Source: Bacteroidota bacterium (lineage in GTDB: Bacteria; Bacteroidota; Bacteroidia; UKL13-3). Taken from it: a stretch of DNA of 64,000 nt. Under the pieces are notes generated by a model that was not told the DNA's origin, did not search any database, and saw nothing but the letters and a program-made list of their open reading frames with translations. Shown here piece by piece: positions 1 through 64,000 of this stretch (position 1 is the stretch's first letter; every line of letters starts with the position of its first letter). Both the position numbers and the translations under genes were made by a program. The stretch covers positions 62,001-126,000 of the forward strand of contig JAAFJM010000006.1 in assembly GCA_013298895.1 (NCBI GenBank), given 5' to 3'.

Positions 1-1084
1 TGTTTTTAAAATCAACCTCATTCAAATTCACTCCACCACATGTAACAAACTCTTCTTTAAAACCAGTTTTGCCTTCAATTTGATAGGTATCGTACAATAA
101 AAATTGTACCAATTTATTTACTTGATCTTTGCTAATTTCTGCCCAATTTAGTTTTGAATTGATTTCACTTTTTTCAAATAAATAATCGAGCAATCGAGCT
201 GGCAATTTAAATGGAAACAAATTATTTACCTGACGGTTTGGGTTTGCGGCCTTAATATTCATCAATTCATTTCTGCAAGACTCTTCCTTTTTATCGTTCA
301 GCCAACTAATTTGAATTTCGAAATTATAATTTTTATCTGCTATTAAACGAGCTCCAAAACTTGATAAACGTAAAACTGAAGGACCACTTAAACCCCAATG
401 GGTAATCATAATTGGACCAGTATTTTCAAGTTTTAATTCAGGAATTCTAACTTTAACTGGATTAACAGCAATACCTGAAAGTTCGTTTAATGGATTATTG
501 GGTAAGTTAAATGTGAATAATGAAGGAACAGGATCTATAATTTCATGACCTAAGGTTTTTATCCAATTAATCTGTTCAGATTTAGGAGCACCACCAGTAG
601 TAACAATTACTTTACTGCATTCAATATTTTCACCGTCAGCAATATATAATTTGAAACTTGTATCACGTGTTTCAATTCTTCTTACCTCTTTGTTGTTTAA
701 AATTTCAATTTTCAGCCTTTTAGCTTCCTTCATCAAACAATCGATAATGGTTTGACTATCGTCAGTAATAGGGAACATGCGCCCATCAGGCTCAGTTTTA
801 AGCTTTACTTTTTTGCTTTCGAACCATGCAACCGTATCATTGGTTGAAAAGCGACTAAACGCGCTCTTAAGGTGTTTTTCACCTCTAGGATACGACAATG
901 ACAATAGCTTCAAATCAAAGCATGCATGTGTAATATTGCATCTTCCACCACCCGAAATTTTTACTTTTTGTAAAAGCTTAGCTGTTTTTTCTAAAATAAT
1001 AACTTCGGCTTCAGCATTAGCATTAGCAGCACTAATAGCTGCAAAAAAACCAGCTGCTCCTCCTCCAATTACAACAATTTTCAC
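1..1084 (-). CDS. NAD(P)/FAD-dependent oxidoreductase, HI0933/YhiN-like flavoprotein (C-terminus runs off the left edge)
   Basis: Minus-strand reading from a GTG at 1084: VKIVVIGGGAAGFFAAISAANANAEAEVIILEKTAKLLQKVKISGGGRCNITHACF... (GxGxxG Rossmann motif and SGGGRCN signature). Not in the ORF track, probably because of the non-ATG start and window edge. Confidence 0.88.
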   Translation of the reverse strand, partial: MKIVVIGGGAAGFFAAISAANANAEAEVIILEKTAKLLQKVKISGGGRCNITHACFDLKLLSLSYPRGEKHLKSAFSRFSTNDTVAWFESKKVKLKTEPDGRMFPITDDSQTIIDCLMKEAKRLKIEILNNKEVRRIETRDTSFKLYIADGENIECSKVIVTTGGAPKSEQINWIKTLGHEIIDPVPSLFTFNLPNNPLNELSGIAVNPVKVRIPELKLENTGPIMITHWGLSGPSVLRLSSFGARLIADKNYNFEIQISWLNDKKEESCRNELMNIKAANPNRQVNNLFPFKLPARLLDYLFEKSEINSKLNWAEISKDQVNKLVQFLLYDTYQIEGKTGFKEEFVTCGGVNLNEVDFKN

Positions 1085-1180
1085 TAGCGATTATAGGTTT
1101 AAATAAATTTTGTGAGGATGCAAAAGTAAGTGTTTTTGTAGCTAATATCCAAATTTTGGGGCTTTTACGATTTATATCAA

Positions 1181-1217
1181 AAAAAAGAGCCTGCAAATAA
1201 ATTTGCAGGCTCTTTTT
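1181..1217. terminator. Rho-independent (bidirectional) terminator
   Basis: GAGCCTGCAAAT-AA-ATTTGCAGGCTC hairpin flanked by A-run and T-run. Confidence 0.85.
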
Positions 1218-1239
1218 ATGTTTTTAATTAAAGATAAGC

Positions 1240-2787
1240 TTATTGAATTGCTAAACGCTTAGTTGCGCTTGCTCCATTAGCTAATTTTACGTTCACTAAG
1301 TAAATACCTTTTGTAAAGTTTTCAGTGTTTAAAACTACTTCGTGAGATGAAACTGCATTTTGAGTTAAAACTACTTTACCAGTAATATCAAATACATTTA
1401 CTTGGCTAATAACTGCTTGGCCTTTATCCATGCTAACAGTTACATTTTCTTTAGCTGGGTTAGGATATAAACCTAATAAACTTGACACATTAACTACTTC
1501 ATTTACACTTGTGTTAGGTAATAAATCTAACTGAACAGCAATACGAGGAGAAATAAATTGAGCAATAGTGTCAATATATGCTTTAGCTCGTGCAGCAGAC
1601 ATAAACGGATTTGTTTTAATTGCTAATGAATCAGCATTTCTTCCTGTTCCTAAGCCATAAGTATTGTTTGCTTGAACTGACGGTCTATCCCACCATTCCC
1701 ATGGAGAACCTTCTGCAGGGAAACTTGAAATAAAAGGATATAAATTTTTAATACCTCCAGTAATAGATAAAGCTCTTGTACTGATTGCATCATTGTAAAC
1801 ACCAGCATTCATTTTATTATTTATACCTAATGAATTTGCGTAAGGAATTACTGAACCAGCACCTGAAGCACTTTCAATAACAGTAGCACCTGAAGTAGGT
1901 ACAATTACATTTCCTGTTTTGTATGGTGCAAAAAAATCAGTTGGGCAATGTAAACCAATAATTGGTAAAGTTGCATTATCCATCCAAGTAGTATCGCCCA
2001 TAGCACCACCGTAATTAAATACCATGTGAGCATTTCCTGATACTGCAGCATCGCCACTGTAGTTAAAGAAAGGAACTCCGCCAATTCCATTCCAATCGCC
2101 TAATGTATCTACATTAACCATCGGAGAGAAATCACCTCTTTGGAATTTCAACTTACCTTCAATATCTAATCTGCTATTTACCGCAGCTAAACCTAAAGCA
2201 ACATATCCACCTGTACCTTGACCACCAACAACGATTTTTGATGTATCAATTTTATAAGTTCCAGCATTCACACGCATAAAACGAATAGCATTTCTTACAT
2301 CTTGAATTGCACGGTAAGTAGCTTTAATCAATTGTTCAGTAGCTGCTGCAGCCGCTGCATTAGGATTCCATCCTAAACGGTAATTAACTGCCATAACCAC
2401 GTAACCACGTTTTGATAAACGATTTGCTAATTCAACAATAGAACTATCGTTTTTGTTACCCGTAGGCTGTTGATTAATAATAGCTGGTAAATAACTACCA
2501 GTAGAGGCTAAAATAATCAATGGTCTTTTAGCTGCTGTATCACCTTCTGGTTGGTAAATATCGCATCTTAATGAAGTTGTGATAATTGGAGGAGTGTTGG
2601 GTGGAAAAATATTGATGGCTCTATTTGAGTCATACTCAATATTCGCAGTTTTTAAAACATTAGTAAAAACCTCATCAACATAACGCTTTTGTGCAGTTGC
2701 ATTCATGCAAATAGCCGCAAAAGCAAATACTGTAATAAAACTTAGTAAATTCTTTTTCATTATTTTCTCATTTTTGTGTAGTGGCAA
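1240..2787 (-). CDS. Secreted alpha/beta-hydrolase (carboxylesterase-like) with T9SS type A C-terminal sorting domain
   Basis: Signal peptide; GGQGTGGYVALGLAA nucleophile-elbow-like motif; C-terminal LGLYPNPAKENVTVSM...GIYLVNVKLANGASATKRLAIQ. Probable start at the internal M (MKKNLLSFITVFAF). Confidence 0.8.
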   Translation of the reverse strand: MPLHKNEKIMKKNLLSFITVFAFAAICMNATAQKRYVDEVFTNVLKTANIEYDSNRAINIFPPNTPPIITTSLRCDIYQPEGDTAAKRPLIILASTGSYLPAIINQQPTGNKNDSSIVELANRLSKRGYVVMAVNYRLGWNPNAAAAAATEQLIKATYRAIQDVRNAIRFMRVNAGTYKIDTSKIVVGGQGTGGYVALGLAAVNSRLDIEGKLKFQRGDFSPMVNVDTLGDWNGIGGVPFFNYSGDAAVSGNAHMVFNYGGAMGDTTWMDNATLPIIGLHCPTDFFAPYKTGNVIVPTSGATVIESASGAGSVIPYANSLGINNKMNAGVYNDAISTRALSITGGIKNLYPFISSFPAEGSPWEWWDRPSVQANNTYGLGTGRNADSLAIKTNPFMSAARAKAYIDTIAQFISPRIAVQLDLLPNTSVNEVVNVSSLLGLYPNPAKENVTVSMDKGQAVISQVNVFDITGKVVLTQNAVSSHEVVLNTENFTKGIYLVNVKLANGASATKRLAIQ

Positions 2788-3078
2788 ATAAATGGTATTT
2801 TATGAAAACAAAAAATATGTTTTTCTTAAAATCGTTAATTAGTTTCAAAATTTAATACTTACTTAATTGTGATTTTTAATAAACTTTGATTTTCAAACGA
2901 ACTTATTCAAACTAACAACCAGTTCAAATATTTCAGCAAGCAATTTATTCGATCAATGGTTAAACATCAAGTTCATATTTTTAATTTTATATTACATTAT
3001 CATAAAATAAACTTAATTGTGATTTTAATACAGTAAGATTTTTTTTAGTATTTATACATTCGTAAAAAAATTACCACT

Positions 3079-3786
3079 ATGACCAAAGCTATTCAAACAC
3101 ACATACTTTTAGCAGAAGATGAAACCAGTTTAGGTTTCTTAATGAAAGAAACATTGCGTCTTGAGGATTACTCAGTAAGGCTTTGTAAGGATGGTGAAGA
3201 AGGTCTAAACTCCTTTATGAACGAACGTTTTGATCTTTGCATCTTTGATGTAAATATGCCAAAACTTAATGGGTTTGAGTTAGCAAAAAAAGTAAGGGAA
3301 AAAGATGAGCATATTCCAATCGTTTTTTTAACTGCCAATTCTTCGGAAAGCGATAAACTTCAAGGCTTTTCTATAGGTGCCGATGAATATATTACCAAAC
3401 CTTTTAGTACCCCAGAATTGTTGGCGCGCATAAAAGCTGTTTTAAAACGCAGCAGTACAAGACCAGAAACCGACTTAGCTGCTAAAGAAGAAGTAATTAA
3501 TATTGGCAATACTTCTATTGATATAGTAAATAATACTCTGATAGTAAATGGAACACAGAAAAAAATGAGCAATACCGAAGCTATGCTATTAAAATTACTG
3601 ATTCTAAATAAAAATGCATTATTACCAAGGGCTAATATGCTGCTTCATGTTTGGGGTAGAAACGATTTTTACACGGCCAGAAACCTAGATGTTTACATTA
3701 ACAAAGTTAGGAAACTGATAAAAGAGGATGAAACCATAAGCATTGAAAACGTGCACGGAAGTGGTTTCAAATTAATTGCTAGCTAA
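3079..3786 (+). CDS. OmpR-family response regulator (REC + winged-helix DNA-binding domain)
   Basis: ILLAEDE...FDLCIFDVNMPKLNGFELAKKVR...ITKPFSTPELLARIKAVLKR; C-terminal VWGRNDFYTARNLDVYINKVRKLI...NVHGSGFKL. Confidence 0.92.
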   Translation: MTKAIQTHILLAEDETSLGFLMKETLRLEDYSVRLCKDGEEGLNSFMNERFDLCIFDVNMPKLNGFELAKKVREKDEHIPIVFLTANSSESDKLQGFSIGADEYITKPFSTPELLARIKAVLKRSSTRPETDLAAKEEVINIGNTSIDIVNNTLIVNGTQKKMSNTEAMLLKLLILNKNALLPRANMLLHVWGRNDFYTARNLDVYINKVRKLIKEDETISIENVHGSGFKLIAS

Positions 3787-3795
3787 AACTATTTT

Positions 3796-4029
3796 TTATA
3801 AAGAATCAAGAATTTCAGCCAATTTTCTATCTTTTTCAGTTATGGTATTACCAGCATCGTGAGTGGTTAAAGTTACATGTACTTTATTGTAAATATTGGA
3901 CCATTCAGGATGATGATCTAACTTCTCAATAACAAATGAAGCTTTTACCATCCAGGCTATTGCATCGGCAAAAGATTTAAAAACAAAGGTTTTTGTTAAT
4001 TTATGATTTTCTTCCTTCCAATTATCCAT
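3796..4029 (-). CDS. 4a-hydroxytetrahydrobiopterin dehydratase (pterin-4a-carbinolamine dehydratase)
   Basis: DHHPEWSNIYNKVHVTLTTHDAGNTITEKDRKLAEILD matches the PCD/DCoH core. Confidence 0.9.
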   Translation of the reverse strand: MDNWKEENHKLTKTFVFKSFADAIAWMVKASFVIEKLDHHPEWSNIYNKVHVTLTTHDAGNTITEKDRKLAEILDSL

Positions 4030-4031
4030 AG

Positions 4032-4778
4032 CTATATTAGTTTATATAAAACAGGTTTACTTGGGCTTGCATCACTCTCGAAAGAAGCAATTTGCATATT
4101 AATTAAATACATACCATCAGGTATGGCGCTATCAACAAATACCATTTCTGTTATAGTTGCATCCATCCTTGTTTCATGGGGATATTGCCAAAATGCATGA
4201 TGAGTAGCCAAGGCACCTCCATCTTCTTCTCTATCCACAGAGGGTAAATCAACCAACAAATGTTTTACCTTATTATCAGCTAAAAACGCTCCTAAAGCTG
4301 GCTCTAAATAAGTTGGGTTATTGCCTGAATATTGACTTAATTTTTTATTATTACTATTAGGCAAGGTTCTTATAACCAACGCATTTGCAGTTTTATTATA
4401 ATGCTTTGCAATACTTTCGTTTGTAACTATCCAATCACCATTTTCTATTTGTTTTGGATTAACTGAAATTACTTGGGCAATGGCAAAAAATTGTTTTAAA
4501 GTTTGATTGATGGTAATTCTCTCCTTGCTAATATGTCCAACGCATTCAGTATGCGTGCCATTCCCATGTGCATTCAAAAATAAATTTTCGCAATTGCAAG
4601 CACCACCTTCTTGCACCGACCCAACAAAACTACCAACTTTTACAGGTTCAAACTTAGGATTAGCAATATAAAATGCATTTGGATTATCCTCACCACTAAA
4701 AAGGGGTAACGAAATATCTAAAGGCTCAGATAGGTTAGCTGAGTACTTGGTTTCATTATGTAGAAATTCAATTATCAT
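4032..4778 (-). CDS. Cyclase-family protein (kynurenine formamidase-like)
   Basis: Protein MIIEFLHNETKYSANLSEPLDISLPL...FLNAHGNGTHTECVGH; HGTHxE-type metal site. Start re-placed from 4865 to the internal Met at 4778 because the longer ORF runs through the glmS terminator hairpin. Confidence 0.8.
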   Translation of the reverse strand: MIIEFLHNETKYSANLSEPLDISLPLFSGEDNPNAFYIANPKFEPVKVGSFVGSVQEGGACNCENLFLNAHGNGTHTECVGHISKERITINQTLKQFFAIAQVISVNPKQIENGDWIVTNESIAKHYNKTANALVIRTLPNSNNKKLSQYSGNNPTYLEPALGAFLADNKVKHLLVDLPSVDREEDGGALATHHAFWQYPHETRMDATITEMVFVDSAIPDGMYLINMQIASFESDASPSKPVLYKLI

Positions 4779-4811
4779 TTGGTTTGCAATATAAAATAAT
4801 AGCCAATAAAA

Positions 4812-4839
4812 AAGCCTGTAAGAAAATCTTACAGGCTTC
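4812..4839 (-). terminator. Rho-independent terminator of glmS
   Basis: AAGCCTGTAAGA-loop-TCTTACAGGCTT hairpin just downstream of the glmS stop on the minus strand. Confidence 0.8.
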
Positions 4840-4857
4840 AATTTTTTAAAAATAATA

Positions 4858-6699
4858 TTATTCAACAGTAACTGACTTGGCCAAGTTACGCGGTTGATCT
4901 ACGTTACACTCGCGTAAAACCGCAATGTGATAACTTAATAATTGCAATGGGATAGTGGCAATTAAAGGCAACATAGATTCTTCGCAAGCAGGAATATAAA
5001 TAACATGATCAGCCATTTCAGCCACATGTTTATCGCCTTCAGTTGCTATAGCAATTACTTTACCTTTACGAGCTTTTACCTCTTGAATATTGCTTACTAC
5101 TTTTTCGTAATTAGCATTTTGAGTAGCAATAACTACTACTGGCATTTCTTCATCAATTAATGCAATAGGACCATGCTTCATTTCGGCAGCTGGATAACCT
5201 TCTGCGTGTATGTATGAAATTTCTTTTAATTTTAAGGCGCCTTCTAAAGCTACGGGGAAACCATAACCACGACCAAGATATAAGAAGTTTTTAGCATCTT
5301 TATATTCTTTGGCTAGCTCCTTAATCATGTCATTTGATTTTAAAGCTACTTCAATTTTTGCTGGAACTGTTTCAATTTCTGCAATCATTTCGCGTAAACG
5401 TTGGGTAGTTAAAGTGCCACGTTTCTGACCAATTGATAAGGCCATTAATGTTAAAGCAGTAACCTGAGCAGTAAATGCTTTAGTAGAAGCCACACCAATT
5501 TCTGGACCAGCATGAGTGTAAGCACCAGCATCGGTTAAACGAGGAATTGATGAACCTACCACATTACAAACTCCAAAAATTGTAGCACCTCTACTTTTTG
5601 CTAACTCTAAAGCAGCTAAAGTATCAGCTGTTTCACCACTTTGGGAAATAGCAATTACAAAATCATTTTCATCTAAAACTGGATTTCTGTACCTGAATTC
5701 AGAGGCATATTCAACCTCAACTGGAATTCGAGCAAAATCTTCAAATAGATACTCTCCAACTAAACCTGCATGCCACGATGTACCGCAACCAACGATGATT
5801 ATACGCTTGATATTTCTAAATTTATCTTCAAATTTGTCAATACCAGCCATGGTAATTAAACCTTCATTAATATGAATTCTACCACGATATGAATCAAGAA
5901 TTGAACGAGGTTGTTCGAAAATTTCTTTCATCATAAAATGCTCATAACCCCCTTTTTCTATACTTTCCAAATTAATTTCTAATTCATGAATGTAGGGTGT
6001 TTTGATTGTATTGTCAATGGTTTTTATTGTTAAATCAGTTCCTTTTATAATAGCTATTTCACCATCATTTAAGTATACCACATTTCTAGTATATTCTACA
6101 ATGGGAGTTGCATCACTTGCTATGAAGTGTTCACCATCGCCTATACCTAATACCATTGGACTTCCTTTACGTGCTCCAATTAAATAATTTGGGTCTTTTT
6201 TACTTAGAATAACAATTGCATAAGCACCAATAACTTGGGTTAAACTCATACGAACGGCTTCTTCAAAGCTTACTTCATTATTTTTATGAACTTCTTCGAT
6301 TAAATGAATTAAAACTTCTGTATCAGTTTCACTTTTAAATTCATGCCCTCTTTTGGAAAGCATTTCTTTAAGCGCAGCATAGTTTTCTATAATTCCGTTA
6401 TGAATAATTGCAAATTCGCCATTACCACTTAAGTGAGGGTGTGCATTTAAATCGTTTGGAACCCCATGTGTGGCCCAACGAGTGTGTCCCATACCAGTAT
6501 GAGCTGTTGTACTTTGTGTTCCTATTGAAGCTTCTAAGTCCGCAACTTTTCCGGTTTTTTTATAAATTTTAAATTCTTTACTGTCGTCAAGTAAAGCAAC
6601 ACCCGCGCTATCATAACCACGGTATTCTAATCTTTTTAGCCCTTTTAATACGATTGGGCAGGCCTCTCTATGGCCAATATAAGCTACTATTCCACACAT
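4858..6699 (-). CDS. glmS: Glutamine--fructose-6-phosphate aminotransferase (isomerizing)
   Basis: MCGIVAYIG N-terminal Ntn Cys; two SIS domains; C-terminal DQPRNLAKSVTVE. Confidence 0.98.
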   Translation of the reverse strand: MCGIVAYIGHREACPIVLKGLKRLEYRGYDSAGVALLDDSKEFKIYKKTGKVADLEASIGTQSTTAHTGMGHTRWATHGVPNDLNAHPHLSGNGEFAIIHNGIIENYAALKEMLSKRGHEFKSETDTEVLIHLIEEVHKNNEVSFEEAVRMSLTQVIGAYAIVILSKKDPNYLIGARKGSPMVLGIGDGEHFIASDATPIVEYTRNVVYLNDGEIAIIKGTDLTIKTIDNTIKTPYIHELEINLESIEKGGYEHFMMKEIFEQPRSILDSYRGRIHINEGLITMAGIDKFEDKFRNIKRIIIVGCGTSWHAGLVGEYLFEDFARIPVEVEYASEFRYRNPVLDENDFVIAISQSGETADTLAALELAKSRGATIFGVCNVVGSSIPRLTDAGAYTHAGPEIGVASTKAFTAQVTALTLMALSIGQKRGTLTTQRLREMIAEIETVPAKIEVALKSNDMIKELAKEYKDAKNFLYLGRGYGFPVALEGALKLKEISYIHAEGYPAAEMKHGPIALIDEEMPVVVIATQNANYEKVVSNIQEVKARKGKVIAIATEGDKHVAEMADHVIYIPACEESMLPLIATIPLQLLSYHIAVLRECNVDQPRNLAKSVTVE

Positions 6700-6715
6700 A
6701 ATTAGAGCAATATTA

Positions 6716-7753
6716 TTAAATATTTTGGGATTTCAAAAATTTGTTTGTGTTAAGAAAATCTGAACTTTTGTTAATGGCTGATAGCAATGGCTTTGAATAT
6801 TCTATAAAGTCTTCAAACTCTTGAAAATTTAAAGCTTGTTCACCATCGCTTAATGCTTGCTCTGGATTCGGGTGAATTTCAATCATTAACCCGTTCGCAC
6901 CAGCAGCAATTGCAGCTAAAGCCATCTTATTTACAAAGGCAGCTTTACCTACACCATGGCTAGGATCTGCAAAAATAGGTAGGTGGGAAAGTGATTGCAT
7001 TAATGGTATTACGCCTAAATCAAAAACATTTCTGCTTTGCATATCAAAACTCCTTATACCACGTTCGCATAAAATTACATTTTCGTTACCACCACACAAT
7101 AAATAATCGGCAGCTAAAAGCCATTCTGTAGCTTTTGCACTCATTCCACGTTTAAGCATTATTGGCTTATTTGTTTTTCCAAGTTCTGCCAACAAAGAGA
7201 AATTACTCATGTTTCTTGCACCAATTTGTATAATATCAGTGTGATTATAAACTTCATCAAGGTTACTTAAATCCATTAATTCTGTTACAACGCGTAAATC
7301 ATATTCATCTGCTGCTTTGCGAATTAACCTCAATCCTTCATTTCCAAGACCTCTAAAACTGTAAGGAGAAGTACGTGGTTTGAATGCTCCACCTCTAATA
7401 AATTTTATTCCTTGCGAATTTAAAAATTTTGCAACACCAAAAATCTGTTCTTCTGTTTCAACTGAACAAGGACCTGCAATTAAATTCAAATCGTCACCAC
7501 CAATTTCAACACCTTTTACTTGAAATGTAGTTTTCTCTTTTAACTCCTTTGAGGAAAGCTGAAAAGGCGTGGTAATAGGAATAATTTTTTCAATAAAATC
7601 AAACTGTTTCAGTTCATCCGTTTTGTAAAATGAAGGTACAATCAATTGATTATTAAAATCTTGATATAAGTATTCAAATCCTTTCAATTGAAAGAATTTT
7701 TTTAGGTTGCTAATTTGATTAGCAATAACAGTTTGGCTTAATTGAATTATCAC
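6716..7753 (-). CDS. aroF: 3-deoxy-7-phosphoheptulonate synthase (DAHP synthase, KDO8PS-like subtype with N-terminal ferredoxin-like domain)
   Basis: NLIAGPCSVETEEQ...RGGAFKPRTSPYSFRGLG...DPSHGVGK motifs. Confidence 0.93.
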   Translation of the reverse strand: MIIQLSQTVIANQISNLKKFFQLKGFEYLYQDFNNQLIVPSFYKTDELKQFDFIEKIIPITTPFQLSSKELKEKTTFQVKGVEIGGDDLNLIAGPCSVETEEQIFGVAKFLNSQGIKFIRGGAFKPRTSPYSFRGLGNEGLRLIRKAADEYDLRVVTELMDLSNLDEVYNHTDIIQIGARNMSNFSLLAELGKTNKPIMLKRGMSAKATEWLLAADYLLCGGNENVILCERGIRSFDMQSRNVFDLGVIPLMQSLSHLPIFADPSHGVGKAAFVNKMALAAIAAGANGLMIEIHPNPEQALSDGEQALNFQEFEDFIEYSKPLLSAINKSSDFLNTNKFLKSQNI

Positions 7754-7769
7754 AATAAATAAAAACTAC

Positions 7770-9137
7770 TTATTTTATAACAGTATAATTTAAATTTAGT
7801 TTCAAATTCTTTGTATCTAAAACTACACGTCTTGCTGTGGTTTGAAAAATGGAACCTAAGGTACTATTTGGAACTACAATACTTAAACCATAGTGAGTAT
7901 TTCCAACCCCATTTCGAATATTTTTTAAAATATTATTTAACTCACGAGCAAAGTTAAATCTATATTCTCCCCTATCTACACTCCCTCCAATATATTGAAA
8001 ACTTTCAGAATAGGAGTCAACTGTTAACTGACTTCTCCCAAGCGAATCGGTTGAAAGTAATGTAAGTTGATTTGGAATTTTAAAATTATTATTATCAAAT
8101 CCGGCAAGTGCTTTTACCACAATTTCGGCTTTTTGTATGGCAAGTTGTGGTGTTTTGGCTAATCTTTGTAAAATGGAATCAGCTATAAATATTCTAACTT
8201 TTGTACCAGCCATTGATTGTAAATAACAAGTATCTTTTTGTTGTGAAACATTAAATCTTGTGGTTAAAGGATTTGTAAGAGACTTGTTACTATTCTCATA
8301 TTTATTATAGCGTGCATTTCCATTTAAAATTGGAAATTCAGTTCTGAGTCTTGTAGTATCGTTTCTATAATACACCACCATATTAGTGTACGAAGAATTT
8401 AAATTTATATACCAAAATCCCCCTTCACCAACTGCAAAATTGCTTTCATCAACAATGGCAAAACCTTTGAATAAATCATAAAAATCTGAAGAATTGAAGG
8501 TGTTTTTATTTTGAAGTTTTAATTTAAAATCATCAGTAAGTTTAATTCTAAGACTTGCAGGGATTTTTACTGTACTATTTACGTATGTATTAGCAATACT
8601 GTCACTTGGCGAAAACTTACCATTAAAGTTACCAGCTAATATTGCGGATTTTAGGTAATTTCGATTAGAGAAATAAATCGAATCATAACTTAATTTTTCG
8701 CTCATTTCATATACACTTATGTTATGTACAGCATTTGCATCACCTGCAAAAGTACTATCATTTCCAATACGTAATTGCAAAACAACAGAATCTACAATGG
8801 CATTAGTACCAAATGAAAATGATGCTGCATTATTTGGAATAGTGTAAGAAGTTAAAATAGCGGCATTCGACAATCCAAAAATAGGGTCATTAATTGCACC
8901 CAAAATATACAATGATTGTCGGTGTGTGGCCAACGAATCCATAGGCGCAGTATATGAGTTTAATCCAACCGTTTCAAATGTTGAATTAAAAGTTGAATCT
9001 GGATTAATAAATCCAACCTGTAACGTATTCGTATCTTTTTTACAAGAAGAATAAAATAGTGCTATTGCACTAACAAATAGAATAAGATTTTTGATAGTAG
9101 TTTTGATTTTAGTTTTGAACTTGCAATAACTCTTCAT
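7770..9137 (-). CDS. DUF4270-type lipoprotein
   Basis: Lipoprotein signal MKSYCKFKTKIKTTIKNLILFVSAIALFYSSCKKD; downstream sequence typical of DUF4270. Start chosen at the internal M (9137) rather than 9176. Confidence 0.72.
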   Translation of the reverse strand: MKSYCKFKTKIKTTIKNLILFVSAIALFYSSCKKDTNTLQVGFINPDSTFNSTFETVGLNSYTAPMDSLATHRQSLYILGAINDPIFGLSNAAILTSYTIPNNAASFSFGTNAIVDSVVLQLRIGNDSTFAGDANAVHNISVYEMSEKLSYDSIYFSNRNYLKSAILAGNFNGKFSPSDSIANTYVNSTVKIPASLRIKLTDDFKLKLQNKNTFNSSDFYDLFKGFAIVDESNFAVGEGGFWYINLNSSYTNMVVYYRNDTTRLRTEFPILNGNARYNKYENSNKSLTNPLTTRFNVSQQKDTCYLQSMAGTKVRIFIADSILQRLAKTPQLAIQKAEIVVKALAGFDNNNFKIPNQLTLLSTDSLGRSQLTVDSYSESFQYIGGSVDRGEYRFNFARELNNILKNIRNGVGNTHYGLSIVVPNSTLGSIFQTTARRVVLDTKNLKLNLNYTVIK

Positions 9138-9924
9138 ATAAATTGTCGTATGCATCTCCATACATACCTTCCACATGTTCGTGCATTAATTTACCTTTTT
9201 GTTTCTTGATAAATTTCGATACTTCTGCATCTATATCAGCACTTGCTTTTACTATTGCATCAGCATGTGTAATTCCTGTAATATAAAGCGCGTTGCTATC
9301 AGATTTAGCTAAGGAAGCAACTTGTTTATTATCAATTTCGTTTAGGCCAGCCTTACGAGCAAAATCTTTTCCTAAATTTTCTTCAAATTGATTTTCGAAA
9401 ACTGAATATACAACTTTTGCATTTCTAAATACAGGCTCATCCTTGTATATAGTTTTCAAATACAATGGGATTAAGCTTGTCATCCAACCTTGACAGTGAA
9501 TAATATCGGGCTGCCAACCTAATTTTTTAACAGTTTCTAAAGCTCCTTTACAAAAGAAAATGGTGCGTTCATCATTATCATTATAAAAAACATTTTTATC
9601 ATTAGCAAAAACAAACTTACGATGAAAATAATCTTCATTATCTAAAAAGTAAACTTGCATTTTAGCTTCCTGAAGAGATGCTACTTTAATTGTTAGTGGG
9701 TTATCGTTATCATCAATGGTAATATTGATACCTGACAAGCGAACCACTTCGTGTAATTTATTTCGTCTTTCATTGATACAGCCAAAACGAGGCATCAAAA
9801 CACGTATTTCATTGTTTTTTTCCTGAATTGCTTGTGGTAATCTTCTTGCTAATTCGCCAACATTGGTTACTTGCAAGTAGGGTGTCATTTCTGATGAAAT
9901 AAAAAGAACTTTTTTCTTAGCCAT
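9109..9924 (-). CDS. Glycogen/starch synthase N-terminal (GT5) domain protein
   Basis: MAKKKVLFISSEMTPYLQVTNVGELARRLPQAI...; 271 aa, only the N-terminal GT5-like domain. Confidence 0.8.
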   Translation of the reverse strand: MAKKKVLFISSEMTPYLQVTNVGELARRLPQAIQEKNNEIRVLMPRFGCINERRNKLHEVVRLSGINITIDDNDNPLTIKVASLQEAKMQVYFLDNEDYFHRKFVFANDKNVFYNDNDERTIFFCKGALETVKKLGWQPDIIHCQGWMTSLIPLYLKTIYKDEPVFRNAKVVYSVFENQFEENLGKDFARKAGLNEIDNKQVASLAKSDSNALYITGITHADAIVKASADIDAEVSKFIKKQKGKLMHEHVEGMYGDAYDNLYEELLQVQN

Positions 9925-9949
9925 ACTAAAATTTACTTTTTAAAAAAGT

Positions 9950-10891
9950 ATGCAAATTTACGATAATGTTAATATATTGATTAATATTGGAGGCAAAAAA
10001 ATTAGTAAAAATAGACAACGTGCTGTAAATCAAACTCAAGTGATTGTATTTAAAACCATAAATGAGCTTAAAAACTACCTAAATGACCAAAAAGGTAGTG
10101 GAAAAACCCTAGGATTTGTTCCCACAATGGGCGCATTACATCAAGGACATATTTCATTAATTCAAAAATCTTTAACCCAAACTGACATCACAATTTGCAG
10201 TATTTTTGTTAATCCTACACAATTTAACAATTCTATAGATTTAGAAAAATATCCGCGAACAACAGCCGAAGATATGAAACTTTTAGCTGCTGCTAATTGC
10301 GATGTACTTTTCATACCAAGTGTTTTGGAAATGTATCCCAATGGTCAAATCAAAAATACAGAAGATTACGGTTCCATTACCACCCTATTTGAAGGAGAAA
10401 AAAGACCTGGTCATTTTGATGGTGTGATAACTATTGTTTCACGTTTTTTTGAAATTATTAATCCTAATCAAACTTTTTTTGGTCAGAAGGATTACCAACA
10501 ATGCATGGTTGTTGCTGAACTTATAAACCGACATTTTAAAACAATCAAACTTTGTATTGAACCAACTGTAAGGCAAAATGATGGGCTAGCCATGAGTAGC
10601 AGAAATTCTCGTTTAAACAAATCTGAATTGCTTGAAGCATTGGCTATTTCAAAAGCTTTGTTCTATGTTAAAGAAAATTGGGGAAGTTATGAAATCAATG
10701 ATCTCTTACATGAGGCAAGAAATATTATTCAATCCGCAGGAATTCTAAAAATAGAATATTTTGAAATTTGCCATAAAATAACTTTGGAAAGACTTTCGGG
10801 ACATTCGAACCAATACGATGACGCTGTTGTTGTAACTGCTGTTTTTTGTGGAGATGTAAGATTAATTGACAATTTAATTGTTTACAAGTAA
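9950..10891 (+). CDS. panC: Pantoate--beta-alanine ligase (true start possibly the GTG near 10040)
   Basis: LGFVPTMGALHQGHISLI, SIFVNPTQF, QKDYQQ, AMSSRNSRL motifs. Confidence 0.95.
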   Translation: MQIYDNVNILINIGGKKISKNRQRAVNQTQVIVFKTINELKNYLNDQKGSGKTLGFVPTMGALHQGHISLIQKSLTQTDITICSIFVNPTQFNNSIDLEKYPRTTAEDMKLLAAANCDVLFIPSVLEMYPNGQIKNTEDYGSITTLFEGEKRPGHFDGVITIVSRFFEIINPNQTFFGQKDYQQCMVVAELINRHFKTIKLCIEPTVRQNDGLAMSSRNSRLNKSELLEALAISKALFYVKENWGSYEINDLLHEARNIIQSAGILKIEYFEICHKITLERLSGHSNQYDDAVVVTAVFCGDVRLIDNLIVYK

Positions 10892-10941
10892 TATTTAAAT
10901 TTAACTGTCACTCAGTATTTTTGTTACAAACAAATACCGAA

Positions 10942-11703
10942 ATGAAAGTTAAAAACATAGTTATGGCAATTAGTGCTCTATTATTAGCAAGTTGTAGTAA
11001 TAATGCCCCAACTCAATTACCAGATGAAAAGCCAACCATTTATGGCAATTGGCTGCTGGCTAGCCTAATAAATTACGTGGATTCAACTCAAAGCATTTTA
11101 GGGCATAAACAATTTTTTTGTTCTGAGATAATTATTGATAAGAACAGTGATAGCGTTACCATTGTAAATGGCGATTACGAATATTGGAAAACCAAATACG
11201 ATAGCATATCTGAAACCGAAATTTCTCTACAACATTTATCTCACATGCCTCATAGTAATTTATTTTTGACAGATGATAATAAACTGTTGTACTACGATTC
11301 TGCTGCACAAAAAACATTTTACTTCATTAAAGCCGTTAATAATCCAATTGTAAAAACAAATAGCGATTTACCTGCCATGAAGTATGAAATAAATAAACGT
11401 TTATTTGAACATACTTTTATTGATATAGAAACCAATAAATCAATTTCATTTACAGCACTAAATGAAGTTAAAAATGAAAAAGAATTTACTCATTACCAAA
11501 CATTTATTAATAACGATAAGGCTAATATGAGTGAAGATAATTTAATGGAGTGGACCAACCCTAAGACTAAACTCACTAAATTAACCATTTGGAAATTCAA
11601 TGGCGACACTTTGAAAATTTATTCTACAATAAACACTGAATGTAAAGATTGTAAACCATTCTATGAGCGTGGCGTTATTTGGAAATCACTATTAAAAAAA
11701 TAA
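10942..11703 (+). CDS. Hypothetical lipoprotein
   Basis: Lipobox MKVKNIVMAISALLLASC. Confidence 0.6.
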   Translation: MKVKNIVMAISALLLASCSNNAPTQLPDEKPTIYGNWLLASLINYVDSTQSILGHKQFFCSEIIIDKNSDSVTIVNGDYEYWKTKYDSISETEISLQHLSHMPHSNLFLTDDNKLLYYDSAAQKTFYFIKAVNNPIVKTNSDLPAMKYEINKRLFEHTFIDIETNKSISFTALNEVKNEKEFTHYQTFINNDKANMSEDNLMEWTNPKTKLTKLTIWKFNGDTLKIYSTINTECKDCKPFYERGVIWKSLLKK

Positions 11704-11709
11704 GCTGAT

Positions 11710-12255
11710 ATGATAGATGAAAAGTTGAATCCTTGGAAAACCAAGAGCATAAAAACTGTTTACGAAAACAATTGGATTGAGGTAGAACATCATGAAGTTT
11801 TAAATCCAAGTGGTAATGATGGTATTTATGGAAAAGTTCATTTTAAAAATTTAGCTATTGGTATTATTCCTCTTGATGAAAACAATAATACATGGTTAGT
11901 TGGTCAATACAGGTACCCATTAAATAAATACAGTTGGGAAATTCCTGAAGGTGGCGGCACAATTGGGATTGAGCCAATAGAAAGTGCAAAACGAGAACTT
12001 TTGGAAGAGTGTGGTCTAGTGGCCAATGAGTGGACAGAAATCCTTCAAATGCATTTGAGCAATTCTGTTAGCGATGAATTAGCCATTATTTATGTGGCTA
12101 AAGGATTAACCCAAAAAGAAGCTGAACCTGAAGATACAGAGCAATTACAAATAAGAAAACTACCCTTTAATCAGGTCTTTGAAATGGTGATGAATGGTGA
12201 AATTACCGATAGCATGAGTGTAGCTGCCATATTAAAACTTAAACTATTAATGTAA
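11710..12255 (+). CDS. NUDIX hydrolase (ADP-ribose pyrophosphatase-like)
   Basis: Nudix box GGGTIGIEPIESAKRELLEECGL. Confidence 0.9.
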   Translation: MIDEKLNPWKTKSIKTVYENNWIEVEHHEVLNPSGNDGIYGKVHFKNLAIGIIPLDENNNTWLVGQYRYPLNKYSWEIPEGGGTIGIEPIESAKRELLEECGLVANEWTEILQMHLSNSVSDELAIIYVAKGLTQKEAEPEDTEQLQIRKLPFNQVFEMVMNGEITDSMSVAAILKLKLLM

Positions 12256-12316
12256 TTACTTTTTTACTAATACAAACCTTACCAAAATAAAATTACATAA
12301 AAAATTTAAAACTCTT

Positions 12317-13444
12317 TTGTCGGGCATTTATATACATATTCCTTTTTGTAAGCAGGCTTGCTACTATTGTAATTTTCATTTTTCTACTCAATTAAAAACC
12401 ATGGATGAAATGGTAAATGCCATTTGCCATGAAATAGATTTACGATATTCTTATTTAGCCGAAACCGAATTGCAAAGCATTTATTTTGGGGGAGGAACGC
12501 CAAGTTTATTGAGTAATGCTCATTTGAGCCAAATTTTCGAAACCATAAAAAAGTATTTTACCATAACTAAAGGTGCCGAAATCACTCTAGAGGCTAATCC
12601 TGACGATTTAACCGAAGAGAAACTTTTGGCTTTAAAGCAAACACCAATTAATAGGTTAAGCATTGGGGTGCAAAGTTTTTTTGATGCAGATTTAAAATGG
12701 ATGAACCGCGCCCACAATGCTAACCAAGCTCAGCAAGCCATTACTTTTGCTAAACAAATTGGTTTTCATAACATTACCATTGATTTAATTTATGGAACTC
12801 CTGGTTTAACCAATCATAATTGGTTAACAAATATTGAAACCGCTATTGGTTTAGGTGTAAATCATGTAAGCAGTTATGCTTTAACGGTAGAGCCAAAAAC
12901 GGCTTTGGCTTCGTTTATTGAGAAAGGAAAATATACCGAAACCAACGATGAGCAAGCTGCCGAACAATTTGATATTTTGGTAAACACGCTTACCGAAAAT
13001 GGTTTTATACATTACGAAATTAGTAACTTTGGTAAATCAGGATTTTTAGCTGTTCATAATAGCAATTATTGGAAAGGCAAACATTATCTTGGAATTGGTC
13101 CATCGGCACACTCTTTTAATACCAAATCGCGCAGTTGGAATGTGGCTAATAATCAGCAATACATAAAAGCATTGCAAAGCAATTATTGCGAAGCAACTGA
13201 AGAAATACTTAGCCTTAACGACCAAATAAATGAGTATATTATGACTGGTTTGCGCACCATTTGGGGCTGCGATTTAAAGTATATCGAAACCCAATTTGGA
13301 GCCGATCAAGTATTGCGAATTATTAAATCAGCTGAAAAATTTATTGCGCAGCAATTATTAATAATTGAAAATAATGTGCTAAAAACTACAGCTAAAGGTA
13401 AGTTTTTGGCCGATGGTTTGGCCGCAGATTTATTCATTATATAA
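12317..13444 (+). CDS. hemW: Radical SAM family heme chaperone HemW
   Basis: GIYIHIPFCKQACYYCNF; IYFGGGTPSLL; NRLSIGVQSF. Confidence 0.93.
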   Translation: MSGIYIHIPFCKQACYYCNFHFSTQLKTMDEMVNAICHEIDLRYSYLAETELQSIYFGGGTPSLLSNAHLSQIFETIKKYFTITKGAEITLEANPDDLTEEKLLALKQTPINRLSIGVQSFFDADLKWMNRAHNANQAQQAITFAKQIGFHNITIDLIYGTPGLTNHNWLTNIETAIGLGVNHVSSYALTVEPKTALASFIEKGKYTETNDEQAAEQFDILVNTLTENGFIHYEISNFGKSGFLAVHNSNYWKGKHYLGIGPSAHSFNTKSRSWNVANNQQYIKALQSNYCEATEEILSLNDQINEYIMTGLRTIWGCDLKYIETQFGADQVLRIIKSAEKFIAQQLLIIENNVLKTTAKGKFLADGLAADLFII

Positions 13445-13587
13445 TTTAAAAATAACCTGTCGAGTACACACCTCATATGGAACTCGTAAAACTAAAGTTA
13501 GGAAAAGCAAATTTATTACCAAATCATCTACATAATTTTGGTGCTTAAACTATATTTAATTACTATTGTAACAATAATTAAATATCA

Positions 13588-14487
13588 ATGAACGTAAATT
13601 TTGATTGTAACTTATGTGGCTGTAAAGAAGGAAAAACTATTCCTTTTAGATATGCTTTTAAAGATAAATTTTTATGGGGTGTAAAATGTAATAACTGTGA
13701 GTTGGTTTCCATTTGGCCACGCCCTACAGAAGAAGAAATAGTTGAAATGTATGAATCTGACTATTTTACTGGAAACGATAAAGAAACCCATCACATGGAG
13801 GTAGCTTATGTTGATTTACTGGCGGCAGGTGATTATGCTGACGGAGTTGAATATATGAAAAAATATTGCCCAACCGGTAATATTTTAGATGTTGGGTGTG
13901 CTACTGGAAATTTTCTGTATGCATTAAAGAATAATGGTTATAACGTAAAAGGAATAGAACTTTCGAGTTTTGCTGCAGAATTTGGACGGAAAAACTTTGG
14001 AATAGACATTATAAATAAGCCATATGATTTTAAGTTATTAAACACTGAACTACCCGAAAATCATTTTGATGTGGTACTAATGGGCGATGTTTTAGAACAT
14101 TTTACCAATCCAACCGAAGCTATGAAACTTACCTATAAAATTTTAAAACCTGAAGGAGTTGCATTAATTCAATTACCCGGAACACTAAATTTGCTATCAA
14201 GTAAACTAGGCTTTATAGTTTATAAGCTAATCGGCTCTCAAAAAACCATGCATATACCTCCTTTTCATTTAACTGAATTTAATGCAAAAACGGCTAAGCA
14301 AATGTTTAAAGCGTGTGGCTTTAGTAGGGTTATTATCAAAGAAGAGGTTAAACATCCAAGTACTATTCCTTTACGTGGTTCTTTTCTTGAAAACACAGTA
14401 AAATATATTTTCCAACATATCAATTTTCATTTAACTAAATGGTTTGGCATAGCTGGAGATAGAATTATTATTGAAGTTTATAAATAA
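13588..14487 (+). CDS. Class I SAM-dependent methyltransferase with N-terminal zinc-ribbon
   Basis: CNLCGCKEG...CNNCELV; GNILDVGCATGNFLYALK; VVLMGDVLEHF. Confidence 0.87.
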   Translation: MNVNFDCNLCGCKEGKTIPFRYAFKDKFLWGVKCNNCELVSIWPRPTEEEIVEMYESDYFTGNDKETHHMEVAYVDLLAAGDYADGVEYMKKYCPTGNILDVGCATGNFLYALKNNGYNVKGIELSSFAAEFGRKNFGIDIINKPYDFKLLNTELPENHFDVVLMGDVLEHFTNPTEAMKLTYKILKPEGVALIQLPGTLNLLSSKLGFIVYKLIGSQKTMHIPPFHLTEFNAKTAKQMFKACGFSRVIIKEEVKHPSTIPLRGSFLENTVKYIFQHINFHLTKWFGIAGDRIIIEVYK

Positions 14488-17400
14488 ATGAAAAGAATGA
14501 AAAGGAATATTATTACAATAATACTTGTTTTATTATGTCAATTTTTATCTGCACAGATAAGTGTCACAATGAGGCCAGATTCAGTTGCAGGTAAAGACGC
14601 TTGGGTTGCTAGCGATTTTTTAAATACAAATTTTAGTAATTATCCAACATTGGGTGCAATCTCTTGGACAAAAAATAATCAAACTGTAGTATTCAACTCA
14701 AGGGGTCTTTTAGAATTTGATTTAAGTACAATACCAAGCTGTGCTGTAATAAATAGCGCAAAGATTAGTCTTTATTGTAATACAACCTCTGACCACACTC
14801 AGTTAAATTCAAGCTTTAGTGGTTCAAATGCAGCTTATTTGCAAAGAATAACTTCCAATTGGAATGAATATTCTGTTACTTGGAATAATCAACCTTCAAC
14901 AACAACTTTAAACCAGGTTTCACTTGCCCAAAGTACAAGCTCAACTCAAAACTATGAAAACATAGATGTTACCAATTTAATTAAAGACATAAAACAAAAC
15001 CCCACAACAAGTTTTGGATTAATGTTAAAGCTACAAACAGAGGCTTATTACCGAAGTTTTATTATGTCAACTTCAGACCATGCTGATAGCACCAAATGGC
15101 CTAAGTTAGTAATTGATTATACCAGTCCTCCATTAACAAATAATACAATTAATATTTCTCAAAATACTTTTTGTGCTGGCATTTTGTACCCTTCAATAAC
15201 AGGCTCAATTCCAATTGGTGGCGATGGTACATTTTCCTACAATTGGATTGTTTCAACAACAAATGCAAATGAAGGCTTTTCAAATGCAGGAGGAGTTAAT
15301 AATTTACAAAACTACACCCCAATTAATCTAAACGTTAATACGTGGTTTAAAAGAATAACTTATTCATGTGGATCTATAGATACTTCTGAGGCTATTGCAT
15401 TAACTATTTTACCAAAACCAATAACTAGTTTTAGCATAAACAATAATGCTCAGTGTTTAGCTGGAAATAATTTTATATTAACAGATAACACTAGCTTTTC
15501 AGGTATTGGAGGATATACTCGCTTGTGGAATTTAGGAAATGGAAGTACAGACACATCTAGCTTGGCCAATTTAAGCAAGAGTTACAATACCTCAGGAAGT
15601 TACACTATTAAACTACTAACAATTGGAAACAATGGTTGTAAAGATTCATTAACACAATCAGTAACAACAGGAGTTAAACCAATTGCAGGATTTACCATTA
15701 ATAGCAGCAATCAATGTTTAAATAATAATAACTTTACCTTTACCGATACTTCAATGGTGAATAGTGGTACTTTAACTCGTGTTTGGAATTTGGGTTCTCT
15801 CAATAATACATCAACATTAGTAAGTACAAATAAAACATTTACTCTAGCAGGAAACTATACTATAAAATTAATATCAAACAACCTTGGTTGCAGAGATACT
15901 ATAACTAAAACTGTTTCAGTGTTTCCAAATGCTAAAATTGGATTTTATAGTAATAATGGAACACAATGTTTAAATGGAAACAACTTTGTTTTTAATGATA
16001 CCTCATCAGTTTCAAATGGAACTTTAACACGAAACTGGGATTTTGGTAACAATACTTTCGATAATTCAAGCATAGCTTTTGTAAATTATACTACGCCTAA
16101 TTCTTATCCCGTAAAATTAGTAGTAATAACCAATAATGGCTGCAAAGATTCATTAATTAAAACAGTAAATGTAATCTCCAATCCAAATGTTGGATTTATG
16201 TTAAATAATTCAGAACAATGTATAAATGGTAATAATTTTATTTTTACTGATACCTCAAAAACAACAAATGGTAATTTATCAAGAACTTGGAACTTTGGAA
16301 CAGGAGTAAACGACATTTCTTCAAATATTAATCCAAGCAAAACCTATACCAATAGCGGCATTTATCAAGTTAAATTATTAGTAAACAATAATGGCTGTAA
16401 AGATTCTATTACTAAATCAATAACAGTATTTCCCAAGCCAGTAGTTGGTTTTATAATAAATAATACCACGCAATGCTTAAAGGGAAATAATTTTATTTTT
16501 AATGATACCTCTTCAATTAGTGCTGGAAATTATACCCGAAATTGGAGCTTTGGTAATGGTACTTTTGCCACTTCAAGTGGAGTAAATACTACCTATGAAA
16601 ATGCAAACAATTACTCCATTAAATTAGTTATTACAAGTAATAATGGCTGTAAAGATTCATTAAGTAAATTGATAATTGTAAATGCTAACCCAATTGCAGG
16701 ATTTACAATTAATAACAAAAGTCAATGTTTGGTTGGAAACAGTTTTTCATTTATAGATACATCAATAACAACAAATGGAAATTTACAGCGCCTTTGGAAT
16801 TTCGGAAACAATGAAAGTTCTAATTCAATCAATCCTAATAAATCATATACTGAAGCTAATGTTTACAATGTAAAACTAGTAATTACTGCAAGTAATGGTT
16901 GTAAAGACTCGGTAGTAAATACTGTTAGCGTTAACCCTAAACCTACTGTTGGTTTTACCGTTAATAACTATTCACAATGTTTAAAAGGCAATAATTTTAT
17001 TTTCAATGATACTTCGGTAATAAGCAACAGGGAAACACTAACAAGTAGTTGGGATTTTGGAGATACTAGTTTTGCAACTGCCAAAACTTTTAGTAAAAGC
17101 TATGGTAATTTGAATAATTATGTTGTTAAATTATTGGTAACAAGTGCTAATAATTGTAAAGATTCATTATCCAAAATTGTAACACTAAATCCTTCTACAA
17201 CTGCAATGATTAGTGCTAATGGTAAAACCGATTTTTGTCAAGGTGAAAACGTATTGTTAATTGCTAATTCAGGCAATGGCTTAAGCTACAATTGGCTTAA
17301 TAATGGTGTTAAAATAATTAATGAATTAAATTCAACTTTAACTGCTAATACCAATGGAGTGCATAAAGCTGTTGTTACAAATTCATTTGGATGTAAAGAT

Positions 17401-17937
17401 ACTTCAAATCCTTTAAATATAATTGTAAATTCAATTCCAAATATTGGAAATATTAATGGTATAGTTAATGCAAATACGAACGATACATTTACTTATTTTG
17501 TAACTCCACAATCGGGTTTTGGTTATACTTGGTATGCTATTAATGGAACTATTTTAAACGGACAAGGAAACAATTTGGTTAAAGTTAAATGGTCTAATTT
17601 AGGTTCAGGAAATTTAAAAGTATTGGTGTCAAATGCTAAACTTTGTTTAGATTCTTCTAAAATAAATGTTTCAATTTTAAACACAGGAATTAGCGATTTA
17701 TTGGCAACAAATTTTACAGTTTTTCCCAATCCAACCAAATCAATTTTAACAATTAATAGCAACAATATTTTAGTAGGTAATAAATTTACCATTACTAATT
17801 TAATAGGTCAGGTAATCATTACAGGTAAATTAAACCTTGATGAGACTATTGTAAATACTGAATCTTTAGCTATTGGAATGTATTTGCTCAGTATTGAAGG
17901 AGTAAATAAACAAGCTATAAAGATTATTAAAGAATAG
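14488..17937 (+). CDS. T9SS cargo protein: DNRLRE-like N-domain, seven ~84-aa PKD-type repeats, PKD-like domain, sorting domain
   Basis: Signal peptide; FLNTNFSNYPTL...NNQTVVFNSRGLLEFDLSTIPS; repeats QCLxGNNFxFxDTS...W(N/D)FGN...YxVKLxxxxNNGCKDS; C-terminal VFPNPTKSILTIN...IGMYLLSIEG. Confidence 0.82.
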   Translation: MKRMKRNIITIILVLLCQFLSAQISVTMRPDSVAGKDAWVASDFLNTNFSNYPTLGAISWTKNNQTVVFNSRGLLEFDLSTIPSCAVINSAKISLYCNTTSDHTQLNSSFSGSNAAYLQRITSNWNEYSVTWNNQPSTTTLNQVSLAQSTSSTQNYENIDVTNLIKDIKQNPTTSFGLMLKLQTEAYYRSFIMSTSDHADSTKWPKLVIDYTSPPLTNNTINISQNTFCAGILYPSITGSIPIGGDGTFSYNWIVSTTNANEGFSNAGGVNNLQNYTPINLNVNTWFKRITYSCGSIDTSEAIALTILPKPITSFSINNNAQCLAGNNFILTDNTSFSGIGGYTRLWNLGNGSTDTSSLANLSKSYNTSGSYTIKLLTIGNNGCKDSLTQSVTTGVKPIAGFTINSSNQCLNNNNFTFTDTSMVNSGTLTRVWNLGSLNNTSTLVSTNKTFTLAGNYTIKLISNNLGCRDTITKTVSVFPNAKIGFYSNNGTQCLNGNNFVFNDTSSVSNGTLTRNWDFGNNTFDNSSIAFVNYTTPNSYPVKLVVITNNGCKDSLIKTVNVISNPNVGFMLNNSEQCINGNNFIFTDTSKTTNGNLSRTWNFGTGVNDISSNINPSKTYTNSGIYQVKLLVNNNGCKDSITKSITVFPKPVVGFIINNTTQCLKGNNFIFNDTSSISAGNYTRNWSFGNGTFATSSGVNTTYENANNYSIKLVITSNNGCKDSLSKLIIVNANPIAGFTINNKSQCLVGNSFSFIDTSITTNGNLQRLWNFGNNESSNSINPNKSYTEANVYNVKLVITASNGCKDSVVNTVSVNPKPTVGFTVNNYSQCLKGNNFIFNDTSVISNRETLTSSWDFGDTSFATAKTFSKSYGNLNNYVVKLLVTSANNCKDSLSKIVTLNPSTTAMISANGKTDFCQGENVLLIANSGNGLSYNWLNNGVKIINELNSTLTANTNGVHKAVVTNSFGCKDTSNPLNIIVNSIPNIGNINGIVNANTNDTFTYFVTPQSGFGYTWYAINGTILNGQGNNLVKVKWSNLGSGNLKVLVSNAKLCLDSSKINVSILNTGISDLLATNFTVFPNPTKSILTINSNNILVGNKFTITNLIGQVIITGKLNLDETIVNTESLAIGMYLLSIEGVNKQAIKIIKE
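15421..17196 (+). repeat. Seven tandem coding repeats (83-87 aa each)
   Basis: Repeat units begin at about 15421, 15682, 15931, 16186, 16441, 16693 and 16945, each GF.(I/V)NN..QCL.GN.F.F.DTS. Confidence 0.85.
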
Positions 17938-17944
17938 CCATTTA

Positions 17945-17989
17945 GTAAATACCAATTTTAAAGCATATTGTTTTGAAATTGGTATTTAC
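17945..17989. terminator. Candidate 3' hairpin / weak terminator
   Basis: GTAAATACCAATTT ... AAATTGGTATTTAC, 14-bp perfect stem, 17-nt loop; no strong U-run after it. Confidence 0.45.
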
Positions 17990-18102
17990 AATTTGTTTAT
18001 TTCGTTAAAGTTTTACTACCAAATTAATTTTCTTACTTTCGCACCTCATTTAAAAAATCAAAATATTGGCAGCGCTATTATTTTGATTGAATTTACACGA
18101 TT

Positions 18103-19854
18103 ATGCACAGAACACATACCTGCGGAGAACTTAGAATTACTGATATTAACACCACCGTTACCTTGAGTGGTTGGTTGCAAAAAAGCCGCGATTTAGGCGG
18201 AATGACTTTTATTGATTTACGCGATAGATATGGCATTACGCAATTGGCTTTTAATATGGAAACCAATGCAGCTATTTGCGAAAAAGCACGCAAATGTGGC
18301 CGTGAGTTTGTATTAAAAGTTACTGGTAAAGTAATAGAACGCAGCAGTAAAAACGCCAATATTCCTACTGGCGAAATTGAAATAGAAGTAACGGAATTTG
18401 AAATTTTAAACGAAGCGCAAACTCCTCCGTTTACCATTGAAGATAATACTGATGGTGGTGATGATTTGCGTATGAAATATCGTTATTTAGATATTCGCAG
18501 AAAACCTGTTCTTGATAATTTATTGTTGCGCCATAAAATGAGTCAACAAACTCGTGTTTATTTAGATGCACAACAATTTACCGAGGTTGAAACTCCAGTT
18601 TTAATTAAATCAACTCCCGAAGGTGCACGCGATTTTGTGGTGCCAAGCCGCATGAACCAAGGACAGTTTTACGCTTTGCCACAATCGCCACAAACTTTTA
18701 AACAATTGCTAATGGTAGCTGGTATGGACAGATACTACCAAATAGTAAAATGTTTTAGAGATGAAGATTTGCGTGCCGACCGTCAACCAGAGTTTACACA
18801 AATTGATTGCGAAATGAGCTTTGTGGAACAAGAAGACATTTTAAACATGTTTGAAGGCTTGGTAAAACATTTGTTTAAAAATGTAAAAGGTGTTGAAATT
18901 GATACTTTGCCAAGAATGACCTTTGCCGATGCCGCAAAATATTATGGTTCTGATAAACCTGATACAAGGTTTGAAATGAAATTTGTGGAGTTAAATGAAA
19001 TAACCAAAGGTAAAGGTTTCCCTGTTTTTGATAATGCAGAATTGGTTGTAGGAATTTGTGCCAAAGGTTGTGCTGAATATACCCGCAAACAGTTAGATGA
19101 ATTAACTGAGTTTGTTAAACGTCCTCAAATTGGCGCAACTGGTTTGGTTTATGCTAGAGTAAATGCTGATGGTTCGGTAAAATCATCGGTAGATAAATTT
19201 TACGATGAAACCACTTTAAAAAAATGGGCCGAAGCTATGAATGCAGTTCCTGGCGATTTGTTATTAATAATGGCTGGCGCAACAGATAAAACCCGCAAAG
19301 CATTGTGCGAATTACGTTTGGAAATGGGAACCCGCATAGGTTTACGTAATCCTGATGTGTATTCATGTTTATGGGTAATTGATTTTCCATTGTTAGAGTT
19401 TATTGAAGAAGAAGGCCGTTGGTTTGCAATGCATCATCCTTTTACTTCACCAAAACCTGAAGATATAGACCATTTAACTAATGGCGATTACGCCAAAGTA
19501 AGAGCCAATGCTTACGATATGGTTATAAATGGAGTAGAAGTGGGCGGAGGTTCTATCCGTATTTTCGATAAAACACTGCAAGGCAAAATGTTTGAAGTAT
19601 TAGGTTTTACAAAAGAAGAAGCGCAAACTCAATTTGGATTTTTAATGAATGCTTTTGAATATGGTGCACCACCACATGGTGGAATTGCATTTGGTTTCGA
19701 TAGGTTATGTTCACTTTTTGGAGGCGAAAATTCTATCAGAGATTTTATAGCTTTCCCTAAAAATAACTCAGGTCGCGATGTAATGATTGATGGCCCAAGC
19801 CCAATTGATCAAAAACAATTGAATGAGTTGGGAATTAGTGTTAATAGTTTATAA
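18103..19854 (+). CDS. aspS: Aspartate--tRNA ligase
   Basis: [67 protein letters not shown]. Confidence 0.98.
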
Positions 19855-19867
19855 ATAATTGAACATG

Positions 19868-19905
19868 AAAAAAGCCGAACAAATTGCATTTGTTCGGCTT
19901 TTTTG
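19868..19905 (+). terminator. Rho-independent terminator of aspS
   Basis: AAAAAGCCGAACAAATTGCATTTGTTCGGCTTTTTT. Confidence 0.88.
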
Positions 19906-20023
19906 TTTACGATTGATTGAAAATAACGTAGGTTTAAGTCTTGTTTTTTATTATTAAATTTTATTATTAATATTTTATGCTTAATATTAATAAATTGATA
20001 TTTAAGTATTTGCAAGTTTTATT

Positions 20024-20060
20024 TTTGTCAAATACGGAATTGGATTCCGTATTTGACAAA
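20024..20060. repeat. Palindrome, left copy flanking the DUF4143 ATPase
   Basis: TTTGTCAAATACGGAAT-TGG-ATTCCGTATTTGACAAA: 17-bp perfect arms, 3-nt centre. Confidence 0.95.
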
Positions 20061-20080
20061 TTTTATTATACATTTGTTTT

Positions 20081-21241
20081 ATGATTCAGAGGGTAGCTTC
20101 AACTAAAATAAAACAACTGGCTAAGAAATTTCCAGCTATTGGTTTACTTGGTCCTAGGCAATCGGGTAAAACTACTTTGGCTAAAGAATTATTCCCTAAA
20201 AAGCCATACATTAGTTTCGAAAATCAGGATAATGTAATATTAGCCATGAGCGATCCTCGTGCATTTTTAACTAAGTATAAAACAGGTGCCATTTTCGATG
20301 AAATACAGCGTGTACCTAAATTGCTTTCATACATGCAAGGCGTGATAGACTCACAACCTAATAAAGTGGGTTTATTTGTAATTACAGGCTCGCAAAATCT
20401 ATTATTATTAGAAAGTGTTTCCCAAACATTAGCAGGTCGTATTGCATTTATTCATTTATTGCCATTTAGTATTGCGGAATTGGCTACCAGCAAATTTTCA
20501 ACTCAAAGTTTAAATAAGTTGATTTTGAATGGTGGCTATCCACGTTTGTATGATAAAAAAATTAGCCCTCCTGATTTTTATCCCAACTACTTACTCACTT
20601 ACGTAGAACGAGATGTAAGGCAAATAAAGAATATTGCCAATTTGAGTTTGTTTCAAAGATTTTTGAAAATTTGCGCAACCCGTGTTGGGCAAGAAATAAA
20701 TTACACATCAATAGGCAACGATACTGGAGTTGACCAAAAAACAGTAATGAGTTGGTTTGGAATTTTAGAAGCTAGTTTTATTGCATTTAGGTTGCAGCCA
20801 TTTTATAATAATTTAGGCAAACGCATTACCCAAATGCCAAAACTTTATTTTTACGATACAGGTTTATGTTGTTCATTGCTCGAAATTGACAACGAATCTC
20901 ACGTAAACACCCATCCACTGCGTGGCTCATTGTTTGAAAACTTAATTATTTTGGAATTACTAAAAAAACGATTGAACAACGGACAACGAAGTAATTTGTA
21001 TTATTGGAGAGAACGTTCAGGGATTGAAATTGATATTTTAATGGAGCAAGCATCGCAAATTGTGCCAGTTGAAATAAAAACTGCCACTACGTTTAATAGT
21101 GATTTTTTGAAGGGAATTAATTATTGGAAAAAGTTAAATCCATCAATCAAAAATTCATATTTGGTTTACACTGGAAAGGCCTCAGCAATTGATAATACTG
21201 ATATTCTAAACTGGAAACAAATTATAGATATAAAAAATTAG
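20081..21241 (+). CDS. AAA_14/DUF4143 ATP-binding protein with PD-(D/E)XK-like C-terminal region
   Basis: AIGLLGPRQSGKTTLAKELF (Walker A); GAIFDEIQRVP (Walker B); GIEIDILMEQASQIVPVEIKTATTFN C-terminal D...ExK motif. Confidence 0.92.
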   Translation: MIQRVASTKIKQLAKKFPAIGLLGPRQSGKTTLAKELFPKKPYISFENQDNVILAMSDPRAFLTKYKTGAIFDEIQRVPKLLSYMQGVIDSQPNKVGLFVITGSQNLLLLESVSQTLAGRIAFIHLLPFSIAELATSKFSTQSLNKLILNGGYPRLYDKKISPPDFYPNYLLTYVERDVRQIKNIANLSLFQRFLKICATRVGQEINYTSIGNDTGVDQKTVMSWFGILEASFIAFRLQPFYNNLGKRITQMPKLYFYDTGLCCSLLEIDNESHVNTHPLRGSLFENLIILELLKKRLNNGQRSNLYYWRERSGIEIDILMEQASQIVPVEIKTATTFNSDFLKGINYWKKLNPSIKNSYLVYTGKASAIDNTDILNWKQIIDIKN

Positions 21242-21263
21242 TGTAATTTATTTTTGAATCAAC

Positions 21264-21302
21264 TTTTGTCAAATACGGAATCTGATTCCGTATTTGACAA
21301 AA
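21264..21302. repeat. Palindrome, right copy flanking the DUF4143 ATPase
   Basis: TTTTGTCAAATACGGAAT-CTG-ATTCCGTATTTGACAAAA: 18-bp perfect arms, 3-nt centre. Confidence 0.95.
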
Positions 21303-21395
21303 ATTATTATAAGCGTGAAATTTTGGATTTATAATTTATTTGATGAAATTCTTCAGTTTTAATAAAAATCAATTAAAGTTTATTTTATTTACAAC

Positions 21396-21887
21396 ATGAA
21401 AAAACTATTCTTTCTTTTAGCCTTTTTCTCTTTTCAGTTTGTAAAAGCACAAACTAGTGATTCCATCTATGTTCAGGTACAAGTTGCTCCCGAATATCCG
21501 GGTGGTGAAAATGCCATGTATGAATTTATTAGTAAAAATGTTACTTATCCAGTCAAAGAAAAAGAAAATGGTATTACTGGGAGAGTCGCTGTTAGATTTG
21601 CGGTAATGCAAGATGGGAGCATTAACAATATTGAAATTCTAACTAAAACTCCAGAAGGCTTTAATCAGGAAGTTATTAGAGTTGTTAAATTAATGCCCAA
21701 ATGGAAGCCAGGTATTCAAGATGGAAGAGCAGTTCCTGTATACTTCACTTTGCCAGTTTCTTTTCAGTTAGACGATAATACCAAACCCATTAAACCTAAA
21801 TCGCGAGACAAGGCAAATGTTGTTGGCTTCTTTGGAATTGCCTTCGGAATTGTTATTGGAATATTAATTTACAAACTTGTTAGGTAA
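21396..21887 (+). CDS. Small TonB C-terminal-domain protein with signal peptide and C-terminal TM helix
   Basis: YPGGENAMYEFISKNVTYP...GITGRVAVRFAVMQDGSINNIEIL...MPKWKPGIQDGRAVPVYFTLPVSFQL; C-terminal VVGFFGIAFGIVIGILIYKLVR. Confidence 0.85.
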   Translation: MKKLFFLLAFFSFQFVKAQTSDSIYVQVQVAPEYPGGENAMYEFISKNVTYPVKEKENGITGRVAVRFAVMQDGSINNIEILTKTPEGFNQEVIRVVKLMPKWKPGIQDGRAVPVYFTLPVSFQLDDNTKPIKPKSRDKANVVGFFGIAFGIVIGILIYKLVR

Positions 21888-22026
21888 TTCATTTTAACAA
21901 ATTATTCTCATTTCTTTTCCACACGCTTTATAGTTTGCGGGCAATAATTATCTTTGCCCAATTTTAAGCAGTTCCATTTTAGAACCTCGCTTTAGATTGC
22001 TCCATTCAATCAACAAATTATAAAAA

Positions 22027-24846
22027 ATGCCTAAAGATACCAGCCTTAAATCAGTACTTATTATTGGAAGTGGACCTATTATTATTGGTCAAGCATGCGA
22101 ATTTGATTATTCGGGAAGCCAAGCCGCTCGTTCATTAAAAGAAGAAGGAATTGAAGTTACCTTAATTAACTCCAACCCTGCTACTATTATGACAGATAAG
22201 GTTACAGCAGATAATGTGTACTTATTACCATTAACAGTTGAAAGTATTGAACAAATTTTAAAAGAGCGCCACATTGATGCAGTTTTACCAACTATGGGAG
22301 GTCAAACAGCGTTAAATTTAGCTATTGAAGCCGATGAAATTGGGCTTTGGGCAAAATACAATGTGCGCATGATTGGGGTTGATATTGATGCCATTAACAC
22401 TACCGAAAACCGCGAGTTATTCCGCCAAAAAATGATCGACATTGGGGTGCCCGTTGCACAATCAAAAGTGGCAAACTCATTTTTAGAAGGAAAAGAAATT
22501 GCACAAACAATTGGTTTTCCGTTAGTTATACGCCCTTCATTTACATTAGGTGGAACAGGTGGAGGATTTGTACTTGATAAATCGGAATTAGATGCTGCTT
22601 TAAAACGTGGTTTGGAAGCTTCGCCAACTCACGAGGTGTTGGTTGAAAAAGCATTATTTGGTTGGCAAGAATATGAATTAGAGTTATTGCGCGATAAAAA
22701 TAATAACGTAACAGTAATTTGTACCATTGAAAATTTTGACCCAATGGGAATTCATACTGGTGATTCAATTACAGTGGCTCCAGCCATGACATTGAGTGAC
22801 AGTACTTACCAACGCATGCGCGATATGGCTATACACATGATGCGCAGTATAGGAAACTTTACAGGTGGATGTAATGTTCAATTTGCTGTAAACCCTGAAG
22901 ACGAGCAAATTATATCCGTTGAAATTAACCCTCGTGTTTCGCGTTCATCGGCATTAGCAAGTAAAGCAACTGGTTATCCAATTGCAAAAATTGCAGCTAA
23001 ATTGGCAATTGGTTATCATTTAGATGAACTAAAAAACCCTGTAACAAAAACTACTTCAGCATTTTTTGAACCTGCCATTGATTATGTTATTGTAAAAGTA
23101 CCACGTTGGAACTTTGATAAATTTAAAGGTGCTGATAAAACTTTAGGCTTACAAATGAAATCGGTAGGCGAAACCATGGGAATTGGCAGAACATTTACCG
23201 AGGCACTACAAAAAGCCATTCAATCGTTAGAAATTAAACGCAATGGTTTAGGTGCCGATGGATACGAACAAAAGAAATTAGAGGATATAGTTGACAAATT
23301 AAAAAACCCAAGTTGGGATAGAATATTTGCAGTAAAAGATGCCTTGAGTTTAGGGGTTCCTATTTCATCGGTAGAGAAAATGACGCGTATTAGCCGTTGG
23401 TTCTTAAACCAAATTAGCGATATGGTGCATTTAGAAAATACAGCCAAACGTTTTAACGTAACCAATATGCCTAAAGAGGTAATGATTGAGTTAAAACAAA
23501 AAGGATATAGCGATGCGCAAATAGCACATTTATTAGGCGGAAATACTGTAGAAGATGATGTTTGGAACTTGCGCACGCAAATGAATGTGAAGCGTGTTTA
23601 TAAAATGGTAGATACTTGTGCTGCCGAGTTTCCATCGCCAACCAACTATTTTTACTCAAGCTTTGACCAAGAAGACGAAAGCATAGTTAGTGATAAAAAG
23701 AAAGTAATTGTTTTAGGTTCAGGACCTAATAGAATTGGCCAAGGAATTGAATTTGATTATTGCTGCGTTCATGGACTTTTAGCTTCAAAGGAATGTGGTT
23801 ATGAAGCAATCATGATTAACTGTAATCCAGAAACAGTTTCAACCGACTTTGACATGGCTGACAAATTATATTTCGAGCCAATTTTCTGGGAACACATCCG
23901 CGAGATTATAGAAAAAGAAAAACCAGAAGGTGTAATTGTTCAATTAGGAGGTCAAACTGCACTTAAATTAGCTCGTAAATTACATGAACATGGTATCAAA
24001 ATTATAGGAACCAGTTTCCCTGATATGGATTTATCGGAAGATAGAGGTTCTTTCTCAGATTTATTAAAAGAATTAGATATTCCTTATCCAAATTATGGTG
24101 TGGCCGAAGATGCTGACGAAGCCATTGCGGTTGCAAAATTAGTAGGTTACCCGGTTTTGGTTCGCCCAAGTTATGTATTAGGCGGACAAGGAATGAAAAT
24201 TGTAATCAATGATGAGGATTTGGAAAAAGCTGTAATTGATTTATTGGGCGATTTACCTGGAAACCGTGTATTAATTGATCATTTTTTAGATAGAGCAGAA
24301 GAAGCAGAAATTGATTTGATTTGCGATGGTGAAACTGTTCATATTATAGGAATGATGGAACACATAGAACCTGCTGGTATTCATAGTGGTGATTCAAGTG
24401 CGGTATTACCTCCATTTAGCTTGAGCGAAAATGTTCAAAAACAAATGGAAGATATTGCCACTAAACTAGCCTTTAAAATGAATATTAGAGGTTTGATGAA
24501 TATGCAATTTGCCATTAAAAACGAAAAGGTGTATGTAATTGAAGCTAATCCTCGCTCTAGTAGAACCGTTCCGTTTATAGCCAAAGCTTATGGAATAGCA
24601 TATGTAAATATTGCTACTAAAATAATGTTAGGCCAAAATAAATTAACAGACTTTACTTTTGAAAGAAAGCTTACTGGTTACGCAATAAAAGAGCCAGTAT
24701 TTTCGTTCAATAAATTCCCGAATGTGAATAAGGAATTAGGCCCTGAGATGAAAAGTACCGGAGAAGCCATTAGATTTATAAAAGATTTGAACGACCCTCA
24801 TTTCCGCCAATTAAGAAGTGAGAAGAGCATGTTCTTAAGTAAATAA
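22027..24846 (+). CDS. carB: Carbamoyl-phosphate synthase large subunit (short form without MGS domain)
   Basis: VLIIGSGPIIIGQACEFDYSGSQAARSLKEEG; second half VLGSGPNRIGQGIEFDYCCVH; ends shortly after ELGPEMKSTGEAIRF. Confidence 0.97.
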   Translation: MPKDTSLKSVLIIGSGPIIIGQACEFDYSGSQAARSLKEEGIEVTLINSNPATIMTDKVTADNVYLLPLTVESIEQILKERHIDAVLPTMGGQTALNLAIEADEIGLWAKYNVRMIGVDIDAINTTENRELFRQKMIDIGVPVAQSKVANSFLEGKEIAQTIGFPLVIRPSFTLGGTGGGFVLDKSELDAALKRGLEASPTHEVLVEKALFGWQEYELELLRDKNNNVTVICTIENFDPMGIHTGDSITVAPAMTLSDSTYQRMRDMAIHMMRSIGNFTGGCNVQFAVNPEDEQIISVEINPRVSRSSALASKATGYPIAKIAAKLAIGYHLDELKNPVTKTTSAFFEPAIDYVIVKVPRWNFDKFKGADKTLGLQMKSVGETMGIGRTFTEALQKAIQSLEIKRNGLGADGYEQKKLEDIVDKLKNPSWDRIFAVKDALSLGVPISSVEKMTRISRWFLNQISDMVHLENTAKRFNVTNMPKEVMIELKQKGYSDAQIAHLLGGNTVEDDVWNLRTQMNVKRVYKMVDTCAAEFPSPTNYFYSSFDQEDESIVSDKKKVIVLGSGPNRIGQGIEFDYCCVHGLLASKECGYEAIMINCNPETVSTDFDMADKLYFEPIFWEHIREIIEKEKPEGVIVQLGGQTALKLARKLHEHGIKIIGTSFPDMDLSEDRGSFSDLLKELDIPYPNYGVAEDADEAIAVAKLVGYPVLVRPSYVLGGQGMKIVINDEDLEKAVIDLLGDLPGNRVLIDHFLDRAEEAEIDLICDGETVHIIGMMEHIEPAGIHSGDSSAVLPPFSLSENVQKQMEDIATKLAFKMNIRGLMNMQFAIKNEKVYVIEANPRSSRTVPFIAKAYGIAYVNIATKIMLGQNKLTDFTFERKLTGYAIKEPVFSFNKFPNVNKELGPEMKSTGEAIRFIKDLNDPHFRQLRSEKSMFLSK

Positions 24847-24886
24847 AAAACAAAAAGCCACTTTTAAAAAGTGGCTTTTTGTTTTT
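24847..24886. terminator. Bidirectional terminator shared by carB (+) and the phosphohexomutase (-)
   Basis: AAAAAGCCACTTTTTAAAAAGTGGCTTTTT. Confidence 0.88.
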
Positions 24887-24887
24887 A

Positions 24888-26291
24888 TTAAGCTAATAAA
24901 ACTGCTTTGGTTGCATCTAATATGGCAGTAGCTTTATCGTTAGTGCTCGATTCGCTGTATACACGCAATACAGGTTCGGTTCCACTAGCACGAATCATAA
25001 CCCATTCGCCATTTCCTAAATGGAATTTAAATCCATCTAAGTCTTCGGTTTTTTCTATTTTATAGTTTCCAAACTGTGTGTATTTTCCTGCTTTGCAATT
25101 AGCCAAAACAGTTTGTTTAATTTCTTCGGTTATGTGTAAGTCAATTCTGCCCATTGCAAAACTTCCTACTACGTCATAAACTTCTTGAATTAATTCGTCT
25201 AAGGTTTTGCCAGTTTTAGCCATAAATTCCCAAAGGGTTAAGCCAATCCAAATACCATCACGCTCAGGAATAAAGCCTTTAATAGCAATTCCACCACTTT
25301 CCTCGCCACCTACTAATACATTTTCAGTAACCATTTTTTCGCAAATATATTTAAACCCAATTTTGGTAATTTCGACTGGCAAACCATAAGCTTCGGCTAG
25401 TTTGGTAATTTTTGAAGTAGCACTAAAAGTAGTAATTACTTTACCATCCATACCTTTGTATTTATGCAAGTAATGAACCAATAAAAGTATAATATGGTGC
25501 GAATCTACAAACTCACCTTTGCCGTTGTATAAACCGATTCTATCAGCATCCCCATCAGTTACCAAGCCGCAGTCAATTTCTTCGCTAATGCGAATTAACT
25601 CACTGAACTCAGTTAAATTTTTATGGATAGGTTCAGGAGCTTGTCCATCAAAACCAGGGTTATAATCGCAATGCAACATGGTAATTTCAGGAAAAACCCT
25701 ACGCATTACATTTTGTCCTGCACCATACATGGCATCGTAAGCAAATTCAAACTTGCTTTCTTTTATAAGTTTTAAATCAAATTTGCTTTCTACCTCGTTT
25801 ACATACATGGTTTCAAGGTCGGCATAAGTTACCATGCCTTCGCTTACCAAAGTATCAATACTTTTTAAAGGTAAACTAAATATTTCTGGAATTGCATTTT
25901 CAACTGCATCAATCACAGCAGGGCTGCTTGGTCCTCCATAATGTGCTTTTAGTTTAAAACCATTATAAGCCGGTGGATTATGACTAGCAGTAATAATTAC
26001 TCCTAATGCTGCGCCATGTTTTACAGCACCTAAACTAATCATAGGTGTGCTCACAAAACCTTTAGCCATTATTACTTTAATGCCATTGGCACATAAAACT
26101 TTTGCGGTAGTTTCAGCAAAAAGCTCACCTGCAAAACGGCAATCGTGGCCTAACACTACGGTTAAATTATTAGCAAAATTTGCTTTAACATATTCAGCTG
26201 TTCCTTGTGCTACACGCTTTACATTTTCAACAGTAAATTCATCGGCTATAATACCTCGCCAACCGTCAGTTCCAAATTTTATTATGTACAT
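24888..26291 (-). CDS. Phosphoglucomutase/phosphomannomutase family protein
   Basis: IKFGTDGWRGIIADEFT; ITASHNPPAYNGFK; TDGDADRIGL; RASGTEPVLRVYSE. Confidence 0.93.
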   Translation of the reverse strand: MYIIKFGTDGWRGIIADEFTVENVKRVAQGTAEYVKANFANNLTVVLGHDCRFAGELFAETTAKVLCANGIKVIMAKGFVSTPMISLGAVKHGAALGVIITASHNPPAYNGFKLKAHYGGPSSPAVIDAVENAIPEIFSLPLKSIDTLVSEGMVTYADLETMYVNEVESKFDLKLIKESKFEFAYDAMYGAGQNVMRRVFPEITMLHCDYNPGFDGQAPEPIHKNLTEFSELIRISEEIDCGLVTDGDADRIGLYNGKGEFVDSHHIILLLVHYLHKYKGMDGKVITTFSATSKITKLAEAYGLPVEITKIGFKYICEKMVTENVLVGGEESGGIAIKGFIPERDGIWIGLTLWEFMAKTGKTLDELIQEVYDVVGSFAMGRIDLHITEEIKQTVLANCKAGKYTQFGNYKIEKTEDLDGFKFHLGNGEWVMIRASGTEPVLRVYSESSTNDKATAILDATKAVLLA

Positions 26292-26351
26292 ATTTTTAAT
26301 GTTTAATTATATCACTGCAAAAAAGTAAAAAATATTACAAAATACTGCTAT

Positions 26352-26379
26352 ACATTGTCAGTTATTTTAATGACAGTGT
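26352..26379. promoter_or_regulatory. Candidate operator dyad in a divergent intergenic region
   Basis: ACATTGTCA-N10-TGACAGTGT, one mismatch between arms. Confidence 0.3.
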
Positions 26380-26457
26380 CTAATATACTAAAAAGCGGTT
26401 TTTATGTTATTCTAAATTAGTTCTAATTATTTTTTAGTATAAAATGTAAGAATAACT

Positions 26458-26465
26458 TATCTTTG
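26458..26465 (+). promoter_or_regulatory. Candidate Bacteroidetes -7 box (TATCTTTG) of the cold-shock gene
   Basis: Exact match to TAnnTTTG about 88 nt upstream of the ATG. Confidence 0.45.
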
Positions 26466-26552
26466 AAGACCTTTAATTTTTTTCTTAGCTAAGCCCTTTC
26501 AAAAGCCGTAGCCCTGTAAAACAATTTGGGGCAATAAACTTAATAATAAATA

Positions 26553-27092
26553 ATGGCCAAATCACAAGAAACTTTTAGTAAAAAAGAAAAAGAAAAATTA
26601 AAACTTAAGAAAAGAAAAGAAAAAGAGGAAAAACGTGAAGAACGTAAAGCCAATGCGGTAAAAGGTCAAAGTTTAGAAGACATGATGGCATATGTTGACG
26701 AAAATGGAAATATAACCAATACCCCTCCTGACCCCAAAAAGAGAAGAGTTGTAAATGCTGAAGATATGCTTATTGGAGTAGCAAAACAAGTGGCAGCAGA
26801 ACCTCAAGATCTTATACGTAAAGGCGTTGTTTCGTTCTTTAACGAATCAAAAGGCTATGGTTTTATTAAAGATTTAAAAACACAAGACAGCGTATTTGTG
26901 CACATAAATGGTATTTTAGATAAAGTAAAAGAAGGCGATAAAGTAACTTTTGAAACAGAAATGACTCATAAAGGGGCTAGTGCAGTAAAAGTTAAATTAG
27001 AAGTAGTAGAGAAAGTTAAACCTATTGAAAAATTAGAGGAGATAAAAACAGAAGAATTACCTATTATTAAAACTGATTCATCAGAAGCATAA
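26553..27092 (+). CDS. Cold-shock-domain protein with lysine/glutamate-rich N-terminal extension
   Basis: KGVVSFFNESKGYGFIKDLKTQDSVFVHINGI (RNP1/RNP2); charged N-terminus KKEKEKLKLKKRKEKEEKREERK. Confidence 0.9.
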   Translation: MAKSQETFSKKEKEKLKLKKRKEKEEKREERKANAVKGQSLEDMMAYVDENGNITNTPPDPKKRRVVNAEDMLIGVAKQVAAEPQDLIRKGVVSFFNESKGYGFIKDLKTQDSVFVHINGILDKVKEGDKVTFETEMTHKGASAVKVKLEVVEKVKPIEKLEEIKTEELPIIKTDSSEA

Positions 27093-27155
27093 GATAATTT
27101 AACATTTTTTAAAGATAGTAATCTTATAATTTAGTACTTAATTGCTTTGATTTTT

Positions 27156-27196
27156 CATAAAAAGCGACACTATGTTAAAGTGTCGCTTTTTTTATG
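27156..27196. terminator. Rho-independent terminator
   Basis: CATAAAAAGCGACACT-loop-AGTGTCGCTTTTTTTATG. Confidence 0.87.
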
Positions 27197-27201
27197 AAAG
27201 T

Positions 27202-28209
27202 TTAAATTCCTTTTTTCAATGCAAGAATAGAAAAATCGGTATTTACCTTTTTAATATTGTTAGTTAATTTTCCTAAGCCAGTAATTTCCATATCAACTAT
27301 ATCTCCATCTTGTAGCCATTGAGGCTTAAAGTTTTTATCATTCAATAGACCAGTGCCGTTTAATTCTAAAAAGCATCCTGTCCCCACTGTTCCGCTTCCT
27401 ATTACATCTCCAGGTAAAATATCAACGCCATAGGCGCAACGTTCTAGTATTTCGGCAAACGTCCAGTCCATATCGGCTACATTTCCCTCACTTACTAAAA
27501 CCCCATTTACCCAACATTTCATACTTAAATTGTAGGTATTGCCAACATGATTAGGCTTAGCTGGTACTTTGTATTGCTCTAGTTCGTCTGGGGTTACAAA
27601 ATATGGACCAATAACAGTTGAAAAATCTTTTCCTTTAGCCGGTCCAAGGTTTAATAACATTTCTTCCATTTGCAAAGTGCGGGCACTCATATCGTTCATA
27701 ATCATATAACCTGCAATGTATTCATCTGCTTCACTTGCTTTAATATTACGGCCCTTTTTACCAACAACAATTGCGGCTTCCAATTCAAAATCTAGCTTTT
27801 GAAAATGATCTGGCATGCAATCTATTTGGCCAGGACCTTGAATGGCATTATGATTGGTAAAATAAAATATTGGATATTGGTCAAACTCTTCAATCATTGG
27901 CACTCCACGATTTCTTCTTGCTGCTGCCACATGTTGCCTAAATGCATACCCATCTCTACAAGAGGTAGGTTGAGGAACTGGGGCTTCTAAAATAACATCC
28001 GATTCTAAGGTAAAAGGTTTTTCTACTTTACCTAATTTTATTTGAGCATCCCAGTTTTTAGCTTTTTCCATTACTTGTTCCCCTGCAAATAAAAATTTGC
28101 GCATTTTATCAGGAAAGGAAGAATCTAAATCTTTAAGTGCCCAAATTTTACCATCGTGAATAATACCTAACTGAGAGGATTTATTGTGTATATATGTAAC
28201 TAATTTCAT
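27202..28209 (-). CDS. Fumarylacetoacetate hydrolase family protein
   Basis: DFELEAAIVVGKKGRNIKASEADEYIAGYMIMNDMSARTLQ; PGDVIGSGTVGTGC. Start placed at MKLVTYIHN. Confidence 0.9.
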   Translation of the reverse strand: MKLVTYIHNKSSQLGIIHDGKIWALKDLDSSFPDKMRKFLFAGEQVMEKAKNWDAQIKLGKVEKPFTLESDVILEAPVPQPTSCRDGYAFRQHVAAARRNRGVPMIEEFDQYPIFYFTNHNAIQGPGQIDCMPDHFQKLDFELEAAIVVGKKGRNIKASEADEYIAGYMIMNDMSARTLQMEEMLLNLGPAKGKDFSTVIGPYFVTPDELEQYKVPAKPNHVGNTYNLSMKCWVNGVLVSEGNVADMDWTFAEILERCAYGVDILPGDVIGSGTVGTGCFLELNGTGLLNDKNFKPQWLQDGDIVDMEITGLGKLTNNIKKVNTDFSILALKKGI

Positions 28210-28291
28210 AAATTTTTGTACCAATTAAAAATTCAAATATAAAATCATTTAAGTGTATTAAACTACATGAATTTTATTGGGCAAAACTAAT

Positions 28292-29695
28292 TTATTCTAA
28301 AATCATATTATCGCCAAATGCAGGAATTGTAATATGTTTAAATCCTGCATCTAATAAATGTTCTTTATAGTGAACCTGCGTTGGGTATTCGCCATGTACT
28401 AAAAAAATGTTTCTAACTTTACTTTTATTTTGGCAATTTAAATATTGAATCATTTCATGGTAATCGCCATGAGCACTGTAAGAATCCATTATAACTACAT
28501 CGGCATACACTTGATGTTCTTCGCCAAATATTCTAATGGTTTTATCTCCATTGCGTAGCTTACCTCCAGTAGAATGCGGCTCAGCATAACCTACTATTAA
28601 AATAGTGTTTTTAGGATTACCAATATTATTTGCTACATGGTGTTTTATGCGTCCAGCTTCGATCATACCCGATGCAGATATAATAATACATGGTCCTTTT
28701 ATTTCGTTTAATTTTTTCGAATCCTCTACACTTTGAACATAAATAAGATTATTGAATCCAAAAGGATCATCATCTTTTTTCATGTAAGCTAATATATCTT
28801 CGTTAAAACACTCTTCATGTTCACGCATAATATTAGTGGCATTTATTGATAATGGACTATCAACATAAACAGTTATTTTGGGTAGTTTTTTAAGTGTTGC
28901 TAATTGATCAAGTGCATATACTATTTCTTGCGTTCTACCAAGGCTAAAGGCTGGAATAATTAGCTTGCCTTTTTTTACCACACAAGTGTTATGAACTACT
29001 TCTAAAAGCTGCTCTTCGCTCATGGTATTATTGCTATGTAATCTATCGCCATAAGTTGATTCAGCTATGATATAATCTGCCTGAGGAAAAGGTTGAGGGT
29101 CTTTTAAAATAGAACCGTTATAACGACCAATATCTCCAGTAAAAGTTAAATGTCTTGTTTTATGTCCTTCTTTGTATTTTAAATTAATGGCAGCACTTCC
29201 TAAAATATGGCCCGAATCGGTAAATGTTACCCAAACCTGATTACAAACTTTGTACTCGTTTCCATAGGGTACACAAATAATTTGCTTTAAAGCTTGCTCT
29301 ACATCATCAATATCATAAAGTGGTTCAAGCGGTTCTTCACCTCTTTTTATTCTTCGCTTGTTTACAAACTTTAAATCGTTTATTTGTATATGAGCACTAT
29401 CCGAAAGCATTATTTTACATAAATCTGCTGTGGCAGGTGTACAAATGATGGGGCCTGAAAAGCCTTGTTTAACCAAGTTTGGAATATTCCCTGAGTGGTC
29501 AATATGGGCGTGCGAAAGAATTAGGTAATCAATTTTACTGGCCTCAAAGCCTAAAATACGGTTTTTATCGCCTTCGCCACTTCCTTTTCCTTGAAATAAA
29601 CCACAGTCTAATAAAATATTTTTGTTATCAATAGTAGTAAGCAAATGCTTGCTGCCTGTAACAGTTTGTGCTGCTCCTAAAAATTGTATTTTCAT
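28292..29695 (-). CDS. MBL-fold metallo-hydrolase with beta-CASP and RMMBL domains (putative RNA-processing exonuclease)
   Basis: LSHAHIDHSGNIPNLV; TFTGDIGR; IIISASGMIEAGRIKHH; MDSYSAHGDYHEM; FLVHGE. Confidence 0.92.
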   Translation of the reverse strand: MKIQFLGAAQTVTGSKHLLTTIDNKNILLDCGLFQGKGSGEGDKNRILGFEASKIDYLILSHAHIDHSGNIPNLVKQGFSGPIICTPATADLCKIMLSDSAHIQINDLKFVNKRRIKRGEEPLEPLYDIDDVEQALKQIICVPYGNEYKVCNQVWVTFTDSGHILGSAAINLKYKEGHKTRHLTFTGDIGRYNGSILKDPQPFPQADYIIAESTYGDRLHSNNTMSEEQLLEVVHNTCVVKKGKLIIPAFSLGRTQEIVYALDQLATLKKLPKITVYVDSPLSINATNIMREHEECFNEDILAYMKKDDDPFGFNNLIYVQSVEDSKKLNEIKGPCIIISASGMIEAGRIKHHVANNIGNPKNTILIVGYAEPHSTGGKLRNGDKTIRIFGEEHQVYADVVIMDSYSAHGDYHEMIQYLNCQNKSKVRNIFLVHGEYPTQVHYKEHLLDAGFKHITIPAFGDNMILE

Positions 29696-29830
29696 TATAA
29701 CAAATGTAGCAATTTGAGCAAATGGCGAGAGTTAAATTTTATTGATTCGATTAATGAAAAATAATGATGTGTATTATTTTTAAAAGTAGCTCTATATTAT
29801 GGTTATATTTGCTATTGATTTTTTTAAAAC

Positions 29831-30100
29831 ATGACAGAACCTCAAAAAAACAATCCATTACATGGTTATACATTAGAAACCATTATAACTTATTTGCAAC
29901 TATATTATGGTTGGGAAAAGTTATACGAACAAATTCCGGCAAATTGTTTTAAAATAAATCCTTCCATAAAATCAGCACTAACCTTTATGCGCAAAACACC
30001 TTGGGCACGAACCAAAGCCGAAAATACTTTTGTTTATTTAACTCGAAAAGGTGTGGATGAACGCTATTTGGTTATTAAGGAAAAGAAACCGAAAATTTAG
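29831..30100 (+). CDS. VF530/DUF2132 family DNA-binding protein
   Basis: NPLHGYTLETIITYLQLYYGWEKLYEQIPANCFKINPSIKSALTFMRKTPWAR. Confidence 0.9.
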   Translation: MTEPQKNNPLHGYTLETIITYLQLYYGWEKLYEQIPANCFKINPSIKSALTFMRKTPWARTKAENTFVYLTRKGVDERYLVIKEKKPKI

Positions 30101-30110
30101 TTCTGTGAAT

Positions 30111-30818
30111 ATGAAACGTATTTTTAAAAAACTACTTTTAGGGAGTAATGCTAAAACAAAATCGGCTATTAGTCCAATTCAAAAAAGGATTAGCAATATT
30201 AAATCCATTTGGCATAACCATCACCAAGATGATAATGGAATTGAAAAAATAATCAGATTAATTCTTTCAACCTCCCAACTTTTTTTTCCTGGCATTTATA
30301 TTAAACAATTGGCTAGTAAAAAGGGACATGAATATCAAGAGCTTTATTTGGATTTATATGTAGTTTTAAAGGTAGTTTTTCCTATTCTTATTCTAATTAA
30401 TCATTTACAAATACACCAATGGTTAATTGGTTTACTGGTTTATTTGTTATTAGAAACTGTGCTTTATGTTCCCACTTTAATTTTTGCCTCTGATTCGTTT
30501 TCAAGGCCTCGCTCTTATAAAAGATCTATGATGCTCCTGTTTTTAAACTACCTTGAAATAATTTTCGCATATGGTGTTCTATATTCATTAGGCAATTATT
30601 TAAATAAACCATTCGTACATTGGTTTGATGCAGTGTATTTTAGTACCATCACGTCTTCATCTATTGGTTATGGTGATTTTTTTCCAGTAACCACTTGGGG
30701 TAAATTTTTGGTGAGTACTCAGGCCTTTTTATTCTTATTCTTTATTGTTTTGTTTTTAAATTTTTTCACCTCTAATATAAAATCTCGAGGATATTTTGAT
30801 CATGAAAACAAAGAATAA
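30111..30818 (+). CDS. Potassium-channel-family (Ion_trans_2) protein
   Basis: Hydrophobic helices and pore motif STITSSSIGYGDFFPVTTWGK. Start placed at MKRIFKK rather than 30051. Confidence 0.85.
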   Translation: MKRIFKKLLLGSNAKTKSAISPIQKRISNIKSIWHNHHQDDNGIEKIIRLILSTSQLFFPGIYIKQLASKKGHEYQELYLDLYVVLKVVFPILILINHLQIHQWLIGLLVYLLLETVLYVPTLIFASDSFSRPRSYKRSMMLLFLNYLEIIFAYGVLYSLGNYLNKPFVHWFDAVYFSTITSSSIGYGDFFPVTTWGKFLVSTQAFLFLFFIVLFLNFFTSNIKSRGYFDHENKE

Positions 30819-30865
30819 ATTATATTATAATATATGAATGTAAAAAAGGCATCCTGTATTTTAAA

Positions 30866-31573
30866 TTACAAATAATAGTTTTTAGTTAATTCCTTAAATG
30901 CATCCGTTTGAGAATTATCCTCATTATAAACAATAAATTCTTCGGTTATTTCATCAATTTGTTGCTTTGAAAAAACCATAATGATTCGATTACAAAATTT
31001 ACTTAGTTTAGGTTTTATATTTATTTTTTTACTTACAAATAATCCTTTTTTAGTAGCTAATTCTTTAAAAATAGTAGCTTCTTTAATAGGTAAAATCAAT
31101 GAAAATTCCCCCATATCATTCAGAAGTTTTATTACTGAATCAATCAATTCTTCAAAAGTTAAATCATTGTCATGCCTAGCTTTGGCGCGTTGCAAATCGG
31201 CTATGGAATAATTGCTTTTGCTAATAAAATAAGGCGGATTGGTTATGATTAAATCGTATTGTTTATTGGCAACAAATTGTTGCAAAGCAACCAAATGAGG
31301 TATTATTTGATTACCAAATTTTGATTTGCTAAAATTATTGCTTGCTTGTAAAAAAGCCAATTCATCTATTTCAATGGCATCAAACTCAAGTGTTGGATTC
31401 TTTTGTGCTAACATCAAAGCCAAAATACCCGTTCCAGTTCCAATATCTAACGCATATTTTATATTATTTACTGAAGTAAGTGCAGCCAACAAAACGCTGT
31501 CAGTACCCACTTTCATGGCGCAATTATCTTGCTCAATTAAAAACTGTTTGAACTGAAAATAGTTATTTGCCAT
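30866..31573 (-). CDS. tRNA1(Val) (adenine(37)-N6)-methyltransferase-like
   Basis: ALDIGTGTGILALMLAQKNP; DLIITNPPYF. Confidence 0.88.
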   Translation of the reverse strand: MANNYFQFKQFLIEQDNCAMKVGTDSVLLAALTSVNNIKYALDIGTGTGILALMLAQKNPTLEFDAIEIDELAFLQASNNFSKSKFGNQIIPHLVALQQFVANKQYDLIITNPPYFISKSNYSIADLQRAKARHDNDLTFEELIDSVIKLLNDMGEFSLILPIKEATIFKELATKKGLFVSKKINIKPKLSKFCNRIIMVFSKQQIDEITEEFIVYNEDNSQTDAFKELTKNYYL

Positions 31574-31575
31574 TA

Positions 31576-34500
31576 TTAAAAAGTTTTTCCAATTACCAAA
31601 GTTTTTTTGATGGCATTGCTGCTGCCATCGGTATTAAAGTAGGTAAAATAAACTACATAAATTCCTACAGGCAAGGCACTATTTTTTTCACTTAAACCAT
31701 TCCAAGTTAAGCTACCTTCAGTACCTAAAGGCAGGTTATTTAAAAGCGTTTTTACCAAAACACCTGAGCTGTTAAATATTTGCAAAGTGCCAGTATAATT
31801 GTTTTTTTCAAACTTATAAGTAAAAGTCACCAAATCGTTGGTGCCATCGTTATTTGGCGTAAAAACTTCTGGTTCTATACTGAGCGTTTGGTTCTTTATT
31901 TCGAAGTTTAAGTACTGCGAATTTTTATACGTTGGCGTAGCAAAACCACTTGTACTAGCTGCCGAAGTCCAGTTATTTTTATCGTTGGTTGATTTGTTAA
32001 AATCAATTCGCTCCAAGCTTACACCTTCTTTATTATCAATTAATGTAAAGTGCATTTTTTCGTTGTAAGCCAATTCATCATAAACAAGTTCGGGTTTGGC
32101 AAATAAAACACAAGTTCCTTCATCATCGCTAAAGCTAGGTAAGGAATTTATTTCAATGATATTTTTGGGATAAAACACTGTGTGTTGACTTTTTAAAATT
32201 TCCGCATTCGTTGTTATAGCATAATAACTTTTGGGTAAAAGCATGTAACCATTGGGAGCTAAAGCATAAAAATTATCTATTTGTGCAGCCTCATTTCTAT
32301 TGCCAATCCAAAGGTTTTTTACATCAATATAATCATTGGTTTTATTGTAAATTTCTACAAAGTCAACTCCATTTGGACGAGGGTTAAATAAAATTTCATT
32401 GATAACAATATCATTACTATCAGCAGGTTTACACAAACCAAATTCCAACTCATTTTTAACTTCAATTGTGTTGCTTGCGCAATCCTGAGCTGAATCTATT
32501 TTGATATTATAAACAGTGTTGGCTTTTATGCTATCAGTAAAAGATATTTGTAGTTCAGTTAAAAAATCATCATTAAAACTGAAAGTAAAATTACCATTTA
32601 TTGGAGGTGAAAAATTCAAACTGTTTTGTTTGCAAATGCTGTTACTATCGAGCGTTTTATTAAAATACAAAACTACATGATTGGCATCATTTGGATAAAC
32701 TCGTGTAAGTTGTGGTTTTTCTGTATCTAAATTATTACCTGCAACTGAGTTTTTAAAACCAATAGTTCCTCCAATTGCATTTTTACTTGCTGACCAATTG
32801 CTTGCTAATCCACAAGGATTTTTAGTATCAATCATTTCTAAACTCCAACCTCCATTGGCTTTAACCGGGTTATTGTACCAACTATTTTTATACCCAACTT
32901 GATGAATTATCAAATTGTTTTCGTTTAATAAAACCACTTCATCATCTGTACTTAAACTTGGAAACGATGTAACTGCTAAAACATTTTTATACGCAGCAAA
33001 TGCGGGCAATTTGCTGTCATCGCAAATTGCAATAAAACTATCAGGATAAAGACGAATATTACCAATTGTGGCAACACTTGAACCACTTTTTATTTTAAAG
33101 TTATTCAATAAAATGATATGCTTTGAACGGTTATAAAGTTCAATGTATTCAGCATTTGGTAAACTAACTCCAGCAATTGGATTGGCTGAAATTTCAGTAA
33201 TAATAATATCGTTTTGTTTTGCAGGTTCAATTGGAATATAAGTGAATGAAACGACAGTGTTATTATTTATTTTATTCAACGAACAATCAAAAGCACTATC
33301 CACTTGAAGGGTATAATTTTGATTATAAACTAAAGGTTGCGTAAAGGTAAAATAAACTGAATCAAACTTGGATCCTTTGATTGTTTTACTAGAAACAGGA
33401 TTTCCATTAACAGTTAAAACCAAACCTTGCATGGCAGCAGAATCCATTTTTTCATTAAAAACAATAACTGCATTTAAGCTATCAGTATAAAACCAATTTT
33501 TTACTTGAGGTGCAGTTAAATCGGGCTGATTACTGCTGAAAAAATTTGCTTTTCCTGGTGTTCCTCCAACTGGACTTTCGGAAGCCAACCAATTATCAAC
33601 TCCTTTGCATAAAGTATAAGGATTGATTAACTCTAAGCTCCAACCTCCCCCACTTTTAACCGAAGAATTATACCAACTTAAATCGTAATCTATTTTGTCA
33701 ATTACCCTATTTTTTTCATCTAAAATTTGCACCCAATCACCATCGTTATTTAAACCAGGCAAAAAAGGAACAGCCAAGGTTTTACCATAATTCTTAAACA
33801 AAGGTTCGCTGGTAGGATTTGCTATGATTAAATACTCAAGTGGCTGTATGGTATAACTTGGTAATATAGCACTTGAGCTATTATCCGTTATTTTCCAACC
33901 ACCTATATTGATTGGGTAATTGGTTCTATTAAATAACTCAATAAACTCAGCATCGGGCAAGCCATTACTTGGCGATGGATCGGGCATAATTTCGTTTATA
34001 ACCACATCGGCAACAGTTGGTTTATAAAACGTAAAATTCAATGTAGAATCATTCATTTTATTGCCAACGGCATCCTCTATATTTTTAATTAATAGTTTAT
34101 AATTAGTAGTAGAAATAAAACTGCCCTCAAAAAACAATAAAACACTTTTTAAGTCTTGATTTACTTGGGCACTGATTAATTGAGGAAAAATATTATCAAG
34201 CTCATAGTTTTGTAATTTAGAAGCAACATTACTATTTACTGTTTCCGAAAAATTTAACTTAATAATACTATCATTCAATATTTCAAAGGTTTGAATTTGA
34301 GGTGGGGTAATATCAATAATTGGTGCACCAATATAAACATCATCAAGGTAAAAGTTGGTAATATTTCCTGAGGTAAAGCGCGCAAAAAAGCCACTGTAAT
34401 CTGTTGTTCTAAAAGTAGTATCAACCACACTTCCCTCTAATTGAAAATTACCAACGGCCGAAGTATCGCTGTATAAAAACCAATTACCCGCTAAATCACG

Positions 34501-34974
34501 ATTTACTTTTATGTTTAAAATATTATTGCTTTTGGCTATGGTTGCTGGTCTTCCAGCAATAATTCTAGTGCGTTTTGAACCTTCTTGTTTGTATAAGCTT
34601 ATGGTATCGGTATTGCCAGTGCTTCCACCAAATTGAATATAATAACCGTTTAAGTTGCCTTTCAAATTAGTTTGGTCAGATGCAAGGTAAAACCTGCAAA
34701 AATTTTGAGTACTTGGGCTTAAGTTAAACCTAATCCAAAAGCGCCATTCGGTATTGCTTAACTCTGTATTTTGCGCTACCAAACTAACATCTTTAGTAGT
34801 TCCTGTTGTTCCTTTGCTTTGCAGTTGCAAGGCAGCGTTAATTTGCCAAAGGCTATCATCGCCAAACCAAGTTGGGCTTTCACTAAAATTTCCATCCGCA
34901 AAATCATCAACCAACTGCGCTTGAACAGAAAAAAAGCAAAAGAAAAATACAATAAGAAAAAATGTTCTTAACAT
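31576..34974 (-). CDS. Secreted multi-lamin-tail-domain protein with CTD-type C-terminus
   Basis: Three LTD units: VVINEIMPDPSPSNGLPDAEFIELFNRT, IIITEISANPIAGVSLPNAEYIELYNRS, IVINEILFNPRPNGVDFVEIYNKT; C-terminal FTPNNDGTNDLVTFTYKF...GIYVVYFTYFNTDGSSNAIKKTLVIGK. Confidence 0.8.
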   Translation of the reverse strand: MLRTFFLIVFFFCFFSVQAQLVDDFADGNFSESPTWFGDDSLWQINAALQLQSKGTTGTTKDVSLVAQNTELSNTEWRFWIRFNLSPSTQNFCRFYLASDQTNLKGNLNGYYIQFGGSTGNTDTISLYKQEGSKRTRIIAGRPATIAKSNNILNIKVNRDLAGNWFLYSDTSAVGNFQLEGSVVDTTFRTTDYSGFFARFTSGNITNFYLDDVYIGAPIIDITPPQIQTFEILNDSIIKLNFSETVNSNVASKLQNYELDNIFPQLISAQVNQDLKSVLLFFEGSFISTTNYKLLIKNIEDAVGNKMNDSTLNFTFYKPTVADVVINEIMPDPSPSNGLPDAEFIELFNRTNYPINIGGWKITDNSSSAILPSYTIQPLEYLIIANPTSEPLFKNYGKTLAVPFLPGLNNDGDWVQILDEKNRVIDKIDYDLSWYNSSVKSGGGWSLELINPYTLCKGVDNWLASESPVGGTPGKANFFSSNQPDLTAPQVKNWFYTDSLNAVIVFNEKMDSAAMQGLVLTVNGNPVSSKTIKGSKFDSVYFTFTQPLVYNQNYTLQVDSAFDCSLNKINNNTVVSFTYIPIEPAKQNDIIITEISANPIAGVSLPNAEYIELYNRSKHIILLNNFKIKSGSSVATIGNIRLYPDSFIAICDDSKLPAFAAYKNVLAVTSFPSLSTDDEVVLLNENNLIIHQVGYKNSWYNNPVKANGGWSLEMIDTKNPCGLASNWSASKNAIGGTIGFKNSVAGNNLDTEKPQLTRVYPNDANHVVLYFNKTLDSNSICKQNSLNFSPPINGNFTFSFNDDFLTELQISFTDSIKANTVYNIKIDSAQDCASNTIEVKNELEFGLCKPADSNDIVINEILFNPRPNGVDFVEIYNKTNDYIDVKNLWIGNRNEAAQIDNFYALAPNGYMLLPKSYYAITTNAEILKSQHTVFYPKNIIEINSLPSFSDDEGTCVLFAKPELVYDELAYNEKMHFTLIDNKEGVSLERIDFNKSTNDKNNWTSAASTSGFATPTYKNSQYLNFEIKNQTLSIEPEVFTPNNDGTNDLVTFTYKFEKNNYTGTLQIFNSSGVLVKTLLNNLPLGTEGSLTWNGLSEKNSALPVGIYVVYFTYFNTDGSSNAIKKTLVIGKTF

Positions 34975-34980
34975 AAAAAG

Positions 34981-37758
34981 CTACTCTTTTAACCAAATAC
35001 AAATGCCATTAGCCTTAATTGGATTACCAATTAAAGTTTTTTGGGTAATGCCATTTAAGTTTATCTCGTTGCTATTACCTATTAGTTTCCAACGGCCTTT
35101 TAAGTTCATTTTATTGGTATCAAAACTATTTGGTTTGTTATCATTATTAATCAATACCAATATTTTATTATCAATCATATAACCCAACATGGCTTTATTT
35201 TCAGGAACTATAAATTGAACAAAATTCTTTTCTAAAACAGGCTTTTTATTATCAGGTAAAATGCTGGTTAAACTCGGTTCTGAATTAATTAAAGGCTGCA
35301 AAATTTGAGTTCTTAAACTCATTAAACCTTGCCAATAAGCATGCATGTTTTTAAAATTGCTATTGGTGTAAGGTTCTATTGGTAATTTGTCGTTTTGAGG
35401 TGTTTTAGTTTTACCTATATTTTCCCAAATAAATTGGTTGGCTTTGCGCACATTATAAGTATCGCGTTTGCCATGAAAATACAATTTTCCACTTGGAATT
35501 TCCTTCACAATTTCCATTAAAGGCGCTAAACCTTTGCTGCGCATAAACTCGCTTCCACCATGCAATACTATTGGCCCAGGAGTAGTAAACAATAAAGTAG
35601 CTGCAATTTTATAATTGGCTTCATCCACTCCAAATCTTCCATCAAAATCAGTGGTTGCAAACTGGTCGGCTAAGGCATAATTATCATGAATATCTAAGTA
35701 ATTTATTCCGCTATTTATATTTTTTTGCGGAGCAAATGAACAACTCAAGGCTTTGATTACATTATCGCGTTCCTCTAAATTTCCTCCTGCCCAGCCGCGG
35801 TGTTTAAGTTTATCTGTCAATTCAAAAACTGGACCTTTGTAAGCATTTCTAGTATCATCGTTAAAATAACAAATAGGTGCTGAATCTTTATACCAATGCC
35901 AATTTGGATTTTTATTATACTCAGGGTCGTTGCTATCAATCCAAGGTTCGCCATAAATTATAATATCGCTTGGCAAAGCAGCTTTAAGAGCTAACAAAGT
36001 TTCTCTATCGGTTTGTCCTGCCAAGTCAATTCTAAATCCATCTACCCCAAACTCTTCAATAAAATGTTTGCATTGGTCAATAATCCAACGTTGCACCATG
36101 TAACGGTTTTCACTTTTGGTTTCGTTTCCATATTCGCCAATATGTTCTAAGTTTTTGGTTCGGTAGTAATATTGTTTATCAAAAGCATTAAAGTGAAACA
36201 AATAATTGCGGCCATCCATATTTTCAGCAGTGTGGTTAAATACAAAATCAACAATAACAGCTATGTTTTTTTCATGAAATTTTTGAACCACATCTCTAAA
36301 CTGCTTGCGTTCATCGCCTGGTTCGGTTCCTTTTTGGCGGTAACGGCTTTCAATGGCAAAACTATGCGATGTGCGATAACCCCAATCATAATTTTCGGTT
36401 GCAATGCCTTGTTCTATCATGTATTTATCTTTGCTAAATGCTTTTTTCCATTCGTCTTTTGGCCAATGAAGCATTTCTTGAACAGGCATTAAATGCACGG
36501 TATTGATACCTAAATTTACCAAATGGTCAAACCCAATTGGATAACCTTTTGAATTAGTTAAACCACTAACACCCATTCCAGCAATGGTGCCTTTCGTGTT
36601 TTCATCCAAAGGCAATAAGTCTGTAAAATCTTGCACATGCACTTCGTAAGCTATTACTTCTTCCATTTTAGGCCTCCCATTTTTTAATGGAGAAGCCGGA
36701 TGAGTTTTTGCAGCTACCATACAAGCACCAAAACTATCATCGCTTACACGTGCATAAGGATCGCTAATGTGAACAGGATTGGTTTCAAAAAATGAATTTC
36801 CTGGGTCAGTAAAACCGTGTACGGTATAATCATACCAAGTTCCTTCCAAATTTTCGTTTAATGTAGTTTCCCAAACACCTTGTACATTTACTTTCATTTC
36901 TATAGTAGAATAAGGCGTTTTTTCATAAAGGCTTTCGCTACCAAATTTAGGTTTGTATAAATACAATCTTACCATAGTGGCCCTTGGAGCAAAAACCCTA
37001 AAAGTGGTTTGTTTTCCGTCTTCCGAAATGTTTGCTCCTAGCTCTTTATTGCTTTTTAAAGTTTTAAACCAACCATCGTAAGTTACCAATGTTTTAAGTT
37101 TAAATTTGGGTATTTCTAAATAGTAAACCCTACGTTTATCAACGCCTGAAATTGTATTTAAATTAAATGAAACAATTCCTTTATCGTTAAATTTAATTCT
37201 GTGACTGATGGTATCAAAAGTGCCATCTTCCAAGTTATACGAAATATCTTTGATGGCTATTTTTTCGCCTAAAGCATTGGTTAATAACAAATCGGATTCA
37301 GTATAACTAGCACCTTGTGGCAAACCGGCTAATCTCACATATATTTGGTTATTATCTACCAAAGTAGCTTTAACACCCAAAGGCTCAACACCTTTCATAA
37401 AAATTAAATTGCCACCTTCGGTATTGGTAGCATTTGGTGCAGGGTCAAGCCATTGGCCAGCATCTATTCTAAACTTAAAAGGCATACTTGGTTTAATTAC
37501 TTCAAAATTAGGATTATATACTTTTAAAGTCCAAATATTACCAACCTGTCTTCTCATTATCCATTTGGTATCGGCCATATCTTGACTCCAATTTCTAAAT
37601 GCTCCTGTTACTACAACCTTGTTTTTTACTACCACATTGTAATCTTTTTCATTAAAAATAAAAGTAGTAGTATCGTTATTATGCGCATATCCGTTGGGCT
37701 GAGCAAAGGTTAATAAACAATAAAAAGTAAAAATAATTGTACAAAGTATTTTTTTCAT
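34981..37758 (-). CDS. Type I pullulanase-like GH13 enzyme (secreted)
   Basis: Signal peptide; NYDWGYRTSHSFAIESRYR; VIVDFVFNHTAEN; VDGFRIDLAGQTDRETLLALK; NYLDIHDNYALADQ. Confidence 0.85.
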   Translation of the reverse strand: MKKILCTIIFTFYCLLTFAQPNGYAHNNDTTTFIFNEKDYNVVVKNKVVVTGAFRNWSQDMADTKWIMRRQVGNIWTLKVYNPNFEVIKPSMPFKFRIDAGQWLDPAPNATNTEGGNLIFMKGVEPLGVKATLVDNNQIYVRLAGLPQGASYTESDLLLTNALGEKIAIKDISYNLEDGTFDTISHRIKFNDKGIVSFNLNTISGVDKRRVYYLEIPKFKLKTLVTYDGWFKTLKSNKELGANISEDGKQTTFRVFAPRATMVRLYLYKPKFGSESLYEKTPYSTIEMKVNVQGVWETTLNENLEGTWYDYTVHGFTDPGNSFFETNPVHISDPYARVSDDSFGACMVAAKTHPASPLKNGRPKMEEVIAYEVHVQDFTDLLPLDENTKGTIAGMGVSGLTNSKGYPIGFDHLVNLGINTVHLMPVQEMLHWPKDEWKKAFSKDKYMIEQGIATENYDWGYRTSHSFAIESRYRQKGTEPGDERKQFRDVVQKFHEKNIAVIVDFVFNHTAENMDGRNYLFHFNAFDKQYYYRTKNLEHIGEYGNETKSENRYMVQRWIIDQCKHFIEEFGVDGFRIDLAGQTDRETLLALKAALPSDIIIYGEPWIDSNDPEYNKNPNWHWYKDSAPICYFNDDTRNAYKGPVFELTDKLKHRGWAGGNLEERDNVIKALSCSFAPQKNINSGINYLDIHDNYALADQFATTDFDGRFGVDEANYKIAATLLFTTPGPIVLHGGSEFMRSKGLAPLMEIVKEIPSGKLYFHGKRDTYNVRKANQFIWENIGKTKTPQNDKLPIEPYTNSNFKNMHAYWQGLMSLRTQILQPLINSEPSLTSILPDNKKPVLEKNFVQFIVPENKAMLGYMIDNKILVLINNDNKPNSFDTNKMNLKGRWKLIGNSNEINLNGITQKTLIGNPIKANGICIWLKE

Positions 37759-37811
37759 AGTGGCGAAAATCGGTATTTGTATCGAATATCAATATATTTG
37801 CCCAACAAAAA

Positions 37812-38330
37812 ATGATTTTAGGTCCAATAAGAAAGCTGCGCATATGGTTCGCAAAATACCCAACTGCTAAAAAATTTATTAAATTTGGTATAGTTGGCAC
37901 ATCAAGTACAATGGTAAGTTTACTGGTATTTTGGTTGCTTTCATTGCAGTTTCCTGCACTTAATTTATTAACCAAAGCAGCAGGTTGGATAATGGGCTTT
38001 TTTGTGGGTTTTACCTTAAATAAATTTTGGACATACGTAGACCAAACCGATGATGGTGAAAAATATTTAATAAAATATATAGCTGTTTACGCTGTTACTT
38101 TTTTTATTTACCTAGGTTTTAACTTTTTATGCGACCATTATATTTTCCCCAATATATACATGGCCGATTTTTTCAAATCTTTAGAATGGCTAAAAACCTC
38201 GGAGTGGCTTAATAATAATGGACCTTTTGTATCTAATATTATTTCTATTTTACTCAATGTAATGCTCAATTTCATTGGAACTAACTTTTTGGTATTTAAA
38301 GTTCCTGAGCCAGATAAAATTTTTGAGTAG
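37812..38330 (+). CDS. GtrA family membrane protein
   Basis: KFIKFGIVGTSSTMVSLLVFWLLS...FFVGFTLNKFWTY. Confidence 0.9.
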   Translation: MILGPIRKLRIWFAKYPTAKKFIKFGIVGTSSTMVSLLVFWLLSLQFPALNLLTKAAGWIMGFFVGFTLNKFWTYVDQTDDGEKYLIKYIAVYAVTFFIYLGFNFLCDHYIFPNIYMADFFKSLEWLKTSEWLNNNGPFVSNIISILLNVMLNFIGTNFLVFKVPEPDKIFE

Positions 38331-38416
38331 GTTTAAAGTTAATAATTGTCAAAAATTCACAATTTTTATTGTTTTTAAAATTATAAAATTAAATTGCAAT
38401 TTACTTAATTAAATAA

Positions 38417-41400
38417 ATGAGAACCAAAATTACTACCTCACTCCTTTTTCTATTTTGCTTAAACAATTTACTTTTTTCCCAAAATTTAGTTCAAAGCCTC
38501 AACAAGTTTATTCCTGTCCCAAGTAAAATTCATAATAAAACATTAGGGACTTCTTTTTTAGGAAAAACTGCCACTTGTGCCACAGACACAATTGAATATC
38601 CTTATTTTAAAACAACTGGTTTTAATTTAATTGGAATCAATTCTACAGTTGGTGCTGCCTATCAATGGTATCCTGCTATGCAATCTATTACCGTTAAGGG
38701 TTTTAACTTTTTTGCATTTTTATCAAGTACCGCAGGTATCTTAAGCCAATCGGTAACCATTAATATTTATAATTCAACAATAGATTCATTACCAACAGGT
38801 GCTCCATTAAGGTCAATTACCATGAATATTGATTCTGTTACTGGCAATGGCAGTTTACTAGCAATCCGCAGAATGGCAATGTTTACCTCTCCAATTACAA
38901 TACCGAGTGGAAATGGCTATATATTGTCAATTGAAAACACAAGTGCTAATAATTTACTTGTTGTTTGTAATAATTGGAACACTTTTGATGGTGGGGCAGA
39001 ATGGTGTTCAAGTATAAAAATTGGAACTAATATTATTCGTTCTTATGCTGTTAGTATAGGTGCAGGTGGACCTACATTTGATGCCGATTTTATTATGCAT
39101 CCAATTGTAAATTATTCTATTACATCTTCATTTACATCTAATCCTACTTGTTTTACTATTGGCAATCAGATAAATTTCACTAATACATCATCAGCAATTA
39201 ATTTCAGTCGTTTTTATAATAACAGAGCATTTCTAGGATTAACAGAATCAAGTTTTAATTGGAATTTTGGCAATGGTACAGGTGGTTCAGCTATCGACAC
39301 CTCCGTTATTTATGGAAGTTCAGGACCGTTTAATGTAAAATTAACTGATACGTTAGAAGGATATTATAAATTTTGTGTTGACGTGACTAATACTACATCG
39401 AATTCAGTTCCTAACGCACCAACCACTGGTGGAGGAGGTAGCTACTGTCAAGGGTCAACAATAAATTTAACGTGCGGAACTGTTTCAGGAGCAACATATA
39501 CTTGGACAGGTCCTAACGGGTTTTCATCTGCAAGTCAAAATCCTGTTAGAACAGGCGCTTCGGCATCAATGGCAGGAACATATAATGTAAAAGTAACTGT
39601 TAATGGATGCACATCTCTTTCTTCAAGTGTTACTGTAAGTATTGTTCAACAGCCGGTAGCAACAAATAATTCACCAGTATGTTATGGTGAATCAGTTGTT
39701 TTATCTTCCAATTTAATCAGTGGAGCTAGTTATTCATGGACAGGACCAAATGGTTTTACTTCAAATCTACAAAATACTGTAAAAGCGAACCTAGCAATAG
39801 GTGATACAGGCTTGTATACCTTATCTGTAAGTTTAGCAGGATGCAGTTTTAACCCAACTACAACAAGAGTTATAGGTATTGCCTTACCCCCATCACCAAC
39901 TGTAAGTAATACAATAAATACTTGTATTGGATCTAACGTTAGCTTAACAGCAAGTGGAACATACACTAGTCCTTCATATACATGGTCAGGACCAAACAAT
40001 TATTTTTCTAATAGTCAAAATCCTAGTTTTGCAGCCAATTCCGTTTCTCAATCAGGAACCTACAGTGTTATAGTTTCTTCGGGCAGTTGTGCTTCCAATC
40101 CTTCGAATGTCTTAGTTAATATTTCTAGCATACCTGTAGCTCCAACTGTGAGTAATAATGGTGCATTGTGTGAAGGACAAACTTTAGTATTAAACGCAAG
40201 TTTAGTATCTGGTGCCACCTATAATTGGACTGGTCCTAATGGTTTCACATCAAGTTTACAAAATCCAACAATCAACAACTCAACATCTTCAACAGCGGGT
40301 ATATATACAGCATTTGTTATAGTTGGATCTTGCAGTTCATCTGTTGCAACAACTTCAGTTTCTGTTATACCTCAACCAGTTGCCAGTAATACCTCTCCTG
40401 TTTGTTTTGGTCAGGCAGTTAATTTATCAGTAACCTCAATTAACAATGCTACATATAGCTGGACAGGGCCTAACGGCTTTTCATCAGCATCTCAAAACCC
40501 AACAAGAACAGGAATATTACCAGCAGATACTGGCATTTACACTGTTACAGTATCAACTACTAGTTGTTCATTTAACCCATCAACTACTAGGGTGTCAGGT
40601 AAAGCCCTGCCTCCAAATCCAACTGTTGGAAATAGCACTAATGTTTGTTTAGGGAATACAATTAACTTATCAGCTAGTGGAACGTATACTAGTCCAATAT
40701 ATTCTTGGACTGGTCCTAATGGTTTTACATCTAACTCACAAAACCCTAGTTTTACGAGTAATTCAATTAATAATTCTGGTACCTATAATGTAACTGCCAC
40801 TAGTAATGGATGCACCTCAAACCCCTCATCAATTGCAGTAGTTGTTAATCCAATTCCTTCAACACCCACAGTGGGCAATAATGGGGCTTTATGCGCAGGT
40901 CAAACATTAAGTCTTTCTGCAAGCTTAGTTCCAAACGCCACCTACACTTGGTCTGGTCCAAATAATTTTGTATCCGCTATTCAAAATCCTTCAGTCGCAA
41001 ATGTATCTATCACAGATGCAGGAATATACTCGGTTTTTGTAACAGTTAATGGATGCAATTCTGTTGCGGGAAATACAACAGTGGTTATTAGTGCCTCTGC
41101 GCCTTCACCTGTTGCTTCAAGTAATTCACCTGTATGTTTAGGACAATCTTTAAACTTATTTGCTACTAATGTTTCAGGGGCTAATTATTCTTGGACTGGC
41201 CCTAATGGTTTTACATCAAGTTTACAAAATCCAATAATACCAAATGTAACTAATTTAAGTAGTGGTACTTATAGTGTAACTGCCACTACAAGCACTTGTG
41301 GTACATCTCCTTCTGCCAATGTAACTGTTAATGTTATTAGTTTACCTATCACACCAATAGCAAGTAATAATGGTCCTTCATGCGAAGGGTCTTCATGCAC

Positions 41401-43081
41401 CTTGAATATTTCTAGTATTAACGGGGCTTCATACGCTTGGTCTGGTCCCAACGGATATTCATCTTCAATTCAAAATCCAACAATATCAAATATTACAAAA
41501 TCAATGGCTGGTAATTATGCTGTAGTAATAAGTACTACACAATGTGGTGTAATTAACAGTTATAGTACAGATGTCATCGTTAAACAAAAACCAATTATTA
41601 ACGCAATTACGTCCAATAATATTATTTGTGCTGGCGATACTTTTCAAGCAATAATATCTAGTTCAAACAACAGTAATGGAGCAACATACAATTGGACAGG
41701 TGTAAATAATTTTATTGCATTTGGTAAAACGATTTTACTAAACAATGTAAATTCAAGTAATGAAGGACAGTACTCAGTAACTGCAACTGATTCAGGCTGC
41801 ACCTCACTTCCTTTTAATTTAAACCTAACCGTAAAGGCAAAACCATTAGCTCCTACAATTTCTAATGTTCCTCCAATTTGCGAAGGAGCAAAATTAGATT
41901 TATCAGCTTCATTAATATCTGGTGCCACCTATGTTTGGTCTGGCCCTAATAGTTTTTCTAGCTCAGTGCGAAATCCTAGTATTAATTTCACCACTAAAGC
42001 TGCAGAAGGAACCTACCGAGTATATAGCATAGTAAATGGATGTAAATCTGCCGAAGAAAGCACTGGAGTTATAATCAACAACAAACCCAGTACCCCAGTA
42101 ATTACTAATGTGGCGAATGCATGTGTTGGTGAAAACGTTAACCTTAACACTACTTTTGTACCAAATGCTACATACAGCTGGACAGGTCCTAATAGTTTTT
42201 CAGCTAATACACAAAGCATAAACTTAACCTCAGTAACTGTTAATAATTCAGGCACTTATAGCTGCCTTGTTACGGTTGCAAATTGCAGTAGTGATTTAGG
42301 AACAAGTAACCTTTCAGTTAATTCATTACCACCTGCTCCAATATTATCTAGTTTTCCTGTTAACAAACTTTGTGCTGGAGATAGCCTACAATTATTTGCT
42401 TCATTTATTGATTTGGCAACTTATTCATGGACCGGCCCTGCTGGTTTTATAGCAAATACAAGAACTCCTGTGATTAAAAATACTAATTTGGCCTATTCAG
42501 GAGTTTATAATGCAGTTGCTATTAAAAATAATTGCCAGTCATTACCAAGCACTATTACCATTACAGTAAATCCAACACCAAACACAGGTAATATTTCGGG
42601 ATTAACTAACGTTTCAAAGTTTGATACCACTTCTTATTCCGTTAATGGTCTTCAAGGTTCTAGTTACGAGTGGACCGTTTCCAACAATGCAAATGTACTT
42701 TTAGGAGCAGGTACCAATAAAATTCAAGTTAAGTGGTTGAATGTTGGTGTTGGTAATTTAAAAGTAATTGAAACATCAAATCAAGGGTGTGTTGGTACTG
42801 AAAAAACATTTAATGCAACAGTTACCCCTGGTTTAGGAATTAATGAAAGCAACCTATCTAATGATTTACTTATATACCCGAATCCAACCAATGATTTCAT
42901 TAATATATTATTTCCAAATCATTATATTAAACAAGTAGTTATTTACGACTTAATGGGTGGCGAAATTCTTCAAACTAATAAAACAAATATCAATATATCT
43001 GAATTGGCTTATGGTATTTATTTTGTTAAGGTGATAGATAATAATGGCAATAGTTGTATAAAAAAAATAATTAAGGACTAA
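38417..43081 (+). CDS. T9SS cargo protein with 13 tandem Ig/PKD-like repeats, PKD-like domain and sorting domain
   Basis: Recurring C.G..(L/V)L.AS.VSGATY.W(T/S)GPNGF.S..QNP........GTY.V.......C.S; C-terminal LLIYPNPTNDFINILFP...AYGIYFVKVIDNNGNSCIKKIIKD. Confidence 0.85.
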   Translation: MRTKITTSLLFLFCLNNLLFSQNLVQSLNKFIPVPSKIHNKTLGTSFLGKTATCATDTIEYPYFKTTGFNLIGINSTVGAAYQWYPAMQSITVKGFNFFAFLSSTAGILSQSVTINIYNSTIDSLPTGAPLRSITMNIDSVTGNGSLLAIRRMAMFTSPITIPSGNGYILSIENTSANNLLVVCNNWNTFDGGAEWCSSIKIGTNIIRSYAVSIGAGGPTFDADFIMHPIVNYSITSSFTSNPTCFTIGNQINFTNTSSAINFSRFYNNRAFLGLTESSFNWNFGNGTGGSAIDTSVIYGSSGPFNVKLTDTLEGYYKFCVDVTNTTSNSVPNAPTTGGGGSYCQGSTINLTCGTVSGATYTWTGPNGFSSASQNPVRTGASASMAGTYNVKVTVNGCTSLSSSVTVSIVQQPVATNNSPVCYGESVVLSSNLISGASYSWTGPNGFTSNLQNTVKANLAIGDTGLYTLSVSLAGCSFNPTTTRVIGIALPPSPTVSNTINTCIGSNVSLTASGTYTSPSYTWSGPNNYFSNSQNPSFAANSVSQSGTYSVIVSSGSCASNPSNVLVNISSIPVAPTVSNNGALCEGQTLVLNASLVSGATYNWTGPNGFTSSLQNPTINNSTSSTAGIYTAFVIVGSCSSSVATTSVSVIPQPVASNTSPVCFGQAVNLSVTSINNATYSWTGPNGFSSASQNPTRTGILPADTGIYTVTVSTTSCSFNPSTTRVSGKALPPNPTVGNSTNVCLGNTINLSASGTYTSPIYSWTGPNGFTSNSQNPSFTSNSINNSGTYNVTATSNGCTSNPSSIAVVVNPIPSTPTVGNNGALCAGQTLSLSASLVPNATYTWSGPNNFVSAIQNPSVANVSITDAGIYSVFVTVNGCNSVAGNTTVVISASAPSPVASSNSPVCLGQSLNLFATNVSGANYSWTGPNGFTSSLQNPIIPNVTNLSSGTYSVTATTSTCGTSPSANVTVNVISLPITPIASNNGPSCEGSSCTLNISSINGASYAWSGPNGYSSSIQNPTISNITKSMAGNYAVVISTTQCGVINSYSTDVIVKQKPIINAITSNNIICAGDTFQAIISSSNNSNGATYNWTGVNNFIAFGKTILLNNVNSSNEGQYSVTATDSGCTSLPFNLNLTVKAKPLAPTISNVPPICEGAKLDLSASLISGATYVWSGPNSFSSSVRNPSINFTTKAAEGTYRVYSIVNGCKSAEESTGVIINNKPSTPVITNVANACVGENVNLNTTFVPNATYSWTGPNSFSANTQSINLTSVTVNNSGTYSCLVTVANCSSDLGTSNLSVNSLPPAPILSSFPVNKLCAGDSLQLFASFIDLATYSWTGPAGFIANTRTPVIKNTNLAYSGVYNAVAIKNNCQSLPSTITITVNPTPNTGNISGLTNVSKFDTTSYSVNGLQGSSYEWTVSNNANVLLGAGTNKIQVKWLNVGVGNLKVIETSNQGCVGTEKTFNATVTPGLGINESNLSNDLLIYPNPTNDFINILFPNHYIKQVVIYDLMGGEILQTNKTNINISELAYGIYFVKVIDNNGNSCIKKIIKD
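39413..42577 (+). repeat. Thirteen tandem ~80-aa coding repeats
   Basis: Each unit contains a (T/S)GPNGF-like core and two conserved Cys; counted by eye in the translation. Confidence 0.85.
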
Positions 43082-43092
43082 TTAGAAGTAAA

Positions 43093-43133
43093 CTAAGTAA
43101 AAAAACACCTTTTAAAGGTGTTTTTTTACTTAG
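43093..43133. terminator. Bidirectional terminator, 41-nt perfect palindrome
   Basis: CTAAGTAAAAAAACACCTTT-T-AAAGGTGTTTTTTTACTTAG between convergent genes. Confidence 0.85.
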
Positions 43134-43144
43134 TATTATTTGAA

Positions 43145-44320
43145 TTATTCAACATGTAAAAGTAGTCCTTTTAAATACTCACCTTCTGGATGATAAATAT
43201 TTATTGGATGATCATCGGGTTGGCTCAATTGACGAACAATCCTAACATTTCTTTTGCACTCAGCAGCTGCGCTAAAAACTATTTTTCTGAATAAATCCTT
43301 ATCAATATGTTGGCTACAACTAAATGTAAAAATTAAACCTCCTGGTTTTACTTTTTCAATTCCTAATTTATTCAAACTTTGATAGCCCCTTGAAGCATTA
43401 GCAACTGCCCTTGAATGTTTGGCAAATGCGGGGGGATCAAGTACAATTATATCATATGTTTTTTGGCATTGTTTTAAGTACTCAAAACAATCTGCTGCTA
43501 TGCCTTCGTGGTTCAAAAATCCATTTAGTACCACATTTTGATTGGCTAATTCAATAGCTTCTTTACTGCTATCAACTGAGTCAACCCAAGTGGCTCCATA
43601 TTTAAGTGCCGAAAGGCTAAATCCACCCGAGTAACTAAAGGTATTTAATACAGTTTTACCCATACTAAGCTCACCAAGCATTCTTCTGTTTTCGCGTTGG
43701 TCAATAAAAAAACCAGTTTTTTGGCCTTTTTCAACATCAATATTGAATTGAATATTGTATTCTTTGGCATTAATTGGCATTGGTAAAATGGCATCATTTA
43801 CCCACCTATTTCCATCGGTTACATTTTCAAGTAACTGCGTACTTTGTTTTGTTTTTAAATAAATATGATTAAAACCTAAACTATTTAAAGCTTCAAATAC
43901 ATATTGGCTTATTAGTTCAACTCCTTTTACCAGTATTTGGCAAACAGCAGCCTGATTGTAAATATCAATTATTATTCCTGGAAAAAAATCTCCCTCTGCA
44001 TGTATTAATCTATAAATATTGGTCTGGTCGTTATTAATAAATTGTTTTCTATATTCAAATGCACGAGTAATTTTATTTTTCCAATAATTGGCATTTATTT
44101 CAATTGGTTCACTGGTAAATTCAAATAACCTGCACATAATTTGGCTATTTGGTGCAAAAAAACCATACCCCAATAATTCATCAGCATTGGTTCTAACTTC
44201 TACAATAGAGCCGTTGGGTGCTTTAGGCATTTGTTTTACACCTCCACTAAATACCCAAGGATGACGATTAAGCAATGAACGTTCTCTTCCGCTTTTTAAA
44301 ATTATTTTTTCGTAATTCAT
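43145..44320 (-). CDS. rlmI: RlmI-like class I SAM-dependent rRNA methyltransferase (PUA domain)
   Basis: ILKSGRERSLLNRHPWVFSGGV; NTFSYSGGFSLSALKYGA; DIIVLDPPAFAK; FTFSCSQHI. Start placed at MNYEKIILK. Confidence 0.88.
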   Translation of the reverse strand: MNYEKIILKSGRERSLLNRHPWVFSGGVKQMPKAPNGSIVEVRTNADELLGYGFFAPNSQIMCRLFEFTSEPIEINANYWKNKITRAFEYRKQFINNDQTNIYRLIHAEGDFFPGIIIDIYNQAAVCQILVKGVELISQYVFEALNSLGFNHIYLKTKQSTQLLENVTDGNRWVNDAILPMPINAKEYNIQFNIDVEKGQKTGFFIDQRENRRMLGELSMGKTVLNTFSYSGGFSLSALKYGATWVDSVDSSKEAIELANQNVVLNGFLNHEGIAADCFEYLKQCQKTYDIIVLDPPAFAKHSRAVANASRGYQSLNKLGIEKVKPGGLIFTFSCSQHIDKDLFRKIVFSAAAECKRNVRIVRQLSQPDDHPINIYHPEGEYLKGLLLHVE

Positions 44321-44353
44321 TTGCGGCAAATATAATGGCAATATATAATATAA

Positions 44354-44402
44354 CTATCCTAACTGAATACCATTTAATTTTCGGTAAAAACTAATGGCTG
44401 CA
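44354..44402 (-). repeat. Copy of the dgt 3' end (AAISFYRKLNGIQLG*)
   Basis: 43/49 nt identical to 48659..48707; every mismatch synonymous in the dgt frame. Confidence 0.9.
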
Positions 44403-45265
44403 ACTGTATGTCCATCGGTCTTTAACTTTTTAATTAATTTAAAAGTAGCCTCTCTAACTTCGGGTTGAAAACCTTCCAAATCCGAGGTTTCTGAATAAAC
44501 ACTTTTCTTTGTTTTTGAGTTCCTAAATCAAAAACAGAATTGTTTGTAGTTTCAAGAACAGCAGTAGCATCATACTCATCGGTACCAGCCATTATTAATA
44601 ATAAAAGTTGTGTATAATCTACTTGCTTTGTAACGGGTTCAATAAAATCAAAACTACTTGCAGAAGCGATTACCTCCAACGAGAAATAGTTCCATAAATT
44701 AGCTAATATCCAAAAGTACCTGTAATGGCCACATTACGAATTGAAACACCAGAATCCTTACCAAGACTTGAAGGTAAAGTTGCGCTACAGTTCCGCACGA
44801 AACTTTTGTATTATCAAAATCGTTTAAAAACAGTGTCATAAGTTGAATTTTAGTTTGAAGCACTTATTGCAAACTCAACGCAATTTAGCCTAACAATTGC
44901 ATCTTCGGCCAATAAACGCTCAATGGCTTTAGCCGAATAAAGCGATGTAAGGTTTTTAATAATTTTTGACGATACAGAAACTTTATGGTTTTGATAACAA
45001 ATATTATTTTTAATCCCAATTACCATTCCTGCTAATTTATCAGCTGTTCCATCTGCTATTTTTTTTTCAATTTGTTGCGCAGCAGCTATGGCCTTACCGG
45101 CCCATACTTCTATAATAGCATTTAAATGTTTTTTGCCTTCAATGTTTTGTAAATATTGTACAACTAAAGCAGTAACTGTGGTTTTTTACTATTTAAAGCT
45201 TGGCTAATTTGCGAGTAAGAAATATAATTTCCCAACAGATTTAATTGTTTTTTCGTGCTATAATT
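44403..45265 (-). pseudogene. gatA: gatA pseudogene (Asp/Glu-tRNA amidotransferase subunit A), multiple frameshifts and stops
   Basis: Minus-strand pieces across frames: LLGNYISYSQISQALNSKK / TVTALVVQYLQNIEGKKHLNAIIEVWAGKAIAAAQQIEKKIADGTADKLAGMVIGIKNNICYQNHKVSVSSKIIKNLTSLYSAKAIERLLAEDAIV / RLNCVEFA / LNDFDNTKVSCGT / KDSGVSIRNVA / LIYGTISRW / VIASASSFDFIEPVTKQVDYTQLLLLIMAGTDEYDATAV / SETSDLEGFQPEVREATFKLIKKLKTDGHTV. Confidence 0.85.
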
Positions 45266-45337
45266 AACTATTACTAAAAAAATCCTACAAACGAAGTGGA
45301 ATTTTAAATTGAAATATGTTGTAATAAAAAATTAGAT

Positions 45338-45540
45338 TATTCTGAATTTATTTTCTCCTTGTATTTGGATTTCATTCCAACTTTTATTTGTTCATTCAAG
45401 CTTTTTTTAGGAGGTTTAAATTCGCTCATTCCCAGACCACTTTCACGCACTAAATTAGGAATTTTTTTTACCACCAAATAATAAAAGGATAGCTAATAAT
45501 TTAATATCCATTCGCTATCACCTATGTTTCCTATAAATAA
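45338..45540 (-). pseudogene. tatA: tatA-like pseudogene (twin-arginine translocase TatA/E), two frameshifts
   Basis: Minus-strand pieces: GNIGDSEWIL / LAILLLFGGKK / KIPNLVRESGLGMSEFKPPKKSLNEQIKVGMKSKYKEKINSE*; one shift in an 8-A run. Confidence 0.7.
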
Positions 45541-45659
45541 TAATGTTTAATTCAAAAAGTATTGATTTTAAAATACTTATGTAAGGTTTTTTTTGTTTAG
45601 AAATTATTTTTTGGGTGGCTTTATTTTTATTTTATTTGTAATCTCTAAAAAAACTGATT

Positions 45660-48383
45660 ATGAGATTTTTTAAATTTGTTTTATTGTTTGTGGCTATTTT
45701 TTTCAGTATGCTTCGCGTTTTTGGACAGACCGATATCAGAGAAGAAAGCATTTACTTTTTAATGACAACTCGTTTTTTTGATGGTGACCCAAGTAATAAC
45801 AAACCCAATGAATGGTGCTCTTATTTTCCAGGAAACCCTAATAATGGCAATTATGCTGGCAGCAATGATGTAACTTGGAAAGGTGATTTTAAAGGGTTAG
45901 TTCAAAAACTTGATTATATAAAAGATTTAGGATTTACTGCCATTTGGATTACCCCAATAGTACAAAACAGAAGTCCACTTGATTACCACGGGTACCACGC
46001 TTGGGATTTTACCAAAGTTGACCCTAGATTAGAATCCCCAGGCTATACTTTTAAAAACTTAATAGACTCTGCACATGCTAAAGGAATTAAAATATTTTTG
46101 GATGTGGTTTTAAATCATGCTGGTAGATTTGGAATTAAAGGTCGTTCAGAAATAAAATACAATACTGACCCAACCCAACCTTGGGGCAAAAAAACCAATG
46201 GAACCGCGCTAACCGACAACCCTAATTGGCAATATGATGGACTTACAGCTAATCCAGATGATGGAAAAATTTGGAGTAGAGCTAATATTACTAAAATGCC
46301 TGCACCTTACAATCAAAACTTGGCAGCTTACAATTGGCCTGGCATGGAAAGTTATGTAAATACCAGTGATGCAGCTTGGTTCAATAAATCAGGAAATGGT
46401 TTTGCACAAGGTTATGACGATACCACCAATTTGTATTGGCGAGCTTTGGCTGGAGATACTCCAGACTTTTTTACGGGTGGCGATAGTGTTAGAAATTATT
46501 TATTTAAAGCCTACAAAACATTTATTGATATGGGCATTGATGGTATGCGCTTAGATGCAGTTAAACATATGCCAAAGCGAGATGTACTTTATTTTGTAGA
46601 TAGGTTTAAACAAGTAAATCCCAGCTTGATGTTTTTTGGTGAAGTAGCACAAAAACGCCATGAATTACATCAAATAGAAGAAATAAACCCGCATTGGTAC
46701 ACTTGGCGAGGAGCCACCAAAAACTCGGCCAATAGCGGTTTAGCCGTTCTTGATTTTTTTGCAATGGGTACTTTTCATTTATTTGGCAAAGGAGAAGGCT
46801 TTTCGGGAGTTAAAGCTGCTGCTAGGTACGATGATTTATATGCAGACCCAAGTACCAATGTATTGTTTTTAGATAACCACGATTTTGGCCCAAACAATGA
46901 TTGGAATAAACGCTACGATGGCAGTGCAGAAAACCTTGCAGCAGCGCTAAACTTTATGTTTACCTGGAGAGGGTTGCCGTGTGTTTACTACGGAACAGAA
47001 ACACAATTTAAAAAAGGCGCTTATGCAGATATTCATAGTAGTAACGATATTAACTATTCTATTGATTTAACTGGAAGAGCTTATTTTGGAAATGAATTTG
47101 CCAATGCGCCAAACCATTTAGTTTATAAACATATTAGAAAACTAAACGCCATTAGGAAAGCTGTACCTGCTTTGCAAAAAGGTAGTTGGCGTTGGGATGG
47201 AACTAATGAAGGTAATGGTGTAGGTTTTGTTAGAAAATACAACACAAGCGAAGTGGCAGTTGGCTTAGCAAAAGATGGTGCTGTAACTTTTAATTTTAGT
47301 GGTTTAACAAATGGCATTTACAAAGATGCGGTTACTGGAAATAGCATTACAGTTAGCAATGGAACTTTATCATTTACTGTGTCACCGAGTAGTGCAGGTA
47401 TTTATGTATTAAATGGTCCGGGACTAATTGGTGCTTTAGGCGAAGGATTTTTTCAAAGCAGTAGCAATGGTGGCGGTGGTATTCCAACCGGTGGTGTAAA
47501 CTATAATCCAGTAAATCCTGCTCCAGGCAGCCAATTACAAGTTACTTATGCTGGTTCATTGTCTAACCAAAGCCAAGTAATAATGCATTATAGTTTCGAT
47601 AATTGGACAAAACCAATTTTAGATGCTAACATGACCAAAATTGGCCAAAATTGGGTTACCACAGTTAGTGTTCCTAGCAATGCTACTACCAATTTTGCAG
47701 CTGCATTTAACAATGGAAATGGTACATGGGATAATAATAATGGCCAAGATTATAAAACCAATTTAGTTAGCGGTACCATTGATTTAACTCCACCAAACAT
47801 TAGCGTATTATTACCTAATAATGGTGCTACCAATGCTTCTAAAACTAATAATTTAAAAATAACCTTTAACGAGCCTATTACTAAAGGCAATGGCAATATT
47901 TTAATTTACGAAAACAATAATTTAAAATACACAATAAGCGCTAGTTCAAATCAGGTTAGTATAAATGGAAACACTGTTGATATTATTCACGGAGGATTTG
48001 CCAATAATGCTAATATTTATGTATTGGTTCAAAATGGAGCTTTTAAGGATTTAGCAGGAAATAACTTTGCTGGCATTAGCCAAAACAATAGTTGGAGCTT
48101 TACTACAGAATCAACAAACGGAACTAAAACCATTGAAGCACTTAATATAATTCTTTATCCAAATCCATCAAATGGAACAATTTATATTGAACAGCTTAAC
48201 CATTTAAATCTAAAAGTAAAAAATGTAATAGATTTGTTTGGCAAAGAGGTAAATTTTAAAACTTATGGTAAAAATAATGATGTATTGGAAGTTAAGCTTT
48301 TAGAAAACAATGATGGTTTGTATCAAATAATTTTTGATAACAACGGCCAACAATTCTATAAAAAAATAATGATTGTAAAATAG
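45660..48383 (+). CDS. Secreted GH13 alpha-amylase with starch-binding CBM, Big_5-like domain and T9SS sorting domain
   Basis: DYIKDLGFTAIWITPIVQN; DVVLNHAGRFG; GIDGMRLDAVKHMP; FGEVAQ; FLDNHDFGPN; C-terminal IILYPNPSNGTIYIE. Confidence 0.9.
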   Translation: MRFFKFVLLFVAIFFSMLRVFGQTDIREESIYFLMTTRFFDGDPSNNKPNEWCSYFPGNPNNGNYAGSNDVTWKGDFKGLVQKLDYIKDLGFTAIWITPIVQNRSPLDYHGYHAWDFTKVDPRLESPGYTFKNLIDSAHAKGIKIFLDVVLNHAGRFGIKGRSEIKYNTDPTQPWGKKTNGTALTDNPNWQYDGLTANPDDGKIWSRANITKMPAPYNQNLAAYNWPGMESYVNTSDAAWFNKSGNGFAQGYDDTTNLYWRALAGDTPDFFTGGDSVRNYLFKAYKTFIDMGIDGMRLDAVKHMPKRDVLYFVDRFKQVNPSLMFFGEVAQKRHELHQIEEINPHWYTWRGATKNSANSGLAVLDFFAMGTFHLFGKGEGFSGVKAAARYDDLYADPSTNVLFLDNHDFGPNNDWNKRYDGSAENLAAALNFMFTWRGLPCVYYGTETQFKKGAYADIHSSNDINYSIDLTGRAYFGNEFANAPNHLVYKHIRKLNAIRKAVPALQKGSWRWDGTNEGNGVGFVRKYNTSEVAVGLAKDGAVTFNFSGLTNGIYKDAVTGNSITVSNGTLSFTVSPSSAGIYVLNGPGLIGALGEGFFQSSSNGGGGIPTGGVNYNPVNPAPGSQLQVTYAGSLSNQSQVIMHYSFDNWTKPILDANMTKIGQNWVTTVSVPSNATTNFAAAFNNGNGTWDNNNGQDYKTNLVSGTIDLTPPNISVLLPNNGATNASKTNNLKITFNEPITKGNGNILIYENNNLKYTISASSNQVSINGNTVDIIHGGFANNANIYVLVQNGAFKDLAGNNFAGISQNNSWSFTTESTNGTKTIEALNIILYPNPSNGTIYIEQLNHLNLKVKNVIDLFGKEVNFKTYGKNNDVLEVKLLENNDGLYQIIFDNNGQQFYKKIMIVK

Positions 48384-48658
48384 CATAAAGATTGATAGTT
48401 TCAAGATATTCAGTTAGCTAAAATAAACTTTTTCTTCTCTGCCGTTGGCTAAAGCACAACGGCAATTCATGGCATTAGTTGTTATTTGTTTGACATTATT
48501 TTTTCAAGCATGAGTAAATCAATTATTTATTTGTTAAAAAAAAATTACTTTGAGTTTATAATATTTCAAATGAAGATGGATTTATATTCCTCTTTACCGA
48601 TGCCTTCACTTTGAGAGAATGCATCGGTATGTAAACTTTTCAACCAATCAAACCCAAT

Positions 48659-50035
48659 CTACCCTAACTGAATACCGTTCAACTTTCTATAAAAACTAAT
48701 GGCTGCATTGTCGGTCATGCCTGAAATGAACTCACATATTTTCATTACCCTGGTGTACAAATCTGTGTGCGGAATTTTACCTTTACCAATAAATTGTTCT
48801 GGAATTAATTCTATTACTTTTTCGCTTCTATAAAACTTTAAATTAGCATTGTGTTGTGCTTCAAAATGCTGGTTTACAGCATTTATACAAATGTGCAACA
48901 ATCCGCTAATTACCTCAAAACCGGCAGCTTCTATTTCAAGTACAACCCTGTTTTTATAAACTTTTTCTTTGGTAATGGTTTTTATTTTTTCAATTAAATG
49001 AATTTTACTACTCAATTTGATAAGTGAATTATTAAACGTTCCGTTCAAAATGGCTTCTTCGTTTTGCATAAAAATTTGAGCCAACTCGTTGGTTAAATTA
49101 TCAATGGCCGAAGCACGTAAAAAGCCAATTTGCCCTTCAAAAGTCATTTCGTTGAATTTATCTTCTTTAAAATTTTCAACAAAAGGAATCAACAATTCTT
49201 CAGCATGTTTTATATCAATCCACTTTAGGTTTAACCCGTCTTCAAAATCAATGATGCTGTAGCAAATATCATCGGCTGCTTCCACCAAAAAAGCCAATGG
49301 ATACCTGCACCAATTTAAATGTTCATCTTCCCTTATTTTTAACAAACCTAACTTTTCGGCTACATCGTTAAAATAAGCAACCTCACTTTGAAAAAAGCCA
49401 AACTTTTTTTCACTTACTTTTTTATCGGCATATTTGGGCAAACTTTCTTTAGGATATTTACTAAATGCGGCCAAAGTGGGGTAAGTTAGGCGCAAGCCTT
49501 TATCGTTTCCACTGTAATTACACACTATTTTAAAACCATTGGCATTGCCTTCAAAATTGATTAAATCGGCCCATTGCTTGGCATTATTAATACTTGGTTC
49601 TAACTCTTTTCCGTTTCCATTTAAAAAATATTCTCTAATGGCATCCTCGCCACTATGGCCAAAAGGCGGATTTCCAATATCGTGAGCCAAACAAGCCGCA
49701 GCTACTATGCAGCCAATATCGTAACTGCTTATTTCTTTTTGTAAATCAGGGTATTTTTGGAGCAATGCCTCTGATACTTTGCGGCCCAAACTGCGACCCA
49801 CGCTCGAAGTTTCTAAACTATGCGTTAATCTATTATGTACAAAATCGTTTTCGGGCAATGGAATAACTTGGGTTTTATCTTGCAGTTTTCTAAACGATTC
49901 AGAAAAAACCACCCTGTCAAAATCACGCTCAAACTCAGTTCTGCTCGTTTTATTGTCTTGTAAAGTTTGGTTAAATCTGTATGGTTTTAAAAGCTGCTGC
50001 CAATTCATTGTCATGCTGCAAATAAAATAAAGCAA
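48659..50035 (-). CDS. dgt: Deoxyguanosinetriphosphate triphosphohydrolase (dGTPase)
   Basis: NRLTHSLETSSVGRSLG; AACLAHDIGNPPFGHSGE HD motif. Probable start at MTMNWQQLLKPYRF. Confidence 0.95.
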   Translation of the reverse strand: MLYFICSMTMNWQQLLKPYRFNQTLQDNKTSRTEFERDFDRVVFSESFRKLQDKTQVIPLPENDFVHNRLTHSLETSSVGRSLGRKVSEALLQKYPDLQKEISSYDIGCIVAAACLAHDIGNPPFGHSGEDAIREYFLNGNGKELEPSINNAKQWADLINFEGNANGFKIVCNYSGNDKGLRLTYPTLAAFSKYPKESLPKYADKKVSEKKFGFFQSEVAYFNDVAEKLGLLKIREDEHLNWCRYPLAFLVEAADDICYSIIDFEDGLNLKWIDIKHAEELLIPFVENFKEDKFNEMTFEGQIGFLRASAIDNLTNELAQIFMQNEEAILNGTFNNSLIKLSSKIHLIEKIKTITKEKVYKNRVVLEIEAAGFEVISGLLHICINAVNQHFEAQHNANLKFYRSEKVIELIPEQFIGKGKIPHTDLYTRVMKICEFISGMTDNAAISFYRKLNGIQLG

Positions 50036-50537
50036 GTTGGTAAATGCTATTTATTTTAGCAATTATAAAAAACAGCCAACCCTAATTGGCTAGAGCTATT
50101 TCATATATTTTAAAATTCAAAACTAAATTTTGGATGTTCTAATAATAATAATCGATTGTGACTAAGTTAAAAAATATGAAGATAAAATGTCATTTTTAAA
50201 AGAGTTAATTAGTTTAATAATTAATAAACCAATAGATACTATTCTGAAAACCGTATTAATATGAATAGGATTAGTAATAAAATTTTATCTCAATTATTAC
50301 ACTTGCTAAATATATTTAAAAACAACCATATTCAAACACGGAATTTGCTTTATTACCTCATTCAATATCCTTAATGTATTGGATTTATTAAATTCTTAAA
50401 AGGACTAATTTTCAGGTATATCAAACCACTTTTCATTAATTATTAGTTGGCATAGCTATTGCTTTTGAAAATACAAAGGAAAATTTGGGCAATTATTTAA
50501 ACTATGTGTTTGATATATTTTCACCCTAAATCAAAAC

Positions 50538-50575
50538 AAAAAAGCCCGACTACAATAAGATAATCGGGCTTTTTA
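50538..50575 (-). terminator. Rho-independent terminator
   Basis: AAAAAAGCCCGA-loop-TCGGGCTTTTT. Confidence 0.85.
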
Positions 50576-50588
50576 GATTAATTAAAAA

Positions 50589-53500
50589 TTATTTAGTTTT
50601 AATAAACTTATTGCTAAATAATAAATTGCCTTCTGAACTAATATTTATAATATAAGCTCCACTAGCAAGTTCAGCTAAATTATCAATCGTAAATTTATTA
50701 ATTCCTTCGTTTACATTAAATAATGATTCTTTTACTTTTTTACCTGCTAAATCGGTAATAATTAATTTAGCTGATACATTTGCAAACGATTCCATTTCAA
50801 TATTCAACACTTCAGTTATTGGGTTTGGATAAACTACAATATTTGCATTTCTTATTTTATCGCTACTAATACTAATAGTTTTAGTATATTCAAATTTACC
50901 ATCCAAGTCTATTTGCTTTAATCTATAATATACAATTTTATTAGTTGCAAAAACCTCTCTATCGGTATAGCTATATTTTTTAGTAATATTTGAATTTATT
51001 GCACCTTTTACAAAATCAATTCTTATAAAGTTTTTACCATCTAATGAACGTTCTATTTCAAAACCTTTGTTATTAGTTTCATTTGCTGTTGACCATAATA
51101 AAAATGCATCGACATTTTTAGGTGTTCCATTAAATGAAATTAACTTTACTGGTAAAGGGCTATTTACAGCACCAACAATAAATTGGTTATTGAATAAACT
51201 TGGAACAACACCCATTGTTACAGTTTGGTTTGCAAAGTTGAGGCCATTAGCCTCATTGTTGGATAAATTCCAAGCAGTTGAACTACCAGTAGCACGTGTA
51301 AACAATTTAAAATCTGTGTTGGTTGCTGAAGGCAAGATACCCTGTAAATTGAATTTAATTTCTGCACTATCCATTGTACCAGAACCATAACGATTAATAA
51401 TCCAATATTTACCTAAGGTACTTGTAATGCCTCCTGGAGATGTAATTGGTGAAGTAACCAAGGCTGAATCAAGAAATGTATGAACATAGATATTATTTGA
51501 ACCTACTTGATTAAACAATTCCATAGAAAGTTGAGAGCCTAAAAAAGTAACAGGTCCACTTGAAGAAACATTACTAGTTTTTACTATTGGGGTTCCTAAA
51601 GGGAAGTTAGAAGGTGCTAAAATTGCTGCATTTATTCTGGTTGCGCTATTACAGTTTCCTGAAGCATCTAAAAGATAATTTCCAACTAATTCATCAAACC
51701 TATAGTAAGCTATTAAATTAGGATGAGATGAATTGGCTAATCTTGTATGAATGTTTTGTCTTATTTGATCTTCTGTTCTACAAGTATCCCAAATTCTAAA
51801 TTCATCAAGACTTCCATTAATAAAGCTGCCACCATTGAATGAACTTCCAATTAATAAAGGCTCTGTATTACCTAATATAGTACCAACCAAACTTTTTGTT
51901 CCAATTAAGTTTCCATTTAAGAACAAACGTAATAAGATTCCATCGTAAGTACCTGCAATGTGAACAAACTCTGAAATTGGAACTACTGCTGATGATACAA
52001 TAGAATCAGCAAACAAACTAGAAACAACTTTAAAGATTATGTTACCTGAGGTATTAATATACAAATCATACTGACCTTGAGAGGCTGTAGCATTTTTACT
52101 AACTAAATATGATGGATTGGATAAATTAGCAATGCTTACCCAAGTTTCAATAGTTAATTTTTCGCCAGTTACATTTAATGCTCTTGATCCATCAACCTCA
52201 AGGTGTTGCGCTCCATTAAATGTAAGCCCATTTGAAGAGTTATTGGCAGTTGATGTTTGTCCAACCACAAAAGTATAAGTAATGGTATCATTATTTCTTT
52301 CTAAATCTGTTGCTAATTCTGTCCATACTTTTACAGTATAAGTTCCGTTAACAGTAGGATTAAACAAACTACTTGAACTAAAAGTGTATGAACTTCCACT
52401 TCCTATAAATGCAGAAACAACATCATTTGTATTTAAAGTTGAAGGTCCAGTTATTTGAGCTTTAACAGTAAATCCTGATTGAGTATTTACACCATAATTT
52501 GTTACTGTAAATTCAGGATTAATAGGAGCTCCTCCTTGTAAAACAGCTGCACATGGTTCATTTACTTTTGCTATCCCAATATCATCTGCTACTTGTAACC
52601 TTGGCTCAACCATAAACCTAAATGCAGAGTTGGTTGAAGCAAAATCATTCCAATTGGTTACGGTTGTTGCTTTATAATAAAATGTTTTATTTCTAATTGG
52701 GTCTTCATTTTGATATCCAAAGCCAACATTAGTTGTTCCAGTTTGCCTTACACCAACGAAAAACGAACCAGAAATAGGCAATGGAGGATTAACAGATATA
52801 GTATTAATTCCTGTTACTGCAACTATAGTAGGCGAATTCCAAATTAATGCATTTGGAGTATCGTTAATCATGGAATAAATTACAATTTGAAAAGGTTGTC
52901 CACCAGTATTAAAATTAACACCCACTTGATTAATATTGTTACTGCCAGTGTATGGAAATTTAGCAATAAAATCACCTCCAACGCCATTAAATCCTACTCC
53001 ACCAATTGCTGGAAGTGTAGGGTCTGCATAGGCATAAGTTCCAGTTGTAGCTATTTGATTAAATATTTTACTATTGTTAGTATTTGTGCTATCTGGTGGA
53101 ACAGATACGGTTACCAAGCCACTACCAATATTTAAATAATTAAATGGAGTAAAAGTAACATATTTGTTAACCGCTGGTGCCAATGTATCAATAAACAGAC
53201 TATCTGTAAAAGAATTTGCGCCAGTAATATTGAGTATTACTTTTTGGTTAAACAAGGTGTCCAATCCTTTATTTAAAATGTTAGCCCTCACTTCATGCGG
53301 ATTAGCATAAGGAACAGGGATTTTTCCTAATGAATATACTTCTTGTACTGCGGCATCTTTTAACACTGAGAATTCCCACGCTCCTTTATAACAAAGGATA
53401 GCTCTTCTATTGTTATCTATATCTCTTGGAATGGAAACAATAATAGGTGCGGATAAATCTTTGTCATCAATTGAAGCACCTGTTAAATAAGGTTGGGTAT

Positions 53501-54896
53501 TGTTTAAGAAACTTGGTGTTTTTACATTTGAATTGGCCTCATTTGGTGCTGCTGCCGTTTGATAGCCGCCAGCAACTCCTCCAAATACAGTTCCACCCCA
53601 ACCTGCTACAAAGGTTGTTCCTTGGTAGGTATTGCGGTCAACATCTAACGTTCCGTTAGTTTGTTGCATCCAAAATGCCATATGACCATTTTGCGTTGAA
53701 GCTCCACCAGTTCTGGTATTGGTAATAATATTGTTTCTCATCCTAAAAATAGTGGCCACACCAGAATTAAACCTACCAATACCTACGGAACGCGTGGTTA
53801 AGGTAGCAACAGTTCCTCCAACGGCAGTACCACCAATGCGTATAGTATTATGGAAAATATTGAATTCGCCACTACCATTTCCGGTAACTGCAATACCAGT
53901 TACACCGCCAATTGCACCTCCGTTAACGGTATTGTTTGCATCTAAAAAAGCAATGCTGTTATTGTTAATGTTATATAAACTGCCACTTGCTGTAGCTGGA
54001 GGAGTTATAAACATTCCAAAAATTGATGTACTGCTACTTTTATACCCAAAAATTCTGTTTTTAGTAATGGTAGCAGTAATATTTACTGTGGCTGGTAACC
54101 CACCCAAATTAATTGCTCTTGATTGACCATTAGAAGTAAATGCCGCTTCATGGAAAAAGCTATTTGAGTCAATCACAACTTGCCCCAGATTGTTTAAGTT
54201 ACTAACACCTGCAAATCCAATATTGACAAACTGGTTGTTTCTAATCAATATATTAGTAATTGGCGCATTGCCGTTAAGGCCATCAAACACAATGCCGTTT
54301 CTTCCCCCTTGTATGAAGTTGTTTAAAAAGGTATTGTTTGAGTTGGCGGTAGTTCCCGATATCGCATTGGTTAACCAAATATTGTGTGCCGTGCTGGCAG
54401 CACTTGCATTTAACAAACGGCAAAACCTAAAGATGTTATTGGTTGCACCCATATCAAACCTACAAGTTAAATTTGTTGCAGCGGATACTGTATGGCTAAA
54501 CTCTAACAATTGCGCTGTTCCTACTCCACCTGGCCTTCCGTCAAAAGTTACGTCATCCGCACCATTTAAAATAATTAAAGCGAAAGCCCCACTTGTAGAG
54601 ATACTTTTTACCACCGTTGCTGTATCTGCAGGGCGAATTAAAATAGATGAATAATTAGAACCGGTGGGGTTTCCAGTTGAATCTAAAATAATAGTAGCTG
54701 TTTCGAGCGTATTTGAGTGAACTCTAATATTGATTACTCCTTGATGATAACCTCTATTGATGCTATCAACAGCTGTTTTTAAAGTAGTGTAGCTTGCGCT
54801 ACTTGTGCCTAGGCTACTTGTAACGTCAACTTGTGCTTGTAGTTTATTGGCAAAAATTACCAATAACACTAATAATGTTTTGTAGATTTTTAGCAT
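50589..54896 (-). CDS. T9SS cargo protein: parallel beta-helix-like N-region, LamG-like domain, sorting domain
   Basis: NAISGTTANSNNTFLNNFIQGGRNGIVFDGLNGNAPITNILIRNNQFVN; LTFNGAQHLEVDGSRALNVTGEKLTIETWVSIAN...GSLDEFRIWDTCRTEDQI; C-terminal VVYPNPITEVLNIEM. Confidence 0.85.
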   Translation of the reverse strand: MLKIYKTLLVLLVIFANKLQAQVDVTSSLGTSSASYTTLKTAVDSINRGYHQGVINIRVHSNTLETATIILDSTGNPTGSNYSSILIRPADTATVVKSISTSGAFALIILNGADDVTFDGRPGGVGTAQLLEFSHTVSAATNLTCRFDMGATNNIFRFCRLLNASAASTAHNIWLTNAISGTTANSNNTFLNNFIQGGRNGIVFDGLNGNAPITNILIRNNQFVNIGFAGVSNLNNLGQVVIDSNSFFHEAAFTSNGQSRAINLGGLPATVNITATITKNRIFGYKSSSTSIFGMFITPPATASGSLYNINNNSIAFLDANNTVNGGAIGGVTGIAVTGNGSGEFNIFHNTIRIGGTAVGGTVATLTTRSVGIGRFNSGVATIFRMRNNIITNTRTGGASTQNGHMAFWMQQTNGTLDVDRNTYQGTTFVAGWGGTVFGGVAGGYQTAAAPNEANSNVKTPSFLNNTQPYLTGASIDDKDLSAPIIVSIPRDIDNNRRAILCYKGAWEFSVLKDAAVQEVYSLGKIPVPYANPHEVRANILNKGLDTLFNQKVILNITGANSFTDSLFIDTLAPAVNKYVTFTPFNYLNIGSGLVTVSVPPDSTNTNNSKIFNQIATTGTYAYADPTLPAIGGVGFNGVGGDFIAKFPYTGSNNINQVGVNFNTGGQPFQIVIYSMINDTPNALIWNSPTIVAVTGINTISVNPPLPISGSFFVGVRQTGTTNVGFGYQNEDPIRNKTFYYKATTVTNWNDFASTNSAFRFMVEPRLQVADDIGIAKVNEPCAAVLQGGAPINPEFTVTNYGVNTQSGFTVKAQITGPSTLNTNDVVSAFIGSGSSYTFSSSSLFNPTVNGTYTVKVWTELATDLERNNDTITYTFVVGQTSTANNSSNGLTFNGAQHLEVDGSRALNVTGEKLTIETWVSIANLSNPSYLVSKNATASQGQYDLYINTSGNIIFKVVSSLFADSIVSSAVVPISEFVHIAGTYDGILLRLFLNGNLIGTKSLVGTILGNTEPLLIGSSFNGGSFINGSLDEFRIWDTCRTEDQIRQNIHTRLANSSHPNLIAYYRFDELVGNYLLDASGNCNSATRINAAILAPSNFPLGTPIVKTSNVSSSGPVTFLGSQLSMELFNQVGSNNIYVHTFLDSALVTSPITSPGGITSTLGKYWIINRYGSGTMDSAEIKFNLQGILPSATNTDFKLFTRATGSSTAWNLSNNEANGLNFANQTVTMGVVPSLFNNQFIVGAVNSPLPVKLISFNGTPKNVDAFLLWSTANETNNKGFEIERSLDGKNFIRIDFVKGAINSNITKKYSYTDREVFATNKIVYYRLKQIDLDGKFEYTKTISISSDKIRNANIVVYPNPITEVLNIEMESFANVSAKLIITDLAGKKVKESLFNVNEGINKFTIDNLAELASGAYIINISSEGNLLFSNKFIKTK

Positions 54897-55413
54897 AAAA
54901 TAGATTTTTTATATTGCAATCTAGTAAAATTTACATAAAAAAATAAAAAATTTGGTAATTAAAATAATTAAGACAAGCAATTAAATTCAACATTTATTTC
55001 AAAAATTATGTTTATTTCTCTATATTTTTAGTTTAATCTTTTCTGCCAAAAAAGCAAAAGATAAGAAAGCTAAAACTTTATTATCATGGATTTATACTCT
55101 ACAACAAATACCTTTTTGCAAACAACTAGGATAAGAAACTGATCGAAAATATTAAATAATATTTTAAGGACTTGACACGTGGGCACCTATCCAAAAATGT
55201 GGAAGTTGCTATTTGTATTGTTTTAGCATTTACAAAACCATTTGCAATAAACCTAATCTTTAAAACTAAACAATAGCTAGTAAATTAAAGATTGAAATTA
55301 AATAGATTTGGTGAATTATTCAAAAAATAATCATTATTTAATTTATAATTTTACATGCAAAAGTCTGAGTCGATACAAATCATGAGATTGATAAGCTAAC
55401 TCAAAGAATAATA

Positions 55414-55770
55414 TTATTTTAAACTTAAAACCACACTTGCATTACCACCATCAAATTTACCTGCGGGATTATACTTGGTAATTTTAACACAGATGTTTTC
55501 TAAATGATTGTAGTCAGTTTTTAGTTGATTGATTATGCTTTGAGCCACGGTTTCAATAAAATCTCTTGGATTTTCCATCTCGGCTTTTACTGTTTTCAAA
55601 ACCTGCTCATAATCAATAATATCCGATAATTTTTCTATTAAAGCATGGTCAGGTTTATTTTCAGTTAAAATAATATCAACCCTAAATTTACCACCCTTTA
55701 CCTTTTCAAAATCGTACATTCCGTGGTAGGCAAAAAATTCGAGGTTTTCTAAACAAGTTTGTACTTTCAT
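55414..55770 (-). CDS. folB: Dihydroneopterin aldolase
   Basis: CLENLEFFAYHGMYDFEKVKGGKFRVDIIL; IDYEQVLK; FIETVAQSI. Confidence 0.9.
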   Translation of the reverse strand: MKVQTCLENLEFFAYHGMYDFEKVKGGKFRVDIILTENKPDHALIEKLSDIIDYEQVLKTVKAEMENPRDFIETVAQSIINQLKTDYNHLENICVKITKYNPAGKFDGGNASVVLSLK

Positions 55771-55861
55771 GGGTTGTTATAATAATGAACAAAAAAACTA
55801 TTTTCGCACCGTAATAAAAAGCCATGGTAATAAAAAACCATTGGTTCAAACTATAAAAAAC

Positions 55862-57079
55862 ATGACTACAAACGCACAAGAATTCACAAAAGCTAACAAG
55901 CAAGATGTTTACAACCATCCAGATTATTATTTATTGGATGAATTATTGAGTGAAGAACATAAATTAATTCGCAGTACTGTACGCGATTATGTAAAAAAAG
56001 AGCTTTCTCCAATTATTGAAGATGTGGCTCAAAAAGCAGTTTTCCCTCGTTTTATGGTAAAACAGCTAGGTGAGTTAGGTTGCTACGCTCCGCAATTGCC
56101 AGTAGAATATGGTTGTGGTGGAATGGATTATATTACCTACGGATTAATGATGCAAGAGTTAGAGCGTTGCGATTCGGGCGTTCGTTCTACTGCTTCGGTT
56201 CAAGGAAGTTTGGTTATGTATCCTATTTACAAATTTGGTAGCGAAGAACAAAAACATAAATATTTACCTAAATTAGCCAAAGGCGATTTGCTAGGTTGTT
56301 TTGGTTTAACTGAGCCAAACCATGGTTCTGATCCAGGTGGAATGACCACTAATTTTAAACCTGCTGGAGATGGCAAACATGTTATATTAAACGGTGCTAA
56401 AATGTGGATTTCAAATTCACCATTTGCGGATATTGCAGTAGTTTGGGCTAAAAACGAAAACGGCAAAATAAAAGGAATAATCGTAGAGCGTGGTATGGAA
56501 GGTTTTAGCACTCCTGAAACTCATAACAAATGGAGTTTACGTGCAAGTGCAACTGGCGAGTTGGTATTTGCTGATGTAAAAGTTCCGGTTGAAAATATTT
56601 TACCAGGAGTTGAAGGTTTAAAAGGACCTTTGACCTGCTTAAACTCTGCTCGTTATGGAATTAGTTGGGGTGCTTTAGGTGCAGCTATGGATTGTTACGA
56701 TACAGCATTGCGTTACAGCAAAGAGCGTATTCAGTTTGGCAAACCCATTGCTGGATTCCAATTACAACAAAAAAAGTTAGCAGAAATGATAACTGAAATT
56801 ACCAAAGCACAATTATTAACTTGGCGCTTAGGCGTTTTAATGAACGAAGGCCGCGCTACTCCTGCTCAAATTAGTATGGCAAAACGTAATAATGTTGATT
56901 TAGCATTGAACGTAGCACGCAATGCGCGCCAAATGTTAGGTGGAATGGGTATTACTGGCGAGTATCCAATTATGCGCCACATGATGAACTTAGAATCGGT
57001 AGTTACCTATGAAGGAACGCACGATATACATTTATTGATTACTGGATTAGATATTACTGGCGAAAATGCTTTTGCATAA
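55862..57079 (+). CDS. Acyl-CoA dehydrogenase (glutaryl-CoA dehydrogenase-like)
   Basis: GCFGLTEPNHGSDPGGM; RYGISWGALGAAMDCYDTALRYSKERIQFGKPIAGFQLQQKKLAEM; VTYEGTHDIHLLITG. Start placed at MTTNAQEF. Confidence 0.9.
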   Translation: MTTNAQEFTKANKQDVYNHPDYYLLDELLSEEHKLIRSTVRDYVKKELSPIIEDVAQKAVFPRFMVKQLGELGCYAPQLPVEYGCGGMDYITYGLMMQELERCDSGVRSTASVQGSLVMYPIYKFGSEEQKHKYLPKLAKGDLLGCFGLTEPNHGSDPGGMTTNFKPAGDGKHVILNGAKMWISNSPFADIAVVWAKNENGKIKGIIVERGMEGFSTPETHNKWSLRASATGELVFADVKVPVENILPGVEGLKGPLTCLNSARYGISWGALGAAMDCYDTALRYSKERIQFGKPIAGFQLQQKKLAEMITEITKAQLLTWRLGVLMNEGRATPAQISMAKRNNVDLALNVARNARQMLGGMGITGEYPIMRHMMNLESVVTYEGTHDIHLLITGLDITGENAFA

Positions 57080-57096
57080 CTAGAAATAAAGTCACC

Positions 57097-57136
57097 AAAA
57101 AAAGAGCCGTATCAAAAATTTGATATGGCTCTTTTA
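57097..57136 (+). terminator. Rho-independent terminator
   Basis: AAAAAGAGCCGTATCAAAAATTTGATATGGCTCTTTT. Confidence 0.8.
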
Positions 57137-57215
57137 TTTTATATTCCAAACATAGGCTAATTATTGTTTTATATCATTCCGCAGGTACACTTGATTGATA
57201 GCTTTAAAACTACTT

Positions 57216-57326
57216 TTAATGGAAAGCAAACCCAAGGAAAGGAGATTCCTACTGAATGACTCAACGCAAAAATCAAAGTCATTCTGGAAGAATCCCCTTA
57301 ATACACTTGATTGTTGGCTATTATAG
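57216..57326. repeat. Left copy of ~111-nt direct repeat with imperfect internal palindrome
   Basis: TTAATGGAAAGCAAACCCAAGGAAAGGAGATTCCTACTGAATGAC...AGTCATTCTGGAAGAATCCCC...GGCTATTATAG; pairs with 57639..57750 (6 mismatches, 1 indel by eye). Confidence 0.95.
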
Positions 57327-57606
57327 AATTGCAAACTTTTTTAGTTTTGGATTTACTGATTTAATTAATGTTAATTTATTCTCTCTTGATAATGATTTCA
57401 ATTCTTTTTCTCTCTTAATTGCTTCATTAATATTTTGAAAAACTTCAAAATAGATCAATTCATAACAAAAATATTTGCCAGCAAAAGTTTCAGGTTTCCC
57501 TTTATTACTATGATGTTCAGAAATTCTTCTTTCTAATGAATTGGTTACGCCAACATAAAGGATTAGAAGTTATATAAACATAATTGTTTAAATCAAAATT
57601 ATTCAT
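57321..57606 (-). pseudogene. GIY-YIG family endonuclease, frameshifted
   Basis: MNNFDLNNYVYITSN / LYVGVTNSLERRISEHHSNKGKPETFAGKYFCYELIYFEVFQNINEAIKREKELKSLSRENKLTLIKSVNPKLKKFAIL*; span of 286 nt is not a multiple of 3. Confidence 0.88.
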
Positions 57607-57638
57607 AACAAAATAACTTAAACAAATATAGATTTATG

Positions 57639-57750
57639 TTAATGGAAAGCAAACCCTAAGGAAAGGAGATTCCTACTAAATGACCCAACGCAAAAGTCAA
57701 AGTCATTCTGGAAGAATCCCATTATTACACTTGATTTTTGGCTATTATAG
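57639..57750. repeat. Right copy of ~111-nt direct repeat
   Basis: Near-identical to 57216..57326 in the same orientation. Confidence 0.95.
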
Positions 57751-57787
57751 CTTAACACTATATTTTGATAATACAAATAATTATGCA

Positions 57788-57828
57788 AAAAAATAGGTTG
57801 TTTCAAAATTTGAAACAACCTATTTTTT
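57788..57828 (-). terminator. Rho-independent terminator (41-nt perfect palindrome)
   Basis: AAAAAATAGGTTGTTTCAAAATTTGAAACAACCTATTTTTT. Confidence 0.85.
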
Positions 57829-57854
57829 GATTCGATCTTTCTAATAATAATTGC

Positions 57855-58274
57855 TTAGCAATATTCTTCAAAAGCCGCTTTTAAATTTTCGGCAATCATT
57901 TCAGCGCTGCGGCCTTCAATATTGTGGCGCTCAATAAAATGAACCAACTCGCCATTTTTGTATAAACCAATTGATGGAGACGATGGTGGATAAGGAGCTA
58001 TAAACTCTCTGGCTTTAGCTACTGCTTCTACTTCTTGTCCGGCAAATACAGTTAATAATTCGTTTGGCACTTTGGTAGCTTCTTTAACAGCTTTCATAAT
58101 TCCTGGGCGGGCAGTACCTGCTGCACAGCCGCATACCGAATTGAAAACCATTAATTTTGTTCCTTCGTTATTGGTCATTGCTGCAGCTACTTCATCAGCT
58201 GTCATCAGCGATTTAAAACCAACTTCAACCAATTGTTGACGCATTGGTGCTACTAACATTTCTGGATATGGCAT
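57855..58274 (-). CDS. BrxA/BrxB family bacilliredoxin
   Basis: FNSVCGCAAGTARPGI CGC motif. Confidence 0.92.
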   Translation of the reverse strand: MPYPEMLVAPMRQQLVEVGFKSLMTADEVAAAMTNNEGTKLMVFNSVCGCAAGTARPGIMKAVKEATKVPNELLTVFAGQEVEAVAKAREFIAPYPPSSPSIGLYKNGELVHFIERHNIEGRSAEMIAENLKAAFEEYC

Positions 58275-58486
58275 AATTTTTTATATTTTTTATATTTTTT
58301 AAGTATGTTTTGAGTTTACAATTTTACAAAAATGTTTCCAAAAAAAGTATTAAGCCTTAATGGCATAAAAATTATTTAAAAACAAATTGCCGTTTAACTG
58401 TTGTAATATTTAATAATCAATTTTTTAAAATGCTTGATTATTCTATTTTTGCATCAAATATTAAAGCAATATACAAACAAAATAAT

Positions 58487-59800
58487 ATGTCAGAAACAAA
58501 ATCAGTAGCTCCTTATAAAGTTAAGGACATTAGCTTAGCAGAGTGGGGAAGAAAAGAAATTAGATTAGCCGAAGCAGAAATGCCAGGTTTAATGAGTATC
58601 AGAAAAGAATATGGTCCGCAACAACCTTTAAAAGGTGCGCGTATAGCAGGTTGTTTACACATGACAATTCAAACTGCGGTTTTAATTGAAACTTTAAAAG
58701 CTTTAGGTGCTGAAGTAACTTGGAGTTCATGTAATATTTTCTCAACACAAGATCACGCTGCTGCTGCAATAGCTGCTGCTGGTATTCCGGTTTACGCTTG
58801 GAAAGGTCAAAACGAAGAAGAGTTTGACTGGTGTATTGAGCAAACTTTATTTGCATTTGAAGGTGGCCAACCTTTAAATATGATTTTAGATGACGGTGGC
58901 GATTTAACCAATATGGTTTTTGACCGTTACCCTGAATTAGCAAAAGACATCAAAGGTTTATCGGAAGAAACTACTACTGGTGTTCATCGTTTATACGAGC
59001 GTATGAAAAAAGGTACTTTATTAGTTCCTGCTATTAACGTAAACGATTCAGTAACAAAATCGAAATTTGATAACAAATACGGCTGTAAAGAATCTTTAGT
59101 TGATGCTATTCGCAGAGCAACTGATATTATGATGGCTGGTAAAGTAGCTGTGGTAGCTGGTTATGGTGATGTAGGAAAAGGTTCAGCAGAATCGTTACGT
59201 GGTGCTGGTGCGCGCGTTTTGGTTACCGAAATCGATCCAATTTGTGCTTTACAAGCTGCAATGGATGGTTTTGAAGTAGTTACTATGGAAGATGCTTGCT
59301 CAAGAGCTAATATTTTTGTAACAGCTACAGGTAATGTTAAAATCATTACTGATCGTCATTTCAAAGCAATGCGCGATAAATCTATCGTTTGTAACATTGG
59401 ACATTTTGACAATGAAATTGACATGGCTTGGATGAATAACAATTACGGTTCAACTAAATTTACTGTTAAACCTCAAGTTGATGTTTACAATGTAGATGGA
59501 AACGAAATTATTATTTTAGCTGAAGGTCGTTTAGTTAATTTAGGTTGTGCTATGGGTCACCCAAGTTTTGTAATGAGTAATTCATTCTCAAACCAAACTT
59601 TAGCTCAAATTGAATTATGGAACCACAGCGATAAATACGAAAATAAAGTGTATGTGTTACCTAAACATTTAGATGAAAAAGTAGCATTTTTACATTTAGA
59701 GCATATTGGTGCTAAACTTACCATTTTAGATGGTGAACAAGCTGATTATATTGGTGTAAAAGTAGAAGGACCTTTCAAAGCAGAAATGTACAGATACTAA
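58487..59800 (+). CDS. ahcY: Adenosylhomocysteinase
   Basis: [78 protein letters not shown]. Start placed at MSETKS. Confidence 0.97.
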
Positions 59801-59818
59801 TATTTTTTAGTAATAAAA

Positions 59819-59852
59819 TTAAAAGCCAATCCTATTTAGGGTTGGCTTTTTT
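59819..59852. terminator. Rho-independent terminator
   Basis: AAAAGCCAATCC-TATTTA-GGGTTGGCTTTTTT. Confidence 0.83.
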
Positions 59853-60927
59853 ATGTCATTTTTTCAATATTTAGTCGATCAATTTTTTGGCTTGGGGTGT
59901 AGTAAAATTCATCAACAATTTGAACTTGTTTAGGTATCTCATAATGTTTCAAAGTTTTTGATAAATATAATTTTAAGTCAACAAAATTTACGGAATCTTT
60001 GTTTTGTTTTTCAATGAATAAAACTACTTTCTCTCCAAGTAATTCATCAGGCAAACTGCCTATAAAATAAGGGAAAGGCAAAATATTTTGTTGTGTAAAA
60101 TAGTTAGAAATTTCATCCTCCACTTTTAGTGCATTTACCTTTAATCCTCCACTGTTTATTACGAAATCTACTCTACCTAATACCGAAAAACCATCATAAG
60201 TAATTTCAACTAAATCGTTGGTTTGTAACCATTGGTTTTTGGTAATTGTATTTTTTATTTTTAAGGTATTTTCTTGACTTAAGGCTATTTCATTATTGGG
60301 CAATAATTTAAAATATGATTCGCTTTTTAAATTGCGCAATGCTATATGACTTAAAGTTTCTGTCATGCCATAAGTAGCCCATATATTGGGCTTTAAATCA
60401 ACACATTTTAAAATAAGTGAATTAGAAGCTGGTGCCCCTCCTAAAAGGATATTTATAAACTGATTGAGTATTTTTTTCTCATAATCATCATTTACTATTT
60501 GTTGCAATTGCAAGGGGACTAATGAACAAAAGGTGTACGGATGATTTTGTGGCAACAATGTAAAAGGATTGCCACTAGGATTAGCTACGGTTATATCTGC
60601 CTCCAACAAAATTGCCCTTGCTAAAAGCATGGCTCCTGCTACCAAACTCGTGTCTAAACAAATGTAAAAATGTTGTTTTTCTTGCTTTAAATTTAAGTAA
60701 TTAATGGTTTGTGTAGCAGACCAAATTATTTCTTGTTTAGTAAATATAAATTGTTTGGGAACGCCTGTACTTCCTGAACTTTGAAAGTTAAAATCTTGAT
60801 TGGTAAACCATGTTTCAATAAAAGAAAAAGCCTTTTTTTCGTTGTCGTTCAAAAGGCTTTTATCAATTAAATTTAAATCGGTTATTGATTCAATTTTATA
60901 TGCAATATGGTTAATAAATAAATGCAT
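59851..60927 (-). CDS. menE: AMP-binding enzyme, MenE-like (O-succinylbenzoate--CoA ligase family)
   Basis: FQSSGSTGVPKQFIFTKQ; WATYGMTETLSHIALR; GRVDFVINSGGLKVNALKVEDEI. Confidence 0.75.
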   Translation of the reverse strand: MHLFINHIAYKIESITDLNLIDKSLLNDNEKKAFSFIETWFTNQDFNFQSSGSTGVPKQFIFTKQEIIWSATQTINYLNLKQEKQHFYICLDTSLVAGAMLLARAILLEADITVANPSGNPFTLLPQNHPYTFCSLVPLQLQQIVNDDYEKKILNQFINILLGGAPASNSLILKCVDLKPNIWATYGMTETLSHIALRNLKSESYFKLLPNNEIALSQENTLKIKNTITKNQWLQTNDLVEITYDGFSVLGRVDFVINSGGLKVNALKVEDEISNYFTQQNILPFPYFIGSLPDELLGEKVVLFIEKQNKDSVNFVDLKLYLSKTLKHYEIPKQVQIVDEFYYTPSQKIDRLNIEKMT

Positions 60928-61487
60928 TATTTATTGTACTCGTTCATGGTTAACGGCAGTCCTTTTATTACAAAACTTTCAATAGCATCCACCGATTTAT
61001 GAATTAAAAAAGGCATTTCTTTCATTTCGTCAGTAGTCCATTTTCCTAGCACATAATCTACCTGACGGCCTTTTGGGAAATTATTGCCAATGCCAAACCT
61101 AAGTCTCGGATAATTTTGGGTACCGAGTAATTCGTTAATGCTTTTTAGTCCATTATGACCCGCATCGCTTCCATTTCCTCTAATTCGTAGTTTGCCAAAA
61201 TCAATGGCTAAATCATCCACTAAAATAAAAATATTTTCAATAGGAATTTTTAAGTCAGTCATCCAATGGCGAACTGCTTTGCCACTTAAATTCATATAAG
61301 TAGTTGGCATAATTACATGTATTTGCCTACCTCTTAAGCTTACTTGTGCATATTGTGCATGCTTTTGCACGGTAAAATTTCCCAAGTGTTTTTTTACCAA
61401 TGCTTCAGCAATATCAAACCCAATATTGTGTCGGGTTTGTGCATACTCTGCTCCTATATTTCCTAATCCTACAATTAAAAATTTCAT
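60927..61487 (-). CDS. pth: Peptidyl-tRNA hydrolase
   Basis: FLIVGLGNIGAEYAQTRHNIGFD; PTTYMNLSGKAV; RGNGSDAGHNGLKSI. Confidence 0.97.
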   Translation of the reverse strand: MKFLIVGLGNIGAEYAQTRHNIGFDIAEALVKKHLGNFTVQKHAQYAQVSLRGRQIHVIMPTTYMNLSGKAVRHWMTDLKIPIENIFILVDDLAIDFGKLRIRGNGSDAGHNGLKSINELLGTQNYPRLRFGIGNNFPKGRQVDYVLGKWTTDEMKEMPFLIHKSVDAIESFVIKGLPLTMNEYNK

Positions 61488-61494
61488 ATACTTT

Positions 61495-61917
61495 TTATGG
61501 TTTACTGTAAACCATTTTTACATGTTCAATATCTGCTTCCCAAAAGTTTTCTCCTTCAGGTTTAAAATTATGTTTGGCATATAAAGGAGCAGCAGTTAAT
61601 TGTGCGTGCAAATAAATTTTATTACCAAATGCAATGGTTTCATTCAATAAATAAGCTACTAAAGCAGAACCAATTCCATTGCCTCTAAATTTTTCTAATA
61701 CTGCAAATCGCTCTAGTTTATAGCCATTTTCTGTTTGACGAATTCTTGCAGTTCCAGCAGGTTCATTGTTAAAGTAAGCCAAAAAATGAATGCTTTCTTC
61801 TTCAAACTCATATTCTATTTCCTTTGGACAATTTTGCCCAATCACAAAAACTTCGTGCCTAATATCCCAAGCTATTTGTTGCACAGTTGGAGTGGTTATT
61901 TTTTCAATTTTTATCAT
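61495..61917 (-). CDS. GNAT family N-acetyltransferase
   Basis: FAVLEKFRGNGIGSALVAYLLN acetyl-CoA-binding motif. Confidence 0.88.
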   Translation of the reverse strand: MIKIEKITTPTVQQIAWDIRHEVFVIGQNCPKEIEYEFEEESIHFLAYFNNEPAGTARIRQTENGYKLERFAVLEKFRGNGIGSALVAYLLNETIAFGNKIYLHAQLTAAPLYAKHNFKPEGENFWEADIEHVKMVYSKP

Positions 61918-63179
61918 TAAGCAAAGTATTTTTTTAGTGCTTCGCCAATTAAATAAACATCTTCGAAAGTGTTATACATTGGTACTGGACTCATACGTAT
62001 AACATCAGGTTCGCGCCAATCGGGTATTATGTTTTCACTTACCAAATAGTCAAATAATTTTTTGCCATCTTGTTTCACAATAATGGAAAGTTGGCAGCCT
62101 CTTTCATCTTTATTTTTTGGAGTTATTATGGTTAAGTGGTCGGTATATTGATTTAAAATATACTCCAAATAACCTGTTAATATTTCGCTTTTCGCTCTTA
62201 AATTTTCCATACCTGCTTCTGCAAACATTTCTAACGATGCTTTATGAATAGCCATAGGAAATATTTGTGCATTGCTTAACTGCCAACCTTGTGCACCTGG
62301 AATGGCTTTAAAGCCTTTTTTCATTTGGAAACGCTCACCTTCATCATGTCCCCACCAACCTGCAAAACGGTTTAATTCAGAGTTTTCATGTCTTTCGTGA
62401 ACAAATACACCACTTGTTCCTCCAGGGCCACTATTTAAGTATTTATAAGTACACCAAACCGCAAAATCTACATCCCAATCGTGTAATTGTAAATGTAAGT
62501 TACCAGCAGCATGAGCCAAATCAAAGCCTGCATAAGCTCCAACAGCATGTGCAGCAGCAGCTATGGCCTTCATATCAAAAACTTGGCCTGTATAATAATT
62601 TACACCTCCTAACATTACCAAAGCCAAACTATCGGCATTTGCATTTATGGTTGCAATAATATCTTCGGTGCGCAAAGTGTGTTCACCTTCGCGTGGTTTA
62701 AGTTCTATAATAGCATCATCTGGATTTAAATTGTGGTGTTTAACTTGCGTTTCCATGGCATATAAATCGCTTGGAAAAGCAGCAGCTTCCATAATTATTT
62801 TATAGCGTGTAGCAGTTGGTTTGTAAAAACTTACCATCATTAAGTGTAAGTTTACGGTAAGGTTATTCATTACAACTACTTCGCTAGGCTTTGCACCTAC
62901 CACCTTTGCAGCATTTTCGGTTAAAAAATGGTGGTAACCAAACCAAGGATTTTTTGCATCAAAATGTCCTTCTACGCCAAATTTTGCCCAATCGTTTAAC
63001 TCTTGATCAATAGCTGCGCGAACTGATTTTGGCTGCAAGCCTAATGAGTTGCCACATAAATAAACTACATGTTTATTGTTATGAGTTAATAAATGAAATT
63101 GATGTTTAAAATGGGCTAGTTTATCGTTTGCATCTAATTGTTGAGCAAAACTTAAGGTATTTTCAAATTGCATGTGCAA
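61917..63179 (-). CDS. kynU: Kynureninase
   Basis: [68 protein letters not shown]. Confidence 0.95.
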
Positions 63180-63225
63180 TAATACTAAATCATTTAATGG
63201 CTACATAGCACCTAAAAATGATTTT

Positions 63226-63702
63226 TTATTGTGGAAAGCTAGTAACTCTTAAGTAATTTCCATTTCTGGTTACAAAATATTGGCGCAATCCTCTGTCGGC
63301 AGGGCCTTTACTTGGTGTACCTGTGGTTAAAAAAAACTCGCTTGCGCAGCAGCGGTTATTGCCACTTCCACATTGAAATTTTGAATTATTATCGGCCATG
63401 TAAATGCGGCTGCAAGCACTATCAACTTTATAAGGACATGCTCTGTCAAAAGCCACAAATTCGTCAAAATTGTTATATATTATAATGCCTTTGTAACCAA
63501 CAGCTTGCCCATCGCGGTAAATATAACCTCCCATGTTTTGAAGTGGCGCTGCATCTGGCAACAATAAATTGATATTGATATCAAAATTTACAGGAGGAAA
63601 AAAATCATTGTTTTGTGAGGCGCTTTTGTCCTTTTCGCAAGCCATCACAAAAACAAAAACTATTATAAAGTATAAATATCTTAAATTCATTATTTTATCC
63701 AA
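63226..63702 (-). CDS. Rieske-like lipoprotein lacking canonical His ligands
   Basis: Lipobox IVFVFVMAC; AFDRACPYKVDSACSR...FQCGSGNNRCCASEFFLTTGTPSKGPADRGLRQY. Confidence 0.55.
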   Translation of the reverse strand: MDKIMNLRYLYFIIVFVFVMACEKDKSASQNNDFFPPVNFDININLLLPDAAPLQNMGGYIYRDGQAVGYKGIIIYNNFDEFVAFDRACPYKVDSACSRIYMADNNSKFQCGSGNNRCCASEFFLTTGTPSKGPADRGLRQYFVTRNGNYLRVTSFPQ

Positions 63703-64000
63703 GCTAAAAGTTTAGGCAAATTGTTTTTTCTGTATTTAAAATAAGGTTTCTTATAAGCACCAAACGATTTGTAGAATCGTTCAATTCCATCAATTTCTGA
63801 ACCTTCAAAGTCAATAAATAAATTTTTACCAGACAATTGCATAATAACGGAATCCATTAAAAAGTGCATAGCACCTATTTTTTTACCTTTTTCGTTTGAT
63901 GTTCCTAAATGAAAAATGGCCCTATCTCCATTAATTATAAAAGCGGCAGCCCCTAGTAAACCAAACTGATTACTATAAACGCCAACTGCCAATAGATTAT
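63690..64000 (-). CDS. GNAT/FemAB-like acyltransferase, partial (N-terminus off the right edge)
   Basis: GAAAFIINGDRAIFHLGTSNEKGKKIGAMHFLMDSVIMQLSGKNLFIDFEGSEIDGIERFYKSFGAYKKPYFKYRKNNLP. Confidence 0.55.
   Translation of the reverse strand, partial: NLLAVGVYSNQFGLLGAAAFIINGDRAIFHLGTSNEKGKKIGAMHFLMDSVIMQLSGKNLFIDFEGSEIDGIERFYKSFGAYKKPYFKYRKNNLPKLLAWIK

Follow-up and report, generated by a model that had tools for sequence, protein, structure and literature searches.

Few intergenic repeats of bacteria are as common as REPs. In the REP/RAYT systems (GTAG REPs, REPINs/BIMEs and REPtrons; PMC2817692, PMC3116915), short tagged hairpins occur as inverted pairs and as dispersed solo copies, the gene is flanked by its own repeat class, several classes are found per genome, and gene and repeat co-evolve. 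The tag is GTAG and the enzyme is an HUH tyrosine transposase of the IS200/IS605 type. The CGTC REPs, one of two REP superfamilies, were reported in 2013 without a dedicated enzyme, no associated enzyme gene having been found (Di Nocera et al. 2013, PMC3733652). They include dRS3 of Neisseria and RPE-4 and RPE-6 of Rickettsia, and S. meliloti is listed among their hosts. Their traits are an unpaired terminal CGTC (or TGTC/CCTC) tag, AT as the first stem pairs, a stem of 8-9 bp, a loop of 4-5 nt and a CCA tail, and they are mostly arranged as head-to-head dimers (PMC3733652).

The locus described here lies in a 64-kb stretch of Bacteroidota DNA, hereafter the window, and is probably a dead copy of a mobile unit in which a small GIY-YIG gene sits between cognate REP hairpins of the CGTC type. 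Units of this layout (REP-GIY-REP) share with REP/RAYT all the features of hairpin and gene arrangement listed above; the tag, however, is GTC, and the enzyme is a GIY-YIG hydrolase of ~99 aa. Since the only Pfam family matched by the window gene is PF01541 (GIY-YIG), REP-GIY-REP falls outside REP/RAYT, although it may act in a similar way. A likeness also exists to the free-standing or intron-encoded GIY-YIG homing endonucleases, selfish small nuclease genes whose spread is expected via repair of the break that they make. Those enzymes target a single cognate allele, whereas REP-GIY-REP appears to move with structured, dispersed repeats, was not seen in introns and gave no match in phage records. 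In the open-access literature of PubMed Central, including some papers that cite Di Nocera et al. (2013), we found no link between GIY-YIG enzymes and REPs.

Two REP pairs bracket a broken GIY-YIG gene

The left repeat (57216..57326, + strand, 111 nt) and the right repeat (57639..57750, + strand, 112 nt) are direct repeats with 94% identity over 111/112 nt (E=1.1e-42 in a search within the genome), as the first-pass annotation had described by eye. It had also read a long imperfect palindrome into each copy. The hairpins themselves are supported, but a single long one is not: each repeat consists of two small hairpins, GTCATTC..GAATCTC (minus strand) and GTCATTCTGGAAGAATCCC (plus strand), whose GTC ends point inward, towards one another. 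Each repeat is thus a head-to-head pair of CGTC-type REP hairpins, and the general arrangement of a unit is GTC-AT..stem..loop..stem'..AT-CTC.

In the left repeat, the unit GTCATTCAGTAGGAATCTC (57242..57260, minus strand; stem ATTC/GAAT, tag GTC, tail CTC) fits the covarying consensus given below, and the unit GTCATTCTGGAAGAATCCC (57278..57296, plus strand; stem ATTCT/AGAAT) points its tail to the gene. The right repeat holds a degenerate unit, GTCATTTAGTAGGAATCTC (57666..57684, minus strand), placed via alignment to the left copy and with its tail pointing to the gene start, and a second copy of GTCATTCTGGAAGAATCCC (57702..57720, plus strand). An extra partial copy, TACACTTGATTGATAGCT (57186..57203, plus strand; repeat family D2), corresponds to the right tail of the repeat and is probably a decayed third unit; extra repeat units are also present at the syntenic site of the sister genomes G004 and G007. 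Folding energies of the single window copies were unremarkable (z = -1.6 and -0.2), and support for the hairpins therefore rests on covariation across relatives.

Three exact hairpin units were found in the window, all at the GIY-YIG locus, as against 0-2 in each of 20 Markov-resampled windows. The repeat also occurs elsewhere: the 111-mer gave 11 matches genome-wide, and the generic hairpin pattern GAGATTNC(3-30)GNAATGAC gave 35 matches in the genome of the window versus 1 for the reversed control. Beyond the window, repeat units lie singly and in a cluster. The same genome holds an array of ~156-nt units (G000:C9:20700-22000, locus L011) in which GAGATTC..GAATGAC hairpins alternate with GAGATGC..GCATGAC hairpins, without a GIY-YIG gene.

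Between the repeats lies what remains of a small GIY-YIG nuclease gene of the YhbQ/UPF0213-like kind (57321..57606, minus strand; PF01541), whose 82-aa open part matches PF01541 with E=3e-13. Its stop codon (57321-57323) is within the left repeat, as had been noted at first sight, and its ATG (57604-57606) lies 32 nt from the right repeat. The gene is split over two frames with the break at the YVGVT region, and it has a 14-nt deletion relative to the syntenic homologue of G004, which is intact and encodes 99 aa. This bears out the earlier reading of a frameshifted copy that lacks codons near YVGVT and looks dead. In G007, the syntenic site carries a broken GIY-YIG copy and four repeat units. 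The window copy is the one small GIY-YIG gene of its genome, which also encodes three larger PF01541 proteins.

The hairpins covary around constant ends

We picked elements by their constant ends alone, GTCAT and ATCTC, which gave 271 distinct sequences. The variable triplets next to these ends were fully complementary in 145/271 elements, whereas shuffling the partners gave 16.6 +/- 3.8 (maximum 31 in 2000 shuffles). The variable stem triplets were of 15 types, and the consensus reads GTC-AT-NNN-GA-loop-GA-N'N'N'-AT-CTC. The conserved GA dinucleotides after the 5' variable triplet and before the 3' one might pair as tandem sheared G.A. Between the GTC and CTC flanks, an internal TC.TC mismatch is left, which recalls the mismatches of REPs.

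When stems were searched under the GTC constraint alone, most of them started with AT. The base that precedes GTC was T or C in 118/145 covarying elements; the window units read AGTC. Adjacent hairpins were arranged head-to-head in 130 cases, tail-to-tail in 155 and head-to-tail in 78, so that inverted pairing is present but an excess of head-to-head pairs, the arrangement of the window repeat, is absent. The orientation of the hairpin nearest to the gene was weakly biased in Bacteroidota (63/53 upstream and 73/50 downstream).

These hairpins share with the CGTC REPs the GTC tag after T or C, the AT first pairs, a palindromic stem, dimers and a dispersed intergenic location. They differ in having usually a CT tail and not CCA, often 5-bp stems with the conserved GA..GA and longer loops, and tail-to-tail pairs that are no rarer than head-to-head ones. 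Since tail and loop depart from the canonical form, we term the Bacteroidota hairpins a variant; as judged from these sequence features, the window repeat belongs, as such a variant, with the known CGTC-tagged REP superfamily.

The hairpins accompany one GIY-YIG subfamily

GIY-YIG genes were gathered by protein similarity, blind to their flanks, and their surroundings were scanned for GTC, a 5-nt stem, a loop, the complementary stem and CTC. Three Bacteroidota locus sets were used (~140 loci in total, with the slight overlap that L040/L077 and L030/L147 are identical loci). In the first set (30 loci), 28 hairpins lay <300 nt from the gene versus 4 at >500 nt, the far region being the larger, and a second set of 30 further loci across the phylum gave 38 near versus 6 far. 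Among all 4096 flank-triplet pairs tried on this second set, GTC/CTC ranked first, and its reverse complement GAG/GAC, which is the same motif, came near the top. These controls, together with the shuffles described above, rule out chance hairpins. The third set comprised 80 named loci with flanks of up to 5 kb, in which hairpins per intergenic kb fell steadily from 2.78 (<100 nt) to 0.17 (2-5 kb). Because it is the density per intergenic kb that falls with distance, the clustering is more than an effect of intergenic space, and this artefact is ruled out as well.

We then grouped 209 distinct genes by profile score and asked for a hairpin within 250 nt. In the high-scoring core subfamily, 130/158 genes had one, 95 of them on both sides, whereas the intermediate-scoring genes, many of which reside in shared genomes, had one in only 3/21 cases and serve as an internal negative control. 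The very low-scoring genes had a hairpin in 9/30 cases, mostly within one tandem array. By the GTC/CTC definition, no hairpin was found within 250 nt of 28/158 core genes, about a fifth. Genomes with the gene were richer in ATTNC hairpins (mean 7.0 vs 1.4, p=5e-4). Some hairpin-rich genomes had no detected GIY-YIG gene (G075, G139 and G068); GTAG REPs likewise persist in genomes after REPtron loss (PMC3733652). The partnership suggested in the first-pass annotation, REP/RAYT-like but with a GIY-YIG enzyme, is supported. Neither of the two outcomes that it had named as contradicting this, a repeat confined to this site and GIY-YIG homologues that lack it throughout, was observed, and the association with the GIY-YIG subfamily is replicated in three Bacteroidota sets and also seen outside the phylum (see below).

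The protein is a single GIY-YIG domain of ~95-105 aa, like the UPF0213/YhbQ-like proteins (PF01541), and its best solved relatives by profile are 1ZG2 and 1YWL (E=1.6e-8 and 9.8e-7). These were deposited under hypothetical-protein names only and without a repeat partner, and the association with REPs is confined here to one subfamily. G24, R32, H36, E71, K75, K82 and N90 are invariant in 162/162 aligned genes, so that the GIY-YIG motif with the catalytic Arg, Glu and Asn (G24, R32, E71, N90) is kept in every one, the window copy itself being frameshifted. Since the active site is intact in each of the 162 genes, the protein presumably functions as a nuclease.

Gene and hairpin class travel together

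Each GIY-YIG gene carries its own hairpin class. The similarity between the upstream and the downstream hairpin of one gene was 0.76, compared with 0.22 between random genes, and the similarity of hairpins between loci climbed with protein identity, from 0.22 (40-45%) to 0.80 (>80%). Mapped on the protein tree, the stem class changed 52 times, versus 94.6 times with shuffled labels (minimum 85). In genomes with many copies, the hairpins of a gene were similar to those of its close protein relatives from other genomes (mean 0.56), whereas similarity to the hairpins of co-resident genes was low (0.13); the relative from another genome was the closer one for 24/25 genes (Wilcoxon p=1.2e-7). This co-resident control rules out the background of the host genome as the cause of the matching hairpins, and the pattern indicates that the gene and its hairpins travel together between genomes.

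Two less probable readings have to be weighed against these data. In the first, which we regard as unlikely, a selfish GIY-YIG gene of the homing type uses pre-existing REPs as mere landing sites, and something else spreads the REPs. GIY-YIG nucleases are classical homing enzymes, the genes sit inside REP clusters and some genomes hold REPs without the gene, all of which would fit. However, the hairpin class tracks the protein and not the host genome; in the S. meliloti record CP090106, all four REP copies found (<=3 mismatches, 3.7 Mb) flank the gene; and CGTC REPs have no other known enzyme (PMC3733652). The second reading, in which the hairpins terminate or regulate transcription of the GIY-YIG gene and its neighbours in the ordinary way and have no role in mobility, is far less probable still. 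REPs can serve as RNA elements (PMC3733652) and the hairpins do lie near gene ends, but they are found on both sides of the gene, in both orientations, as inverted pairs and in tandem units, they occur as dispersed solo copies with constant GTC/CTC flanks, and they mark the ends of homologous units. We therefore reject a function as terminators only. Two strong palindromic terminators flank the insertion in the window (57097-57138 and 57788-57828), and the unit-free site of genome G002 has one such terminator.

CGTC-type REPs bracket GIY-YIG genes in other phyla

Outside Bacteroidota, relatives were searched by tblastn against plasmid records, several of which are chromosome-sized, and were recovered from Proteobacteria and a cyanobacterium. 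The Proteobacterial and cyanobacterial genes, and those of Balneola, are bracketed by CGTC-type REPs. GTCATCCTCGGGCTTGACCCGAGGATCCA, GTCATTCCCGCGCAGGCGGGAATCYA and similar sequences bracket or neighbour the genes of Sinorhizobium, Shinella, Rhizobium, Neorhizobium and Azospirillum, and likewise those of Sphingobium, Novosphingobium, Aeromonas, Photobacterium and Neisseria. In Proteobacteria, the repeats have the full form, with CGTC and a CCA-type tail, and the copy GTCATTCCCGCGAAGGCGGGAATCTA of genome G133 is nearly the Neisseria form. In this smaller and GC-richer set, hairpin density was 3.3/kb near the gene and 0.65 far from it; GTC as a plain prefix did not come out as the top triplet, because other registers of these long stems score equally, which weakens the test here.

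These repeats are the CGTC REPs that Di Nocera et al. (2013) described without an enzyme gene; at the loci studied here they come with a GIY-YIG gene. On the strength of these sequence comparisons, the GIY-YIG enzyme is the best candidate for the partner of CGTC-type REPs, a repeat class that is both large and old. Three of the records, CP090106.1, NZ_CP119140.1 and NZ_AP026896.1, are listed as plasmids but measure 2.2-4.9 Mb and look like mislabelled chromosomes; CP090106 carries gltA and lpxA/lpxB.

Units are gained or lost, and homology ends at the hairpins

Small GIY-YIG genes reach 21-22 per genome; G249, for instance, has about ten. At the site of the window, the unit is present in the genome of the window (G000), in G004 and in G007, while G002 has only ~72 nt there. 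Similarly, ~600 nt with the gene and two hairpins of G133 are missing from G253, the neighbours being collinear. The empty sites that had been called for thus exist in relatives, and presence and absence at both amount to gain or loss of the unit, in either direction. At these two filled/empty comparisons, neither a target-site duplication nor a precise insertion point was seen, which sets the unit apart from MITEs, defined by terminal inverted repeats that match a resident transposase together with a target-site duplication.

Where paralogous units were compared, homology stopped at the hairpins: between L201 and L205 it spans 1161-1819, and the hairpins begin at 1161 and end at 1816; it likewise ends at hairpins for L207/L217 and L199/L213. 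Solo repeats and complete units coexist. In G195, the gene sits between tandem 114-nt units of hairpin pairs, and other contigs carry the same pairs without it; in G133, >12 solo copies of the REP of the unit are dispersed. The least probable reading has gene and hairpins carried along by a larger mobile element, or accumulating independently in recombination hot spots: IS elements lie near some loci (e.g. Rhizobium CIAT894), but the unit showed no further conserved gene, its homology ends at hairpins whose class is matched on both sides, and low-scoring GIY-YIG genes of shared genomes lack the hairpins.

A model for REP-GIY-REP mobility

We consider REP-GIY-REP a likely mobile unit, a counterpart of REP/RAYT that is built around an unrelated nuclease. 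The unit is laid out as hairpin, gene and hairpin, the hairpins often being inverted pairs. The nuclease would most likely recognise its own REP hairpin, as single-stranded DNA or as an extruded cruciform, through its class-specific stem together with the GTC tag and the conserved AT steps, and would nick or cut at this cognate hairpin. Host repair would then copy from another REP-bearing locus; the products would be single REPs, REP pairs and, now and then, a complete REP-gene-REP unit, and long near-identical repeats that flank the gene, such as those of the window, would act as homology. Such a process would be homing-like and unlike the HUH chemistry of RAYTs. It is established for the GIY-YIG superfamily that DNA is hydrolysed without a covalent intermediate; joining is therefore expected from host repair, and single-strand transposition of the RAYT kind is unlikely. 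As the enzymes alone are unable to join strands, mobility would need host repair.

With somewhat less confidence, we favour the broader proposal that CGTC REPs and GIY-YIG genes form a distinct, ancient class of mobile elements found in several phyla, in which a hydrolytic nuclease specific for a stem class amplifies hairpins via host repair. The CGTC REPs now have a specific candidate enzyme, and dozens of natural enzyme/hairpin pairs, several per genome and with predicted differences in specificity, are available. If the enzyme cuts its cognate hairpin, REPs would have a new chemistry of mobility, and a set of nucleases specific for hairpins would be at hand. The model, if true, would further assign a function to many genes annotated just as 'GIY-YIG nuclease family protein', and would imply that REP systems arose a second time, independently of REP/RAYT in mechanism.

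Other GIY-YIG loci

In the plasmid AZO_p3 of Azospirillum lipoferum 4B (L276), a GIY-YIG unit separates sufB from sufC within an apparent operon. Three members of the genus of the window carry a different small GIY-YIG gene ~2 kb from a BrxB-like gene (G001:C30, G003:C407 and G009:C23). Two tandem arrays with a period of ~365 nt hold eight (L252, G109:C34:6988-9745) and five (L253, G228:C1:135227-136945) small GIY-YIG genes. Most copies of the first array are separated by a different hairpin, GTCTCCGCCCGAGGCGGACTA, and every copy of the second is interrupted by TAG.
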